A stretch of DNA of 64,000 bases, taken from the NCBI GenBank assembly GCA_963922205.1, contig CAWUHX010000173.1:1-64000 (forward strand), in the 5' to 3' direction. Position numbers and translations under genes: made by a program. Positions 1-64,000 of the stretch are shown piece by piece (positions within the stretch are counted from its first letter, which is position 1; each line of letters opens with the position of its first letter). This DNA is from Romanomermis culicivorax (taxonomy: Eukaryota; Nematoda; Enoplea; Mermithida; Mermithidae). Below the pieces are notes generated by a model, which saw only the letters and a program-made list of their open reading frames with translations, ran no database searches and had not been told where the DNA came from.

Positions 1-313
1 GAGGAAAAAAAATTGATTTTTTCACGAAAAAAGACCGAAAAAATAGTTCGAAAAATAATAATTTATTTCTTAAAAGACCGAAAAAATGTATTCATGCGCA
101 AAGCGCTGAGAAAATTGACATTTTTGACCATTTTTTGTTCAAAAATTAACATTTTTCAGTATTTTACTGACCAAAAGTATGGGGGTCACTACCGCTACCA
201 TATATTTAGCCATAGGATTGGAAAATCCTGGGGGCGGTTGCCTAATGGCTAGCCATACTGTCGACGATTTCTGGGGGAGGGGGTTTCCATAGCACTTCCC
301 CCCAACATGTTAT
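1..313 (+). mobile_element. Family A foldback element, left end cut by window
   Basis: This is the right part of a poly-G/poly-C foldback element. It matches the copies at 2649-3100 (reversed), 33134-33561 and 53154-53530. Shared landmarks are a GCGCAAAGCGC palindrome near 96, a repeated 'ttgacattttt' stretch, 'tatgggggtc', 'ggaaaatcctggggg' and a terminal G-run followed by a C-run and a decayed acatgt end. Full copies are 377-452 bp, so about a quarter is missing to the left. The open frame at 13-252 is low-complexity repeat and not a gene. Confidence 0.75.
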
Positions 314-483
314 GTACAGCGCATGAAATATTCCAAATTTCTCCAAAGTTTACTGTTTTATGAACCCAGCAGGAACATAGCAGCACGTCATCGGTTCTCC
401 TAATAATGAACAATTAACTACTGCTGAGTGATTTTTAGACTATACGTTGTACATGCAACTTATTCCAAACTAAGATGTGGAAC

Positions 484-750
484 TCATTGGTGTACAGTCC
501 CACGTGTCCGACTAAACAATATATTTTCTTTGAAACGGCAGATGCAGCGAAGACACGGCAAAAGTTCTTGAAAACAGGATTCATCGACAGTATCAGATTG
601 ATTTTCATTCTGAATAAAGTTCATTCGTAGGTCATTTCTAAGAGCTCTGTGTAAAGATTTTCGGTCTGCCTCCAAATTTTCTCTCGTTGCTGGATCTATT
701 ATTTCAAAGTGAATGGACGAGATTATACATATATTCTCATCCTTTCGCAC
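484..750 (-). CDS. Possible exon or gene fragment, unidentified
   Basis: An 88-codon minus-strand frame that reads like real coding sequence: mixed composition, few low-complexity runs and a cysteine pattern (CFQELLPCLRCICRF) near its C-terminus. The stop lies at 484-486. It could be a last exon: just upstream on the minus strand there is a donor-like GTAAGTATG and then an AG about 40 bp later, which would be a very short intron. I do not recognise the family. It is not part of any repeat seen elsewhere in the window. It could equally be a chance frame. Confidence 0.3.
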   Translation of the reverse strand: MRKDENICIISSIHFEIIDPATRENLEADRKSLHRALRNDLRMNFIQNENQSDTVDESCFQELLPCLRCICRFKENILFSRTRGTVHQ

Positions 751-1828
751 CCTTTCACGTCTCGTTGCCCATACTTACACGTTGAATATACCCTACACGT
801 TAAAAACTAATGAAAAAATTCAGAGGCCGCGGAAGTGCACAAAGTTCCGAAAAAAATCGTGCACTAGATGCTTCTTTTTTCCCCAAATGAAAATTTTCTC
901 TCCATACTAATTTTATCGCTCAGCAACAGTTAGCGACGCTTTATTAATGCATCTTAGTGCATGTTGTATAAACAATTCAAAATCTAGTCGTCAAAACTGA
1001 GACAAAAATAAAAATTTATGAATTTCATTCTAAAATCTGCCAGATTAATTTTGACCAAACTATCTCAAACACATATAGTTAGAAGAATTTATTTGATAGA
1101 AATTCGGATAACTGCATTGTTGTCACTTTGAATGAGGGATCTTAAACAATACTTGTCATTTCGTTGCGATGCGAATTGCTAGGAAATTTCTGCAATGTTA
1201 GAGGTGATTTTTTGACCTTTTGGATGGTTCACAGAACTATCGAGCTAATTGTAAACGGCATCATATTGTTCAGATCTGATTTTGAAATTGACTTTTCCAA
1301 TAAGTTGATGCACTTCAGTCTTCAGTGTATCGGATTTGGCTTGTTCTGTAATCTGTTATGCTGATGAACAGTATTTCTAATAGGTTTTATGATTTTTAGG
1401 TCTTGAACTGAGTTCAAGGAAGTTAACATGGGATTGTAATGAAAACTTAACATCACAAATAGCCTTATTCTGAAATATACAGAGTTGATTTAGTTGGTTC
1501 ATTACTATCGGCTTATCACAGACGCATGCTCAATATTTTCATACCGAAAACGTTTTTGAAATATCGTCTACAATCACGAAACAAATGCTGGAAAGTTCCG
1601 ATCCCAGCCAGTATTTTGGTCTAAATTCTAAAAAAACTCTAACTAGCGGATAAGTGTTTTGTGAGTTAAATATTATGACTTTAAGCTTGAGAATAGAACT
1701 AAGTATGTCGTTTGTGCACGATTGCTTCTTGTCGTTGATGTACAAAAGATTTCTAAGAAGGCAGAATTAGTCTAATCCTAGTTTTTCTTCAAGTGGGTAC
1801 GATTTTGTTACGTTTGAATAACTGATTA
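751..1828. other. Intergenic, no feature recognised
   Basis: AT-rich sequence between the possible exon and the fission-factor start codon. The frames at 1164-1364 (+) and 1539-1745 (-) have no recognisable domain or coding bias. The last few hundred bases presumably hold the promoter and 5' UTR of the Mff-like gene; no TATA box or initiator could be assigned. Confidence 0.5.
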
Positions 1829-4120
1829 ATGGATGCCGACGTAATCGGTATGGCGCAGCGGGACGTCGATGTTGAATTTATGTCCAAAGTTGCTCAACAA
1901 ATGAATGTACCTCGCCACATAAGACTCGGCAACGGCGACGTGAAGGTTTCCTCGAATCAAAATTTTGCGCCTTCGTATGTCGATGGCGAAGGTTTTTCCG
2001 CCGCTCAGAATATGGCTGTTCCAAATAGGATATCTATCGCCGGTGAGAACTTTCTCCTTCGCTACGATTTTGCTAAAAATAAGTGTGATGCTGGAAAGAG
2101 TGCAGATGGATTTGGATTTGAAATTTGAAAAAATTATTGTAGGGGCTCTCTGATTTTTTCAATGTCAGCAAATATTTATTACTGATCAGCGAATCTGTAG
2201 CCTAAGCCTTTTAAAAAAACTGGCGTTGTCATTACAGCCGGGCTAATTGACCTAATTTTTCGTTTATGAAAAAATTGTTGATGATAATTTTATCCGCAAC
2301 AGCAAGATCAACGAAAATGTTAAAAAGAACGCGATGAAAGTGCGATAAAAAGAAAAAAAACATGAATACGAAATTATGAACAGAAAAGTTGTGTATAGTG
2401 TATGGTCAAATAGGCATTTTGCTCTTACTATTGACGGAAATTCAATTTATCTAGTTTAGGCCAGCAATCGCAGAATTACGTGAGGTGGTTGGAGCGATAC
2501 GTTTACTATTCAGCTTTTTAGAATCATGTCTTTTAGGAACTGTTAATTTGAGTAGACATAGTGTAAGCAAATGTCGGTTATTTGTAGTCAAAGTTGACAA
2601 AAAAATGTTAAAATCAATCGAAAATTTTGCACGTATTCAACTTCTAGGCATACATGTAATTGGGGGGAAGTGCTATGGAACCCCCCCCCCCCCCCCAGAA
2701 ATCGTCGACCATATGGCTAGCCATTGGGTGACCCCCCCCCCCAGGATTTTCCAATCCTATGGCTAGCCATATGGTAGCCCTAGGGACCCCCCATAGTTTT
2801 AGTCGGAAAAATACTGAAAAATGTCATTTTTTCCATGAAAAATGTCAATTTTTGAACGAAAAATGGTCAAAAAGGTCAATTTTCTTGGCGCTTCGCGCCA
2901 TAAGTACATATTTTATCATTTTTTAGACAAAAATTACAACTTTTTAAACCGTTTTTCGGACATTTTGCATGAAAAAAATCGAATTTTTTTTCCTTCGGGG
3001 ACCCCTCCCCCCAAAATTTTGGGAATTACTGACCCCCGGCCCCAAAAAAGTGCTCCAACCCCCCCCCCCCCCCAGAACTCGGAGCTCCGTTACATGTATG
3101 CTTCTAGGTCCCGATGAAATCAGTCAACCGCCGCCAGAAATACAATTAGAAAATCGAAGTTTATCGCAAATAAGGAATGCTCCGTTTACATTACGCACGC
3201 CACCGTCGACATTGACCGTCCATAACGGCAATTATCGCACGGCAGCCGACGAACTAGAAGCTCGAGTGATAGAAAAACGAGTAAAAAACAGGGAGCGATT
3301 TTTTAGCGGTTCGGATGCTGACACTGAGTAAGTTGTTGAAAATTTTAGAATGAGATCATGAAAAGCGCACAGAATGTTAAATCACTTGCTCTTGTTGAAG
3401 GGCTCCCTGTGTGGCGCCGGAGTTGTACCACCACAGTCAATGTCGGTGTAGGTGTGACTGTAGCCAGTAACTTTTTTTCGAGGGGGCCGCACATTTTTTT
3501 CACTAATTTACTGTAAAATTGACCCTTCTGACTTGACTTTTTCTTAAACAAAAAATCAAAGGTGTAGCCTTTCTTCAACACCTGAAACATTTTGGGACAC
3601 TATGCCCCCCAACACCTCTGCCTACAGGCCTGGGTGTGACCATCCCGACCAGGGCTCAAGAAAAATGGCCGGGTTCGGAATCCGTGGATTGGCATAAATA
3701 TCAACCCTGCGGGTAAAATGTGTCTGAACAATACTCACTGATGCACGTTCGAAGAATGAAGAATACTCTCTGATGCACGTTCAAATTTTGAAACACGAAG
3801 TGATGCGGCTTTATATGCAAAGATATGGCTTTTTCAATTCTTTTGTTTCGGAAAACGCGATATTTCGAAATTTTTCAGTTTGATCCATTTTGGAATTTTA
3901 TAGAATAACCACGCAAAATTCCACTACTATCGGCCCGGCAGGCATTCTGAGCGTCGACCAAAAAGTTTTATTACTAGACAAGCAAGTGACACGATTGAAT
4001 ACTAGGTTGTATCAATTAGAAGACGAACTAGAAACTATTCAGTATTGGCACAAAATTATGATGTGTCTTAGCGTGGGCCTCATAGCCGTGGCGGCTCTGA
4101 AATCTCTATTTAATCGATGA
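1829..4120 (+). CDS. Mitochondrial fission factor (Mff/Tango11-type), three exons
   Basis: Mff proteins are tail-anchored in the mitochondrial and peroxisomal outer membranes and recruit the dynamin GTPase Drp1 for fission. Exons are 1829-2042, 3108-3327 and 3904-4120 (214, 220 and 217 nt), totalling 651 nt or 216 residues plus a stop, with phases 1 and 2 closing exactly. Exon 1 carries two short Mff-type repeats, FMSKVAQQMNVPRHIRLG and MAVPNRISIAG, the Drp1-recruiting part of the family. Exon 2 has the proline-rich middle with LRTPPSTLTV. Exon 3 has a heptad-rich coiled coil (LLLDKQVTRLNTRLYQLEDE) and a C-terminal membrane anchor (IMMCLSVGLIAVAALKSLF) ending NR. An in-frame TGA at 1823-1825 fixes the start at 1829. 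Introns begin GTGAGA and GTAAGT and end TTCTAG and TTATAG. At 216 residues it is at the short end for the family. It looks intact and is the only clearly functional gene here. The family call is confident; orthology is inferred. Confidence 0.87.
2043..3107 (+). other. Intron 1 of the Mff-like gene
   Basis: A 1065-bp intron with donor G|GTGAGA after the first base of a Gly codon and acceptor CTTCTAG|GT completing that codon. Nearly half of it is a family A transposon that ends 8 bp before the exon boundary. The frame at 2485-2766 is repeat sequence read through a C-run. Confidence 0.8.
2641..3108 (-). mobile_element. Family A element inserted in the 3' splice site of intron 1
   Basis: The element occupies 2649-3100 (452 bp), with terminal repeats CATACATGTAA at the left and TTACATGTATG at the right. 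It is flanked by a perfect 8-bp duplication CTTCTAGG at 2641-2648 and 3101-3108. The duplicated 8 bp contain the splice acceptor itself (CTTCTAG|G), so the right copy is now the acceptor used by exon 2. Inside are a GGCGCTTCGCGCC palindrome (2887-2899) and poly-C runs. An 8-bp duplication fits hAT-like transposons. No coding capacity is visible. Confidence 0.85.
3328..3903 (+). other. Intron 2 of the Mff-like gene
   Basis: A 576-bp intron with consensus donor GTAAGT and acceptor TTTTATAG. The alternative upstream AG at 3877-3878 would put exon 3 in the wrong frame, which supports 3904 as the exon start. It carries one small family C insertion. Confidence 0.8.
3451..3640 (-). mobile_element. 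Family C short element in intron 2
   Basis: Repeat sequence at 3459-3632 (174 bp) lies between exact 8-bp copies of GGTGTGAC (3451-3458 and 3633-3640). It shares 'tactgtaaaattgac'-type and 'ggctacaggcctg'-type segments with a copy at 35599-35875 in the opposite orientation. The left terminus appears to lack about 6 bp compared with the right. It is a non-coding hAT-like miniature element by inference from the duplication length. Confidence 0.6.
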
Positions 4121-4308
4121 GTCCATTCACGCGGGAAAAAGCATTTGTTGTCCTTTGACTGTACACGCTTTTTTGTAATTATTATGCCCGTTTTTTTGGA
4201 TTATGTAAAAATATGATCGAATATTTGTTCCCCTTATGTTTTGCGACAAAGACAAATTCTATCGGTTCATTTAGTACCAGACCGTCCAGGAAGTTGGTTG
4301 GGCGTGTC
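4121..4308. other. 3' flank of the Mff-like gene
   Basis: Likely 3' UTR and flank. No AATAAA is seen in these bases; the nearest one is at 4520-4525, inside the next repeat. No gene is seen. Confidence 0.4.
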
Positions 4309-4920
4309 CCCAATACAGGGAAACTTAAAATAGCGAGACTCAAAACAGGAAGTCTCAAAACAGTGATTCTCATTACAGCAAAGTCTCAATACAGCGAAAT
4401 CTCAACACAGCGATTCTTAAAACATCGAAGTCTCAGGACAGTGATTCTCAAAACAGCGAATCTCAATACAGCAAATAGTAAGTTCTATACGTTAGAGTAG
4501 ACGCACAAATCATTTTCATAATAAATATGCAACTTATGTATATTAAACCGTTTTTGCTAGTTGAAAGTCTACATATTTCTAGTTGCATTTGGCCGTCTAA
4601 GATTCGCATGCTTGTGTGCTGCAGTTGAGGCCATGCGCCTGGACGTCTACCCCTCCCAATCTCCATTTTCCATTCGATTCTAAAGATAACTTTTTTGAAA
4701 ATTCGCCATTTTGAGAATCTGTTCTGAGGCTTCGCTGTTTTGAGGATCACTGTTTTGAGACATCGCTCTATTGAGACTTCGCTGTTTTGAGAATCACTGC
4801 ATTGAGACTTCGCCGTATTGAGAATCGTTGTTTCGAGACATCGCTGTTTTGAGACTTTACTGTTTTTAGAGCCGCTGTATTGAGTCTCTCTATTTTGAGT
4901 TTCGCTGGATAGGGTTGGAA
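4309..4920. mobile_element. Inverted-array element, 15-16-bp satellite arms
   Basis: Two arms of a degenerate 15-16-bp tandem unit (about TCTCAAAACAGCGAA) face each other: roughly 4331-4490 reads forward and 4703-4910 reads as the reverse complement. Outside them lie similar ends, CCAATACAGGGAAACTTAAA on the left and the complement of CCAACCCTATCCAGCGAAAC on the right. The whole could fold into one long hairpin. Its core (4500-4700) is non-coding. No clean target duplication is visible, so the class is unknown. The reading frames over it are satellite translations. Confidence 0.65.
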
Positions 4921-5672
4921 CCGATGGTTGGTTTCGATTGGTTTGGTTACCGAGCAAAATCGAGACGGGAAGCCGCAACCGTTACTGCGCTTGTCTCGTG
5001 AAAAGTAGATAAAATGTCATCAAAGTTGATTTTTAAGCTTATTTCAAAGAACTAACTTTTTAGGACGTAGGGTTGGAGATAATATTCATTTTAGTCTATT
5101 ATGCTGGTCAGTTATTCAATTAAATTCACCCCAATAAGAATTTCTACCTATAGTCTGTTTTTTACAAAATGCTTCCAAATAATGAATTCGGAAAGCAAGT
5201 ACTATTTTATATTTTCAGCGTTTTCTGCCAAGCCGTGTGTCATATGGAATTAAAATTTTGTGGACGACACTTAACCGGAGCTTAGAAATTTTTTCAGTAA
5301 AAAATTTTAATGGAAAAGCTTCATGTAGGCGATTTATAAGTCACCAAGTATTTGTGTGATTTTTCATTTTAGTGGCATTTTATAAAAAACAGACTAAAGT
5401 GTTAGGAAGCTCATCTGCTACCAAGCTATATATCCAGGTGAACCTATGTTTTGCGACAAGCATGTGCGACTGAACCTCGACAAAGTAAAGCTATTTTTTG
5501 ATCTTAACCCCATTATCTGAAAATCAAAAGATTTTCGTCAGACACCGATCTGCAGTAGCTCAATAATTTGAGATGGAAATAATATGTATGTAATACTTGT
5601 TTTGGAATGGTAGACACATAGCTCAGATTTGAATTGACTTATCAGAGACAGGGAAAAGTCGTTTAAAGAATA
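4921..5672. other. Intergenic, nothing recognised
   Basis: AT-rich sequence without a coding-like frame or a repeat shared with the rest of the window. Confidence 0.5.
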
Positions 5673-5836
5673 TTAGGGGCCAACAATGCTTCGCCGTATG
5701 GCCCCGAACAGTGCCGTACGGCACGCAAGTTATATCAGCATATACTTATCATTTACGGCATGAAACATAGCAGCCACTCATCAGGCGCCGTACCGCACTG
5801 CATGGTGTCGTACGGCGTAGTATAGTTGACCCCTTA
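5673..5836. mobile_element. PIF/Harbinger-type miniature element
   Basis: A 158-bp element (5676-5833) with long inverted ends, GGGGCCAACAATGCTTCGCC versus the complement of the right end GGGGTCAACTATACTACGCC. It is flanked by a 3-bp TTA duplication (5673-5675 and 5834-5836). TWA duplications are characteristic of PIF/Harbinger. GCCGTACGGC-type palindromes sit inside. It is non-coding. Confidence 0.7.
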
Positions 5837-6090
5837 GTCGTGCGTCAAGAATTTCTCCAATGCTATTGATGGGTGTCCTTTTTCTTATTGGAACTGTCCA
5901 GCGTTTGTGATTTCATGGTGTGCCGGTTTTGTGTTTCATTTGCTTTCCAGCATGCAAGTTTGAAAGTTTGAAACAGTTCGATACTGTATTATAGGAATCA
6001 GAAATAGAGACAAGTATCGCGCGCGCAACTTCTTTTAGTGCACGGGGTATTTTTGGCCTATTTGTGCACAGGGCCGTAAGGAATTTTTTT
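5837..6090. other. Intergenic, nothing recognised
   Basis: No coding-like frame. The minus-strand frame 5913-6176 runs into the neighbouring foldback element and is not supported. Confidence 0.4.
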
Positions 6091-6302
6091 AGGGTGGGCA
6101 TACCTGTAATTGGGGGGGACCCCCCCAACATGGCCAACCATATACCCAACCCCCCACGTTTGGAAAAAATTGGCAAAAAAGTGTATATGTTTTTTTGGCT
6201 TTTTTGAGAAAAATTTCGACTTCTTTCGACCCCCTCCCCTCAAATTTCGGATTTACCCCCCCCCCCCTAACTGGTCGGACCTCTTACAGGTATGAAGGTC
6301 GG
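6091..6302 (+). mobile_element. Family B foldback element
   Basis: The element at 6099-6294 (196 bp) has terminal repeats CATACCTGTAA and TTACAGGTATG, each followed by a G-run or C-run, and a core of 'gaaaaatttcgac' and 'tttggaaaaaattgg'. The flanks AGGGTGGG and AAGGTCGG agree at 6 of 8 positions, fitting a worn 8-bp duplication. The TIR differs from family A (CATACATGTAA) at one base, so A and B are probably related. Proline-rich frames over it are C-run artefacts. Confidence 0.8.
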
Positions 6303-6403
6303 TGGAAGCTTTTACATTCTAAAACACTAGAAGATGAATCTTCATAACAATGAAAATAAATCGGAATCAAACATCGAAATACCTTTGTTTGTTAATCCGG
6401 CAC

Positions 6404-6740
6404 CAGGGTTTTTTTTGTACAGGCATACCTGTACTTGGGGGGGACCCCCCCTCAACTTGGCCAACCCAGTACCCAAAATCGTTTACCCCCCCCCCCAACC
6501 CCCGCCCAGTTTGGAAAAAAATTAAAAAAATTTGCCAAAAAGTGTATAATGTTTTTTGGCCTTTTTTGGGAAAAATTTCGACTTTTTTCTACCCCCCCCC
6601 CCCAACTGGTCGGAGGTCTAACAGGTATGTACAGGCCAGGTTGCAATGTGCAACTTGGTGAAAATTTTTGGTTTGCTCACTCTAAAGCCAATAAATTTGC
6701 TTAATTTGATCGGAAAACCATCCTAAAACTAGTTTTTCTT
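6404..6740 (+). repeat. Family F repeat, split by a family B element
   Basis: It starts CAGGGTTTTTTTTGTACAGG and after the insertion continues with 'caggttgcaatgtgcaac'. The same phrase occurs near 19582 and a related one near 9772. The palindromic phrase GTTGCA..TGTGCAAC marks the family. Its right boundary is not clear. Confidence 0.5.
6416..6635 (+). mobile_element. Family B element nested in family F
   Basis: The element at 6424-6627 is bounded by perfect 8-bp copies of TGTACAGG (6416-6423 and 6628-6635), and removing it restores the family F sequence seen at 19582. This confirms 8 bp as the family B duplication length. The right TIR lacks the final TG, or the TG is shared with the duplication. 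Confidence 0.8.
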
Positions 6741-6873
6741 CAGGGTTGGCAAAAACCAAACTTTTGAAATTTCGAGTTTTTGGTTTTTTAGTGGTTTTTT
6801 TTCTGGTTTAATTTTTTATAATGTTTGGTAAATTAAAATAACTATATGTAAAAAAATGCTGGAAGCTCCCCCC

Positions 6874-7086
6874 CTTACCTGTAAGACCTCTGACCAGTTG
6901 GGGGGGGATAGGAAAAAGTCGAAATTTTTCCCAAAAAAAGGCCAAAAAAACATACACTTTTTGGCAAATTTTTTAAAAATTCTTCCCAACTGGGAGGGTT
7001 GGAGGGGGGGTAAATGATTTTGGGTACTGGGTTGGCCAAGTTGGGGGGTCCCCCCCCAACCCCCCCCCCCCCCAAGTACAGGTATG
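6874..7086 (-). mobile_element. Family B element nested in the hAT-like element
   Basis: A reverse-oriented copy with ends CTTACCTGTAAG and GTACAGGTATG, G-runs near 6900 and 7010, and C-runs near 7052-7073. Its target duplication cannot be resolved because the left flank is a C-run. Confidence 0.7.
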
Positions 7087-7606
7087 CCCCTATCATCTTA
7101 GACTAGTTAGGGAGCCTTAAAATGGCAGCTAGAAGTATTAATCTTATCAGAAGTGTCATTACTTTAGGCTATAGGAAATCGCTATTATAAGCAATAAAAA
7201 TACAGCAATGAGCGGGCACACAAGAAAGAAAGGATGAGTGGAGAACATGTGCGAATTTAAAATTGAACAGAGCATGCGATATTTAAACGGAAAATTCAAG
7301 AAGAAAGAGGAAAAAACAAATAAAGGGAAATATACAATAACTTCATGTACATGAAGTAATCAAAACTCATAACAAATCAACCAAAAAATTGTATCAATGC
7401 ATCACACATATAAATATGCATAGGAAAGCAGAAATGACACAACTTATAAGTATACCGTTTTTGATAAGAGGGTTTCAAATACATATTTTGTGTACGATTT
7501 TTTCTACTTGGTAGCGACTCCTTGTTGACCTAAAGTATGCAGTCATTGATTTGAAAATATTGAACATATAGGGTTCAATCAAGCCTAACAGATCTGAATA
7601 AAATTT

Positions 7607-7802
7607 AATTATTGAGGGATTTTTTTTCCGCACAGTGCGGATTTTTTTGGGGTCGTGCGAAAAATTTTTGTAGAGTTTTGCGCACGGAACGGAAACTTTC
7701 TAACGTTTTTATTGGTTTTTTAACGGTGGTGCGGAAATTTTTCTGGTCGATTTCCGCAGGTTACGGAACGACTGGTGCGGAAAAAGAAAACCCTGATTGT
7801 TG
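7607..7802. mobile_element. Small TIR element (GGGATTTTTTTTCCGCAC) nested in the hAT-like element
   Basis: The element at 7615-7794 (180 bp) begins AGGGATTTTTTTTCCGCAC and ends with GTGCGGAAAAAGAAAACCCT. It contains more TGCGGA motifs. The flanks AATTATTG and GATTGTTG agree at 6 of 8. The reading frame at 7612-7875 crosses it and is not a gene. Confidence 0.55.
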
Positions 7803-8273
7803 TCTCCTTTATACTTTAAAATTTCGAGCTAATAAAATTGTGAATCCTACTGTAACAATAAATTCGGATTATTAAACTCCATCATACTTTATAAAATTTT
7901 GAGGATGATATGGATCAATGAATGTCATCCCATATGGTATGAATAATAGCAAACTGGACTCATGTACTAAATGTGTGCTTGCATGATGGATACATAAAAT
8001 ATCGACTGATTTATATACATCTTTCGTGTACAAAATATATCTTTCGTGTACAAAATATATCGCCTTTTTTCTACGTTTTATTGAAGTCAGTTCAGCTAAA
8101 TTAATTGTTTTGTTGATTTAGATAGACACCAATACATGTATAGAAGATCGACTATTGTGAAAAAGCAGTTTTCCAGTGATTTTAGAAAAAACCAAAAAAA
8201 ACCGAGATTTTCCAATTTTTTGGTTTTTAAAAAAAAAACAAAAAACCAAAGCCTTGCCAACCCTGGTTTTCTT

Positions 8274-8738
8274 GCATTTCATTCGATGCGTGTCGGTTTT
8301 AGGCTTTCAAAACAAAATTTTCTGAGTTTTGGTGAGAAAATGAAAAGATTAATATGGCTAGACTCGAGTAATTTGTTCGGCGCGCAGCGCCTAAATTTTT
8401 TTCTGAATTTTAATATTCCAGAACGCTAGGAAATGAATTTTTCCCGCCTTTATTTCCCAGGCATAAGGTTTGATTTCTCAGTGAATTTAATGAATTTTCA
8501 CAAACTAAAATTCAAAAACTAGGCAAACGAGTAAGAATTTACGTCTTTCCACACCGGCAAGAATTTCTAGCATTGTCTTACACTCAAAATGTTTTAATCA
8601 CTTAAAAGTCAAATTTTCTATGAAGATCACACAATGATTTTGGGAAAATGACCGAGAAAAATGTCAATTTTCGTCAAATTCGTCGAAACACAATACAGGA
8701 TCAATTATTTATCCATGATATGTTGATAATGAAAACCT
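8274..8738. other. Non-coding, contains a GGCGC palindrome
   Basis: No gene is seen. GGCGCGCAGCGCC at 8379-8391 next to 'aaatttttttctgaatttt' resembles the palindrome-bearing interior of family D, so this is probably an old family D fragment. Confidence 0.4.
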
Positions 8739-8964
8739 ATGAGCCCCATACCAGTAAGACCTCCGACCAATTGGGGGGCGGGTGGTCGAAAAAAGTCGAA
8801 ATTTTTCCCAAAAAAAGGCCAAAAAAACATACACTTCTTTGCAAATTTTTTTAATTTTTCCCAAACTGGGAGGGGGGGTTGGTTGATGTTGGGTATAGGG
8901 TTGGCCAAGTTGGAGGGGGGTCCCCTCCAACCCCCCCCCCCCAAAGTACAGGTATGATAAGCAC
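8739..8964 (-). mobile_element. Family B element
   Basis: The reverse-oriented copy at 8747-8956 (210 bp) has ends CATACCAGTAAG and GTACAGGTATG. Flanks ATGAGCCC and ATAAGCAC agree at 6 of 8. Frames on both strands here are repeat translations. Confidence 0.75.
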
Positions 8965-10087
8965 TAACTAGAACGACATTTTCTAACCGTGCGCTTATAA
9001 AAAGGGAATGAGTATTTTAGCCGAAACTCAAATTTTCTCAAATATTGCTTTTTCAAGTAGTTTGTCACTTGAGGAAGCCAACCAGCACGTTTTCAAAGCG
9101 CGCAATGGCCCCTACAGAAAAATCCTACCTACATCAAGAATCGTACCTGGTCCACCAACCTATGGACTTAATGCATGTACCACTACACAATTTCCCATAA
9201 AGTATCAACACTATATTCCTTTAAGACCCTTGATACTATTTGAACTAGAAACTTCATTTGGAAGAGCCTCAACAGCGTTGCGCCCTTCCGGCGCAGCTGC
9301 TGTACCCTAAGCCTAAGCCTGAGGAATATTTTAAAAGAAAACTAAATGTCTACTCACTAATCACAGAAATCGATGAAAATCGAAATTATTAAAATACTAA
9401 ACTCAAATTAGATTTCCAAATTCATTGACTTTCAACAATAAAGGGTAACATTTCCAACATGGTCTGAAAATTTGCATAATATACATAAAATTCTGAAAAT
9501 AGTATATATGTGAATCATATGGCAAAATACCGTGCAGAATTTGAATTGGATGTTCAAATTTTGTCATTTTTTTCCACGCTTATATTCAACCAGTAGTAAT
9601 TAAAAATAACTATTCATGGTATAAACAGTCCCGAAATGAATTTTACCCATGAAGAGTTATAAATTGAAACCCCGTGTGAAGTGCTGAAAAATTTTTATTT
9701 TTTTTTTTTATTTTAGAACAACGAAAATGCATCTCTGGACAGGAAACCCTATGACTTAATCAAAAGAGCAGTCAGGCCTCAAGTTGCACTGTGCAACTTG
9801 GCACTAAATATTTGGTTGCACAGCCTGAGATTTGGTTGCAGTGTGCAGAAAAAATCCTGCCCGGTGCAGTGTTTTTTTTACCAAAAACTTTTTGCCCCAT
9901 TTAAGGAAAACCGCAAAAAGTTTTTCCTCATGAGGAAAAATCAATTTTTTAGTTTCTTTGTTTAAAAATCATTAAAAATCATTTATGATTTGTTTTTCAA
10001 ACGTTTCTCACCAACTTGCATCTTATTCCACCATAAAACCGACGTTTTTTTGCAAAAAGTTTCCAGCTATGATGACCTGCTTATAAA
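8965..10087. other. Non-coding; telomere-like trace and family F fragment
   Basis: The frame at 9008-9310 has no recognisable domain. CCTAAGCCTAAGCCTGAGG at about 9307 is a short TTAGGC-like patch. From 9770 to 9860 there is a family F-like palindrome (GTTGCACTGTGCAAC) and its partner phrases. Nothing else is identified. Confidence 0.4.
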
Positions 10088-10379
10088 CATACCTGCAATT
10101 GGGGGAACCTCCATCCCCAACTTGGTCCAATACTGTACCCAAATGTTGGGACCCCCACCTCCAACTTTGTCAACCCTATACCCAACCCCCTCCCAAACTG
10201 GGAAAAACTTAGAAAAAGTGGTTTTTTGGCCTTTTTTGGGGAAATTGTCGAAATTTTTCGACTTTTTGGGATCTTTTCCCCCACCCTTCCCAAAATTTTG
10301 GAAGTTTTGGGAACCCCACCCTAAAAATTTCGGTTTACGCCCCCCCCCCATCCAACTGGTCAGTCCTCTTACAGGTATG
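10088..10379 (+). mobile_element. Family B element, long form
   Basis: A 292-bp copy with ends CATACCTGCAA and TTACAGGTATG. It has an extra internal segment relative to the 200-bp form, 'gaccccacc'-type repeats and a C-run near 10340. A similar long form is at about 55035-55285. No matching flanks are seen. Confidence 0.7.
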
Positions 10380-11121
10380 CAAATCAGAATTGGGAAAAAC
10401 CTATTTTCAAAATTTCGAATTTGGGTTTTTTAGGGCTTTGTTGTAAGGTAAAAAAAAGATGATTTTAGCTATGTAGCTTGATGATTATTCGGGCGTTTTT
10501 AGTGAGAGAAGTATGGTACACAGAAGAGCGTGTGGAATGCTATAGATGAAACACTGGGAGTGTTTGATGAATTTAACGCAACAATAATTGAATGCAGGAG
10601 AATGACGTGCTTGTAGAGAGTGCTATGTCAATTTTTGTAGGTTCTTTGCTCAGGTCGTTCACAGTTTTCGGGTGTTGAAACTCGAACTGCGCTATCTTAC
10701 CCAGATAGGAGTTACACCCATTTATTCAAACTATTTTCCAAATAGTTTGACTTATCCTAGATCACACTCTCAGAACACAATTTACTAATACAAAATTTGT
10801 CACCTCAAGCTTTCAAAATCTCCACACACACACTAGGACACAACCGTTTGGCTACAGTACAAACAATCACATTCAAAAACATTTTCACAATTTCTTCACA
10901 TCGTAGCCACGCCTCTTTGCAGGTCTCGTCACAATCTCTCTTTACTCAACTTGCTGATCTTTTCCCAAAAATGACACAAACTTTACAAATACACCAAATC
11001 CTCCCACGACACTCCTCCCCCTTTCACTGTAAATCGCCTTAAGCGATTTGAAAGTGTCGTTGGAGATTGACATTTTGATCGTATGAGAGCGTTTAGCTCC
11101 TGATCAGCAATCTTTATCTTT
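10380..11121. other. Intergenic sequence up to the LTR element
   Basis: The first ~60 bp ('ttgggaaaaaccta...') resemble the left end of the CAGGGTTGG element, truncated. The C/A-rich frame at 10797-11042 shows no domain. No gene is supported. Confidence 0.4.
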
Positions 11122-11125
11122 TACG

Positions 11126-11721
11126 TGTCGAGGATGGACATAGTCTATCTCCAGGTTGCGAAGAAATAGCCAAAGTCGACGCAAATCGCGTCGACACCAA
11201 TTTTCATAGACACTGTGCATAAAAGTGCCGGTCCTCCATGTTTTTGGTCATTGGTGATTTTGTTGTTTATTTTTTATAATAAAGAAAATCGGCGGCCATG
11301 CGGCCAAATTGTATAATATTATTTTGTATTATTATTGTGGAGCTTTCGCCCAAAATACAACGTCCCCCGGCTGGACATTTATTGGCTTTCTTGTAGCAGA
11401 GGGAACGCAGGTTAGACCCTGGATTTCTGGAGTGCCATCCAGCGTGGAAGTCTACATTTGCAACTCAATTCTCAGCCTGATTTCTGGGTTTGTCCCTGAT
11501 CGGAAGTTACTTGAGCTCAGAGAGTTATTTGATCTTCTGCAGTTCTTTGGAACAAAAGCAGGTGATCTCTGTTGAACTTGAGACTGACCGAACTGTTGCG
11601 AACTATTTCTACCTTAGGTTTTGGCCTCATTAGGTGAATTAGCCAGTGACTGATTAGGTCTATTTTTGATATCAATTCTTTATTTATATTTCTTAATCTA
11701 ACCCCAAGTCTCATTTCAACA
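11126..11721 (+). repeat. 5' LTR of the gypsy-type element
   Basis: It starts TGTCGAGGATGG and ends CATTTCAACA. It aligns without gaps to 21401-21996. It holds 'tataataaagaaaatcggcg' near 11274, a possible polyadenylation signal (AATAAA) of the retroelement transcript. The frame at 11309-11575 recurs in the 3' LTR and belongs to the LTR, not to a gene. Confidence 0.92.
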
Positions 11722-11723
11722 AG

Positions 11724-11740
11724 TGGTGGCTTCTGACACT
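11724..11740 (+). promoter_or_regulatory. Probable tRNA primer-binding site
   Basis: TGGTGGCTTCTGAC begins 2 bp after the 5' LTR, and a TGG start complements a tRNA CCA end. The primer tRNA cannot be named without a tRNA set from this genome. Confidence 0.6.
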
Positions 11741-11819
11741 CAAAGTAAGGGAAAATCAGAGGCAAACTTAAGGAGTCAAAAAACCTTTTGGTTTTTATAG
11801 AGAATTGGGAGGCTTTAAA

Positions 11820-13407
11820 ATGAGTAAAGACAACCTAGGTGGCCTCAAGAGTTCGGGTTTGCCCAGAACACCACCGGGAAAAAAAGCCCATGATGCAGAA
11901 AAGTTAATTGTCCTATCTTCAGCTGAAGAGGACAATTGCTCAGATCAGAGGCCTTTTTTGGTGGAAAAGGAAGGCAATTGACCTATGACCTCATCAGCTG
12001 TCAAAAGGGAGGAAGACGACGCCATATTATCATTGAACAAGGATCGAATATTCAAGATTCCGTTGTCAACAAACCTCCCAAGAAGAGGCGAATTTTTACA
12101 ACCGCCTATTACGGGACTGGCGCGTCCATTACAGAAGATCAACATTCCGGTGGTGGATCAACAGCAGCGCCGGCCAACGAATAAGCCCACTCAGTTATTG
12201 GATACTTACCATCGATTATACTGGGATAACAAGCAGGAGTAGCATCACGAAAATCCTCGAAAGAGCTCATTAGAGGATAAGCTGAACCAAATCATGAACA
12301 GGCTGGATGTTTATGATAGCATATTCGCCAACATTGCTAATAATGGTTCATAGAAAGCCAGTGAGACAAATGAATCGAGGCAAAGCAATGCTGGTTGTTT
12401 GGAACAAAGTGGTGCATTGAAGTTTGAGCAGACCCAGGAAGAGTTGGCATGGCAAAATGATGGTATCACTCCTCAGCAAGACTGTAGACGGAAAGACCAA
12501 AAGTCAAGTTTAGGTCCTAAAGAGCAGTATATGCCTCATTTGCCCACTACTTCAAGAGTGGAGCAGAGAGTGAGCAGTTGTGGTTTTAACGAAGGCGTAA
12601 AAAACCCGAGTCTGATAAATCCAACTGTATCACAACAAAGCAGTTGTATTAGGGGAGAGACCCAAATGACAGGCAGCAGGTTATGCCTACAATGATTCCG
12701 ATTGATCCGGCCTTATGGGTCAATCCGGCTCAAGTAGGCCCAACTGTCTATGACATTGAAGGGCTATCAAACCGAAATTACTGCAATCTGATATGCCAAG
12801 TAGACAGGCCCTTGCTTTCCTAGTGGAACTAGAAGGTGAGTTTCGAAAGTCTAACCTGCGTTCCAACAGCATTAACCCATTTGCCAAGGGATTTGCCGAA
12901 AGAATTGGCCCAAGAGTCAATGACATATAGGGAAGCCGGAGACAAGATTTTGAATTGTTGTGCTCCAGACTGTAACCTGGACATGCTCAAACAAGATTTA
13001 TTGGATATTAAACAGGAACCCGATGAAGCAGCAACCAAATTTTTAAAAAGGGTCAGAGCTCATGTGAATCTCGTTTACCAGAGTGAAACAAAGGAGTATA
13101 AAAACAAAGTGATCATTGAAACCTTTTTGTATAGAAGTTCTTTAACTTATTAATTAGAACTGCTGAAAGACATAGCAAAATTCAAAAATTGGTATGATCT
13201 TTCACAGGCAGTCTATGAGATAGAGTTAAAGTACAGGAATGCGATTAGAACATTTGGGCCAAGAGAGCAGCCCATGATGATAAACACGGCACAAACAGAA
13301 ATTGCTGAGGAGCAGCAAGCTGATGTGAATGTAATCCAAAGGTCTTATGAAAGCGCCCAAAAGCGCAATAAGGACTTATAAAACCAAACACAGAAAGGCA
13401 AACTCCA
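11820..13407 (+). pseudogene. gag: gag region of the gypsy-type element, broken
   Basis: The first ATG after the LTR is at 11820. That frame has early stops near 11976, 12240 and 12350 and runs to about 12695. The homologous reading then moves to a second frame (about 12780-13380, with a stop at 13151-13153) and to a third after about 13390, so at least two frameshifts are present. The surviving text is hydrophilic and Gln/Glu/Lys-rich, and the second-frame part contains a helical stretch (LDIKQEPDEAATKFLKRV) reminiscent of gag capsid helices. It supplies the structural protein of the particle in intact relatives. I infer gag from position and composition. Confidence 0.7.
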
Positions 13408-14898
13408 ATGCAATCTTTGCAAAATCAATTAATAGATATAGCAGATGATGAAGCACTTGAAGTACCTCCCCAACAGGCCATAATGCCTCGGCAACAGCCT
13501 GTTGAGGAGCCAAAAAGGGACTCCCTCGTGGTGGCTCTATCTGAAGAATTTATTAAAATGGCACAATGTTATGAAGAGATTAGGAACTCGACTAAAGCTC
13601 AAGAGGAAGCCATAACTGCTTTAACTCAGAAAGTTGATAAAGTGAAAGTGAAAAGTCAACAAGAGGTTCAGCAGCGAAAATGGTATACTTACCACGAAAA
13701 TAACACCCACAACACGATTGACTGTAGAACCTTGAATTTTTATAAAGGTCTACAAAATCGTGGAAGGGGTGGAAACAGTGGAAGAGGCTTTGGAAGAGGA
13801 AATCCCAGAGGAAGTTTTGGAAATTTCCGAGGTAGAGGAAATTTCAGAGGAAATTATGGAGGAAGTAGAAGAAGTTTTGGTAACAAAGGTGAAAGGGGAG
13901 CTTATCAAGTTTCGTTTCCTGACGACGAGGCGGAAAATTTGCAAGAATATGCCGAGTTCCAGGAATACGTAAAGTTGAAGAAGCTCAGGGAGCAGATGAA
14001 ATCGCTACAGGCTACCACCCAGCTGATGTTACCAGGACCAAATCTAATGGACCAACAACCAGTAATCGCAAATCAGAGTTCAAATACCCTGTTGGTTCCG
14101 CAAAAGGTAGTTAGTCAGTCACAAGCTTCCGGGCAGACAGACCAACCGCCGACTAGTGGTGTCAATAGTGTACAGCAAGAACCAATAATGGAGATGAAGT
14201 GGTGTGGCCTACATAACTGCGCCATGGAGAAAGAGGAGAGTGTGCCCAAAATGGAATGCAGTGCCGAGTATGAAAGAAAGGCCACTGCAGAGGAACTGGA
14301 TATGTTAGCAAGATACCCTAGAACGCAGCCATTTCACATCAGAGTAACTGTGTGTTCTACTACTGCAAAGGCACTGATTGACATGGGAGCTCAGTGTTCG
14401 GTGATGTCGGGTGATTTCTTGAAAAAATCACTTGGACTGGAGTATACAGCATACCCTAAGATCCTAAAAGTCACTGTCGCCAATGGTAAAGTAGTTAGTG
14501 CACATGGCTATGTTCAGTTTCAAATGGAATGTGACTATGGCCGTTTTCTGGTTAAAGCTATCATAATACCAGGGTCCCCAGAAGATTTAATATTTGGAAC
14601 AGACTTCCTAGCACATCCAGAAGTCAATACGGTAATAGATTTTGGAAAAGGTTCAATGACCATGATGGGTGTAAAGAAAAGTATTGATTTGTTAACATCT
14701 GATAAGAAAGCGATTCCAATAGTTGGGATGCATAATCTGATGATAGCAGAATCAATACAGGAAAATTCTATTGAAGAAGATCAAAGTTCGGCAATCCAGC
14801 AGCTAGAAGATCTAGTTCCGGTAGTGGCATGTAATAGAATTTACATCCCACACGGAACAGATCAGCTAGTGAAAGCTAAATTGTGGAACAAATCTTAA
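13408..14898 (+). pseudogene. Gag C-terminus, GAR domain and aspartic protease
   Basis: A 496-codon open stretch. Residues about 90-112 carry a zinc-finger-like H..H..C pattern (WYTYHENNTHNTIDCRTL). Residues about 115-165 are a Gly/Arg-rich block (RGRGNFRGNYGG), a nucleic-acid-binding domain found in some gag proteins. Residues about 320-410 are a retropepsin domain: ALIDMGAQCSVMSG, then a long beta region and LIFGTDFL. The catalytic triplet, normally D-T/S-G, here reads D-M-G (Met codon at 14383-14385), so the protease is probably dead; ACG to ATG is what CpG decay would give. The frame ends at TAA 14896-14898, but pol continues in the same frame, so the stop looks like a later mutation. Confidence 0.8.
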
Positions 14899-15954
14899 GC
14901 AAATAGGATAAATGGAATCATCGTAGAAGGAGATGATTCAGAAACAAGATTCAGAATAGATGATACTATAGTTGACGGTTCAAAAGAGGACTTTGTATTG
15001 ATGATCTCCAATAATACGGGTTCCGGTTGCCTGATAGAACCTAATCAAGTTCTTGGCTACTGTAACTCCGTATTTCAGGGAGAATCAAGTGTATCAATTT
15101 TGCAGGCTAGAAATTGTGGAGAAAATATCCTGGAGGGCATTTTCGATGCCAAAGAATCAAAATTCGATGGAGTTGTGTTTCTGGAAGCATTGTACAAAAT
15201 GACCTCTAAAGCTACAGTGTCAGAGGAACAGAAAGAGATGGCGATACAGCAACTCGTGAAATACCGGGATGTATTTAGCCTACCTCATGATCCTCTGACA
15301 ACTACTCCCCATCTTACTTGTAAAATTAATACAGGTGATGCTAGCTCTGTGGTGAAGCATTACTACAGAGCTGCCACTGAACGGCGACCATATATCAGAC
15401 AACATGTGCAGGAAATGCTGGACAAAGGAGTCATAGAGCCATCAAGATCGCCCTGGGCCGTGCCATTATTCCTAGTAGGGAAGAAAGATGGGTTGCTCAG
15501 GCCGGTTGTTGATTTCAGAGGCTTGAACAAGGTTACGAAGGATGATCGATATCCAATACCAAGAATGGATGATTATCTGGACTGCCTTGGGAGAGCAAAA
15601 TTTTATAGGACTCTTGACCTTAAGTGTGGTTATTGGCAAGTGCCAATGGAGGAAGGCAGTAAAGAAAAGACTGCTTTCCTATGTCAAGAAGGTTTGTTTC
15701 AGTTTTAAGTAATGCCCTTTGGACTGAAAAATGCAACAGCTGAGTTCCAGAGGATGATGGAAAGAATCCTTCATCCTCATGTTCAGAAGATATGTCTAGT
15801 TTACATAGATGATATCATATTGTCCTCAAATACGTTCGAGGAACACATAGAAAATTTGAAATTGGTCCTGGATGCTCTGAGACGAGCCCAGCTTACACTT
15901 AAACCGGAAAAATGTTAATTCCTACCAAAGAAGGTACATTTTCTTGTTCACATT
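14899..15954 (+). pseudogene. pol: Reverse transcriptase of the gypsy-type element
   Basis: In frame with the protease. RT landmarks occur in order: a VIEPSRSPWAVPLFLVGKKD start, RPVVDFRGLN, a TLDLKCGYWQVPM palm motif, MPFGLKNATAEFQRMM, the catalytic YIDD at 15802-15813, and TLKPEKC. Stops at 15706-15708 and 15916-15918 interrupt it, so it cannot make a full enzyme. The motif spacing is that of Ty3/gypsy RT. It would copy genomic RNA into cDNA inside the particle. Confidence 0.92.
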
Positions 15955-16938
15955 TTGGATTCTAATGGAATTTTGCCTGATCCCAATGAAGTGCAAGCTA
16001 TAAAAGAGTTTGAATTCCCGAACTCGGTCAAGCGTATGCAAAGGTTTCTCGGAATGCTCCAGTGGTGTAAAAAATTTATACCACATCTGGCAAAGCACGC
16101 AGAACCTTTGTATAAGCTGACAGCCGAGAAAAGGAATAAATGGCTCATCACAGAGGATCATTATAAAGCATTTAGTGCTTTGAAAAAAGCACTGGTATCG
16201 GTTCCATTTCTTAGGTACCCAGTAATGGATGGCTCAGCCCAATTCATTCTGCAAACCGATGCCAGTGGAACAGCACTAGGGGCTGTTCTGTATCAAGAAT
16301 TTGGGGATGACAAGTGGGTCATAGCATATAATAGCCCTGTGCTGAAAGAGGACGAGAAAAAGTGGTGTGCAACTGAAAGGGAGTGCCTCACAATTATCTA
16401 GGGCCTCAAAATCTATCGGCACTATTTATTGGGGCAGAAAATATTGATTAAGACAGATCACAGACCACTGTTATCAATGAAAGTCAATACTACAACAAAT
16501 GACAAATTGAAGCGGTGGTATGTGATCATAAATCAATACAACCACAAGTTAGAATACGTGCCTGGTAGACAAAATGCTATGGCTGACTTTCTCTCCACAA
16601 AGGATGAGCCAGAGGATGTGGTGAAATCACCACCAAAGTGGGAGAGTATGTTCAAATCAGATGTTGTTCCCTCTGATGTCAAAGGAATAAAAGAACAAGA
16701 ACAACAACAAATTTCCTTGGTGGCCAAGAGGAACAACATCTCTGAGAAAAATAAATCCCACAAGGATATGGAGGAAGGAGAGGATGCTCGAATTATTCCT
16801 CAGGACGAAAGAGAGCATTCCAAAAGAATAGAAGCAGTAGTAACCCGAAGCAAGGCTTGTGTTTCAGAAAAGGTGCAGAAAGAAAATCAGGAAACTGATA
16901 AATCTGAGATACCTGAGGAACAAGACAATGTGCAGTAG
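15955..16938 (+). pseudogene. pol: RT connection, RNase H and charged tail
   Basis: Same frame as RT. It has the connection region (FLGMLQWCKKFIPHLAKHAE), then RNase H with TDASGTALGAVLYQ, an ATEREC motif and KTDHRPLL, and ends with PGRQNAMADFLS, the gypsy-type RNase H/tether junction. A stop at 16399-16401 interrupts RNase H. The last ~100 residues are Lys/Glu-rich with VVTRSKA, like the linker that precedes integrase in related elements, but the frame ends at 16938 and no integrase follows. Confidence 0.88.
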
Positions 16939-17749
16939 TTATACCCTAGAAAGGAGGAGGAATTTGATAAACCAGGAACATCAGGTGAAAGAGAGATATC
17001 TATTGGCCTGATGAAGTCCAGCCACAGATGATGAAGTCCAGTTTGGGGAGCCGCACTCGCGGCAGAATAATCAATATTTTCTGGTTGACGGTAAGAAACA
17101 AATTTTTTGTCTTTGTAAATAGTTAAGTGAGGTAATGAGCGAAGGTTATGCTCATCAGGGCTGTTTTGCAAGGCTATTTCCATGCCCTTTCTGGGACAAG
17201 CTACCAACTGGGAGTTGAGAAATAGACACAAAAAATTAGGTAGAAATGGGTGGCAAGGGCCGAACCTAGGTGATCTGAAAAAGACTTCAGTCGAATTAGG
17301 TGATCTGTTTAGGGGAGGTTTTTGTCATTCCCGCTCCCTCTGGTTTCCGCAAAGCGGCGAAGAAGGGGATTAGCAGAAATTAGTCGTGGAGATCAGGGTT
17401 GTGATTGATTAATGCTGATCGAGTAGCAAGAGTGTTTTGGGTTTAGAGTGAAAAAACACCTAATTTCACATACTTTTGCCTATCAATTTTGGAATCTATA
17501 AAGGGACACCCAACGGCCGAAAAGGCTAAATATCAAGTTCCTGCTCCAAAAAATTTCAAAACTTCAAAAGTTCAACGGTGTTTTGCACAAAGGTGCCGGA
17601 GTTCTCCAAAGGTAAAAAGTATTAGTGGGTAAAATTACCCAAAGAGTTGAGAAAGAGTCCCGTAAATGCACATAAAGGAGTAGTAGAGTATATCTGAGTA
17701 AAAAACCTAAATCTCTCATAGATTTTTAGACTACAACATCCGTCGGGCG
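16939..17749 (+). other. Region between RNase H and ORF3, integrase missing
   Basis: I read all three forward frames. There is no HHCC zinc-binding pattern and no D,D(35)E core, and stops are frequent. Within it lies a donor-like GACG|GTAAGA near 17091 and an acceptor-like TTTTTAG near 17729, just before the ORF3 ATG. That layout could allow a spliced ORF3 mRNA like those for gypsy env genes (inference). Confidence 0.6.
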
Positions 17750-18638
17750 ATGCGGATAGCAGAGTTGGAAAAGTGGTTTTTTGCCACTTTTGAGTTCTGG
17801 CGGACCAATCCAATCGAGCCAATAACTGTTCCCATGGGAAGTGTGGAAAGGATGGTAAAACATCTCGAAAGCAGCACTTTCCGAGGCATGAACATTGTTG
17901 GCTTCGATGTAGAGAAATTTATCTGCGAGGACGCCGAAAATCTATTAGGTGGGGGATCGATAACAAAAAAGGCAACCAGTTTGCTAGATTAGTTTCATTC
18001 GCCCATCTAAATGGTAAAAGGTTGGTGCTCGACTTAACATTGTTGCAAGAGCAAGAGTGGAACATTTTGTTGCACTTTTTACACTCAGTGACGTTGTTAG
18101 TCAGTTATGCCCTTTTGGAGGACATAGTTTCAATTATTGATGTCCAAGGATGCAGAAAAAGCACCGATGGTCGTGATTTGTCTAAAGCAATTAGATGTAG
18201 TATCAAGGATGGAAATCTGGGAAGATACTATGATCTAAGTGTCACAGCAAAGGGGATCATAAGAAGACATATTACCAAATCCAGGAAAGCAGGAATCTGC
18301 CCTAAGACCTTAAAATTGAAAGGCCTTTTTGGCTAAATGTATCTGTCTGATATCGGTCCTCACCAGACTGTTTTTAGTCTTTTGCGTAATAGGCAAAATG
18401 TGGCCAAAGAAAAAGTCCCCGAGGAGATACTGCAGTATGCTGGTATGGATGCGTACTTTTCTTTGGCAATTTTTATGGGGGCATTTCACTATGGGTACGT
18501 GATTGAGCTATGTGGGGGAGTTGCTAACTTTCCTCAGGATATAGTCAATCCAGCTCAAATTGAAATTCTCTCATATAAATTCAATCAGTTTTACTCACAT
18601 ATAGTTACTGATTATAAACTACATAACTTTGTGGGTAC
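17750..18638 (+). pseudogene. ORF3, N-terminal part: DEDDy 3'-5' exonuclease-like domain
   Basis: The ATG at 17750 opens a frame with the hallmarks of WRN/Mut-7-type DEDDy exonucleases. Exo I is NIVGFDVEKF (Asp at 17906, Glu at 17912), followed by LVLDL. Exo II is VSYALLEDIVSII (Asp at 18121). There is then a DLSVTAKGIIRRHITKSRK stretch like the segment before motif III. Exo III is LQYAGMDAYFSL (Tyr at 18436, Asp at 18448, spacing YxxxD). All four acidic residues and the Tyr are present. A frameshift around 17945-17960 and a stop at 18334-18336 break it. Such enzymes trim RNA or single-stranded DNA 3' ends. A DEDDy ORF3 has been described in bdelloid rotifer LTR retrotransposons, so a captured enzymatic ORF3 has precedent. 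The reading continues beyond the nested element at 19936. Confidence 0.72.
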
Positions 18639-19935
18639 CACTGTTTTTTTTGTACAACACCCCTTTGTACTTGTACAAAGATTGGAATCAAAAGTCTTTG
18701 TACATTTTAATTTTTCTTTGTACAAAAAAAACTTTCGTTTTGTAAATACTTTTCATTAATCCTGAACCCAGTAATAACAAAGACAGGGAGGAAATCAAAA
18801 CCACTGTTTTTTTTCCTTGAACTTTTTTCCACAAATGTGGAAAGGGGTCAAATTTTTTTTCCACATGTGGAAAAAACTTTTTTTCATCTTGAAATCCTCG
18901 TTTTTTGGCTTAAAAATGCTCCCAGATGCTTTATCGCACTGTTTTTGAGCTTTTTCAAGCCTTCCCATGTTTTTAGAGAAGTTAATTCATTAAAATTGAA
19001 GAAAAAATTGAAATGTTCGATTTAAAAGCCCAATCTACAAGCGTTGTTGAACAAATTTTCTAGCAAACTATCCAAGAGCATAATTGACTTTAAATTACAT
19101 GAGAAATCAATGGTCAAGTCCTCTATGATGACAAGTGAAAGCCCAAAAAAGATGGCAATCTTTCCGGCGCTTAGCGCCGGAATTTTTTTGGGTATATTGA
19201 CATTCTGGGATGCTGGAAAATCAATTTTCCGAACATTTATTTCTAGAATGAGATTCCAATTTTGTGTTCAACAGTCGTAATTTCTAGAATTTTACTTGAA
19301 AAATTTTAAAAGGATCAGGAATATTTTCAGGTTTGGTAGAAATAGAGGAAAAATAATCATTTAGCAAATCAGTTATTTATTTATCAATAGGACTGATGGC
19401 AATTATGTCTCTATATTTAAGATCAGGAATACCTAGATGCAGAAAGTTTACTATTCACATACTGATAAAATTGGCGTAACTCTCCAGCTTCTACAAGATT
19501 CATCTCTTTCATTATTTGATGTCTTTTAGTTTCTGATCTCAATTTATTTCTAGGTATGCTTAGATGCATCCAGGTTTATTTGTACAGGTCAGGTTGCCAT
19601 GTGCAACTTGGGGAAAAATTTTAATGGCACAGATAGATTTTTGATCGCTCGCTCTAAAATCAATTGATAAGCTGTCAGGAGCTAGCTTTCTCAAACCTCA
19701 TTTGATTGATGTTGGTTTTCAACTTTAAAACTCAATTTTCTGAATTTTGGAATTTCAAACATCAGGATTCAATTTTGTATGCAGCTATGAGGACAACATT
19801 GGCAATAGCTCGAGACTGACGCACATCGTTCCTCCTGGAAAAAAAAATCTTTGTACATGCACAAAGATTGTCAAAATTTTTCTTTGTACAAGGGAAAAAA
19901 TCTTTGTAGAGTACCAAAAAAACAGTGGTGGGTAC
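18631..19935. mobile_element. Family D element inserted in ORF3
   Basis: The element at 18639-19927 (1289 bp) has ends CACTGTTTTTTTT and CCAAAAAAACAGTG, with the perfect 8-bp duplication GTGGGTAC (18631-18638 and 19928-19935). Inside the ends are inverted TTTGTACA..TGTACAAAG phrases. A second CACTGTTTTTTTTCC end at about 18802 shows another copy was inserted or recombined inside. The interior carries the hairpin CCGGCGC-TTA-GCGCCGG at 19164-19180 and a family F fragment near 19582. The 8-bp duplication suggests hAT-like. No transposase is visible. Confidence 0.8.
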
Positions 19936-21387
19936 ACCTGATATTGTGTTTAGGCAGCCTGAGGCCACCTACCACATGATGCACCAAGAAATGTACGCAA
20001 GATGAGCCACACAAGTGCAAGAAATAGGGCCTAAATTTTGTTGCCATTGGGACATTTGCAATCCTAGGAAGGGGAAAGAAAATTTGCCATGGTGGGGCAT
20101 CTACCCAGGTGCTTACCACCAAGGTAAAAAATTAAAACCCAATTCCTATAATGAAGCAAGTGACCCTGATGACGATGAAATGATTAGGCCTGAACACCAC
20201 TTGTCGGCCAAAGATAAATTGCGTCTGGAGTTGGTGGAGGAGATGGCACAGGGGAAGCAGTATCATGAGCTTACGCAGCCAGCGTCCTTGGTGTGGTTCA
20301 TAGACATAGCGAGAAAAGTTGTCGAATTACCCCAGGATCATCAAAAGCAAGCACTACTGGATTACCTAAAAACCATCTCATTCATGTGCCTATTGACATT
20401 GATCCTGGAATGGGGTATTTTGACAAAGATCACTGGAAGCCTCAGCTGGCGGAGTATGCTAAGGCATTTGAGGAGAAGCAGTTCTCAGAACTGCAAGCCG
20501 CTTGTACTTTAGTCCCGCTGGTCTTCCACGTGATCTGGCCCCATAGCAGAAAGGAACTGGATTTTGTAATGGCCGAAATGTTTAGTTACAGGTTCATTAC
20601 ATCATTCAGCCCAGAACTACAGGGCAAAATAAGGGAAATGGCTTGGCTGTCAGATGAGATGTTATCCCAGTATCTTTTGTTGGCTAAGACTCTTCCAAAC
20701 ATAGAGTATGAGATACCCCGAAAAGGTGCTGGAATATATGTTCGGATGAATCAGTTCGGATTTATGCTGATTCAGTTAAGGTTGTGGAAAGATGCGGATA
20801 TGTGCGCACCAATCCCTGGTAGTCCTGACACAATAACTGCGGACAGTAAGAGCTATAGCTCAATCCGTATTATTATGTTAGCTTCTACCATATCAAGCTA
20901 GCACAAAGGACGCCTTCATTAAGGTATGGGGTTACCTGGCAAACTAAAATCGACAAGTTTGAGGACGTCTATGGGTCATTGGCTGAAAATAGGGAGTATA
21001 GTATAGCCTTCCTGTTCTGTCCCTGGTCTCCAGCGTATGGCACAAAATGAAAGATCGCAGGATGGTTTGCAACCGAAGACCCTCAGCCCTGGTGCAGGTC
21101 CAATTGGATTCAGCGGTAGGCCAACAAAGTCGAGCCGATGGGGAGTCGTCAATCCATCGGCATCCAGACCAATAGGTAGCACACCCGGATGACCTTGTGG
21201 ACATTCCGGTATGCCTGGTAAAAAGACTTGAAGTAAGAGGGTGGTCATTCAGAAAGCTTTCTGCAAGGGGGCATGAATGACCAAAAAGGTTCAGAAAACT
21301 GCTTTGACTGTATTAGGTCCTGAAAAGGTTCCGAAATTGTCATTGCAGTGTATTATGAATCTTTTTAACCTCCCCTTGGTCAATTTT
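19936..21387 (+). pseudogene. ORF3, C-terminal part, unknown
   Basis: The same protein resumes after the insertion. One frame (to about 20400) has a cysteine/tryptophan-rich stretch (KFCCHWDICNPRKGKENLPW) and an acidic segment, with a stop near 20006. It shifts around 20380-20400 into the frame of 20293-20901, a helical region with VFHVIWPHSRKELDFVMAEM and LQGKIREMAWLSDEML. After 20901 only a stop-rich tail remains to the polypurine tract. No transmembrane segment or fusion-peptide pattern was seen, so it does not look like an envelope protein. I do not recognise the domain. It may be a partner domain of the exonuclease. Confidence 0.5.
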
Positions 21388-21400
21388 GAGGCTGGAGGGA
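21388..21400 (+). promoter_or_regulatory. Polypurine tract
   Basis: GAGGCTGGAGGGA lies directly before the 3' LTR and is almost all purines, as expected for the plus-strand primer. Confidence 0.7.
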
Positions 21401-21996
21401 TGTCAGGGTTGGACATAGTCTATCTCCAGGTTGCGAAGAAATAGCCTAAGTCGACACAAATGGCATCGATGCCGATTTGCATAGACACCGTGCATAAAAG
21501 TGCCGGTCGTCTATGTTTTTGGTCATTGGTGATTTCGTTGTTTATTTTTTATAATAAAGAAAATCGGCGGCCAAGCAACCAAATTGTATAATATTATTTT
21601 GTATTATTATTGTGCAGTCTTCACCCAAAATACAATGTCCCCTGGCCGGACATTTATTGGCTTTCTTGCAGCAGAGGGAACGCAGGTTAGATCCCGGATT
21701 TCTGGAGTGCCACCCAGCGTGCAAGTCTACATTTGCAACTCAATTCTTGGCCTGATTTCTGGGTTTGTCCCTGATCGGAAGTTACTTGAGCTCAGAGAGT
21801 TATTTGATCTTCTGCAGTTCTTTGGAACGAAAGCAGGTGATCTTTGTTGAATTTGAGACTGACCAAACTGTTGCCAACTATTTCTACCTAAAGTTTGGAC
21901 CTGATTAGGTGAATTAGCAAGTGACTGATTAGGTCTATTTTTGATATCAATTCTTTGTTTATATTTCTTAATCTAACCCCTAGTCTCATTTTAACA
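21401..21996 (+). repeat. 3' LTR of the gypsy-type element
   Basis: It starts TGTCAGGGTTGG, ends CATTTTAACA, and has the same length as the 5' LTR. About 46 substitutions separate the two. Confidence 0.92.
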
Positions 21997-22000
21997 TACG

Positions 22001-22631
22001 GCTTGTGTCCCTCATTCTTCGATGCTGCAGCGAACTACATAAACAAATTAACAAAGAAAATGTTAATGATAATATCACAAATATTGAGGCACAAAGGGAT
22101 AAGCAAATCAAAACTAGTACTTTTGTACCAAGAAAGTTTAAAATTTTTAGAGATTTGAAACAAAAAAGATTCCAGTGGAGAACAATAAACTAGTGAAAGA
22201 TAACAAATGGGTTTAGCATTGTGATACTCAATTCTTTATTTTGACTCATTTCAGTGGAAACCTGGGACCTTCCGGCAAGACTTTGGTCAGAGTTTTGCTC
22301 ACTTTCAGAATGCTGGGCAAAGACAGAAGGATATTCAGCATTGGGTGCTGAATAACCACTGCCTTCAAAAACTATAAAAGCAACTAAGAATTTCAATTCT
22401 TCAGCCAGCAAGAATTCCCACTTGAACTCAAAATGTTTTAATCACACAAATGTCAAAATGTTTTAAAATCCCAAAATCCTCATCCCAAAATTTGGGTTGA
22501 CCCCCCCTCCAACTGGCTGGGCCTTTTGCAGGTATAATTTTTAGGCGCTTATAGTCCTACAGACATTGCACATTAAGCTTATATTTTGAGAATGTTTGTT
22601 TGAGACATGTAGGGTTTCTCGTGGAATGTCA
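22001..22631. other. Flank of the LTR element; short family B end
   Basis: The frame at 22005-22193 (KIFRDLKQKRFQWRTIN) is unrecognised and may be a remnant of whatever the retrotransposon landed in. At 22500-22535 a C-run, 'aactggctgggccttttgcaggtat', is the right end of a truncated family B copy. Confidence 0.4.
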
Positions 22632-22876
22632 ACTCAGTCCATACCTGTAAGACCTCCGACCAGTTGGGGGGTAAATCCAAAATTTTGGGGGGGGTTGGAA
22701 AAAGTCGAAATTTTTCCCAAAAAAGGCCAAAAGACATACACTTTTTTGAAAATTTTTTTAATTTTTTCCCAACTGGGGGGAGGTGGGGGGTAAATGATTT
22801 TGGGTACTGGGTCGGCCAAGTTGGGGGGGGGTCGCCCCCAACCCTCCCCCTGCCCAAGTACAGGTATGACTCAGTC
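22632..22876 (-). mobile_element. Family B element with perfect 8-bp duplication
   Basis: The element at 22640-22868 (229 bp) has ends CATACCTGTAAG and GTACAGGTATG. Flanks ACTCAGTC (22632-22639 and 22869-22876) are identical. This is the cleanest copy for defining the family. It has no coding capacity. Confidence 0.9.
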
Positions 22877-23875
22877 TGAGATAGTCAGGTGGGGCAACTT
22901 TCCAAATTTTGATCATTTGACATTTGATGACCTTTTTATTAGGGAGCTATTCCAAGTCAAGTGATCACCTTGGCTGCTGAAAACCCAATTTTGGAGAAAA
23001 ATCCCAAACTTTCCGGATCACAATATGTATGGAACTAAGAAAAAATATTATATTAAATTCAAATGGAGTGTAAACACTGCTTTTTCATGCAGATTTTTTT
23101 TTCATTTGGCGGAAGAAGTTTCACCATTCACGCTGAATTATTTTTTTACTCAAAAGTACACAAGTTCAATTTATGATTTTTTGAACCTATAAGAACATCA
23201 TCAGGCCACATCAGTCACAAATTTATCAAAATTGAAACAAAGTTATCGAGTTTCAGGTCAGACAATAAAAATTAGGACAAATTAATAATAGAAAAGCAAC
23301 CAAAAACTGAATCAAAAAAGGCCATATTGTTTAGAAATTCCATTCGCGACATCTCTGTGATCAGCCAAAATAAAGAACTATAGACTGTGCCATTTAGTCT
23401 GTCTTTCCTTCTTGCGCTAAGTGTGTAACAAATTTTTGGGACACTGATAAATGAATGTTTTGAAGACGTATTCCATGATTTGAGGTTATGTTTTTCAGTC
23501 TAGAATGATGTTCAGGCTTGACCAATGAGATTATGTTAAATCAGCTAACCTATTAGAAAATCAGCTGTTTAATAAATTTGGGTGAAACAGCAGGGAGGAT
23601 ATAAAAGTTAGGATGCAAAGCACTGAAGACTTATATGGATTTTGATATTAGAATGCTTAAAAATGAATTTTGTCAACAGTTACCCCATGATAAAGTTGTC
23701 TAATTTTGCAGTCAATTAGATCATTTTCCATGCAATAACAAAATGTAAAAAATCATTTGCAACTTGAAAACCGGCATGATATGATGATGATGATTTTATT
23801 CACAATGGCACTAAGTAATGTTAGGAAAATAAAATAAACAAATAAGTTAATTGAATACTGAATAAATATGCAGTT
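22877..23875. other. Intergenic, nothing recognised
   Basis: AT-rich, no coding-like frame longer than about 60 codons and no shared repeat identified. Confidence 0.5.
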
Positions 23876-23879
23876 ACAT

Positions 23880-26800
23880 AAACTTACAGTTGACCAAAAT
23901 TGAACTTATAGTGCAAAAATTTTTTACTATTTCTAGATGTTACTATCGATTCAGGAAGTTTATTCCAAATAGGAATAACTTTATTTGTAAAGAAGTATTT
24001 CTTAATATCAGTCCTTAGAATATTTGTTTTTAGCTTCCAATTGTGGTTTGACCAGGTATAAAAATGTGTGGTGCAGAAATCACTCAATTTTACATAGTGA
24101 TGGACCGATGCATCGGCATCGGCCGATTGTTGCGTTTTTCTGCCATTGGCCGATGTTCTGCTGAATAATTGGCCGATGGCCGATTGTTTGGCAACTTTTT
24201 ATTACAATGGATGCAGGTGCATATGCTTAAAAAACAGATTGTTCACATACATATTTTACAGCTACCTTAGTAAATACATTTTTTGTGAAAATGGTTGTTT
24301 TAATGTCTGGCATATTTGCCCTGTGTTGCCATTGATGAACTAGATAAGAATTTGACAAGCTATGAATGGGATATTTAAGCTGCGGCAGTCAAAATATACT
24401 TTAGTACAAGTATAATGTATTCACACCTTAGATAATTATGTTTTGGCAGCTTGTCAATTTGTTAAAATCTTTTGCAGAAACTGTAAAAATCTATGAATCT
24501 AAAAACGCCTGTATTTGGGAGGAAATAGCTGAAGAAAAGTAAGCTAGATTTTCTGCCTAAATTTTTTTGAAAAGCATAAATTAAAGAATCGTATGATTAA
24601 GAATTTTATGCCACTCAATCCACAATTTCAACTTTCCTGGATTGGGTTTATTAAAGGAGGAATTGTCGAGGAAAATGAATCAATATTTTTATAGAAATGA
24701 TAACCCATAGAAGACAATAGACTTCATGCTTTGGCATCTTTACTAGATCCTGGATTAAAAAAAGATGGATTGAAATTTGAAATATAACACATATTGATCA
24801 TACAAATCAAAATTAAAAAATTTAGCTTTTCTGTGATACTCAAGCAGAAGACAAAGCTGAACTATATCTGTTTTGTATAAAATGCTTCGGAATAGAAAAG
24901 TGACACAAATCAGTATCGTTGTCAAAATTGTTTACATAAAGCCCTTATTGTAAATTTTTCACTCCAAAAATTGTTAAGGGTTAAGTCAGTATACTCACCA
25001 ATTTCCATTTCTATATAATATATTGTTTATCAAAAAGTCGTGAAAATCTAAAACACTGCTTACTTTTCACTTTCATTATCTAGAAGCATTTCAAGAAAAA
25101 ACGACTATAGCTTTGGCTAGAATGGTTGCCGATCAAAAACAACAAAATCAACGCTTTTCTGAAAATATGGTTCAAACATTTGAATGATTCCTCAAACTCA
25201 TTCTCCAAACTTTCTCAGTAAGCCACAATTAATACTAATGTAAATAATTTGAGCATTTACACAAAACTGGCCAATTTCAGGCACTATTTGGGCATTGCAA
25301 GTTCATCTGAAGATGGTAGCCCGAAAAATATGCAATGTCGACATTTGAGCAAGCAAAAGCCATTGTTTTGGAATACATACTAGAATAATGGAAGTGAAAT
25401 GCTGCAACAAAACCAGAATTAGCTAATGTGAGTCAAAATAGTGTGCAGTTGAAAATAAGTTTAATTATGAAAAAAATTTCTTTAGCTTTCCATGAAATTT
25501 TTATCAGCTCCGATTGGGCCAGTAGCTAGTGAATGATCATTTTAAAAAGTGAGAGATGTTAGAAATAGAAAAAGATCCCATTTATTGCTGAGATTGGATT
25601 CGATAGTGCAAACTGGAAAAACAAGCTGAAGTCGAAGAAGCTTCTAGTGAACTCAGTAATCAAAGTGAAGGTAGTACAACAGATGCCGTTGTTGATGAAA
25701 AATTGGATGAATGAAATGTTGTTAATTATTGAATGTTGAAAATATCAGTAGAACCTTGTGAATAGTTCATACTAATTTTAAATTTATTACAGTGTAGCAG
25801 CTTCAGGTTGCGTTTTGTACATGTTACAGCTGATGCATCCACCGATGCATTGGCCAATGCCATCAGTGACCCTGGCGGATGCATCGGCATCAGCCAATGG
25901 CAAATTTTTGGCCACCGATCCATCACTAATTTTACATCTACTTCATGGTTTATTATCTTATATAATATAACCAATTCATTATAATGCCTTCTACTTTCAA
26001 GTGTCTCTAACTTTAATATAGTCAAATGATCATTGTAAGAAACCTCTGTATAGTTGAGAACCCTTTTTGTAAAGTATTTCTGTACTTTTTCAATGGCTCT
26101 GATATTCTCAAATGAGTGGGGTGACCAGATAGCTGCATATTCCAGAATAGGTCTGATGTACGTTTTGTATGCACTGGTCAGTAAGAATTCATCTTTGCTT
26201 ACAAATTGACAAAATATAAGATATAATCTGTAGTAAGCATTCTTTATAATATATGTTCATCGAAGTTAAAATTTATATGTTCATCAAATTTAAAATTTTC
26301 AGGTAAAAAAATACCAAGATCTTTAACATAATTATCACTATCCTCAATTATTCTATCATCAATCTTGTATTACTTCATTTTGTTATCAAATCCAAAATGC
26401 ATTACCTTACTTTTAGAAGTAGAGAGAGAGATCTTTCAGACCATCTGACAATAGATAATAGAAATTTTTGAAGGGTTATTTTCACATGAGCCATTTTCCA
26501 GATGCTCGGAATGCGCCCAGTCAGTACTGAAATATTGAAAAATTTTTTCTAACTGGTGGACTAAATAATTGGCTAATCTTTCAAATATTATTGGTTATCC
26601 ATCAGGTCCCACCAAATTTGAATTTTCAAATCTTCTAATTTGGAGCAAAATATCATCATCTGAAATTCTTATTTCTGGTAATCTAATATTATTTGAATTG
26701 AAATTTAAATCTGTCTCAATTCTATCATCTTTTGTGAAGACTGAGGAGGAAAAATTATTAAAAGCTTCTAGGATGTTTTCAGTTTCTATTAATATTTCAT

Positions 26801-27110
26801 CATTTTGTCTTGGGACTGAGATTTCTTGCCTATTATTTAGACCCTGGTTAACGTAGTTGTAAAATAATTTAAGGTTTTCATGTTGAACATGCTTAGTTTC
26901 TCTTTTAATATGAAAGTGTTTTATTGCTTGCTCAAGTTTTTTTGAAATGTCTGAGAAATGATTCTTTGATGCTATGTAGGTTTTTATTTTCCTTGTAAAT
27001 CTTCCAAGATTCAATTTCTTGTCCTGAAGGTGTCTTATACATCTGGGATATTTTCTCTTTCCTTTTTTCTTGTATGGAACCAGTCTTCCTCTTTGAAGAA
27101 GCCTGGGCTC
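23880..27110 (-). pseudogene. CR1/Jockey-type LINE, internally deleted and split by a hAT
   Basis: Read on the minus strand from 27110 downwards. There is the linker before RT (HFSDISKKLEQAIKHFHI), the RT start (ISDDDILLQIRRFENSN then GPDG near 26595), a palm-flanking part near 26300-26400 with KDLGIFLPENFKFDEHI, the late RT segment YKTYIRPILEYAAIWSPH near 26100-26200, and the C-terminal YFFTNKVIPIWNKLPESIV near 23900-23980. Between about 26430 and 26540 the frame jumps from the early RT to the late RT, so the catalytic core is deleted. The hAT at 24095-25928 splits the C-terminal domain. The same family is seen at 61503-64000. No function is expected. Confidence 0.82.
24087..25936 (+). mobile_element. 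hAT transposon with decayed transposase
   Basis: The element at 24095-25928 (1834 bp) has ends TAGTGATGGACCGATG and the complement of TAGTGATGGATCGGTGG, with identical 8-bp flanks ATTTTACA (24087-24094 and 25929-25936). Transposase remnants are readable between stops on the plus strand: LHALASLLDPGLKKDG near 24720 and FLSAPIGPVASE near 25500, the latter being the hAT C-terminal dimerisation region. GATGCATCGGC-type palindromes lie inside both ends. Frames are too broken for a protein. Confidence 0.85.
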
Positions 27111-28317
27111 GCTTCGCTCACAAATTGGCTTAACCTTTTATTCTTCTACAATTTAAACTTTGAAGCACGTAAAGTGCTTGAAAATTGACGGAGTTATTGA
27201 GTTTTGAGAGCCTGCTATGCCCCCAGAGCTCAGGAAAACCTTCTTTGATGCTCTGAACTATATTTTCTGACGTCATATTAGTATTGTCCATCCTTTTCCA
27301 AGTCGGATGAAGTCTGAAACTCGGTGTAAAGTCCAGAAATGACCAGTTTAGCTACTTTACACCACATTGTGTGATTTTACGTTCTGGTTTGTACACTAAA
27401 TTTAATTTGAGCATCGAATTCATCTTCTCATTTTTCCCATTCAAATGGTATATGACATGGCTGGATTTGATTCTTATTGAGCGATTTCGATTTTCTTGAC
27501 ATCAGCAATGATGCACTTCAATTTCAACTTTTTTAGCCCAAAAATGATAATCTGTCCTAACTCGGTCAATATTGCTCAAAATTTAAAAAAGATAGTGGTA
27601 GAGCTTGTTGAGATCTATCTATTGCCTTAAATTCAGTTTTGTTATAGTCAGTCTTACTGCAGCTATATGCAATAGTAATATGCAAGACATTACACTTCTA
27701 TAACTAAATTATTCTTTGTGCTACAGCTGTGAAACTTACATATTCCGATAGAACATAACCAAGGTTTTTCAGAACTATCCTTAAACTGTCTCAAAGTATG
27801 AAGTGTAAAGAATATGTAATGCCTAAAGATCGCCATTTCCAGAACTTTGGATTACTGTAACTCCCCAACCAAGATTTCATTTGACATGAGATAGGTATCA
27901 AAAGTCTTGTATTTTTATGCTCTACAACATATCAACAAATAAAAAACTTTCATTTTAGAACTTTCGAGATATTGCACCCCATGTTCAGCGATTTACACCA
28001 CAAACAAAATACTGATGAACTCGTCTCACTTAGTTCTATATGATGCAAAAAGAAATTCGAAGCTAACTTCAATAGCAGAAAAGTTACCATGTGGTGTAAA
28101 GTGGCCGAACTTGAAAATCCTCTGGATGTCAGAGTTTTGAGTTGTGCCCATATATCGCACATATATTCTGTTGCAGCATGTCGAAGCACTTCTGATGGCA
28201 CTGATTGCTATTTCTTGCTTGGATGCGATTTTTGTACTTTTCTGGCGGAATTTTGAAATCACTTTAAATCGGCGAATTTTCACTTTACACTCAAATTTTT
28301 TATATCAAACGAAGACT
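27111..28317. other. Intergenic, nothing recognised
   Basis: Begins with the short inverted motif GGCTCGCTTCGCTC near 27109. Overlapping short frames around 27950-28350 on both strands have no recognisable domain. No gene is supported. Confidence 0.4.
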
Positions 28318-28322
28318 TGTTC

Positions 28323-28870
28323 TGCAGCTCTTTCCTTAGAAGTGTAAGAAAAAATTGAGGCTTCAGGTCTGAACCGACCTGTTAGAGCTAATTCCTTGGC
28401 TAAGCCTCAGGGATCGCGCAACAGTCTGTTTCCCGGACCTACAACAACAAAGATAAACTTACTTTGAATACAAGGCCTCACACAGACCTCTGCAGTCTCC
28501 TAGATAAGTAATCCCCTCAGGGATAGACTTACATCGCTGGATCCCCTAATGGGTCTTCCAGAGCTTGCTGACTGCAAGTTGGTGCCTGGGCCAAGGGCCC
28601 TTCACTGTGGTCGAGTTGTCGGATCTAAATAATAAAATATATCTGAGGAATAATAAATAAGATGTGGATTCGCCACTATTATTATGATGCAAATAAAAGA
28701 CATTGTTGCTGGGAATGTTTTAATGAATGCCAGCAAAATATTTATCAAAATATAATAAAAAACGCAATACGTGAAAGAATGATTTCTATATCACATTTTG
28801 GTCTTTCTTTGGCGCTCCACTTCTATGCAAAAATGTCTGGGCTGCTGGCTGTCCATTTCTTCGATTTGCA
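28323..28870. repeat. 550-bp dispersed repeat, copy 1 (LTR-like)
   Basis: Shares long blocks with 33945-34503: 'cttggctaagcctc', 'caacaacaaagataaa', 'gggtcttccagagcttgc' and 'tttggtctttctttggc'. It has TG...CA ends. Frames across it are not conserved between the copies. Confidence 0.75.
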
Positions 28871-29599
28871 TGGCAATTTCTCAATGCGGCTTGCCATCAA
28901 CAGGGTGCCCAACATCCCTCACCTGTCGAAACTGACCTATGGGAGGCAGAGAAAAAAAACTTTTGGCCGGGTTACCCCGGCATTAGAAAAATAACCAAAA
29001 ATAATGTTCATTGTCCAGCTGACTCCCGTTTCCACAGTCTGTCTCACTCAGACTCCCATAATGGTCATTGGACACAACAAATACCAAGGGCTTTGCTGCA
29101 ATAGCTGGCAAGTGGTGCCCATTTTGACCTTGGCCTTTGATGATTACCTCCTGCCCTAAGGAGTTTGACGATGATGTGGGTGCAGAATCGGGTCAATTTT
29201 GGGTTCAGTTGCTCGGTCTGCATGTTGTGGCAAGTCATGGGAGGTGGGTCTAATTGCATGCAAATCTTTCCCCCGTCTCTATTTTTCTAAATTAAATTAA
29301 TATATGAGATTATTGTTTATGATACAATAAAGATGACGCCGGAATGCATGAGTATCACAATTGGTAAAATGCGCTAAAAATTGAGCAAAAAATGTGGCCA
29401 AAAATTTAAAAATATTTTCGCAATTGCTTTTGGCACCAGTTTTTTTCAAGAAAAAGATTTTTGTTGGCCAGCAGCACTGAAAAATTTAAATAATATTTTT
29501 GGATTTTGTAGTTTTTTGATTTTTTTGGATTTTAGTAATTTTATTAGTGTTTTTGGGTTTTGTATTTTATGAAATTAGTAAAAATATAAATGTGAAAAG
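28871..29599. other. Non-coding or decayed retroelement sequence
   Basis: The minus-strand frame 29065-29259 (PKLTRFCTHIIVKLLRAGG) is unrecognised and may be the decayed tail of the gag-like frame. 29380-29600 is AT-rich low-complexity sequence. Confidence 0.35.
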
Positions 29600-30561
29600 A
29601 TGAATTTTGGGCCAAAAATGTGCAGCTATTGACTGCTGCTGCCCACCGCGTCTATCGCCTCCTCAAGGCCTTCCTCAATAGTATCCCCTCCGGCCTTGCT
29701 GGCCTCGGGTATAGCTTCCATCTTGGCCTTGTTGGCCTCCACTGTGTCTACCTAGCAGTATTGAATTCGGATTGTAAAATTGTGCATCCTAGTCTTGGCC
29801 TTGGTGTTGCCAGTTTCCTCGGCCTCTGTAGGGTTGCTGAGGGCGCCCTCAAAAGCCTCCTCTGGCTTGACCTTGGCCATACCCTGGTCTAGCCCTGTAT
29901 GGGGCCAGGTTTGAGAATATGTCATCTCTCCTCTGTTGCCTACGCACTGTGCCACTGCTAGTGGAGCTGCTACACTGTTGTTTTTGAGTCATAAAAGTTG
30001 AATTTAGAGATTTGGAAGATGTTGATTGAGATCTAGAAAGTGGACTTTTGTATGAAGAACTAGCAGCTTCACTATACGACCCCTGGCTAGTCGAAGTAGA
30101 CAGCTGTTGCATGGTCTGCCGCTGTTTTTTAGCTGGTGGAAGTCTAGGCACTTTAAACTTACTTGGGCTCTTGGCAGCCGTTCACTGATACTTATCAGCT
30201 TGGGCTCTGTCATTGCCCGGTGCCTTCCTTTTTGCGCCCACTTGGTTTAACCTCTGTGAGCCCATAAAGATGTATTGATTAAAGGCCACAATGTAGAATT
30301 CATCTACTCAGTTTCCCTGAGCATCGAAGACTAGTTGTCTGTTCCCAAATGAACGCGCCTGGGCATACCACCTAGTATTGCCATTGGCATGATCCGAGCA
30401 AAATCCAACTGTAAGAATATCATCAAGGTCACATAGCTAATGGCCGTAAAGATGTCTGAAGCATCGTATTCCTGAAGCCACTTGGGAATAAGAGCTAAAA
30501 TGATCCAATACCAAATTTCCTCAGGGATGCATTCTCCGTTGAACATGAATCCATGCTGCAT
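29600..30561 (-). pseudogene. Gag-like SR- and RGG-rich protein, frameshifted
   Basis: On the minus strand three overlapping frames give one plausible protein. Its N-terminal part (30561-30331) is ordered and hydrophobic ([20 protein letters not shown]). Next comes a segment with VDEFYIVAFNQYIFMGSQR. A basic Ser/Thr/Gln-rich region follows (30151-29850; VPRLPPAKKQRQTMQQLS). Last is a Gly/Arg/Gln-rich tail (YRGRGNWQHQGQD, GRHSGGQQGQDGSYTRG). An ordered front and an RGG tail are typical of gag proteins that lack zinc knuckles, much like the GAR block in the gypsy element. At least two frameshifts and several stops are present. The function is inferred from composition only. Confidence 0.45.
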
Positions 30562-30569
30562 TTTGAATT

Positions 30570-31015
30570 GTTGGCGGTGGCCAGAGTGGCCAAAGCAGCT
30601 GCCTCAACTACTAATTGTTGCAAAAAGAGAGCGCCTTTCCTGCCACTCGATTGGCTCAGTTGGTTAGAGCGTGCAGATGGTAGCCACAAGGTCCCGGGTT
30701 CAAGTCCTGGACTAACTTTTACTGAGGTCCTGAGTAGTGGGAACAGGTTGCCTCAACACTAGTGGCCCTTGAGGGTCCATCAAACTCGATGGTAGAGGGA
30801 TGTTGAGAGTGGCCAAATCAGCCACCTCAACTATGAATTGTTGCAAAAAGAGAGCACCTTTCCCGTTGCTCGGTTGTCTCAGTTGGTTAGAGCGTGCGGA
30901 GGGTAGCAGCAAGGTCCTGGGTTCAAGTCCCAGACTGAGCCTAACTTTTACTGAAGCCCTGAGTAGCGGGAACAGGTTGCCTCATCAGACTGGTAACATG
31001 GTCGACTCATTCTGT
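30570..31015 (+). repeat. Tandem pair of tRNA-derived units
   Basis: Two units of about 220 bp (30570-30790 and 30793-31015) share 'attgttgcaaaaagagag', a tRNA-like core and 'tgagtagygggaacaggttg'. The cores are at 30645-30717 and 30868-30941. Both have a box A-like GGTTAGAGCGTGC context and a perfect box B (GGTTCAAGTCC), so they could recruit RNA polymerase III. This is probably a SINE or a duplicated tRNA pseudogene. Confidence 0.7.
30868..30941 (+). pseudogene. tRNA-like cloverleaf, second unit
   Basis: The acceptor stem GCTCGGT/ACTGAGC pairs with one G-T wobble. There is a D arm TCTCAGTTGGTTAGAGC and a T arm CTGGG-TTCAAGT-CCCAG. The anticodon stem TGCGG/CAGCA has a G-A mismatch and loop position 33 is G instead of T, so it is unlikely to work as a tRNA. 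The first unit (30645-30717) keeps the D and T arms but has a poor acceptor stem. Confidence 0.6.
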
Positions 31016-31368
31016 ATACTCAAATTTCAGATCTGGGCAATACCCACTGAGCTATCAAGCTCTGAAAATCACTTAACGCTTTTTTCAAAAACTTTGGAAG
31101 AAATCCTGAGAAAGTAAGGTAGGGGCAGTTGTTCTACACGTGTTACCAAAGTTTTGGCCAAAAAAATATGCTGTAATCAGAGAAAAGCCGGCCTAAAGTC
31201 AAAAAGTAGAGAAAAGTGTGAAGTTAGTGTGCATTCGAGACGGCTAAAAGTTGCACCACACTTTAATTATAATTTTGATATATTATCTTACTATAGAAAA
31301 AATGTGTTTTGCCTCCAATAATTGAGGCTTTTTGTGTTTAAATGGCTTTTGTAAACAAACCGTTAGGG
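31016..31368. other. Non-coding, nothing recognised
   Basis: AT-rich sequence between the tRNA-like units and the LINE fragment. Confidence 0.4.
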
Positions 31369-31599
31369 TTAGACTTTTGGTATGCTTTCAGATGCCCAAT
31401 CTATTTTAGATAAATTAAAATCTCCAAGTATAATTGCCAGTTTATTATTCAGACTAGACCCTTCAATAAATTGGCATAACTTTACATCAGTTTCATAATC
31501 AGTTGAAGGTGTTCTATATACTAAAATACATTGAATCAATTTAGAACATATGAAAATCGACTCACACATAAAAAATTTGTGCACAAGCTGCCAGTGCAC
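31369..31599 (-). pseudogene. LINE endonuclease fragment
   Basis: The minus-strand frame contains ILVYRTPSTDYETDVKLC followed by LAIILGDFNLSKIDWASES. GDFN..xIDW is the conserved C-terminal motif of apurinic-like endonucleases of CR1/Jockey LINEs. Only this piece is present. It may derive from the same family as the LINEs at 23.9-27.1 and 61.5-64 kb. Confidence 0.75.
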
Positions 31600-31699
31600 A
31601 AAAAACTGTGCTTGGAGACTGTTTCTTCACATCAGTTGATCTTCCAGATGCTTATAGTGTATAGCTTTTACCAACTCTAGGGCCGGTTTCTCAAAGCTG

Positions 31700-32660
31700 A
31701 CAAAAATTTCATCAGCGAAGTGGTATTTTTTCTGCACAGTGCAGAAGAGCCAAAAAAAGTTTCTGCATTGTGGTTTTCCCCCATTACCACTGTTTTCTTT
31801 ACCCTGGGTCTTTTACCAAATTTGAGAAAGGGGTCAACAAGTTTCTAATTTTGCCGATGTCATTTTTTTGCTTTCAAATGGTCATACATGCTTTATTTAT
31901 GTGTTTTTGAGCTTTTTCAAACCTTCTCGTGTTTTTAGAACCATTAATTCATTAAAAATGAGAGAAAAATTTTCACCTTTGATCAATGTCTAATCTACAA
32001 GCATTGTGGAACGAGTTTTCCAAAACTATCCAAGAACCTAATGACTTCAAATTACATGAGAAATTGATGGTCAAGTCCTCTATGATGACAAGTGAGCACC
32101 CAAAAAAGATATTGATGGCATTGACATTCTGTTACGCTGAAAAATCAATTTTCTGAACATTTATTTCAAGAATCAGGTTCAAATTCTGTGTTCAAAAGTC
32201 GTAATTTCTAGAATTTTATATTTGAAAAATTTTAAAACCAGTAATTTATTTGCAAACTCTCATGAACTTGGCCGAAAAGATATGAGTAAGAAGAGTATAA
32301 ATTTTGGAAAACTACTTCCATGAAGCTTTTGGATTGATTTTACATCAAGAAAGGAATAATCGCTTCAAAAAGTTCAGAGACTTGACATATTGATCTTTCT
32401 CAAAAAACTTGTCAAAAAAATGTGAATCTTCATTAAATATCCAGGTAAAATATTCAAGATTAACAATTAAAACATGAGATAATACGTTTAAGATGATGAA
32501 AAATATTAAAGATTAAATCATAAGTGAAAGTATACATGTTAGAGGCCTTGTCTGAGCTAGGAAATAATAAATAATGATTATTAAAGTTATAAACCGCGCG
32601 AAGCACTGGAAAATTTTGAGATTACGACCACCTAAAATGCACCAAAATGCATCTTTTCTG
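31700..32660. repeat. Family D fragment and an outer TTTTTTCTGCA repeat
   Basis: A CACTGTTTTCTTTACCC end starts at 31788, followed by typical family D interior sequence ('caattttctgaacatttatt', 'taaaacatgagataatacg', 'caccaaaatgcatc'). The matching right end is missing. Outside it (31727-31770) is a GTATTTTTTCTGCACAGTGC end that resembles, as a complement, the sequence at 34975-35020, so a larger element of about 3.3 kb may enclose the region. No 8-bp duplication was found for either. Confidence 0.45.
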
Positions 32661-33125
32661 CGTTGTAGACCGGCTGGCTGACTGTGCTGTCTGGTCGACT
32701 GTTGCGGCCGGCTGACTGCACCGGATGACCGACTGTTGCACATGGCTGACTGTACCGGTTGGCCGAATTCAATTTTAAATAGTTTATATGTATAAGTTGA
32801 ACCTTATGTACAATGTATTTGCACGAAATGTGAGTAAAAGGGTGCTAAATATAGGTCTCAATGTACCAGATATTATCAAAAAATGCAAGGGCAATGCAAA
32901 AATATTCTAATCAAGTAAAAGCACCCTAGGATAACTTTTTGAATTTGAAAGTTTTTTATTTTGTAAGAAATTTTAACCCTTGTAACCATTCACTTTGTTG
33001 AGTATATTTGTTATAAAAATGAATTAAAATGATTTTGGGGCTGCAGATTATCTGTTGACAGTGCATGGAAATTTGATGTTGCTTAAGTAGAAATTTGGCA
33101 TTAGCACCAGTTGGCGATGGTTTTC
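32661..33125. repeat. GACTG-rich minisatellite and flank
   Basis: About 100 bp (32665-32765) repeat a unit like CCGGCTGACTGTxxCGG. Its reverse complement appears at 34800-34890 (CTACAGTCGGCCAGCC). The pair faces inward 2.1 kb apart, the same inverted-array design as 4309-4920. The rest to 33125 is AT-rich and featureless. Confidence 0.5.
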
Positions 33126-33569
33126 CGGCTATCCATACATATGACGGAGCCTGAGGTCTGGGGGGAAAGTTGGGCGACTTTTTTAGGGCTGGGTGTCAGT
33201 AATTCCGAAAATTTTGGAGGTTGGGGTGTTTCAAGAAAAAAAATCGATTTTTTAACAAAAAATAGTACAAAAAATAGTAATTTTCCCCTAAAAAGACAGT
33301 AAAAATGTATCCATAGCGCAAAGCGCTAAGAAAATTCAGGTTTTTTTTACCACTTTTTGTTTAAAAATTGACATTTTTAATCAAAAAATTGACATTTTCC
33401 AATATTTTTCTGACCAAAAGTATGGGGGTCCCTATGGCTACCATATAGCTAGTCATTGGATTGGAAAATCCTGGGGCGCAGTCGCCCAATGGCTAGCCAT
33501 ATGGTCAGCGATTTCTGGAGGGGGGTTCCCATAGCACTTCCCCCCCCCAATTACATGTATGTGGCTATA
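33126..33569 (+). mobile_element. Family A element
   Basis: The element at 33134-33561 (428 bp) runs from CATACATATGACGGAGCCTG to ATTACATGTATG. Flanks CGGCTATC and TGGCTATA agree at 6 of 8. It carries the AGCGCAAAGCGCT palindrome near 33315, 'tatgggggtc' and terminal poly-C. The frame 33111-33302 is repeat translation. Confidence 0.8.
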
Positions 33570-33944
33570 CTATAGTTAAAATCCAACAGTTTATAGCTAA
33601 CATGGCCCACTTGTTGGGAGCTGGTTTGTAATTTTGAGCACTAAAATATTTGAATTTAAAACGTTTTATAGAAACTATTTTCATTCAGGGTGATACTTGG
33701 TATTTATATGCAAGAAAATCTTAATTTTGAAGTACTTATTCTCAATTTTCATGAACAGAAAGTGCAAAAAATTCACCAATAGTCTTGTCAAATAAAAGCA
33801 CCAGGCTGATATTCCACAAATGTGCAGACCTCATAGCTTTTACCACAGCTAAACTCATATTTCGAAAAAAGTAATGAGCAGGAGACATTCCAGAGTATGA
33901 CCCTTAGATAATTTACTCAATTAAAGACAAAATTCCATTTTTTG

Positions 33945-34503
33945 TGCAGGTCTTTCCTTAGGGATTTAAGAAAAGATAGAGACTTCTGGTCTGAACTGAC
34001 CTGTTAGATCTAATCCCTTGGCTAAGCCTCGGTGATAGAGCAACAGTCTGGTTCCCCAGACCTGACAACAACAAAGATAAATTAATATATGGGGCCTCAC
34101 ACAGACCCTTGAAGTCTCCTAGATGAGACAAGGAATCCCCTCAGGTTTAGACTCACTTTTCTGGATTCCCTAGCGGGTCTTCCAGAGCTTGCAGTCAGCA
34201 AGCTGGCACCTGGGCCTTTGGCTCTTGGCTCCAATCACTCGGTGGGATCTAAATAACAAACAAATAGGTATCACAATAAATCTGATGAATAACAAAAGGA
34301 ATGTGGAATGACCACTATTAATATTATATAAATATAAAACAATATTGCTGGGAATAGTTTAATGGACGCCAGCTATATGATCAAGAATATAATAAAAAAC
34401 AATAAAAGTGAATGAATGATGCCACTATTTTTTTGGTCTTTCTTTGGCACTCCACTTCTATGCAAATGTCTGCGCCGCTGGTCGTCCAATTTCTCGATTT
34501 GCA
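33945..34503. repeat. 550-bp dispersed repeat, copy 2 (LTR-like)
   Basis: Same blocks and order as 28323-28870, with TG...CA ends; see that entry and the possible retroelement spanning both. Confidence 0.75.
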
Positions 34504-35020
34504 TGTTGCCAAATTCTAACATTTTTTTTGCCGAGTTCTAACATATTTTATTCATAGTTTTTTTGCTACAAAAATATTAGGAAAAGTCAATAGAATCAAT
34601 CAATCTAGGCTTTTACAATGAATGAAAAAATTATGAAGGGCATATTTTGGCACTTAATTACCATATTTTTGCATCACTTTTGCATTTTTTGATGATATCT
34701 TTGCATTGAAACCTATATTTAGCAACATTTTATTCACATTTTGTGCAAAAACGTTTTACATAAGGTTGGACTTACATATAAACTATTTCAAATTGAATTC
34801 AGCCAGCCAGTACAGTCGGCCATGTGCTACAGTCGGCCAGCCGCTACAGTTGATCAGCTGCTACAGTTGACCAGACGGCACGGTGTGCCACCCACTACAC
34901 AATCTTTTTCTGTATCTGATAATCAAATGCATGACTCGAAAAATTCTGCTGTAGTGCAGAAATCACCAAACAAAATTCTGCAGGAAGCTTAAAAAGTCCG
35001 CCCTGCAGAAAAAAACACTG
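34504..35020. repeat. Inverted minisatellite arm and TTTTTCTGCAG end
   Basis: 34800-34890 is the CAGTCGGCCAGC array facing the one at 32665. 34960-35020 ends CTGCAGAAAAAAACACTG, a likely terminal repeat. The frame 34741-34992 translates the array and is not a gene. Confidence 0.45.
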
Positions 35021-35191
35021 GTGCCCACCAGACTACCCTATAGGTAGGGGTATGAAGGGGGTATTACCCCTACCTAAAGTCCTTAAAATTGACCACTGGC
35101 TGCCTAATTTTGAGACAAAATAACGTGTTTAGTAAATTTCCAATCTTACCCCTACCTGAAAAATCTGACCTTGGGGACCTCTGGTACCCAC
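35021..35191. mobile_element. Family E miniature hAT-like element
   Basis: The element at 35029-35183 (155 bp) has ends CAGACTACCCTATAGG and CTTGGGGACCTCTG. Flanks GTGCCCAC (35021-35028) and GTACCCAC (35184-35191) agree at 7 of 8. It contains the inverted phrase 'ggtaggggta'/'tacccctacc'. It matches 60926-61105. Confidence 0.75.
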
Positions 35192-35571
35192 ATTACTCCA
35201 AGAAACGTTACTTTAGTCGCAGCATCTGCGGCACGGCCTTGCAGGGAATTGCCTAATGATTTAATGGATGTGAATCTAACTGATGATGTTGAAAATAGCG
35301 ATTTTTCAAAATTTTTAGATTATCGTGTCAACACTTTTTGACATTCCATTCATTCATCAGCGAAATTTATTAGTTAGAGATGGCGTCATGTCTCGCGGTA
35401 ATATGCGCTATTCTTTTACCGGTGAGTATTTACGGGGCCTTATAGATTGTTCTTATTTTTACCTACCATGTAACCCACAATCAGTTGCACCGCAATTTGC
35501 CTTTGCTAGAATCGTCTGGTCATATAGACAACTGTTTAACAGTGTCAGTTTCGCGCTTGACTAGTGTCGTA
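35192..35571 (+). CDS. Possible host exon or gene relic, unidentified
   Basis: 35192-35330 reads LVAASAARPCRELPNDLM and then an acidic stretch ending FLDYR. It connects either by a very short 36-bp intron (GTGTCA...TCATCAG) or by a 1-base frameshift to RNLLVRDGVMSRGNMRYSF, which stops at a consensus donor (ACCG|GTGAGT at about 35421). Composition looks coding and is unlike the surrounding repeats. I do not recognise the family. A frameshift reading would make it a pseudogene; an intron reading would make it part of a live gene whose other exons I cannot find. Confidence 0.35.
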
Positions 35572-35598
35572 TTATATATGCATATGTATATGCAGGCC

Positions 35599-35875
35599 CG
35601 TAACTAGTGGGGAATAGTGGGGATTCCCCCTGAGATGAAATCAAACAAAAATTTTTTAAGTATATCTGATGTTTTGCACACAATAGTCTTATGTCCTGTA
35701 GGCAGGAGGGTTGGGAACCATGGACCCCTTAAATATTTCTAGTGTTAAAAAAGGTAAAGGTTTGCCTTTTTTCTTCAAGAAAAAGTCAAGTCAGAAATGC
35801 CAATTTTACAGCAAATTGAGTGAAAAAATGTGCCCCCCCCCCAAAAAAAAATCCTGGCTACAGGCCTGCTGGCTA
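35599..35875 (+). mobile_element. Family C element
   Basis: It runs from CAGGCCCGTAACTAGTGGGG to GGCTACAGGCCTG, with a C-run near 35837 and 'ttcttcaagaaaaagtcaag'. It shares these with the copy in intron 2 of the Mff-like gene, in opposite orientation. The flanking duplication is not clear. Confidence 0.6.
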
Positions 35876-36152
35876 CACCTAACTGTAACTGTAACTATCA
35901 TACATGGGCAAAGCCTACCGCTACCATATGGCTAGAAAGAAAGGTAGTTTTGTGGCCATTTGTAGAAAATTTTCAAAATTTTTCAACTGCTCTGAGGATT
36001 TTCGGGATTTCCCTAAAATTTTTTAAATTTTGAGACCCCCATCCCGAAATGTTGCATTCACTCCCCCCAAAGCTGTTACAGATACAATGCCAAAGATGTG
36101 GGGTGCCCTGGCCTTAAAATGAACAGGATTTCTGCAAATTTGGAAAAACGTG

Positions 36153-37366
36153 TAAAGCCCAATTCATACTTCTGCTCATTGCTCGGCAAGCATGCTTGGG
36201 GAGCATGCTCGATGCTGTGCGCGGAGATGTTTGACGAGCACAGCCTTGAGCAAGCTGCTCGCTGAGCATGCTCAGCACGTAAATATTTGCTGGGCGAGCA
36301 GAACTCCGAGCACAAAAAATTTGCTCGTCGAGCATGCTTGGGATAGTAAAAAAATGATCTACTCCTCGGAGCATGCTCATCGAGCAACATACGTTATAAG
36401 TATAGACAATGAAAAACTGCCTATAGGCAAGGCAAAATTATGTAAAACTGTCACTCGGTTTGCATTGTATATAGTTTAAAATAGGCTGTGTGCGTTCTGC
36501 ATGTAGATTTTTTTGTCATGTCTATTTTAAAAAATTATCAGAAGATGAAAAATTTAAATTTATTGAACTAGTTCGTGAAAAAGAATTTCTGTGGAACGTT
36601 CAATCATTCGATTACAAGGACGTCAGGAAAAAACGAACTTGGGAATGTAATCGTCGAAGTGAATCATCAAATTGTGGTCCCGACTGTAACGATTCTCACA
36701 CACTAGGTGGTTAGCTTCTCTACCACCGACTGCACAGTCCTGCATCGCCTGTTGCTACTGCAGCAGTGCCCGTCACAAAAATCCAGGTCTGGGCCCGTGA
36801 CTTGGATGAGCAACATCAAGTCTACGGGTTTAGACGAAAATGCACGATGGCACTTTTTGGGCATCGTCACATTCTCCTCCTAGGGAAGTGTGACGCCCTC
36901 GTCACAACATCCATCCGCCTGCTATGGCACCTTTTGCGCATCGTCACACGACCTGGGGTAAATTTGAAAAAATCGCTCTGCATCATTATTTTTCAAGTCC
37001 GGAAAAAGTGTGGCATGTTTACCAAACTGCGACCTCGCCCTGTTCATAGGACGCACTGACCATCGTCTTCGATTTCTTTTGATCAAGCAATGATTGACGT
37101 GCAACAATTATGTAAGAACACGCATTTTCAAGGTTTTGGAAAAATACATTTAAAAACGCAAATTTCACAGACCGATCAATAAGCAGAAATGAAATCTGTC
37201 CCCCGCGAAAAATTGGCTTGCGAAGTATGAACCACCTCCGAGCATGCTCGCCAAGCAAGATGATGGCTGAGCATCCCCGAGCATGCTCGGAGCTGTGCTT
37301 GGAGATGCTCGACGAGCATGCTCAGGGTAAATTTGCTCGCCAAGCAGAAGTATGAACCGGGCTTAA
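36153..37366 (+). mobile_element. PIF/Harbinger-type element with a MADF remnant
   Basis: The element at 36156-37363 (1208 bp) has TIRs AGCCCAATTCATACTTCTGC and the complement of AGCCCGGTTCATACTTCTGC, flanked by TAA on both sides (36153-36155 and 37364-37366), matching the TWA target of PIF/Harbinger. Inside both ends are arrays rich in GAGCATGCTC (36178-36375 and 37235-37355). The middle has a MADF-like fragment, which fits because these transposons often carry a Myb/SANT- or MADF-like DNA-binding ORF next to the transposase. No transposase is visible. Confidence 0.75.
36490..36714 (+). pseudogene. MADF (Myb/SANT-like) domain fragment
   Basis: Residues about 17-54 read LSEDEKFKFIELVREKEF then LWNVQSFDYKDVRKKRTW, the first two helices of a MADF domain, where the family has I.LV...P.LWd...YkD...K...W. 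The third helix is lost, probably by a frameshift after RTW. MADF binds DNA. In this setting it is probably the transposon's DNA-binding protein rather than a host factor. Confidence 0.65.
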
Positions 37367-38883
37367 AAATAGGCAAAATGGCCCTACCCTGAAATCTCAT
37401 AAACTGTTGAATCCAAAGTCTAGATATTTTGTAGATGCGCATGGAGCTTCATTTCATGGGCAAATCTTCAGGAATATGGGGTACCACTCAATGCATTTTA
37501 GAGGACAATGCGCCAAACCTTTGTCTTAGGATTTTCAAACCATGCTGTTTCCATTTGATCGGTATCAAAATGAGAATATAATTTCACTAATATAATGTTG
37601 ATGTTACTGTAAAAATTTGAAAACTTCAACTTATTAGCCGCACGAAATAGGCAAAAACTCTCCCTTTAGAATCTCAAAAATTTTGGGCCCAAAATCTGAA
37701 TATTTTGTCGGTGTGTCAGATTCAACTTGTAGTTTTATCATTTAAGGTCCCATTTTTTAACGAGAAAAAACTGACAGATTTGTTGTCAAGGCCTACTCAG
37801 TTTTATTTATGTTTAAATCCATGATAGTTGGTGATACACATATTTTAAGTTTTGGAAAGCAGAAGACCGAAAAAAACATGTTAATTATTCGACATAGAAC
37901 GCTTTTCTCACTGTAGAAATGGTAATTTACTGTGAAAGTGCCGCTCAGCGTTTAATGCAGATTTGTGTAGGATATTTTGACACAAGATACTACTGTAAAT
38001 GGACTAGTTGAGAAACAAAGGCTGAAGCTTATAAGCTCTAGTACTATAAGTCTTATTTTCATGAAATATTTCCTGATAAATTCGATGATACTCGAAAATC
38101 GAAAATTTCTGCTCGATTTTTTCGCAGGTTAGCCAACTCGAGGTTGTCTATCCTAGAATTAGCGCTAACCTCAAGGTTACTTAACTTGCATTCGTGCTTA
38201 CGGCCCGAGTTTTTCATGCATGGCATACTGTTCAAATGTATTAACATGTCGATTTTCTGTGAAAATCAGTCAAAGGGTAGCCCATAATTGCTTGTTTTCT
38301 AGCTGAACTGGTAGTGCGCACTTCGGCAATAGTACTTGCACTATGTACTCATCCTATTTGTGTCTACTTTTTACATTTTAGCCATTGGGCGTTTGTATCC
38401 ACAAAGGCGGCGGTTGCTGCAATTGCGAAGTTTTCGTTTCCATTTTGTTGACCTGTTTGCTCTACCTTCCGGGCTTGATTTACGCCCTTTACATCATTTG
38501 CTCTTCTCCATCGGGCGAGTGACCACTCGAAAATTGGGATTTTGAGTATCGAAAGTTTTCAGTTTGGACAAACTTGGTAATTCTGTTATGTCGTTTCATA
38601 TATCTTAAATTTTGTATGCGCCCATGCTGTTGAATCTTGATTTTTCGTGCAATTGATAGAGCACCTATATGGTATTCAATTACGAGTAATTATGAATGCA
38701 AACAAGAATTTCATAATGCACAATCGTGCCCATTGGCTTTGATATAATTGCGAACATTTTAGTTGTGTTATGCTGGCGGGTCTTGTTTCTCCGTGGACAG
38801 AATAGAATGATGTTTACCATGTGTAATGATTAGTATTTTTGCTGCATCGTATACTGTATACTCTAGCGACCCCAATTAGGAAG
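37367..38883. other. Intergenic, nothing firmly recognised
   Basis: AT-rich, with no convincing coding frame. 'taacctcaaggtta' and 'aactcgaggtt' near 38130-38180 are short palindromes. A U6-like phrase near 38311 was considered and dropped. Confidence 0.45.
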
Positions 38884-39073
38884 CACCGTTTTTTCCTCAA
38901 ATGGGGTCTTGTCTTAAATGCCATCAGTCTATCACCGTTTTGTTTCCTCGAACATTTTTTCCACAAGGGAACCGGACCCAAAATTTTTTTCCTAATTTTA
39001 AAAAACGTTTATAACGTGGCTACGGATGCTTTTTTATGCATTTTAGGAGCATAAGGTAAAGCAGGGTAACTTT
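38884..39073. repeat. Two adjacent family D ends
   Basis: CACCGTTTTTTCCTCAAATG at 38884 and CACCGTTTTGTTTCCTCG at 38933 match, respectively, the left end and the inverted right end of the intact copy at 40165-41190. They are cut-off copies used as targets by later insertions. A complementary left end lies at 42780-42890. Confidence 0.6.
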
Positions 39074-40036
39074 GGTCAAAACACGGGTTTTTTTTTCCAC
39101 GAACTTTTTTCCACAAATGTGGAAAGGGGTCAAATTTTTTTTCCACATGTGGAAAAAAATTTTTTCGTCTTAAAATCCTCGTTTTTTGGCTTAAAATGCT
39201 CACAGACGCTTTATCGCACTGTTTTTGAGCTTTTTCAAGCCTTCCGGTGTTTTTAGAGAAGTTAATTCATTAAAATTGGAGGAAAAATTGAAATGTTCGG
39301 TTTTAAAGCCTAATCTACAAGCATTGTTGAACAAATTTTCTAGCAAACTATCCAAGAGCATAATTGACTTGAATTACACAAGAAATCAATGGTCAAGTCC
39401 TCTATGATGACAAGTGAAAGCCCAAAAAAGATGGTATTCTTTCCGGCGCGCAGCGCCGGAAAATTTTTTGGGTATATTGACATTCTGGGATGCTGGAAAA
39501 TCAATTTTCCGAACATTTATTTCAAGAATTAGATTCCAATTTTGTGTTCAAGAGTCGTAATTTCTAGAATTTTACAAAGTATAAATTTCCTAAAGATATT
39601 TCCATGAAGCTTTTGAATTGATTTTAAGTTAGAAAACAAATAATCGCATCATAAATCATAGAGACTTGACGTGTATTGATCTTTCTCAAAAGGAAAAATT
39701 CCAATCTTCATTAAATATTATGATAAAATGTTGAAGATTACCAATTAAAACATGAGATACTACGTTTAAGATGATGAAAACTATTATAGATTAAGTGATA
39801 AATGTAGGTAGACATGATAAAAGCCGCGCCTGAGCTACTTAATGAATGATGATGATTATTAAAGTTATAACCGGCGCGTAGCGCCGGAAAATTTTGAGAT
39901 TTGGACCTCCTAAAATGCACCAAAATGCATCTTTTCAATATGAAAACCCCAAATTTTTCTTCCACATTTGTGGAAAGACCTCAAAAATTTTTTCCACATT
40001 ATAGTGCAAATGTGGAAAAAAAACAGTGGGTCAAAA
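39074..40036. mobile_element. Family D element
   Basis: The element at 39082-40028 (947 bp) has ends CACGGGTTTTTTTTTCC and GGAAAAAAAACAGTG, with perfect flanks GGTCAAAA (39074-39081 and 40029-40036). Near each end are 'ccacaaatgtgg'-type hairpins. Two CCGGCGC hairpins occur: loop GCA at 39443-39459 and loop GTA at 39871-39887. It is non-coding. Confidence 0.85.
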
Positions 40037-40156
40037 TCGAGTCAATTCGACTTCTCCAACATATAACTTGGTATATATGGGGCATTCGTAAAAATGTTTC
40101 ATGGAACTCATGTATCAAAAAATAAAAATGCCAGGCAAATCAATTAAACACATCAT

Positions 40157-41198
40157 CTCATAAGCACCGTTTTTTTTCCTCAAATGGGGTCTTTTGAGGA
40201 AAAAATTTCGAAATGAGAAAAAAAATTTTGGGTATGGTTCTCATTGTGGAAAAAATTTTGGGGAACTCTAAACCGAAAAGATGCGTTTTGGTGGACTTTA
40301 AAAGGTCAAAATCTCAAAATTTTCCGGCGCTTCGCGCCGATCATGGGTATAATTATAACTATATTCTATCAGGCGCGGCCGTTAGCATATCTACTTCGAC
40401 TTACTAATTAATGCTCAACAGTTTCTATCAATCAAGTTAGCTCGTTTCATTTTCTAATCGTTTACAGTCAATTATGTCGCCGAAAATAGAGATTTTTCAT
40501 CAAGTCTCTCAATTTTTTCTCTCGATGATTGGAATTTTTTTAACGTTGAAATCTGAACTTATGCGTCTATTGAAGGTGGAAGTTAAAGACATTACTCTAG
40601 ACCGCGATTTTAAAACATTTGTTCACGAATTGTCTGTTGGAGAGATTTATTTTTCAGCGTTTTAGAATACAAAAACCCGAAAATTTTTCCGGCGCTACGC
40701 GCCGGAATGAGAAGCAAATTACACTCCATCAGTCTGATTTAAAATTATTTCCCAACGTTGTGAAGGTTCATTTTTTAGCGTTTTAGAAAGTGAAAACCAA
40801 AAAATTTTTCCGGCGCTCCGCGCCGGACCTAGAACTAAATAAAATTCGATGATTCTAATCGGAATCACAGAGATGTTGATAGCAGATAAATTCATGAGAA
40901 CTCTATCATTAACTTGCTTTATCCACTCGCTCCTATAGAACACCAATATATTCTTCATGAGCTCATTTTGATTAACATAACCAGAATTTTCTCAATTTTT
41001 TCCCTCATTTTTGCAGGTTTCTGACTACAAATACAAGAAAATGCTTGGGTATGCTCCTAAAATGCATAAAAAAGCATCCGTAGCCAAATTATAAGCGTTT
41101 TTAAAAATGTGGAAAATGTTTGGAAAATGAGGAAAAAAATTTTGGGTCCGGTTCTCATGTGGAAAAAATCTTCGAGGAAAAAAAACGGTGCTCATAAG
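40157..41198. mobile_element. Family D element
   Basis: The element at 40165-41190 (1026 bp) has ends CACCGTTTTTTTTCCTC and GAGGAAAAAAAACGGTG, with perfect flanks CTCATAAG (40157-40164 and 41191-41198). CCGGCGC hairpins lie at 40324 (loop TTC), 40689 (loop TAC) and 40810 (loop TCC). The interior frames (40474-40665) look unselected. Confidence 0.87.
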
Positions 41199-41207
41199 TA
41201 GCACGCA

Positions 41208-42385
41208 GATTTAACCCATAACCTATAAGACCTCCGACCAGTTGGGGGGGGGGTAGAAAAAAGTCGAAATTTTTCCCAAAAAAGGCCAAAAAACTTACAC
41301 TTTTTGGCAAATTTTTTTAATTTTCTCCAAACTGGGGAGAGGGGTTGGGGAGGTAAATGATTTTGGGTACAGGGTTGGCCAAGTTGGGGGGGGGTCCCCC
41401 CACTGTTTTTTTCCCCAAATCGTGCTCTTTCGGGAAAAAAATTCGGAAAGGGGAAAAAAAATTTTGGGCTCTTTCCCCATTTGGGGAAGAAAATTTTGGG
41501 GATCGGATACAGAAAAGATGCATTTTGGTGCATTTTAGAATGTCATAATGTCAAAATTTTCCGGCGCTTCGCGCCGTTTATAACTTTGATAATCATTATT
41601 ATGCATTACTTAGCTCAGGCGCGGCTTTTATCACGTCTACCTGCATTTATCATATATAATCTATAATAGTTTTCATCATCTTGAACGTATTATCTCATGT
41701 TTTCATTTCGCATTTTTTCCTTTTGAGAAAGATCAGTACGTCAAGTCTCTAAGCTTTTTGATGCGATTATTTCTTTTCTAACGTAAAATCAATTCAAACT
41801 CTTCATGGAAATATCTTTCGGAAATTTATACCCTGCATACTCATATATTTTCGACCAAGTACGAGAGTTTACAAGTAAATTAACTAGTTTTAAAATTTTT
41901 CAAGTAAAATTCTTGAAATAAATGTTCGGAAAATTGATTTTCCAGCGTCACAGAATATCAATACCCAAAAAAATTTTCCGGCGCTTTGCGCCGGAAAGAT
42001 TGACATCCATTTTGGGTTCTCACTCGTCATCATAGAGAACCTAACCATCGATTTCTCATGTAATTCTCAAAGTCATTATGCTTTTGGATAGTTTGCTTGA
42101 AAATTTATTCCAATGCTTGTAGATTTAACTTTGAATTCGAAAATTTCAATTTTTTCCTCAATTTTAATGAATTAACGGATCTAAAATCACCAGCAGGCTT
42201 GAAAAGGCTCAAAAACACCTAAATAAAGCGTCTGTGAGCATTTTTAAGCGAAAAAAACGACTTCGGGAAAATGGGGAAAAAAATTTTGATCCCTTTCCCC
42301 ATTTGGGGAAAAGGCCCGGGGGAAAAAAAACAGTGGGTCCCCCCCAACCCTCCCCCCCCCCCCCCAAGTACAGGTAGGATTTAAC
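41208..42385 (-). mobile_element. Family B element split by a family D element
   Basis: The outer element is 41216-42377, with ends CCATAACCTATAAG and GTACAGGTAG and perfect flanks GATTTAAC (41208-41215 and 42378-42385). Without the insert it is about 219 bp, the usual family B size. Confidence 0.85.
41393..42343. mobile_element. Family D element nested in family B
   Basis: The element at 41401-42335 (935 bp) has ends CACTGTTTTTTTCC and GGAAAAAAAACAGTG, with perfect flanks GGTCCCCC (41393-41400 and 42336-42343). Hairpins CCGGCGC-TTC-GCGCCG (41561) and CCGGCGC-TTT-GCGCCGG (41978) are present. 'tttccccatttggggaa' palindromes lie near both ends. Confidence 0.88.
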
Positions 42386-42779
42386 CTATCATTGATCGTT
42401 GAAAAGAGCTCACTTTTTGACCAATGTTACCCACACCCACCATGGTGGTCAACTTTGGTCGCCATTATAATTTCTGTTCAAGTTATTTTTTTGACAAGTA
42501 AAATCCTTATATCTCACTACAGATGGAACGTAACAATAAATTTTGGATATGGGGTAACGTAACTACCGGCCTTTATTGTCACACAATTTCAGCTGAAAAT
42601 AATGAATATCATCAACGACAAAAAAGTTCTCGTAAATCTACTCGCAGCTGTCCCTATGATGGGTAACTTTGGTCAATTGACCTAAAAAAGTGCCTGACGT
42701 GAAAAATATTGTGTCATTCAGATACAGCAAGTTGAAAATAAAAATATCAATCGTTCAAAATTTATTAACGACCTTTTAA
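42386..42779. other. Non-coding, 'aactttggtc' repeats
   Basis: Contains 'caactttggtc' and 'gggtaactttggtc', also seen at 39065 and 45855, which suggests a further old repeat that served as target for family D. Confidence 0.4.
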
Positions 42780-43240
42780 AGTCCACCAAAACGCATCTTT
42801 TCGCTTGAGAGTTCCCCAAAATATTTTCCACAATGAGAACCATACCCAAAATTTTCTTCCTCAAAAGACCCCATTTGAGAAAAAACGGTGCATACCTACC
42901 TATACTTGAGGGGTAGACCCCCGCAACTTATCCAACCATATACCCAACCCCCCCCCCCCCCAGTTTGGAAAAAATTAGCAAAAAAGTGTATGTTTTTTGG
43001 TCTTTTTTGGGAAAAATTTCGACTTTTTTCGGCCCCCTCCCCCCAACTGGTTGGACCTCTTGCAGGTATGGAGTCTTATGAGGAAAAAAATTTCGGGAAT
43101 GATTCTCTCCGTGGAAAAAATTTTGGGGAATTCAAAACCGGAATAATTTTGGTGAATTTAAAAACGAAAAAATGCGTTTTGGTAGACTTAAAAGGGTCAA
43201 TATCTCAATATTTTCCTGCAATTCGTGCCACAAAGCTGTA
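42780..43240. repeat. Family D ends separated by a family B element
   Basis: 42780-42890 is an inverted family D left end closing with AAAAAACGGTG. 42891-43070 is a family B element (CATACCTACC...TGCAGGTATG). 43071-43235 is a second family D left end in direct orientation ('gaggaaaaaaatttcggga', 'aaaatgcgttttggt') with a decayed hairpin (CCTGCAATTCGTGCC). Confidence 0.65.
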
Positions 43241-43368
43241 GGAAGCGAGATCTGTCATCTATTTGATTGGTTTGAAAAAATTCCAAAAATTCAATTTGAT
43301 TGGTGGAAAAGTTGTCGTCTACTCCTTCCTAATCATGAGTCCAAGCCTGCGCCCAGGTCTAAGCCTAA

Positions 43369-43587
43369 CCCTAAGAAATACCTGTAATTGGGGGCGGGAG
43401 TTGGGGGGGACCCATCCCAACTTGGCCAACCATATACTTAACCCCCCCCCCCCCCCCAGTTTGGAAAAAATTAAAAAAAATTGGCCAGGAAGTGTAATGT
43501 GTTTTTTGGCCTTTTTGGGAAAAATTTCGACTTTTTTCGACCCCCTCCCCCCCAACTGGTCGGACCTCTTACAGGTATGACCTAAGA
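43369..43587 (+). mobile_element. Family B element in telomere-like sequence
   Basis: The element at 43377-43579 (203 bp) has ends AATACCTGTAATTGG and CTTACAGGTATG. Flanks CCCTAAGA (43369-43376) and ACCTAAGA (43580-43587) agree at 7 of 8. The outer sequence on both sides is degenerate GCCTAA ('ggtctaagcctaacc' and 'cctaagactaaagcta'). Confidence 0.8.
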
Positions 43588-43709
43588 CTAAAGCTAATCC
43601 TATGCCAGAAAATTTACCAGAAACGACTGTAAAAATCAATAAATTTTTTCGACCAATCAAAATGATGACAGATCTCGCTTCGCAATGCTTTCTATTCCCG
43701 CCGGTCACT

Positions 43710-45038
43710 GGTATAATCAGGGTTGGGAAAGAACCCATTTTCGAAATTTCGAATTTGGGATTTTTATGGGTTTTTCTAGTTTTAATCAGTTTTTTTTATT
43801 TCACAATTGTAGATCTGACTTAAGTATGAAAAAAGCAAATTCAATAGCTCTTAAGTTTTATTCTTCATAATGCAAAACATTTTCATATCATTTTTCATTA
43901 TTCTAAGCAAAAATACAGATTCCTTATCATAACAAAGAAAATCATGTACTAATGCACCATCAAAAAAATTTTTGGCGTTGAATTTTATAAAGAATAGCTT
44001 TTTAACTGATGCAGATAGCAATCAATTATGCAACTTGCTGTGAACAAAGCCAAATGTTGAAAAATTACGCTCTGATGACGCAGTGGTCACCAAAATGGAA
44101 AACACGTGATTATAACATGACAAAATAAATTTCGCTTGCTCGCCTCAATAGTCTTAAAAACGTACTCTCAGGGCAATGTTTTGGAACGAGAGTCACGTTT
44201 TGCCTTCCGTCAACCAATTATTGCGTAGCGGATTTTTCGCTGCTCTCCAGCATTTTGTGTCAAAACGTGTTTTTTCATCGTCTTCACTAGCCGAGATCAT
44301 TTATTCATTGAGTTGCTTGTAAATTGTGTTTTTGCAGACCGAAAAAAAGTTTGATGTTTCTTTCTTCAACATTCATACTGCTTACAGCCATTCAACCAGA
44401 ATACTTGGTTGGTGGTCCATTTTTGAACCCAAAAAGCCGTCAGCTGCCTTTTTTCCCAGTGGGTTTGCTGTCTTCCTCAAAAGTTTAGGGCTGCTCAAGT
44501 CAGCTCACCAAATGCTGATGGGCGGCTGTGAGCAGGCTTTAGCAGTCTCCAGTAATGCTGTGTATTGCTCACCAGCACTGCTCATAAGTGCTCATGACTC
44601 ATGAGCAGTAAAATCTGCCTAATATTCAGATGAACCAACGAATCAAATCAACTTCAGCCAAAAATTTAAACATGAGTTAAATTTATTGAATATGAATCTT
44701 TGGCTTTTCGATTAGAATAAGTCAACTCAACAGCACAGTCGTAGCAACGGAATCGAATAAAGCTAAGAAGTCTCCTGAATTGGAAATTTATGATAGCATT
44801 TGATTTTGTTTGTTGTGTGATCTCATCTCAACTCTATGGTTATGTCAGTGTCAGAAAAGACGACGTTGCATTTACTAAAGTTGACTCAACTGTCAATTTG
44901 GTTATTTAATCAGAAAGAAACTTGTATTCCTGAGAACAAAAAAGAAAAAAAATGAATTTTTTTCTTGAAAACCGAAAAACCCAGTAAGGTTCAATTTTCC
45001 AACCCAAAAACCCAATGCCCGCCAACCCTGGGCATAAT
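43710..45038. mobile_element. hAT-like element with CAGGGTTGG ends
   Basis: The element at 43718-45030 (1313 bp) has ends CAGGGTTGGGAAAGAACCC and CCCGCCAACCCTG. Flanks GGTATAAT (43710-43717) and GGCATAAT (45031-45038) agree at 7 of 8. It is the same family as 6741-8265. The frame 44326-44604 shows no transposase motif and contains 'gctcatgactcatgagc'-type repeats. Confidence 0.75.
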
Positions 45039-45340
45039 CCAGCGTTTTTTTTGTGCACGGACATTTGTGCCAATTGGCACAAGATACCAAAAAAATTTGT
45101 GCCAATAGCACAAAAAATTTTCCTACTAGAAACCTGAAAACTGGGGAAAAGTTTTATGCCAAAAATTTGATAAAAAGTTGACGTTTACACCAGCGTTTTG
45201 TGCACAGTCATTTGTGCCAATCGGCACAAGAGGCCAAAAAAATTTGTGTCAATGGCACAAAAAAAATTTTTCAACTAGAAACATACTGAGAACTGCGGAA
45301 AGGTTTTAGGCCAAAAGCTAGATAAAAATATCAGTTCCTA
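45039..45340. repeat. Family G, TGTGCCAATTGGCACA palindromes
   Basis: The near-palindrome TTGTGCCAATTGGCACAA recurs at about 45067, 45095, 45210 and 45245. The same family is at 55345-55492 and 60605-60775. The boundaries and class are unknown. Confidence 0.55.
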
Positions 45341-45379
45341 ATTAAAGCTTTGTTCAATGCATTAATTTTTTGTAAAAAT

Positions 45380-45850
45380 CGTGCCCAACCTATTTTTCAG
45401 CCGACCATGTCTGTGAGATAAGAGAAAACTGTACAAAAAATAGCTGAAGGCGACTCAAAAAGAAGTAGAATGCTGAGAAAATTTGGATAACTCTAGCATT
45501 GTTCAGGATATTAAAATTAGTTCAATTTTCGACTTTGAATATCTAATAAATGCAAAGACTAGAGAAAATAAAGTCCAAATTGGGTGAATTTTCTGTCGAA
45601 ACATTGTACAAATGATATGTATTGATTTTTCTATTTGAATTAATCAAACATGAAAAGAAGAATTTGGGTTTTAAATGAGAATCCAACTGAATGAACAGAG
45701 AATATTCAGAATTTCTTTTCATTCATCAGTCATATACAGCCTATAAAGTCTGCTGCAACGATAATAATGCACTGTTCGACGAGAAATCGTTCGGGTTCGG
45801 GTCAAAAATACCAGTAGTGCTTTAGTAGGAAGTATTATAACGGAAAGTGG
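45380..45850. repeat. Dispersed repeat I, copy 1
   Basis: Shares order and phrases with 54560-54965 and 57475-57990: 'tgcccaacct', 'gagaaaactgtac', 'tggtcgaaacattgtac' and 'cagtcat..aacctataaag'. Non-coding. The ends are not defined. Confidence 0.55.
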
Positions 45851-46432
45851 GGTGACTTTGATCAGGGGCAACTTTGATCAGGGTACAGCATTTGATAGCT
45901 ATTTGAGATCAGCAGGTCATTTTTGCTGTGTAGACAATCTCACAGCAGGGGTTGTTCATAATCTCAAATTTTTCCGATAACTTCAATAATCATTATTATT
46001 AGGGCTGTTCCGAGATCAAATTTTTGGAGAAGTCGAGACCGAGATGGAGAATGGAACTCCGGTATGTTCGAGATCGAGATGTAAATTTTCTTTTATTCGA
46101 GATCGAGTGAGATCGAGATCGAGGTTTTCTACGATTCTTTTCTATATACAATTTTTTTCTTTTCTATATACAATTTTTTTCGCCCAGAGAGGTTTTCCAG
46201 GCCTAATTTCAATTTGCATGATGCACAACATCGTCAAGCTCCCAGAAATCCACATTTCATCAATTTTTAGTTAGCCACCAAACGACCAAAAAATTCCTCA
46301 ATTATTTCTCAAATGCACAAAAACTATGTTAACGAACATGTAAATTTTTTAAGGACTGTGTAATCGACATAAACTTTGGTTTTTCATCAAATTATTCAAA
46401 TTCTTTAAGAAAACAATGCAAGATAAAACATC

Positions 46433-47549
46433 TACAGTCCAGATCACAAGTAATGTGTGTTTTTGCTTGTGGGTTGCTTGTCACAAGCGCCAATTTGGCA
46501 AGCGCTTGGCAAACAATCCACAAGTGCTTCGGATTGCTTATGGAATGCTTGTGGGTTGCTTGTCCAAGCGCGTGTGAGTCGCTTGTCGAGTGCTTGTAGG
46601 TTGCTTGCCAAGTGCTTGTGACCTGCTTGCCAAGCGCTTGTGAATTGCTTGCCAAGTGCTTGTGAATTGATTGCCAACTGCTTGTGACTCGCTTGCCAAG
46701 CACTTGCAGCTGTCAGTGTGAATGTCAGTTGGAATATATTTATGAAGGCAATTATTTATTGGAAGTCTGTCGGTGTACTTTGAGGACGTTTACAACATGC
46801 AGCTTTTTGGAAGCAACAGCAGACATTTTTTGTTTTCGACTTTTTTCGAAGAGAATAATGTATTACGTTTTTCAAAAAATGCTCCCTGCTGTACATGCAT
46901 AAAAACGGAATAAAGTAAACTTTTTCTTAAAATTTTCTCAATAATTATTTACAGTGAAAAAGCAAGTGCTATTTTATATTTTTGAAATTGTCTGCTAAAA
47001 TAAATTGGACTAAAAATTTGTGAGCACGCCCAACCAGCCTGTAACAATTCTTTTGGAAAAAATTCCACCAGACAAGCTCTGCCAAAAATTTTGACTACAA
47101 TGCTGTTGTCATTTTTCCAATTTATTAGGATTTTTATGAAAGCCTTACTGTAGCAGACCGATTGTTTCATATCATCAACATATTTCACCTCTACAGTTAT
47201 CCATTTCAATGTATCCCTTCGGTGGAATTCTTTTGTCGGAAAAGACAAAGGCGTCCCTAAACGTGAAGAATAAGATCGTAAAAGAGTGTCTGTTGTGCAT
47301 TGCTTGTGGACTGCTTGTGAAACGCTTTCGGATTACTTGTGCAATGCTTGTAGAGAGCTTGTGGAACCCTTTTGGAGTACTTGTGGAACGCTTGTGACCT
47401 GCTTGTGAAATGCTTGTGGGTTGCTTGGCAAGCGCTTGTGAGTTGCTTGTGGCAAGCAACAAGATGACAAGCAATCCACAAGCACTTGGCAAGCACCTCG
47501 CTTGCCAAGCGCTTGTGGACATGCCACGTTACTTGTAATCTGGACTGTA
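46433..47549. mobile_element. TA-flanked element with inverted GCTTGTGG arrays
   Basis: The element at 46435-47547 (1113 bp) has ends CAGTCCAGATCACAAGTAA and the complement of CAGTCCAGATTACAAGTAAC, flanked by TA (46433-46434 and 47548-47549), as for Tc1/mariner-type insertions. Arrays of a GCTTGTGAATTGCTTGCCAA-like unit lie at 46455-46710 and, inverted, at 47290-47520. The reading frames over them are array translations. The core (46750-47250) is unrecognised. Confidence 0.75.
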
Positions 47550-47569
47550 ATCTATAATATGATGTTTAA

Positions 47570-48550
47570 AGGCGATAAACATACGCTAGAATGACATTTT
47601 CTGACCATGCACTAGACATTATACCAAAAAATATAAATCATTTTGATCATTGAAAATTTTATGCAATTATGCATGCACTTTAGCGCAAACTCTCATGAAC
47701 TTGGCTGGAAAGATATGAGTAAGAATAGTAGAAATTTCCAAAAACTACTTCCATAAAGCTTTTAAATTGATTTAACGTTAGTAAGGAAATAATCACTACA
47801 AAAAGCTTAGAGACTTGAAGTATTGATCTTTCTCAAAAACTGTGTCAAGGAAAATATGCGAATTTTCATTAAATTTCATGATAAAATATTGAAGATTAGC
47901 AGTCAAAACATGATATAATACGTTTAGCATGATGAAAACTGTTATAAATTGAGTGATAAGTGAAGGCATTCATGCTTAAAGCTGCGCCTAAGTTAGGAAA
48001 TACATAATAATGATAATTAAAATAATGGCGCTTATCCACTTTGGTCCACTGTTTTTTTCCATGAACCTTTTCCCACAAATGTGGAAAGGGATGAAATTTT
48101 ACATAAATCCTTAAAAATCTTAAAATCCTCGTTTTTTCGCTTGAAAAGGCTCACAGACGCTTTATTTAAGTGTTTTTGAGCTTTTTAAAGCATTCTGATA
48201 ATCATTCTAATCATATATTTCAAAAATTAGATTTAAATTCTGTGTTCATAAATCGTAATTTCTAGAAATTTATCATTCGAAAAATTTTAAACCATTTATT
48301 TATTCGTAACCTTTCATAAATTTGACCAAAAAGCAATGAGTCAGAAGCATAGAACTTTTCCAAAAATACTTCCATGAAGCTTTTGAATTGAATTTACATT
48401 AAAAAAAGAACAAACGCTTCAAAAAGTTGAGAAAGTTGACGTGTTGACCTTTCTCAAAAAATCTAAAAAAAATCAAAATTAATACGTCTTATTATTTTCT
48501 AAATTATGTAAAAAATCTCGAATAATATCTCGGATAAAATCTTAAAAAAT
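47570..48550. repeat. Family D interior sequences and a CACTG end
   Basis: Family D interior from 47690 ('aaactctcatgaacttgg', 'taattaaaataatggcg') followed by a CACTGTTTTTTTCCATG end at 48047, then more family D interior to 48480. No duplication was found. It is probably a broken copy older than the enclosing hAT, or one inserted in it. Confidence 0.5.
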
Positions 48551-48666
48551 ACCAATATCGAGCGAGATCGAGATCCCCAGAAATCGAATATCCGAGATCA
48601 AGATCAAGATGTGAAAAATACCAAGATTTGTCGAGATCGAGATCTCGGAACAGCCCTAATTATTAT

Positions 48667-49300
48667 GTATTACTTAGCTCAGGCGCGGCTTTCAGAATGT
48701 CTACCCTCACCTATCATTTAATGTATAATAATTTTCATCATCTCAAACATATTATCTCATGTTTTAAGTGGTAATCTTCAATATTTTATCTTGATATTTA
48801 ATGAAGATTCACAGTTTTTCATTGGAACATTTCTTGAGAAAGGTCAATACTTCAAATCTGTAAACTTTTTGAAGCAATTAATGTAAAATATATTCAGGAG
48901 CTTCATGGAAGTAGTTTTCGGAAGATTGTACTTTTCCACTCTTATCTTTTCGGCCAAGTTCATAAGAGTTAAGGAATAAATTACCGGTTTAAAAATTTAT
49001 CAAATCAAATTCTATAAATTAGGATTTCTGAACCCTAAATTCGAATCTAATTTTTGAAATAAATGTTTAGAAAATTGATTTTCCAGCATCGCGGAAGGTC
49101 AATACACAGAAAATTTCTCCTTGGGCTTTCACTTGTCATCATGGAGGAATTAACCATCAGTTCATCTAATGCAAATTTATTATGCTATCGGATAGTTTTT
49201 TCGATAAACTGTTCCACAATGCTTGTAAATTAGACTTGAAACTCGAAAATTTCGATTTTTTTGCTTAATTTTAATGAATTTTTTTCAGTTATGAATAAAA
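48667..49300. repeat. Right remainder of a family D element
   Basis: 'acttagctcaggcgcggctt', 'aacatattatctcatgtttt' and 'gaaaattgattttccagc' are standard family D interior phrases and continue the sequence interrupted at 45999. The left part is 45960-45999. Its right terminus is not identifiable. Confidence 0.55.
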
Positions 49301-49720
49301 TTCAAAAATTACGCTGATTTGGTTATTAGTCCTTGGCTATGACATAGAGGAACATAGTTTACTTATTTAAACCTATTTTTGCTACGTACAAATTGTACAA
49401 ATGAAATGTTGGCCGTCGTTTGTGCATGTGCAAATGGGTCATTACAAAAAAACCCTGGCCGGGCTTTTTACAGGTGTGCTAGGGAGATAATAAAAAACTG
49501 TGCAAGCAAACAGGGAATAATTCAAGTGTACGGTATTTTCTCATTTTCAGGGAAAACCCGTCTTCGGAGATTTTCATGATGCTGGACACGATTCTGAACT
49601 CAAAATAAGTGGCGGTCATGAAATCCAGTGGTCAAAAAGTCAGAAAAAACCAATTATGCAAATGAGCAAAAGTAGGCAATTTTCACCACTAAAATTGGAT
49701 TAACTGAAAATTTAACTTCC
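49301..49720 (+). other. Unidentified; short cysteine-bearing frame
   Basis: The frame 49379-49579 contains VVCACANGSLQKNPGRAFYR followed by CAREIIKNCA, loosely like a GRF zinc finger (C.C....GR.FY.C.....C). It has no neighbours supporting a gene and is weak evidence. Confidence 0.2.
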
Positions 49721-50150
49721 ACATGCCTAAGCCTAAGCCTGAATCTAAGCCTGAGCCAGTATTAGTGCGCCTGGTGGCCACCCATCTTATAATGTGTGCG
49801 TGTGTGTAATGCAAAAGATACCTACTGTAGTGGGATAATATCTGTGAGGAGGCATAAATGGTATAACATGCTTGCTAAATGATAGCCTAAGCCTGCTTTG
49901 TACTGTTGTCTGAAGTTACGCGTTATAACCAGTTATTTTAGGTATCCTTTGCATTGCACACGTTATAAGATGGATGGCCACCAGGCGCACCTAAGTCTAA
50001 GCCTGAACCTAAGCCTTAGTCTAAACCTAAGCCTAAGTCTCAACCGGAGCCTAACCTAAGCCTGAACTTAAACCTTAGCCTGAAGCTAAGCCTAAGCCTA
50101 AACCTAAGCCTAAGTCTCAACCTGAGTCTAACTTAAGCCTAAACTCAAAT
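49721..50150. repeat. Degenerate TTAGGC-like (telomere-type) arrays
   Basis: GCCTAA repeats with many substitutions (CCTAAGCCTAAGCCTGAA, CTAAGCCTAAACCTAAGCC) run from 49721 to 49750 and 49993 to 50150, interrupted by a MITE. The complement is the nematode telomeric unit TTAGGC. It is an interstitial, decayed block rather than a chromosome end. Confidence 0.65.
49756..49994. mobile_element. TIR element inside the telomere-like array
   Basis: Ends TGCGCCTGGTGGCCACCCAT and the complement of TGCGCCTGGTGGCCATCCAT, continuing into 'cttataa.gtgtgcg'; TIR of about 35 bp. The outer bases are TTAG on the left and CCTAAG on the right. A TTA/TAA-like target would fit Harbinger, but the array makes the duplication ambiguous. 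Confidence 0.65.
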
Positions 50151-50790
50151 CAAAACTAGAGAATTGACAAATCAGACTTCGGCTTTGCTACCAAAATCTA
50201 AGAATTCGCAGCAAAAGTCTATTGCTATATTTTGTATGGCTTCTTACCTTGTCTAACAAAAACGTTGGAATTGATCAGACTTTCGACAAATCTCAGTCCT
50301 TGCATCGTCAGTTTTTGGGGAACGTTGACTAAAATTTCGGTTAATTCCACTCTAAAGTAGGTAAACAATCTTGGCACCTGTAGGCGAAAAAATCACAAAG
50401 AGAAATTTACGAAAGTTCTCGCAGGTCAAAAACCGCAGATGACTCGTCAACGACCATTGGGAATGGAAAGTATTTCAAAGCTGCGCCTAGGCATTTCAAA
50501 GTAAGCATAAACGTTTCATCATGCGAATCAGTTTGCTTCTTGAAAAGCGAAGCGACCGAGAGAGGTGTTTTTCGCAACAAATCTTTAAAATCTTCGTCCT
50601 TGTGATTGTGACATCGGAGTCTGGAGAAGCATTATATGTGTAAGTTAAAAAGTTCGAGATGGCAAGAAAATAAATATGAAAAATGTAAACATATAGAGCG
50701 ACAAATTTTAGAGGAAAGTAAAGGGGCAAAAAATATATATGTATATGTATAAAAGTATAAATTGAAAATATAAAAATATATATATAATTG
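50151..50790. other. Intergenic, nothing recognised
   Basis: No coding-like frame. 50650-50790 is AT-rich with tatata tracts. The minus-strand frame 50496-50915 includes the satellite next door. Confidence 0.4.
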
Positions 50791-51678
50791 ATGGAATACG
50801 GACAATTCGCCCCCAGTAATTCGTCCCTGGCAATTCGTCTCCCACAATTCGACCCTGCAGTTCGCCCCTGAGCAATTCGCCCCCCGGACAATTCGCCCCC
50901 AGTAATTCGCCCCAATTCAGTGTTTTTTTAATTTAAAAAATTGAGATTTAAAAATAAATCCACTAGGTTGTTAGCAGTTATGTAATTTTTCTACACATCC
51001 ATACACAATAGCTAGAGATTTTTCCCAGCCGAAATAGAATGTTTATTTATGAATTCTGCATGCAGAATGCAAGTACTATGTACAAGAAGAAAAAGATCTA
51101 CAGTAGGGGTCCCCAAGGTCGGATTTTTCAGGCAGGGGTAAAGTTGAAAATTTGCGGGGTAGTGTAGCTCGTACAGTCAGCAATACAGCATTTGAGCAGT
51201 AGTTCCCTAGAATTGAAGTAGCCGGTTGCTTTTCCACTTGGAAAAAAATGTGTGGCTGAGTTCAAAATGAAAGCTTGCAGCTAAAGTTTATCTGACTGAA
51301 AATAATCAATTTCGACCAAAAATTTGTGAAAAATCTCAACACTGGCAATTTGCAAATTCATATTTTTTCAAGTTTGTAATGATGGTATCCTTATCCCCAG
51401 AAACCATGCCAAATTTTGGTCTAATGGCATGAATACCTGGGAGAATTCACACAGAATTTTTTAACACAGATATCATAGGCAGAATTACGAGTCATTTATG
51501 TTCTTCGATCTGCATGTGTTTTTTTATGCTTTTTGTTCCTTTTTTCGTTTAATTTTTTCTTGTATTCCTTTTTTTGTTTTTCATCTTTCTTGTTTAGTTT
51601 CTTCTATATTTTTTGATTACCTTTTACTCATTCTCCTTTTCTGATTTTTTTCCTTTATATTTTTCTTCTGTTTTTTCT

Positions 51679-52551
51679 ATTTTTCAGGGTTCATACACAA
51701 CCTGGGAACCTGGGAATGTCAGGGGATTTTTTTGTTTTTCTGGGAAACCTGGGAACCTGGGAAAGTCAGGGGATTTTGTCACAAATTCCAAAAAATTGAA
51801 GGAAAAGAGAAAAAGAAAGAGAATGGAAAGAAAATGAGAAGGAATGGCTTGGGGTGGTCGTGGACCCTATGAGTGGTTTTACTTTTCTGACCTTTGGCTG
51901 TCTCAAAATTTTCTAGCTCCACATGTATTGCTTGGTCGCTAGGCGCCAACTTAATTAGTTTTTCACACTGTTCTCACATGAGCAATGTGCCTTTCGTCCG
52001 ATACAGTTAGAGAAAGTTACTCATCGTGAATCAGCGTCTTGTGTATGACTACATACAATCATCAGGTGGCTTGGAAAAGGTATGTCACATTCTGATCAGA
52101 TCTTATGTTAAATATTTTCATGAAACATCAGAAACAATGTGACACCTTTGTTTAGATTGAGATATCTGATAAAATGCTGAGAAATGTGAAAAGCAGTCGA
52201 ACACAATATGATCAATATTTAGAAGAAGAAAATTCCAAAGTGACAGCATCAAATGTTGCCGAAAAGAAACACAAATTAGTCGAAATTGAAATCAAACAGC
52301 TACAAGAAAAAAAGAAAAAAATCGAAGAAACAACTGTGAAAGATAAGTAAGCTATTGATTTTCAATTTGCTGCTTTGCGAAATGTTTTGAAATAAAGAAT
52401 TTTTGTGTTTGCAACCTTTTTTCAAAAGAAAATGATTGATATTCGGTAATATTGATATGAAAAAACCTGGGATTTTTTGCTGGGAAGACCTGGAAAACCT
52501 GGGAAATTCAGGGGATTTTATTTACGGGAATGTGTGTGAACCCTGATTTTT
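51679..52551 (+). mobile_element. Family H element (CAGGGTTCATAC), 6-bp duplication
   Basis: The element at 51685-52545 (861 bp) has ends CAGGGTTCATACACAACC and the complement of CAGGGTTCACACACATTCCC, followed inside by AACCTGGGAACCTGGGAA repeats. Flanks ATTTTT (51679-51684 and 52546-52551) are identical over 6 bp. The second copy (58141-59673) also shows exactly 6 bp. It is hAT-like by its TIR. Confidence 0.75.
52019..52346 (+). pseudogene. Two exon-like segments inside family H
   Basis: One segment ends SCVYDYIQSSGGLEK at 52079 next to the donor GTATGT. After TTTGTTTAG a second (52156-52346) reads IEISDKMLRNVKSSRTQYDQ, then an Lys/Glu-rich coiled coil (KKHKLVEIEIKQLQEKKKK), and stops or splices at TAAGTAAGC. 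The codon phase carries across the proposed intron. It could be the tail of the transposon's own protein or a captured host exon. I do not recognise it with confidence. Confidence 0.4.
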
Positions 52552-52665
52552 ATTCTTTTTCTGTTTTTGGTACACTGAAAAGTTGTCACGAAAAAGATAG
52601 TGAAGAACACGATAGAGTCACACGTAGAATAATTGTGATACTTTGTCATAATCTTAATTGCTCTC

Positions 52666-52768
52666 CATAGATCCCGATAAAAAGTTACAAGAAATGAAGC
52701 TGGAAAAAGAAAACCTGGAGATATATTACATAACATATCATGGAGTTGCTTTTAAATCTAAAACCAGG
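52666..52768 (+). other. Exon-like coiled-coil segment
   Basis: Between CTCCATAG and ACCAG|GTAAGA the sequence reads LQEMKLEKENLEIYYITYHG in an open frame. It lies just outside family H but inside the AATTCGCCCC element. It may be one exon of that element's gene. Very short and weak. Confidence 0.25.
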
Positions 52769-52867
52769 TAAGAATAGTACCAGGGGCGAATTGCTCAGGG
52801 GCGAATTACTGGGAGCGAATTGTCCTAGAACCATAATTGATGAGCGGAAATGCTCAAGAATTTTTGG

Positions 52868-53130
52868 CCATATGACGACCCACCCACAGATTAACCAATC
52901 GTGACTATCCTAGGGCTAGTCTCCATATCTATGAACGAAAAAGGCCAAAAATGTGTACTTCTTGGTTGGTAATGTCATTTTCAAACAACAAAATGGTAAA
53001 AAATGTCAATTTTTTGGGTACTTCGGGCCATAAATACAATTTTATGTAGTTTTTTAGACTGCGATTACTATTTTTTGAACTGTTTTTCGGGCATCTTACG
53101 GAGAAGTTTGAAATTTTTTTCCTTTAAGGA
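52868..53130 (-). repeat. Degenerate family A copy
   Basis: A reverse-oriented, worn copy: 'catatgacgacccaccc', 'cctagggctag', 'ttgggtacttcgggccataa' (decayed palindrome) and 'ttcctttaaggaccccatcc' match the order in 2700-3010. It was the target into which the next copy inserted. Confidence 0.6.
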
Positions 53131-53145
53131 CCCCATCCGAAAATG

Positions 53146-53538
53146 ATTTCACTCATTACATGTAACGGAGCCCCGAGGTCTGGGGGGGAGGGTTGGGCCA
53201 CTTTTTTGGGGCCGGGGGTCAGTAATTCCCAAAATTTTGGAGGGAGGGGCCTCTGATTGATAAAAAATTTGATTTTTTGACGAAGAAAGTCCGAAAAACA
53301 GTTCAAAAAAATAGTAATTTTTGTCTAAAAAATGTATTTATAGTGCGAAGCGCCGAGAAAATGGACGTTCTTGACCATTTTTTGTTCAAAAATTGACATT
53401 TTTCATCGAAAAATTGACATTTTTCCGACCAAAGGTATGGGGGTTCCTGGGGCTATATGCTCTATGGTCGACGATTTCTGGGGAGGGGGTTCCCATAGCA
53501 CTTCCCCCCCCCCCCCCAATTACATGTATGGTTCCACT
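53146..53538 (+). mobile_element. Family A element
   Basis: The element at 53154-53530 (377 bp) runs from CATTACATGTAACGGAGCCC to ATTACATGTATG. Flanks ATTTCACT and GTTCCACT agree at 6 of 8. It has a palindrome-like GCGAAGCGC at 53344 and a C-run at 53504-53518. Confidence 0.8.
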
Positions 53539-54559
53539 GACAAATAAACTGATTGACCTACTCATAGTGCTTCACACTTTCAAAATTTCAGGACCCGGGT
53601 ACTTCGTACCCGCGTTCTATATGCAAGTATTTAAAAAGTCAGTGAATGAACGCACTTGATGAAAATTTTCAGAAAACTCAAAGTCTGGGGCATGAGCCTT
53701 GCAAAGTGCTAAGAAACAAAAGTTAGGAAAAATCAATAACACATTTTCTCCAAACGAATGTTACACCTTTAAGCAAATTGTGGTGACCTGATCACGCATC
53801 ACAACTATTTGATTAATCCATTTCCAAACTAGATATCCCACTAGGTCTAGGTTCAACCATCTATACCGGTTCATCATCGTCAGTTTTTATGCTTCTTCGG
53901 TCTTATACACAATGCATCTCTCCAACTTTAATTGTTTTCTTATACTGCATCGAGTGCCAATATTTCACACATTCATAATTTCTCGAAGACTTTTTTGTGT
54001 TTCCATCTCGTGCCTCATTGTCAAAACACATGGAGTTTTTGTTGCTAAAAATATGCTACAGTAATATTTTGAGGGCCGTTGAGTAGGTCCATGCACCGAA
54101 TTAATAAAGGAAAATACGTTTATACAATATCTTGTTGAGACCCGTGTACTCGGGTACCTGAAATACCCGGGTATACTCGGGTACCTGAAATACCCCGGTA
54201 CCCGGTGTGAGGCACTACCTACTCTCATACCTACGGAATCTGGTACATTCATGGGGCTGAGGTAACCAACTTTATAAATATGTAAGCCTAAGCCTGAACC
54301 CTGTGTTTCTTCGACTTTTTGACCACTGGAGTTTATCAAGCCACAATTTTGAGTTCAGAATTGTATCCAGCATCATCGAAACCCCCAAATCAAGTTTTCC
54401 GTGAAAACCGACAAAAAACTTCACAATATCACTGCAAAAAAACATTTAACGTATTCATTTCCCCCCTTATTTAACCCCACATAAATCGATGCCAGATGTT
54501 TGCCGCTATCTAAACTAAAGTTTTCCTGGTGTTTTAGGCCTTCATAGACATGTTCATTT
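53539..54559. repeat. Mostly unassigned; GGGTACC palindrome cluster
   Basis: At 54138-54210 ACTCGGGTACCTGAAATACCC-like units repeat twice and are rich in palindromes, and 'gacccgggtacttcgtaccc' stands at 53592. Together they may be two ends of one element, but a boundary duplication was not found. A short TAAGCCTAAGCCTGAAC patch lies at 54281. No gene is seen. Confidence 0.4.
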
Positions 54560-54965
54560 TGCTGGTATCGCGCCGTGCCGATATCTTAACTTGAATATAC
54601 CCGGAATGGTGAAAGAATTCACATAACTCTATAGAATTGTTTGGGAAGTTCATGTTTTAATCCAATTTTCGGCTACGAATATATTTCTAACAGGATGTAA
54701 AGACTCCCGGAGAAAATTCAGTCGAAAATTGTGAATTTTGGTCGAAACATTGTACCAAAAATGTCGAATTTTTTACTTCAATCAATTAAATATACTAAAA
54801 ACAAGGATTTTAGTTCTAAAACAGAATCCGACTGCACAAAGAGAGAAAATTCATAATTTCTATTCATTATCATTCATCAGTCATCGTCAACCTATAAAGT
54901 TTACTGCGATGGTATACAAATACTATTCAGAGAAAAGTCGATCGCCTTCGGGCCAATGGTTATAA
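54560..54965. repeat. Dispersed repeat I, copy 2
   Basis: Matches 45380-45850 and 57475-57990 in order ('ccaattttcggctacgaata', 'ttggtcgaaacattgtacc', 'cagtcatcgtcaacctataa'). It ends in 'cattgactcagtgcgaagcg', a phrase also found near 60515. Confidence 0.55.
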
Positions 54966-55034
54966 TATTTTTCATTGACTCAGTGCGAAGCGCTCAAAAA
55001 AGTGTGCGTTTTCTGCACATGTGAGAGGGGAGGG

Positions 55035-55285
55035 AGGGTAAACCTATTCTTGGGGGGTATCAACATTTCCAAAATTTTGGTAAGGGGGTCAAAAAACCCC
55101 AAAAAGTCGAACAAATTTCGAGAATTTTCCGCAAAAAGGCCAAAAAACCACTTTTTTCCTCATTTCCAATTTTTCCTGTTTTGGGAATTGGGTATAGGTT
55201 TGACCAAGTTGGGGGTGGGGGTTCCGACATTTGGGTACAGGGTTCGACCAAATTGGGGATGGGTGTCCCTCCAGTTACAGGTATG
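55035..55285 (-). mobile_element. Family B element, long form
   Basis: The right end CCAGTTACAGGTATG, two copies of 'gaccaa.ttgggg', and G-runs as in 10088-10379. The left end is worn. Confidence 0.6.
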
Positions 55286-55344
55286 TTTCTGTCCCTAAAA
55301 CGTCTTAAAATCAAGGAAATTTAGTGTTGGACAAGTCAAAAATG

Positions 55345-55492
55345 TTGTGCCAGCACAAACGCCCAAAATTTTTTGTGCCGAAAACCATGTTTTGGCACAA
55401 AAAACATGGACATTTGTGCCAATTGGCACGAAAAAATACGGACAGTGTTTTTTATGCAGAGATATTTGTGTCAATTGGCAAGAGCATACCTG
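55345..55492. repeat. Family G copy
   Basis: TTGTGCCAATTGGCAC at 55414, a decayed TGTGTCAATTGGCAAG near 55467 and AAATTTTTTGTGCC phrases, like 45039-45340. Confidence 0.5.
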
Positions 55493-55583
55493 GACAAACC
55501 TCATCAGTTCATCTAGTACTAGCCAGCCCAAAAATTGGTTGGTTCCTCAATCGTTTCGGTGTTTTTCATCAAGTCAGACGTGG

Positions 55584-56567
55584 ATAGGGAGCAGAGGTCC
55601 CCAAGGTCGAAAATTTAGGTAGGGGTGAAATTGTAAATTTTAAGGGTAGTACCTGAAATATGCCGTGACCTTTTTTTTTGGTCCCAACTTTTAGCCAAGG
55701 AGGGGGAGTTGTAGTACTGTAACCACATAGAACTTACATAAATGCATTATGCCCCTACTTTATGCTTTTTACAGTCAAAAAACATTTACTATTTCAACTC
55801 CATTTTCCAGCTCCCAATCCTGCAACTTTAATGCACTAATTATACGTACAGAATAGTCACACTTTGAAGACTGTTGTGCCAACTGATTCCTGCACATTTC
55901 AAGAATCGGGCACAACATACGTTTCGAAACATTGTTTCAACCAGCATCTTCAGCAGTATGGGCTTATCCCATCGCTGATTAGGCTTGCAACAGTGCTTCC
56001 AATTGAAAGTCCTGATGCTGAATGTGACTTTAGTATTATTAATCCCATTAGACTATGAACTACGAGTTTGAAACCAAGTACCACTTCTGATCCACGTCAA
56101 CAGACCTCACATGTCTCAACTCATAGCAGGAAAGTATGCCAAAGCTTGGGTAACCATACGCGCACAGAAGACCCAACGCAGAAGCGGAGAAAAGGAAAGG
56201 AGAGCATGAAGAGGCAGAATTTTAAGAACATAATGTTTTTCTTCCCAAGGGGCGATTTTTTGATTAATCACATATACATAAGTCATTATTTCATCTCCCA
56301 ACCCAAAAATCGCTATATGGCACAGAAGTTGCATACTTTCCCATTATCATTTGCTCAATAAATGTGTCAAAAAGAGCAGTGAGTAATTCCTCAGAATCAC
56401 ACATTCTGCAATTTTTCTCGAATTAGTATAACCTACTGGGGAGAGGATGAAGTCTACCAAAATTTTTTGGTATAGTGAGCTGTTTTTATGGGGGTAGTAA
56501 ATGAATTTTCAAATCTAAGACGGGGGTAATACCCCCCCCCCCCCCCATGGGGTGCTCCGATAGGGAG
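55584..56567 (+). mobile_element. Family E hAT element with transposase remnant
   Basis: The element at 55592-56559 (968 bp) has ends CAGAGGTCCCCAAGG and CCATGGGGTGCTCCG, with perfect flanks ATAGGGAG (55584-55591 and 56560-56567). It is the long relative of the 155-180-bp copies at 35029 and 60926. It contains a decayed hAT C-terminal domain. Confidence 0.85.
55864..56058 (+). pseudogene. hAT transposase C-terminal remnant
   Basis: The frame ends IRLATVLPIESPDAECDFSI, then INPIRL and a stop. The pattern A.VLPI.SPDAE..FS..N.I matches the hAT C-terminal dimerisation region, normally ending RGFS.MNRIK. Only this domain is left. It shows family E is a hAT lineage. Confidence 0.6.
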
Positions 56568-57182
56568 CCAGATAATGGTACATTTATATCATGTACAAAA
56601 TAGACATATAATGCAGTCGAACTTGATTCTCAAGCTTATATCAGAGGGTACACACCTTTTAGGACATGTCAGTTTATCTAGCAAATCTGGAAAACCTAGA
56701 AGGTCAGCGGAAACGAAAAGTCAGAAAATTTAAAATAGCACATTCTTGTGCGGTTAGAAAGTCAAAATCTCAGCATTTCTTAATGCAGCGCATTCGTTAA
56801 TTCCCTGGTTGGTAGGTTGATTTCCTGATTAGTGTATTAATTCCAGGGTCGGATTGGGTGGTTGATTGATTTCACAGTTGGTTTGTCCATTGATTTCATG
56901 TTTAGCTGGTTGATTCTCTCATTCAATGATTAGTTGCTTGATTCCCTGGTTGATTGTTTTGCTAATTCCCTGATTGGTTGGTTCATTTCCTGATTTAATG
57001 GTTGATTTCCTGATCTAATGGTTGATTCTGTGATTAGTTGGTTGTCGGATTCTTTGGATGGTTCATTAAAGCGATCAGTGCTTGGCTGGCCACCTAATTT
57101 TCTGATTGGTTGATAACCTGATTGCTTGGTTGATTGATGGATCGTTCCATGATAAGTTGGTTGATTGCATTATTTTCTAGTT
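56568..57182. repeat. GGTTGATTCCTGATT-type minisatellite
   Basis: From about 56800 to 57170 a degenerate unit of 18-22 bp (TTGATTTCCTGATTAGTTGG) repeats. The stretch before it is featureless. No gene is seen. Confidence 0.6.
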
Positions 57183-57334
57183 GAGGTCTGACCAGTTGGT
57201 ATGTAGAGGGGTAAATCTCAAATTTTTGGGGTGGGATACCCAGTTTCACAAAAAAAATTTTGAGTTTCCCAAAAAAGTAGAAAAAAACCGAAAATTTCCT
57301 CAAACAAAGACTAACCCTCCGGTTACAGGTACTA
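57183..57334 (-). mobile_element. Worn family B copy
   Basis: GAGGTCTGACCAGTTGG at the left and CCGGTTACAGGTACTATG at the right, with 'ttggggtgggata' inside. It lacks long G-runs. An old copy. Confidence 0.5.
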
Positions 57335-57474
57335 TGTTTTTAGTGGTTAATGGTCTATCTTCAAATCCTCCATCCTGTTTTTGTTGTCAAAATCGGTCTA
57401 CACACAAAACATGATCTGATGCTGAGAATTAAGTCATCTGGTACCGAAGTCGCCTCATCATTTAAATTTAAAGG

Positions 57475-57990
57475 TCATGCCCAACCTGTTTATCACCTAA
57501 CCGCGTTTATGAGATGAGAAAAACTGTGCGAAAAAACGGTTTACGACTCGAATGGAAATGGAATGCTGCGAAAATTTGAATAATTCTTTAAAATTGTTCA
57601 AAATTGTTAAAATTTTTGTTAATTGTAAATTGTTTTTAAAATTGTTTAAAATTGTCCTTTAAAATTGTTGAAATTGTTTAAAATTGTTTAATTCCATTTT
57701 CGGTTGCGAATATTTTTCTAATTTTTTTAAAAACGACGTAAAGACTCTGGAAAAAAATTTAATCGAAAATTGCATAAATTTTTGGTCGAAATATTGTACA
57801 AACAATATTGACTTTTCTATTTGAATCAATTAAACACAAAAAAAAAGAATTTCAGCTTCAAATTAGGACCAACTGAATTAACAGAGAAAATTCCGTATTT
57901 TCAGGAACTTATCAGTCATTGACAACCCATAAAGTTTGCAGCAACGATACAAATACACTGTTCGAAGAAAATTCGTTCGCGTTCAGGCCA
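57475..57990. repeat. Dispersed repeat I, copy 3
   Basis: 'gcccaacctgtttatc', 'ttccattttcggttgcgaat', 'ggtcgaaatattgtac' and 'cagtcattgacaacccataa' match the other two copies. An AAATTGTT microsatellite interrupts it at 57590-57690. Confidence 0.55.
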
Positions 57991-58134
57991 GACACAAGTA
58001 GGTAACACCGGTTTCTTCCTCGAAGATTTTTCCCACATAGAAATTGAATTCAAAATAACATTTTTCATTTTCCAAAAATTTTCCCATTTTGAAAAAACGT
58101 TTACAGAGTTGTAAAATGAGGAAAAAAATTTTAC

Positions 58135-59679
58135 ATTTTACAGGGTTCATACACAACCTGGAAAACACAGGGAATTTTTTTTCAGGTCTGGAAAACCTGG
58201 AAAACACAGGGAATTTTAAGGAAAAATGTTGAAAATTACAGGAAAATCGTCAAATTTTTTCGCCGCGCTGCGGCGAGTTTTCTTATTCGACTATGCACAT
58301 TGAAAGTGAAATTGCTTAAAATCATCGAGTATTTGAGATCGTTTTTTTTACTTTTCCAACTTCAACTTTCAATGTAGCCTTTAAATTATTATGTCAAAGT
58401 CAATGTTTCAATTGGATTGTAAGGGTAATATTCGAGAAAACATTCAAACTCCTCATTTATGCCAGAAAATTGGAGACTAATCAACAAAATGTTTTCGGCT
58501 ATATAGAGCATTCATATTTGCGAGCGAAAAAAAATCTAGTCTGGACAGGGTTTTTTTAGGTCAATTAGGAACCATGGCTTCTAAAAATTCTGATTGACTC
58601 CTAAAAATTTAGGGGCACAAGCCAACATGGCTTATAAAAATTAGAGCCTAACGACCCTTTTGATTGGGTGAGTTTCCTGTCCGGAGATGTATTCTTATGC
58701 GTTTTTAAGAAAAAATATTAGAAAATTGTCTGGCGCTTCGCGCCGGATTTCAAATCACTTATGATTCTTGTTATCATTTGTGTTGTGCGGTTGGAAAATG
58801 GCGGCCTAGCATACGCTGGCTTATAGCTTTTAAACATCAGCATGTTATGGATGAATGTTTGACCTTGTATTGCTTTTTAACATATTTGACTAAAACCTAG
58901 ATTTTTCTACATTATTTCCACAAAATTATTTTGTGGTTCTTTAGAATTTTCGACTTTCGTGAAGATAACTTTGTGCATTTGGAAAATGATTAAGCGCGGG
59001 ACAATAGCAGAGGTTCGTCTGTCTGAAAAAGTCTTTCAATTCATTGCTGCTTGCCTAATTTCTGAATTGTAGTTTGGCTGAGTGAAAACATGTTGAATTC
59101 ACTGAAAAATTAGACTTTTCAGGCAGGAAATAGATATTAAAAATAGTCATTTTCCAACGATATAGAATATCAAAATCTTAATTTTTTCCGATGCTCTGCA
59201 CCGCATTAATTACCGATATCCGAGTCCGAAGTAAAATATCTATCACACTTTTTTATGGTTTATACGTTGGTTTATATATATCATAAATAATTATGATTGG
59301 TAAATTACTGGCTCTTGATATACGAAAACGTTAGAAAAATTTTTTAACGCTTCCACCAATCAAATGGTGAAAATATTACGATTGATCATCGGTAGCTGCA
59401 TAAGAGTGTGCTGAAAAATTAATTTTCTGACGTTTTAGAGGCCTCGGAATCAAAATTTTTCGGCACTTGGTTGCGCAATAATTTTAAATAAATTTTTTGG
59501 TTCAGAACTCTATTTTTGATGATACTTTAGCTCACACATGTTTCTATTATTCAGTATTTTTCTTTAGTATAGTATATTTCATCATTATAAAAACCTGGAA
59601 AAATTTCATTTGTCAACCTGGAAAACCTGGAAAACACAGGGAATTTTTTTTCTCCAACTTTGTATGAACCCTGATTTTA
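58135..59679. mobile_element. Family H element, long copy
   Basis: The element at 58141-59673 (1533 bp) has ends CAGGGTTCATACACAACC and the complement of CAGGGTTCATACAAAG, with inner CTGGAAAACCTGGAAAACAC repeats. Flanks ATTTTA (58135-58140 and 59674-59679) are identical over 6 bp. Inside: the palindrome CGCCGCGCTGCGGCG (58261), the hairpin GGCGCTTCGCGCC (58732) and a CAGGGTTTTTTTAGGTC end near 58545 like that of 61612. No coding remnant is recognised. Confidence 0.75.
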
Positions 59680-60600
59680 GGTGTAAAACCAAACATTCCT
59701 ACGTTTTCTGAGTCAGTAACCTGCAAAAATGAGGAAAAAATTGAGAAGCGTCTAGTGAGGTCAGTCAAATTGAATTGATGAACGATACATTGATGTTCTA
59801 CAACCTTTGGAAACATAATAACAATAGATTTCTCATGAATTAATCTGCTATCGACATTTCTGTGATTAAGATTTGAGTTATCGAATTTTATTTACTTCGG
59901 CAGGAATAATTTTCGGATTTTCACTTTCTAAAACGCTGGAAAATGAACCACAACGCTGAAAAATAAATTAGAATGAAACTGATAAAGTGTAATTTGCTTT
60001 TCGAAAATTTCGAGTTTTTGTATTCTAGATCGTTGGGAAATGAATCTCTGCAACAAATATTCCTGAATAGAAGTTTTAAAATTGTATTGTGGAATCCTTC
60101 ATCGTCTGTAAATGCAAAATTTCATGTTGAAAACATTTGAAACATTCTAGACCCGAGAGAAAAAAATTGAAAGCATTCATGACAAATTTCAGTTTTCGGC
60201 GAAATACTGACTGTTAACGATTACAAAATTAGAGGAGCTGACTCGATTGATAGAAACTGTTGAGCATTAATTAGTAAGTGGAAGTAGATATTCCGCACCT
60301 GATAGAAAATAATGATTATTGTACCCATGACCGGCGCGAAGTGCCGTAAAATTGTGAGATTTAGACCTTCTAAAGTTCACTAAAATTGATCTTTTCGTTT
60401 CTGAACTCCCCAAAAAAATGTCCCACAATGAAAACCATGCCCGAAATTTTTTTCCTCATTTCTTTTTTTGCCTCAAAAAACCCCATTTTAGGACAAAAAA
60501 CTGTAGTAGGTAATATTATATTCAATGACTCGGCTCGGAGCACTGAAAAAAATTTGCCTTTTCAACCCCTACAATGCTTAAAATTCAAGGTAATTTAGTG
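59680..60600. repeat. Decayed family D interior, inverted
   Basis: 59930-60500 reads like the complement of 40200-40950 ('gacaaatttcagttttcggc', 'tgatagaaactgttgagcat', hairpin ACCGGCGCGAAGTGCCGT at 60331, 'gaaaaccatgcccgaaattt'). It ends near 'aaaaccccattttaggacaa'. No duplication is visible. Confidence 0.55.
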
Positions 60601-60604
60601 TTGA

Positions 60605-60775
60605 ACCATTAAAAAATTTTGTGCCAATTAGCACAAAAAATTTTGAGTGTTTGTTGTGTGTTTTGTGTTGTTGTTGTTTGTTGGCACAAACACTCAAAAT
60701 TTTTTGTGCCATTAATTTTTTGTGTGCTAAAAACCATGTTCTACACAAAAAAATAACACTACTCTACACTTTTTT
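60605..60775. repeat. Family G copy
   Basis: TTGTGCCAATTAGCACAA and inverted GGCACAAACACTCAAAATTT around a TGTTGTTGT stretch form a hairpin-like repeat. Confidence 0.5.
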
Positions 60776-60917
60776 TCGCATCGCAATAATTTTATAGGCT
60801 TTCAATGACTGACAAATGAATAGAAGTTCTGAACTTCCCCTGTACATTCGGTGGGATTCGGATTGAAAACTGTAATTCTTAGTTTAGGTGTTTGGCTTAG
60901 ATACAAAAATTAATATC

Positions 60918-61113
60918 TTTGGTACCAGAGGTCCCCGAGGTCAGATTTTTTAGGTAGGGGTAAAATTGAAAATTTGCGGGGGTAGTGTTGCTAAATGTCC
61001 ACTAAACACATCATTTTGTCTCAAAATTAGGAAGCCAGTGATCAGTTTTAAGGACTTTAGGTAGGGGTAATACCCTTCTGATACCCCTCCCCATGGGGCA
61101 CTCTGGTTGGTAC
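60918..61113. mobile_element. Family E miniature hAT element
   Basis: The element at 60926-61105 (180 bp) has ends CAGAGGTCCCCGAGG and CATGGGGCACTCTG. Flanks TTTGGTAC (60918-60925) and GTTGGTAC (61106-61113) agree at 7 of 8. Confidence 0.8.
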
Positions 61114-61500
61114 AATGCTTCGATCAAAAATTTACGCAACTTCCGATCTAATTTTCTTCGCGAGTGATTCCGAATATTCTAATTCTATGCGGATGTGAAC
61201 AATCATAGACATCCCCAATTTAATCTTTACATCGTTGTTAGTAGTGATGTGCATCGGATATCCGAACGCGTATTTTGAAAAACGGATATCCGAGTGTGAA
61301 AAAACATCCAGATTCCGGATATTTTCACTGTTCGAAAAAGAAGTAAAAGTTACTGAAAGGTTAGGTGCTACATTATTACACAAGGTTTCAGCAACAAAAC
61401 AACAAAATGTTCAAATTATATAAGTGTATATACTGTGCATATACTATTCACTGCATCATATGCAGATTTTTTGGCACGAGTCCCATTAGCATTCGTGCTA
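61114..61500. other. Unassigned; isolated hAT-like end
   Basis: TAGTGATGTGCATCGGATAT at 61242 resembles a hAT terminus and is followed by ATATCCGAA repeats, but no partner end was found. The frames on both strands here are shadows of this repeat. Confidence 0.35.
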
Positions 61501-61824
61501 AATGAAAAAATATTTCAAAGAATCATTTCTCAGATGTTTCAAAAAAACTTGAGCAAGCAATAAAACACTTTCATATTGAAAGAGAAACTAGGCTTGCTAG
61601 ACATGAAAACCCAGGCTTTTTTTAGTCATTTTAGGAGCCTGGGCCCCTAAAAGTTCGGCAATGGCTCCTAAAATTTTAGGTCTAGGAGCCATTTTGGCTC
61701 CTAAAATTTTGTCATATTCATTTAGTATATTATAGTGAATTGTAGCTGTTTTCATTCAATTTTAGATTTGAAGTAAGTGTTTTACAGGCTCTAAAATCAT
61801 AAAACTTCGAAAATTTTCCGGCGC

Positions 61825-62616
61825 TTCGCGCCCATAGTTTTTTTTTAGCAATTTACAAGCCATGGCTTGTTGGACGGACAAAATGGCTTGTAGAATTTTT
61901 GTCCAACAAGCCAAAATGGCTTGTCAGAATTTATTGAGTCATGTGCTTGATCATATCGGATACAGAAAAGATGCATTTTGGTGCATTTTAGAAGGTCATA
62001 ATCTCGAAATTTTCCGGCGCGCCGGTTATAACTCAAATATGCATTATCATTCATTTCCTAGCTCGGGCACTGCTTCTAACATGTCTACCTTCACTTATCA
62101 TTTAATCTTTTAGTTTTAATCATCTTAAAGGTATTATCTCATGTTTTAATTAGTAATCTTCAATATTTCATCTTGATATTTAATGAAGATTCACATTTTT
62201 CCCTTGAAACATTTTTTGAGAAAGATCAATACGTCAAGTCTGTAAACTTTTTGAAGCGATTCTCATGTAATTCAAAGTCGTTATGTTCTTGGATAGTTTG
62301 CTGGAAAATTTTTTCCACAATGCTTGTAGATTAGACTTCGATCAAACTCAAAAATTTCAAAAGTTTCCTGAATTTTAATTAATTAACGGCTCTAAAATGT
62401 TATTGAATAAATGTTGAATGACATCTCTTTTTTGATCGATTGCCATGATGTTCAATATATACATTTCTTTAAAAAATAGTCTAGCATTGGAATTTATTCA
62501 CGTATTATAAAATATTATAAAATTGGCTTGTAAAAATTTGGAATGGCTTGTAAAATTTTAGGTCAACAAGCCACTTGGCTTGTGACTCGTAGGTAAAAAA
62601 AAACCCTGTTCGCGCC
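61825..62616. mobile_element. Element inserted exactly in a GCGC hairpin
   Basis: The element at 61833-62608 (776 bp) has ends CATAGTTTTTTTTTAGC and GGTAAAAAAAAACCCTG, with perfect flanks TTCGCGCC (61825-61832 and 62609-62616), which are the right half of a CCGGCGCTTCGCGCC hairpin. Inside both ends are 'atggcttgt'/'acaagccat' repeats. The middle (61960-62410) is family D-like, with a short GGCGCGCC palindrome at 62014-62025. Confidence 0.87.
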
Positions 62617-63482
62617 CAATCTTTTTATATAATTTTTTTAATTAGTCTATTCACTGTTTCTCTACAAATCAAACTTTCTGGGAAAAAATTCTCGACGAAG
62701 GGAAAAAACATGGGGGTTTCGACATGGAAAAGATGAATTTTGGTGCATTTGCTGCGAAAGAATTCTGGTGATCAAAATCTCAATTTTTCCATTTTTGTTA
62801 CTATTATTTTAAATATGGAGCCGAGTTTGAATTCATGATTATAATGGAATGGAGGTGATTTTCATAAATTTCAAGTTGAATTTGAGCTTGTCAAACTTGT
62901 GAAAGTATGAACATATTTTTCAGTTTGTAAAATGATATAATACATGTTTTCGAACCTTGTATGTTTATCGAATAAGTTATCCTTAAATTGATTTTCCAGC
63001 ATTTAGAGTGTCAAAATCTGAAAAAATCGTTGCATAGTGCCGGAAAGATATAGGAAACAACAGAACAATGAGAACAGAAGCTGCAATTTCAAAACCCTAT
63101 ACTTTTGAGTCGGAAGGAAATGAACTCAAGTGCAATCTTGGATGAAGATTTGTGCAAAATTAAACGAAATATCGCGTTTTTTGCATAAAAAGTTTTCTTT
63201 GCACAAAGGTTTCTAGGCCGATGTTTGTACGTGTGGAAATATGCCTGTAACTGAAAACGCTGGGTGGAAATCAAATTTTGAACAGTGATTTTTTAAAACT
63301 CGTATCAACTGATTGAATATCTACATAATTTAATTATATAGTGCGTTCTACATTGTGTTTCAAGCACGCTTTTCAATATTCTTCAATTAAAAATTTTTGG
63401 CTCCAAAAATTTTAATTTGGCACCTAAAAATTTAGGCCTAGGAGCCATTTGGCTCCTGGTTTTCAAACCAAAAAAAAGCCTG
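62617..63482. other. Interior of the hAT-like element, non-coding
   Basis: AT-rich sequence with family D phrases ('gaattttggtgcatttgctg', 'cagcatttagagtgtcaaaa') and no transposase motif. Confidence 0.45.
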
Positions 63483-64000
63483 TGAAAACCAAGTTATTTT
63501 ATATTTACGTTAACCAGGGTCTAAATAATGGGCAAGAAATCTCAGTCCTAAGACAAAATGATAAATTATTAACAGAAACTGAAGACATCCTAGAAGCTTT
63601 TAATAATTTTTTTTCCTCAGTGTTCACAAAAGATAATAGAATTGAGACTGATTTAAGTTTTAATTCAAATAAAAATAGGTTAGCAGAAAAAAGAATTTCA
63701 GATGATGATATTTTGCTCCAAATTAGAAGATTTAAAAATTCAAATTCGGCGGGACCTGATGGTTTACCAATAATAATATTTAAAAGATTAGCCAATTATC
63801 TAGTCCATCCATTAAAAAAAATTTTTAATATTTCTGTGCTGACTGGGCGCCTTCCAAACATCTGGAAAATAGCTCATGTGACTCCAGTTTTGAAGAAAGG
63901 GATCACGAGTGAAAGTTCCAACTATCGGCCTGTATCTTTAACTTGCGTTTGTTGTAGGATTCTTGAAAAAATCATAAAAGCTCAAGTGACCAACTTTCTT

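What the first reader, a model, noticed from the sequence alone, without database searches (positions are those of the whole stretch)
17750..18638. DEDDy 3'-5' exonuclease-like domain as ORF3 of a gypsy-type retrotransposon
Exo I (FDVE), Exo II (LLEDIV) and Exo III (YAGMD) appear in order with proper spacing, in the position where env normally sits. Enzymatic ORF3s of this type are known from bdelloid rotifer LTR elements. Here the exonuclease is followed by about 450 further residues of unknown type, and the element seems to lack integrase. An exonuclease might trim cDNA or RNA ends, or counter host small-RNA defence (speculation).
Basis: partly seen in the sequence, partly recalled or inferred. 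Interest (0 to 1): 0.78.

Follow-up and report, generated by a model that had tools for sequence, protein, structure and literature searches.

The report
Nematode retrotransposon with exonuclease-like third gene
A virus-like jumping gene in a mosquito-parasitic nematode carries, where an envelope gene might sit, a very long third gene that begins with an RNA/DNA-trimming enzyme-like domain and was kept by natural selection while the element spread; a similar arrangement was known from rotifers.

Summary
The motifs are real, but the window copy is a wreck: Exo I, II and III lie in order at 17750-18638 in two frames, with a frameshift and a stop between them. The element (LTRs 11126-11721, 21401-21996; TSD TACG) is a Ty3/gypsy-type retrotransposon of the nematode Romanomermis culicivorax. 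Its family is not integrase-less: 9 of 11 copies examined have integrase sequence; the window copy lost about 1.8 kb. ORF3 runs to about 1,357 codons: exonuclease-like domain (~1-300), conserved middle, charged linker, RGG-rich tail. The window copy keeps about half, with a 1.3-kb DNA transposon inside. Across 39 other copies, variants shared by four or more copies show purifying selection (omega ~0.18 in the exonuclease part; wrong-frame controls 0.90-1.38). Singletons look neutral outside that part (0.69 inside). The DEDDy label is likely, not proven: PF01612 matches 13 of 15 open copies (best E 0.0032), below its cut-off where scores were shown; no exonuclease was found among solved structures and no usable fold was obtained. 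Exonuclease ORF3s are known from bdelloid rotifers; five paper searches showed none for nematodes. New variant of a known kind.

The parts
11122..11125 (.). target-site duplication TACG, left
   Evidence: read, checked; matches 21997-22000
11126..11721 (+). 5' LTR, 596 bp, TG...CA
   Evidence: 92.3% identical to 3' LTR, 46 mismatches, no gaps; ends checked
11772..13381 (+). gag region by position, broken by stops and frameshifts
   Evidence: open pieces; no Pfam gag domain on the piece 13154-13378 or on two C13 pieces; zinc-knuckle-like CTYHENNTHN..DC in another copy is my reading
14341..14616 (+). protease
   Evidence: PF13975 E 1.2e-07
15478..15918 (+). reverse transcriptase, interrupted by stops
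   Evidence: PF00078 E 1.6e-08 on 15478-15687; YIDD in the piece 15709-15918 seen by eye
16150..16539 (+). RNase H, one stop inside
   Evidence: PF17919 E 2.9e-20 and PF17917
17012..17021 (+). site of an internal deletion of about 1.77 kb that removed the integrase
   Evidence: alignment to the C151 copy; integrase sequence in 8 of 8 further copies and no match in the window
17750..17992 (+). ORF3, first piece: start codon 17750 and Exo I FDVE (17903-17914)
17944..18333 (+). ORF3, second piece in another frame: Exo II LLEDIV (18112-18129)
18337..18638 (+). ORF3, third piece after a TAA stop: Exo III YAGMD (18436-18450)
18639..19927 (.). non-autonomous DNA transposon inserted in ORF3, ends CACTG.../...CAGTG, 8-bp TSD GTGGGTAC (18631-18638, 19928-19935)
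   Evidence: absent at this place in the C13 and C151 copies
19936..21012 (+). ORF3 continuation (conserved middle region), broken by a stop and a frameshift
21012..21013 (+). junction of a second deletion, 2.0-2.5 kb relative to C13 and C151: the 3' half of ORF3 is lost here
21401..21996 (+). 3' LTR, 596 bp; purine-rich GGCTGGAGGGA just upstream
21997..22000 (.). target-site duplication TACG, right

Best explanation
The window holds one dead, internally deleted copy of a multi-copy Ty3/gypsy-type LTR retrotransposon family of Romanomermis culicivorax, ordered LTR-gag-PR-RT-RNaseH-IN-ORF3-LTR. Shown: ORF3 is a separate ~1,357-codon frame kept by purifying selection over its whole length while the family spread. 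Likely: its first ~300 residues are an RNase D-like DEDDy 3'-5' exonuclease with the catalytic residues in place. Inferred: ORF3 is an RNA-binding nuclease (RGG-rich tail) that acts on 3' ends of RNA or single-stranded cDNA during the element's cycle, in the particle or on the element's transcripts, and is not an envelope protein.
For: Family: 40 scored places of 88-100% identity among 238 candidates, the window's own included. Integrase sequence, 91-94% identical to the C151 one, in 8 of 8 copies sampled for an open exonuclease domain; in C151 PF17921 E 5.4e-21. One copy has an open frame of 1,370 codons; 15 of 39 are open over the first 320 codons. Selection on variants shared by 4 or more copies: omega 0.18 (0.12-0.27) exonuclease part, 0.18 middle, 0.24 linker, 0.34 C-terminal part; the same variants in wrong frames 0.90-1.38. 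Catalytic columns in 39 copies: D52 37, E54 39, D124 39, Y229 38, D233 39. PF01612 for 13 of 15 open copies, best E 0.0032. Not env-like: no N-glycosylation sequon, highest 19-residue hydropathy 1.8; last 127 residues pI 11.7 with RG/RGG repeats.
Against: No match above Pfam's curated cut-off was shown; the full ORF3 and the three window pieces give no PF01612 match, and NCBIfam gives none for the full ORF3. Solved structures searched with the family profile give no exonuclease. Profile-profile against RNase D/NrnC: local E 0.43 with Exo III in register, global E 0.23 with a different, wrong alignment. One open copy against 13 RNase D/NrnC sequences: no better than shuffles, best z 1.7. The fold of a window piece is useless (pLDDT 36). 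Selection: some variants shared by 4 or more copies are stop codons (4, 5, 11 and 10 in the four parts), so part of the shared variants arose in lineages with broken ORF3; singletons in the exonuclease part are not fully neutral (0.69, 0.54-0.90). Two of 11 copies examined lack integrase. Activity, substrate and place in the cycle are untested.
Confidence: 0.72

Rival explanations
1. The exonuclease attacks host small RNAs, blunting silencing. Nematodes outside clade V are reported to lack PRG-1/piRNAs, and HENN-1, which puts the 3'-end methyl cap on piRNAs, is reported lost in the same pattern, so transposon siRNAs of this host may be open to 3'-5' trimming.
For: PMC4323106 (passages seen): no 5'-triphosphate small RNAs detected in R. 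culicivorax, PRG-1/Piwi absent in this species, HENN-1 with the same loss pattern. Selection on ORF3 and its RGG tail.
Against: No expression, localisation or small-RNA data here; HENN-1 was not looked for in this genome. Rodriguez et al. [quoted passage not shown]
Confidence: 0.2
2. The domain keeps the fold and residues by descent but works mainly as an RNA-binding scaffold, as described for EXD1/Maelstrom.
For: Some DEDD-type proteins in the piRNA pathway are inactive RNA binders (stated in PMC5408684, passage); the RGG tail fits RNA binding.
Against: All five catalytic columns are kept in 37-39 of 39 copies, unlike inactive derivatives.
Confidence: 0.15
3. The motifs are coincidence and ORF3 starts with a domain unrelated to DEDDy exonucleases.
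For: Sub-threshold profile scores and no exonuclease among solved structures.
Against: Ordered, spaced motifs in 0 of 20,000 shuffles; PF01612 matches 13 of 15 open copies.
Confidence: 0.12

Closest known systems
Juno and Vesta LTR retrotransposons of bdelloid rotifers with DEDDy ORF3 (Rodriguez, Kenefick and Arkhipova 2017, PMC5408684)
   Same: LTR retrotransposon with gag-pol and a third ORF that encodes an RNase D-like DEDDy exonuclease instead of env.
   Different: Host phylum Nematoda. ORF3 here is ~1,357 codons with further regions and an RGG tail; the rotifer ORF3 length was not looked up. No dUTPase was seen between PR and RT in the window copy. The rotifer paper found intragenomic ORF3 variation mostly neutral (env and GDSL types tested, section 3.6); here older variants show purifying selection. 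Sequence homology was not tested (no rotifer sequences held).
Terminons / Athena Penelope-like elements of rotifers (PMC5408684, PMC6431247, passages)
   Same: Retroelements carrying DEDDy ORFs as accessory genes.
   Different: Penelope-like, endonuclease-deficient, telomeric, up to 40 kb; not LTR elements.
Dada DNA transposons with a DEDDy domain (PMC3706591, passage)
   Same: Mobile element that encodes a DEDDy exonuclease.
   Different: The domain sits inside a DDE transposase of a DNA transposon.
Cellular RNase D / NrnC / Rrp6 / MUT-7 / EXD exonucleases (PF01612)
   Same: Exo I D-x-E, Exo II D, Exo III Y-x3-D in order.
   Different: Sequence similarity is in the twilight zone; Exo II D to Exo III D is 109 residues here and 70 in RNase D (D85, D155).

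Membership tests
DEDDy 3'-5' exonuclease (DnaQ-like, PF01612) | Exo I D-x-E | tested here: met
   D in 37 of 39, E in 39 of 39 copies
DEDDy 3'-5' exonuclease (DnaQ-like, PF01612) | Exo II D | tested here: met
   39 of 39
DEDDy 3'-5' exonuclease (DnaQ-like, PF01612) | Exo III Y-x3-D | tested here: met
   Y 38 of 39, D 39 of 39
DEDDy 3'-5' exonuclease (DnaQ-like, PF01612) | family profile above curated cut-off | tested here: not met
   matches 13 of 15 open copies, best E 0.0032 (score not shown); scores shown 12.5-13.6 bits against 23.6; full ORF3 and window pieces no match
DEDDy 3'-5' exonuclease (DnaQ-like, PF01612) | DnaQ/RNase H-like fold | tested here: inconclusive
DEDDy 3'-5' exonuclease (DnaQ-like, PF01612) | metal-dependent 3'-5' exonuclease activity | not testable with these tools
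   needs protein
Ty3/gypsy LTR retrotransposon | LTRs TG...CA, TSD | tested here: met
Ty3/gypsy LTR retrotransposon | PR-RT-RNaseH-IN order | tested here: met
   PR, RT, RH in the window; IN after RH in C151 (zinc-binding domain above cut-off, core matches PF13683 and PF00665 below cut-off) and IN sequence in 8 of 8 further copies
bdelloid Juno/Vesta lineages | dUTPase between PR and RT | tested here: not met
   no dUTPase family on the window pieces 13372-14895 and 14899-15705 at E<=10; other copies not scanned for it
bdelloid Juno/Vesta lineages | ORF3 sequence kinship to rotifer DEDDy ORFs | not tested
   no rotifer sequences held
errantivirus-like element with env | signal peptide/TM/N-glycosylated glycoprotein in ORF3 | tested here: not met
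   0 sequons, maximum hydropathy 1.8 over 19 residues, none of the six most hydrophobic windows near the N-terminus; no dedicated TM or signal predictor was run

The most novel reading that the evidence does not exclude
ORF3 is a transposon-encoded RNA-binding exonuclease that erodes the unprotected siRNAs of a nematode lineage without piRNAs and without the 3'-end methyl cap, a counter-silencing enzyme kept by selection during the family's spread.
Probability: 0.12. Interest if true: 0.82.

Novelty: new variant of a known kind. Interest (0 to 1): 0.5.

Why it matters
It extends exonuclease-bearing LTR elements from rotifers to nematodes, as far as the paper searches here show. It supplies what the rotifer study did not find for the ORF3 types it tested: codon-level evidence that an ORF3 was selected during spread. 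With at least 40 copies, some open, in a host reported to lack piRNAs, the role of such ORFs becomes testable.

Tried and rejected
Rejected: (a) a family without integrase: a deletion in this copy and one other of 11 examined. (b) Chance insertion of an ORF in one copy: at least 39 other places have it. (c) env-like ORF3.

Led nowhere: protein searches; none of 682 candidates; 3 of 597 candidates, all R. culicivorax fragments; the 7,980 best candidates scored, none. Viral contigs, none confirmed: 21 stretches; 34; 5. Solved structures: no exonuclease. hhalign to RNase D/NrnC not significant. Smith-Waterman of one open copy against 13 RNase D/NrnC sequences no better than shuffles. The bacterial RNase D scan (best 80 of 202 kept, enterobacterial as far as read by title) was too narrow; E. 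coli and 9 of the 80 went into A2. PHROGs gave two weak families for one member each. The fold was unusable. Rfam had no match in the window.

Not done: search for diverged ORF3 families, host PF01612 genes and total copy number in G000, because the genome search answered only once. Papers: 5 searches answered and 7 papers opened (PMC5408684, PMC3706591, PMC6338049, PMC10879605, PMC4323106, PMC6431247, PMC5718144), all but the first by passages only.

Full report
Where it is. The held genome has 359,112,060 bases in 595 contigs and the window is on its contig C173. These figures equal the Romanomermis culicivorax v2 assembly (359.1 Mb, 595 scaffolds; table passage of PMC10879605). The only protein relatives found are named R. 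culicivorax (3 of 597 candidates, 61-84% identity).

The element. Two 596-bp LTRs (11126-11721, 21401-21996) are 92.3% identical without gaps, begin TG and end CA, and are flanked by TACG on both sides. Between them are a gag region (named by position), protease (PF13975), reverse transcriptase (PF00078) and RNase H (PF17919/PF17917), with pol broken by stops. The window copy is a dead copy.

Integrase. The window has no integrase match by blastn or tblastn. In the copy at C151 about 1.77 kb more lies between RNase H and ORF3. It encodes a zinc-binding integrase domain (PF17921, E 5.4e-21, above cut-off) and integrase-core matches below their cut-offs (PF13683 E 0.00046, PF00665 E 0.0037). I sampled that place in 8 more copies, chosen for an open exonuclease domain and so not a random sample: 8 of 8 carry the sequence at 91-94% identity; in two of them the longest open frame is only 188 or 220 codons. 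The C13 copy at 1.81 Mb (L009) lacks it. So 9 of 11 copies examined have it; the window's and C13's lost it by deletion.

ORF3 in the window. The start codon is at 17750. Exo I (FDVE, 17903-17914) lies in one frame. Exo II (LLEDIV, 18112-18129) and Exo III (YAGMD, 18436-18450) lie in another, with TAA at 18334-18336 between them. At 18639-19927 a 1,289-bp DNA transposon with CACTG/CAGTG ends and an 8-bp duplication GTGGGTAC interrupts ORF3. ORF3 resumes at 19936 and is cut off near 21012 by a second deletion of 2.0-2.5 kb relative to C13 and C151. About 655 codons' worth remains.

ORF3 in the family. A DNA search scored 40 of 238 candidates; all 40 cover bases 1-889 of the query at 88-100% identity, the window's own copy included. 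I fetched the other 39. 15 of 39 are open through the first 320 codons and one has an uninterrupted frame of 1,370 codons, 1,357 from the first ATG. Regions: 1-300 exonuclease-like; about 301-700 middle; 700-1049 charged linker (pI 4.9); 1050-1229; and a 127-residue tail of pI 11.7 with RG/RGG repeats. There is no N-glycosylation sequon and the highest 19-residue hydropathy is 1.8, so it does not look like env.

Selection. I aligned the 39 copies on one natural open copy and classed variants by how many copies share them. Variants shared by 4 or more copies should mostly predate the separation of the copies; singletons mostly follow it (inference). For shared variants in the true frame, the N/S ratio relative to neutral expectation is 0.18 (0.12-0.27) in the exonuclease part, 0.18 (0.13-0.25) in the middle, 0.24 (0.18-0.32) in the linker and 0.34 (0.25-0.48) in the C-terminal part. 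The same variants read in the two wrong frames give 0.90-1.38. Singletons give 0.69 (0.54-0.90), 0.94, 1.05 and 1.16 in the four parts; variants in 2-3 copies give 0.61, 0.65, 0.91 and 1.05. So the whole ORF3 was under purifying selection during spread. Limits and contrary signs: 4, 5, 11 and 10 of the shared variants in the four parts make stop codons, so some lineages spread with a broken ORF3, perhaps helped in trans or by later exchange between copies. The singletons of the exonuclease part are below 1. The copies are the best by similarity to the window's exonuclease region. Gene conversion and recurrent mutation are not modelled. Alignment gaps reach 4-10% beyond codon 700.

Is it a DEDDy exonuclease? 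For: the catalytic columns hold D 37, E 39, D 39, Y 38, D 39 of 39 copies; as the copies are close, this says little more than that the residues were not lost. Patterns for the three blocks with spacing occur in 0 of 20,000 shuffles of one open copy; Exo I plus Exo II alone in 0.02%. These patterns were written after seeing the hits and partly from recall of WRN, EXD2 and MUT-7 motifs; of the two true RNase D sequences shown, one misses the Exo I pattern and both miss the Exo III pattern. PF01612 matches 13 of 15 open copies, best E 0.0032; the only other Pfam family matches 1 of 15. Against: in the rows shown scores are 12.5-13.6 bits, the cut-off is 23.6. The three window pieces give no PF01612 match at E<=10 and neither does the full ORF3. 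The family profile finds no exonuclease among solved structures. hhalign to RNase D/NrnC gives local E 0.43 with Exo III in register, and in global mode a wrong alignment. Pairwise scores are at shuffle level. The fold of a window piece failed (pLDDT 36). I put the DEDDy identity at about 0.85-0.9; this is judgement.

How it may work. Shown: a selected third ORF with the residues of the enzyme class. Inferred: an exonuclease acting on 3' ends of RNA or single-stranded cDNA, held on nucleic acid by its RGG tail. A silencing-related role is attractive in this host. PMC4323106 (passages) reports no 5'-triphosphate small RNAs and no PRG-1/Piwi in R. culicivorax, and HENN-1 lost in the same pattern outside clade V. 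Nothing here tests it. Expression is open: about 1.2 kb without a frame above 80 codons lies between integrase and ORF3 in C151, and TTTTTAG, which resembles a splice acceptor, ends 20 nt before the ATG and is nearly invariant in 39 copies.

What is known. Bdelloid Juno and Vesta elements carry RNase D-like DEDDy ORF3s, acquired at least twice, with kin in Penelope-like elements; the authors suggest 3'-end processing and consider silencing (PMC5408684: abstract, passages, sections 3.3 and 3.6). Their variation test covered env and GDSL ORFs and was mostly neutral. Dada DNA transposons of a fungus and a brown alga also hold the domain (PMC3706591, passage). In five paper searches (listings seen, 7 papers opened) I saw no report of such an ORF3 in a nematode; the library lacks most subscription journals. 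I file it as a new variant of a known kind: same architecture and enzyme class, different phylum, a long ORF3 under selection, kinship to the rotifer ORFs untested.

Noticed in passing
18639-19927 and about 39089-39575: Non-autonomous DNA transposon with CACTG/CAGTG ends and 8-bp duplication; parts of the insert recur in the window near 39.1-39.6 kb (families D2, D11-D13).
   Followed up: partly
25729-26256 (-), 26598-27137 (-), 63428-64000 (+): Open pieces that look like non-LTR retrotransposon reverse transcriptase; the last two share a 285-nt stretch (I1). Label from reading, not from a search.
   Followed up: no
30868-30941: tRNA-Thr (ggt) predicted by ARAGORN; it overlaps a repeated stretch (30583-30713 / 30806-30936, D17), so it may be a repeat-borne sequence.
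   Followed up: no
17497-17505: TATAAAGGG in the non-coding stretch before ORF3, possibly an internal promoter (read by eye).
   Followed up: no
L009 (C13 copy): Another copy has lost the integrase region by a deletion with different end points, so internal deletions there recur.
   Followed up: partly
ORF3 alignment of 39 copies: Stop codons shared by 4 or more copies in all four parts of ORF3: some copies with broken ORF3 may have multiplied.
   Followed up: no
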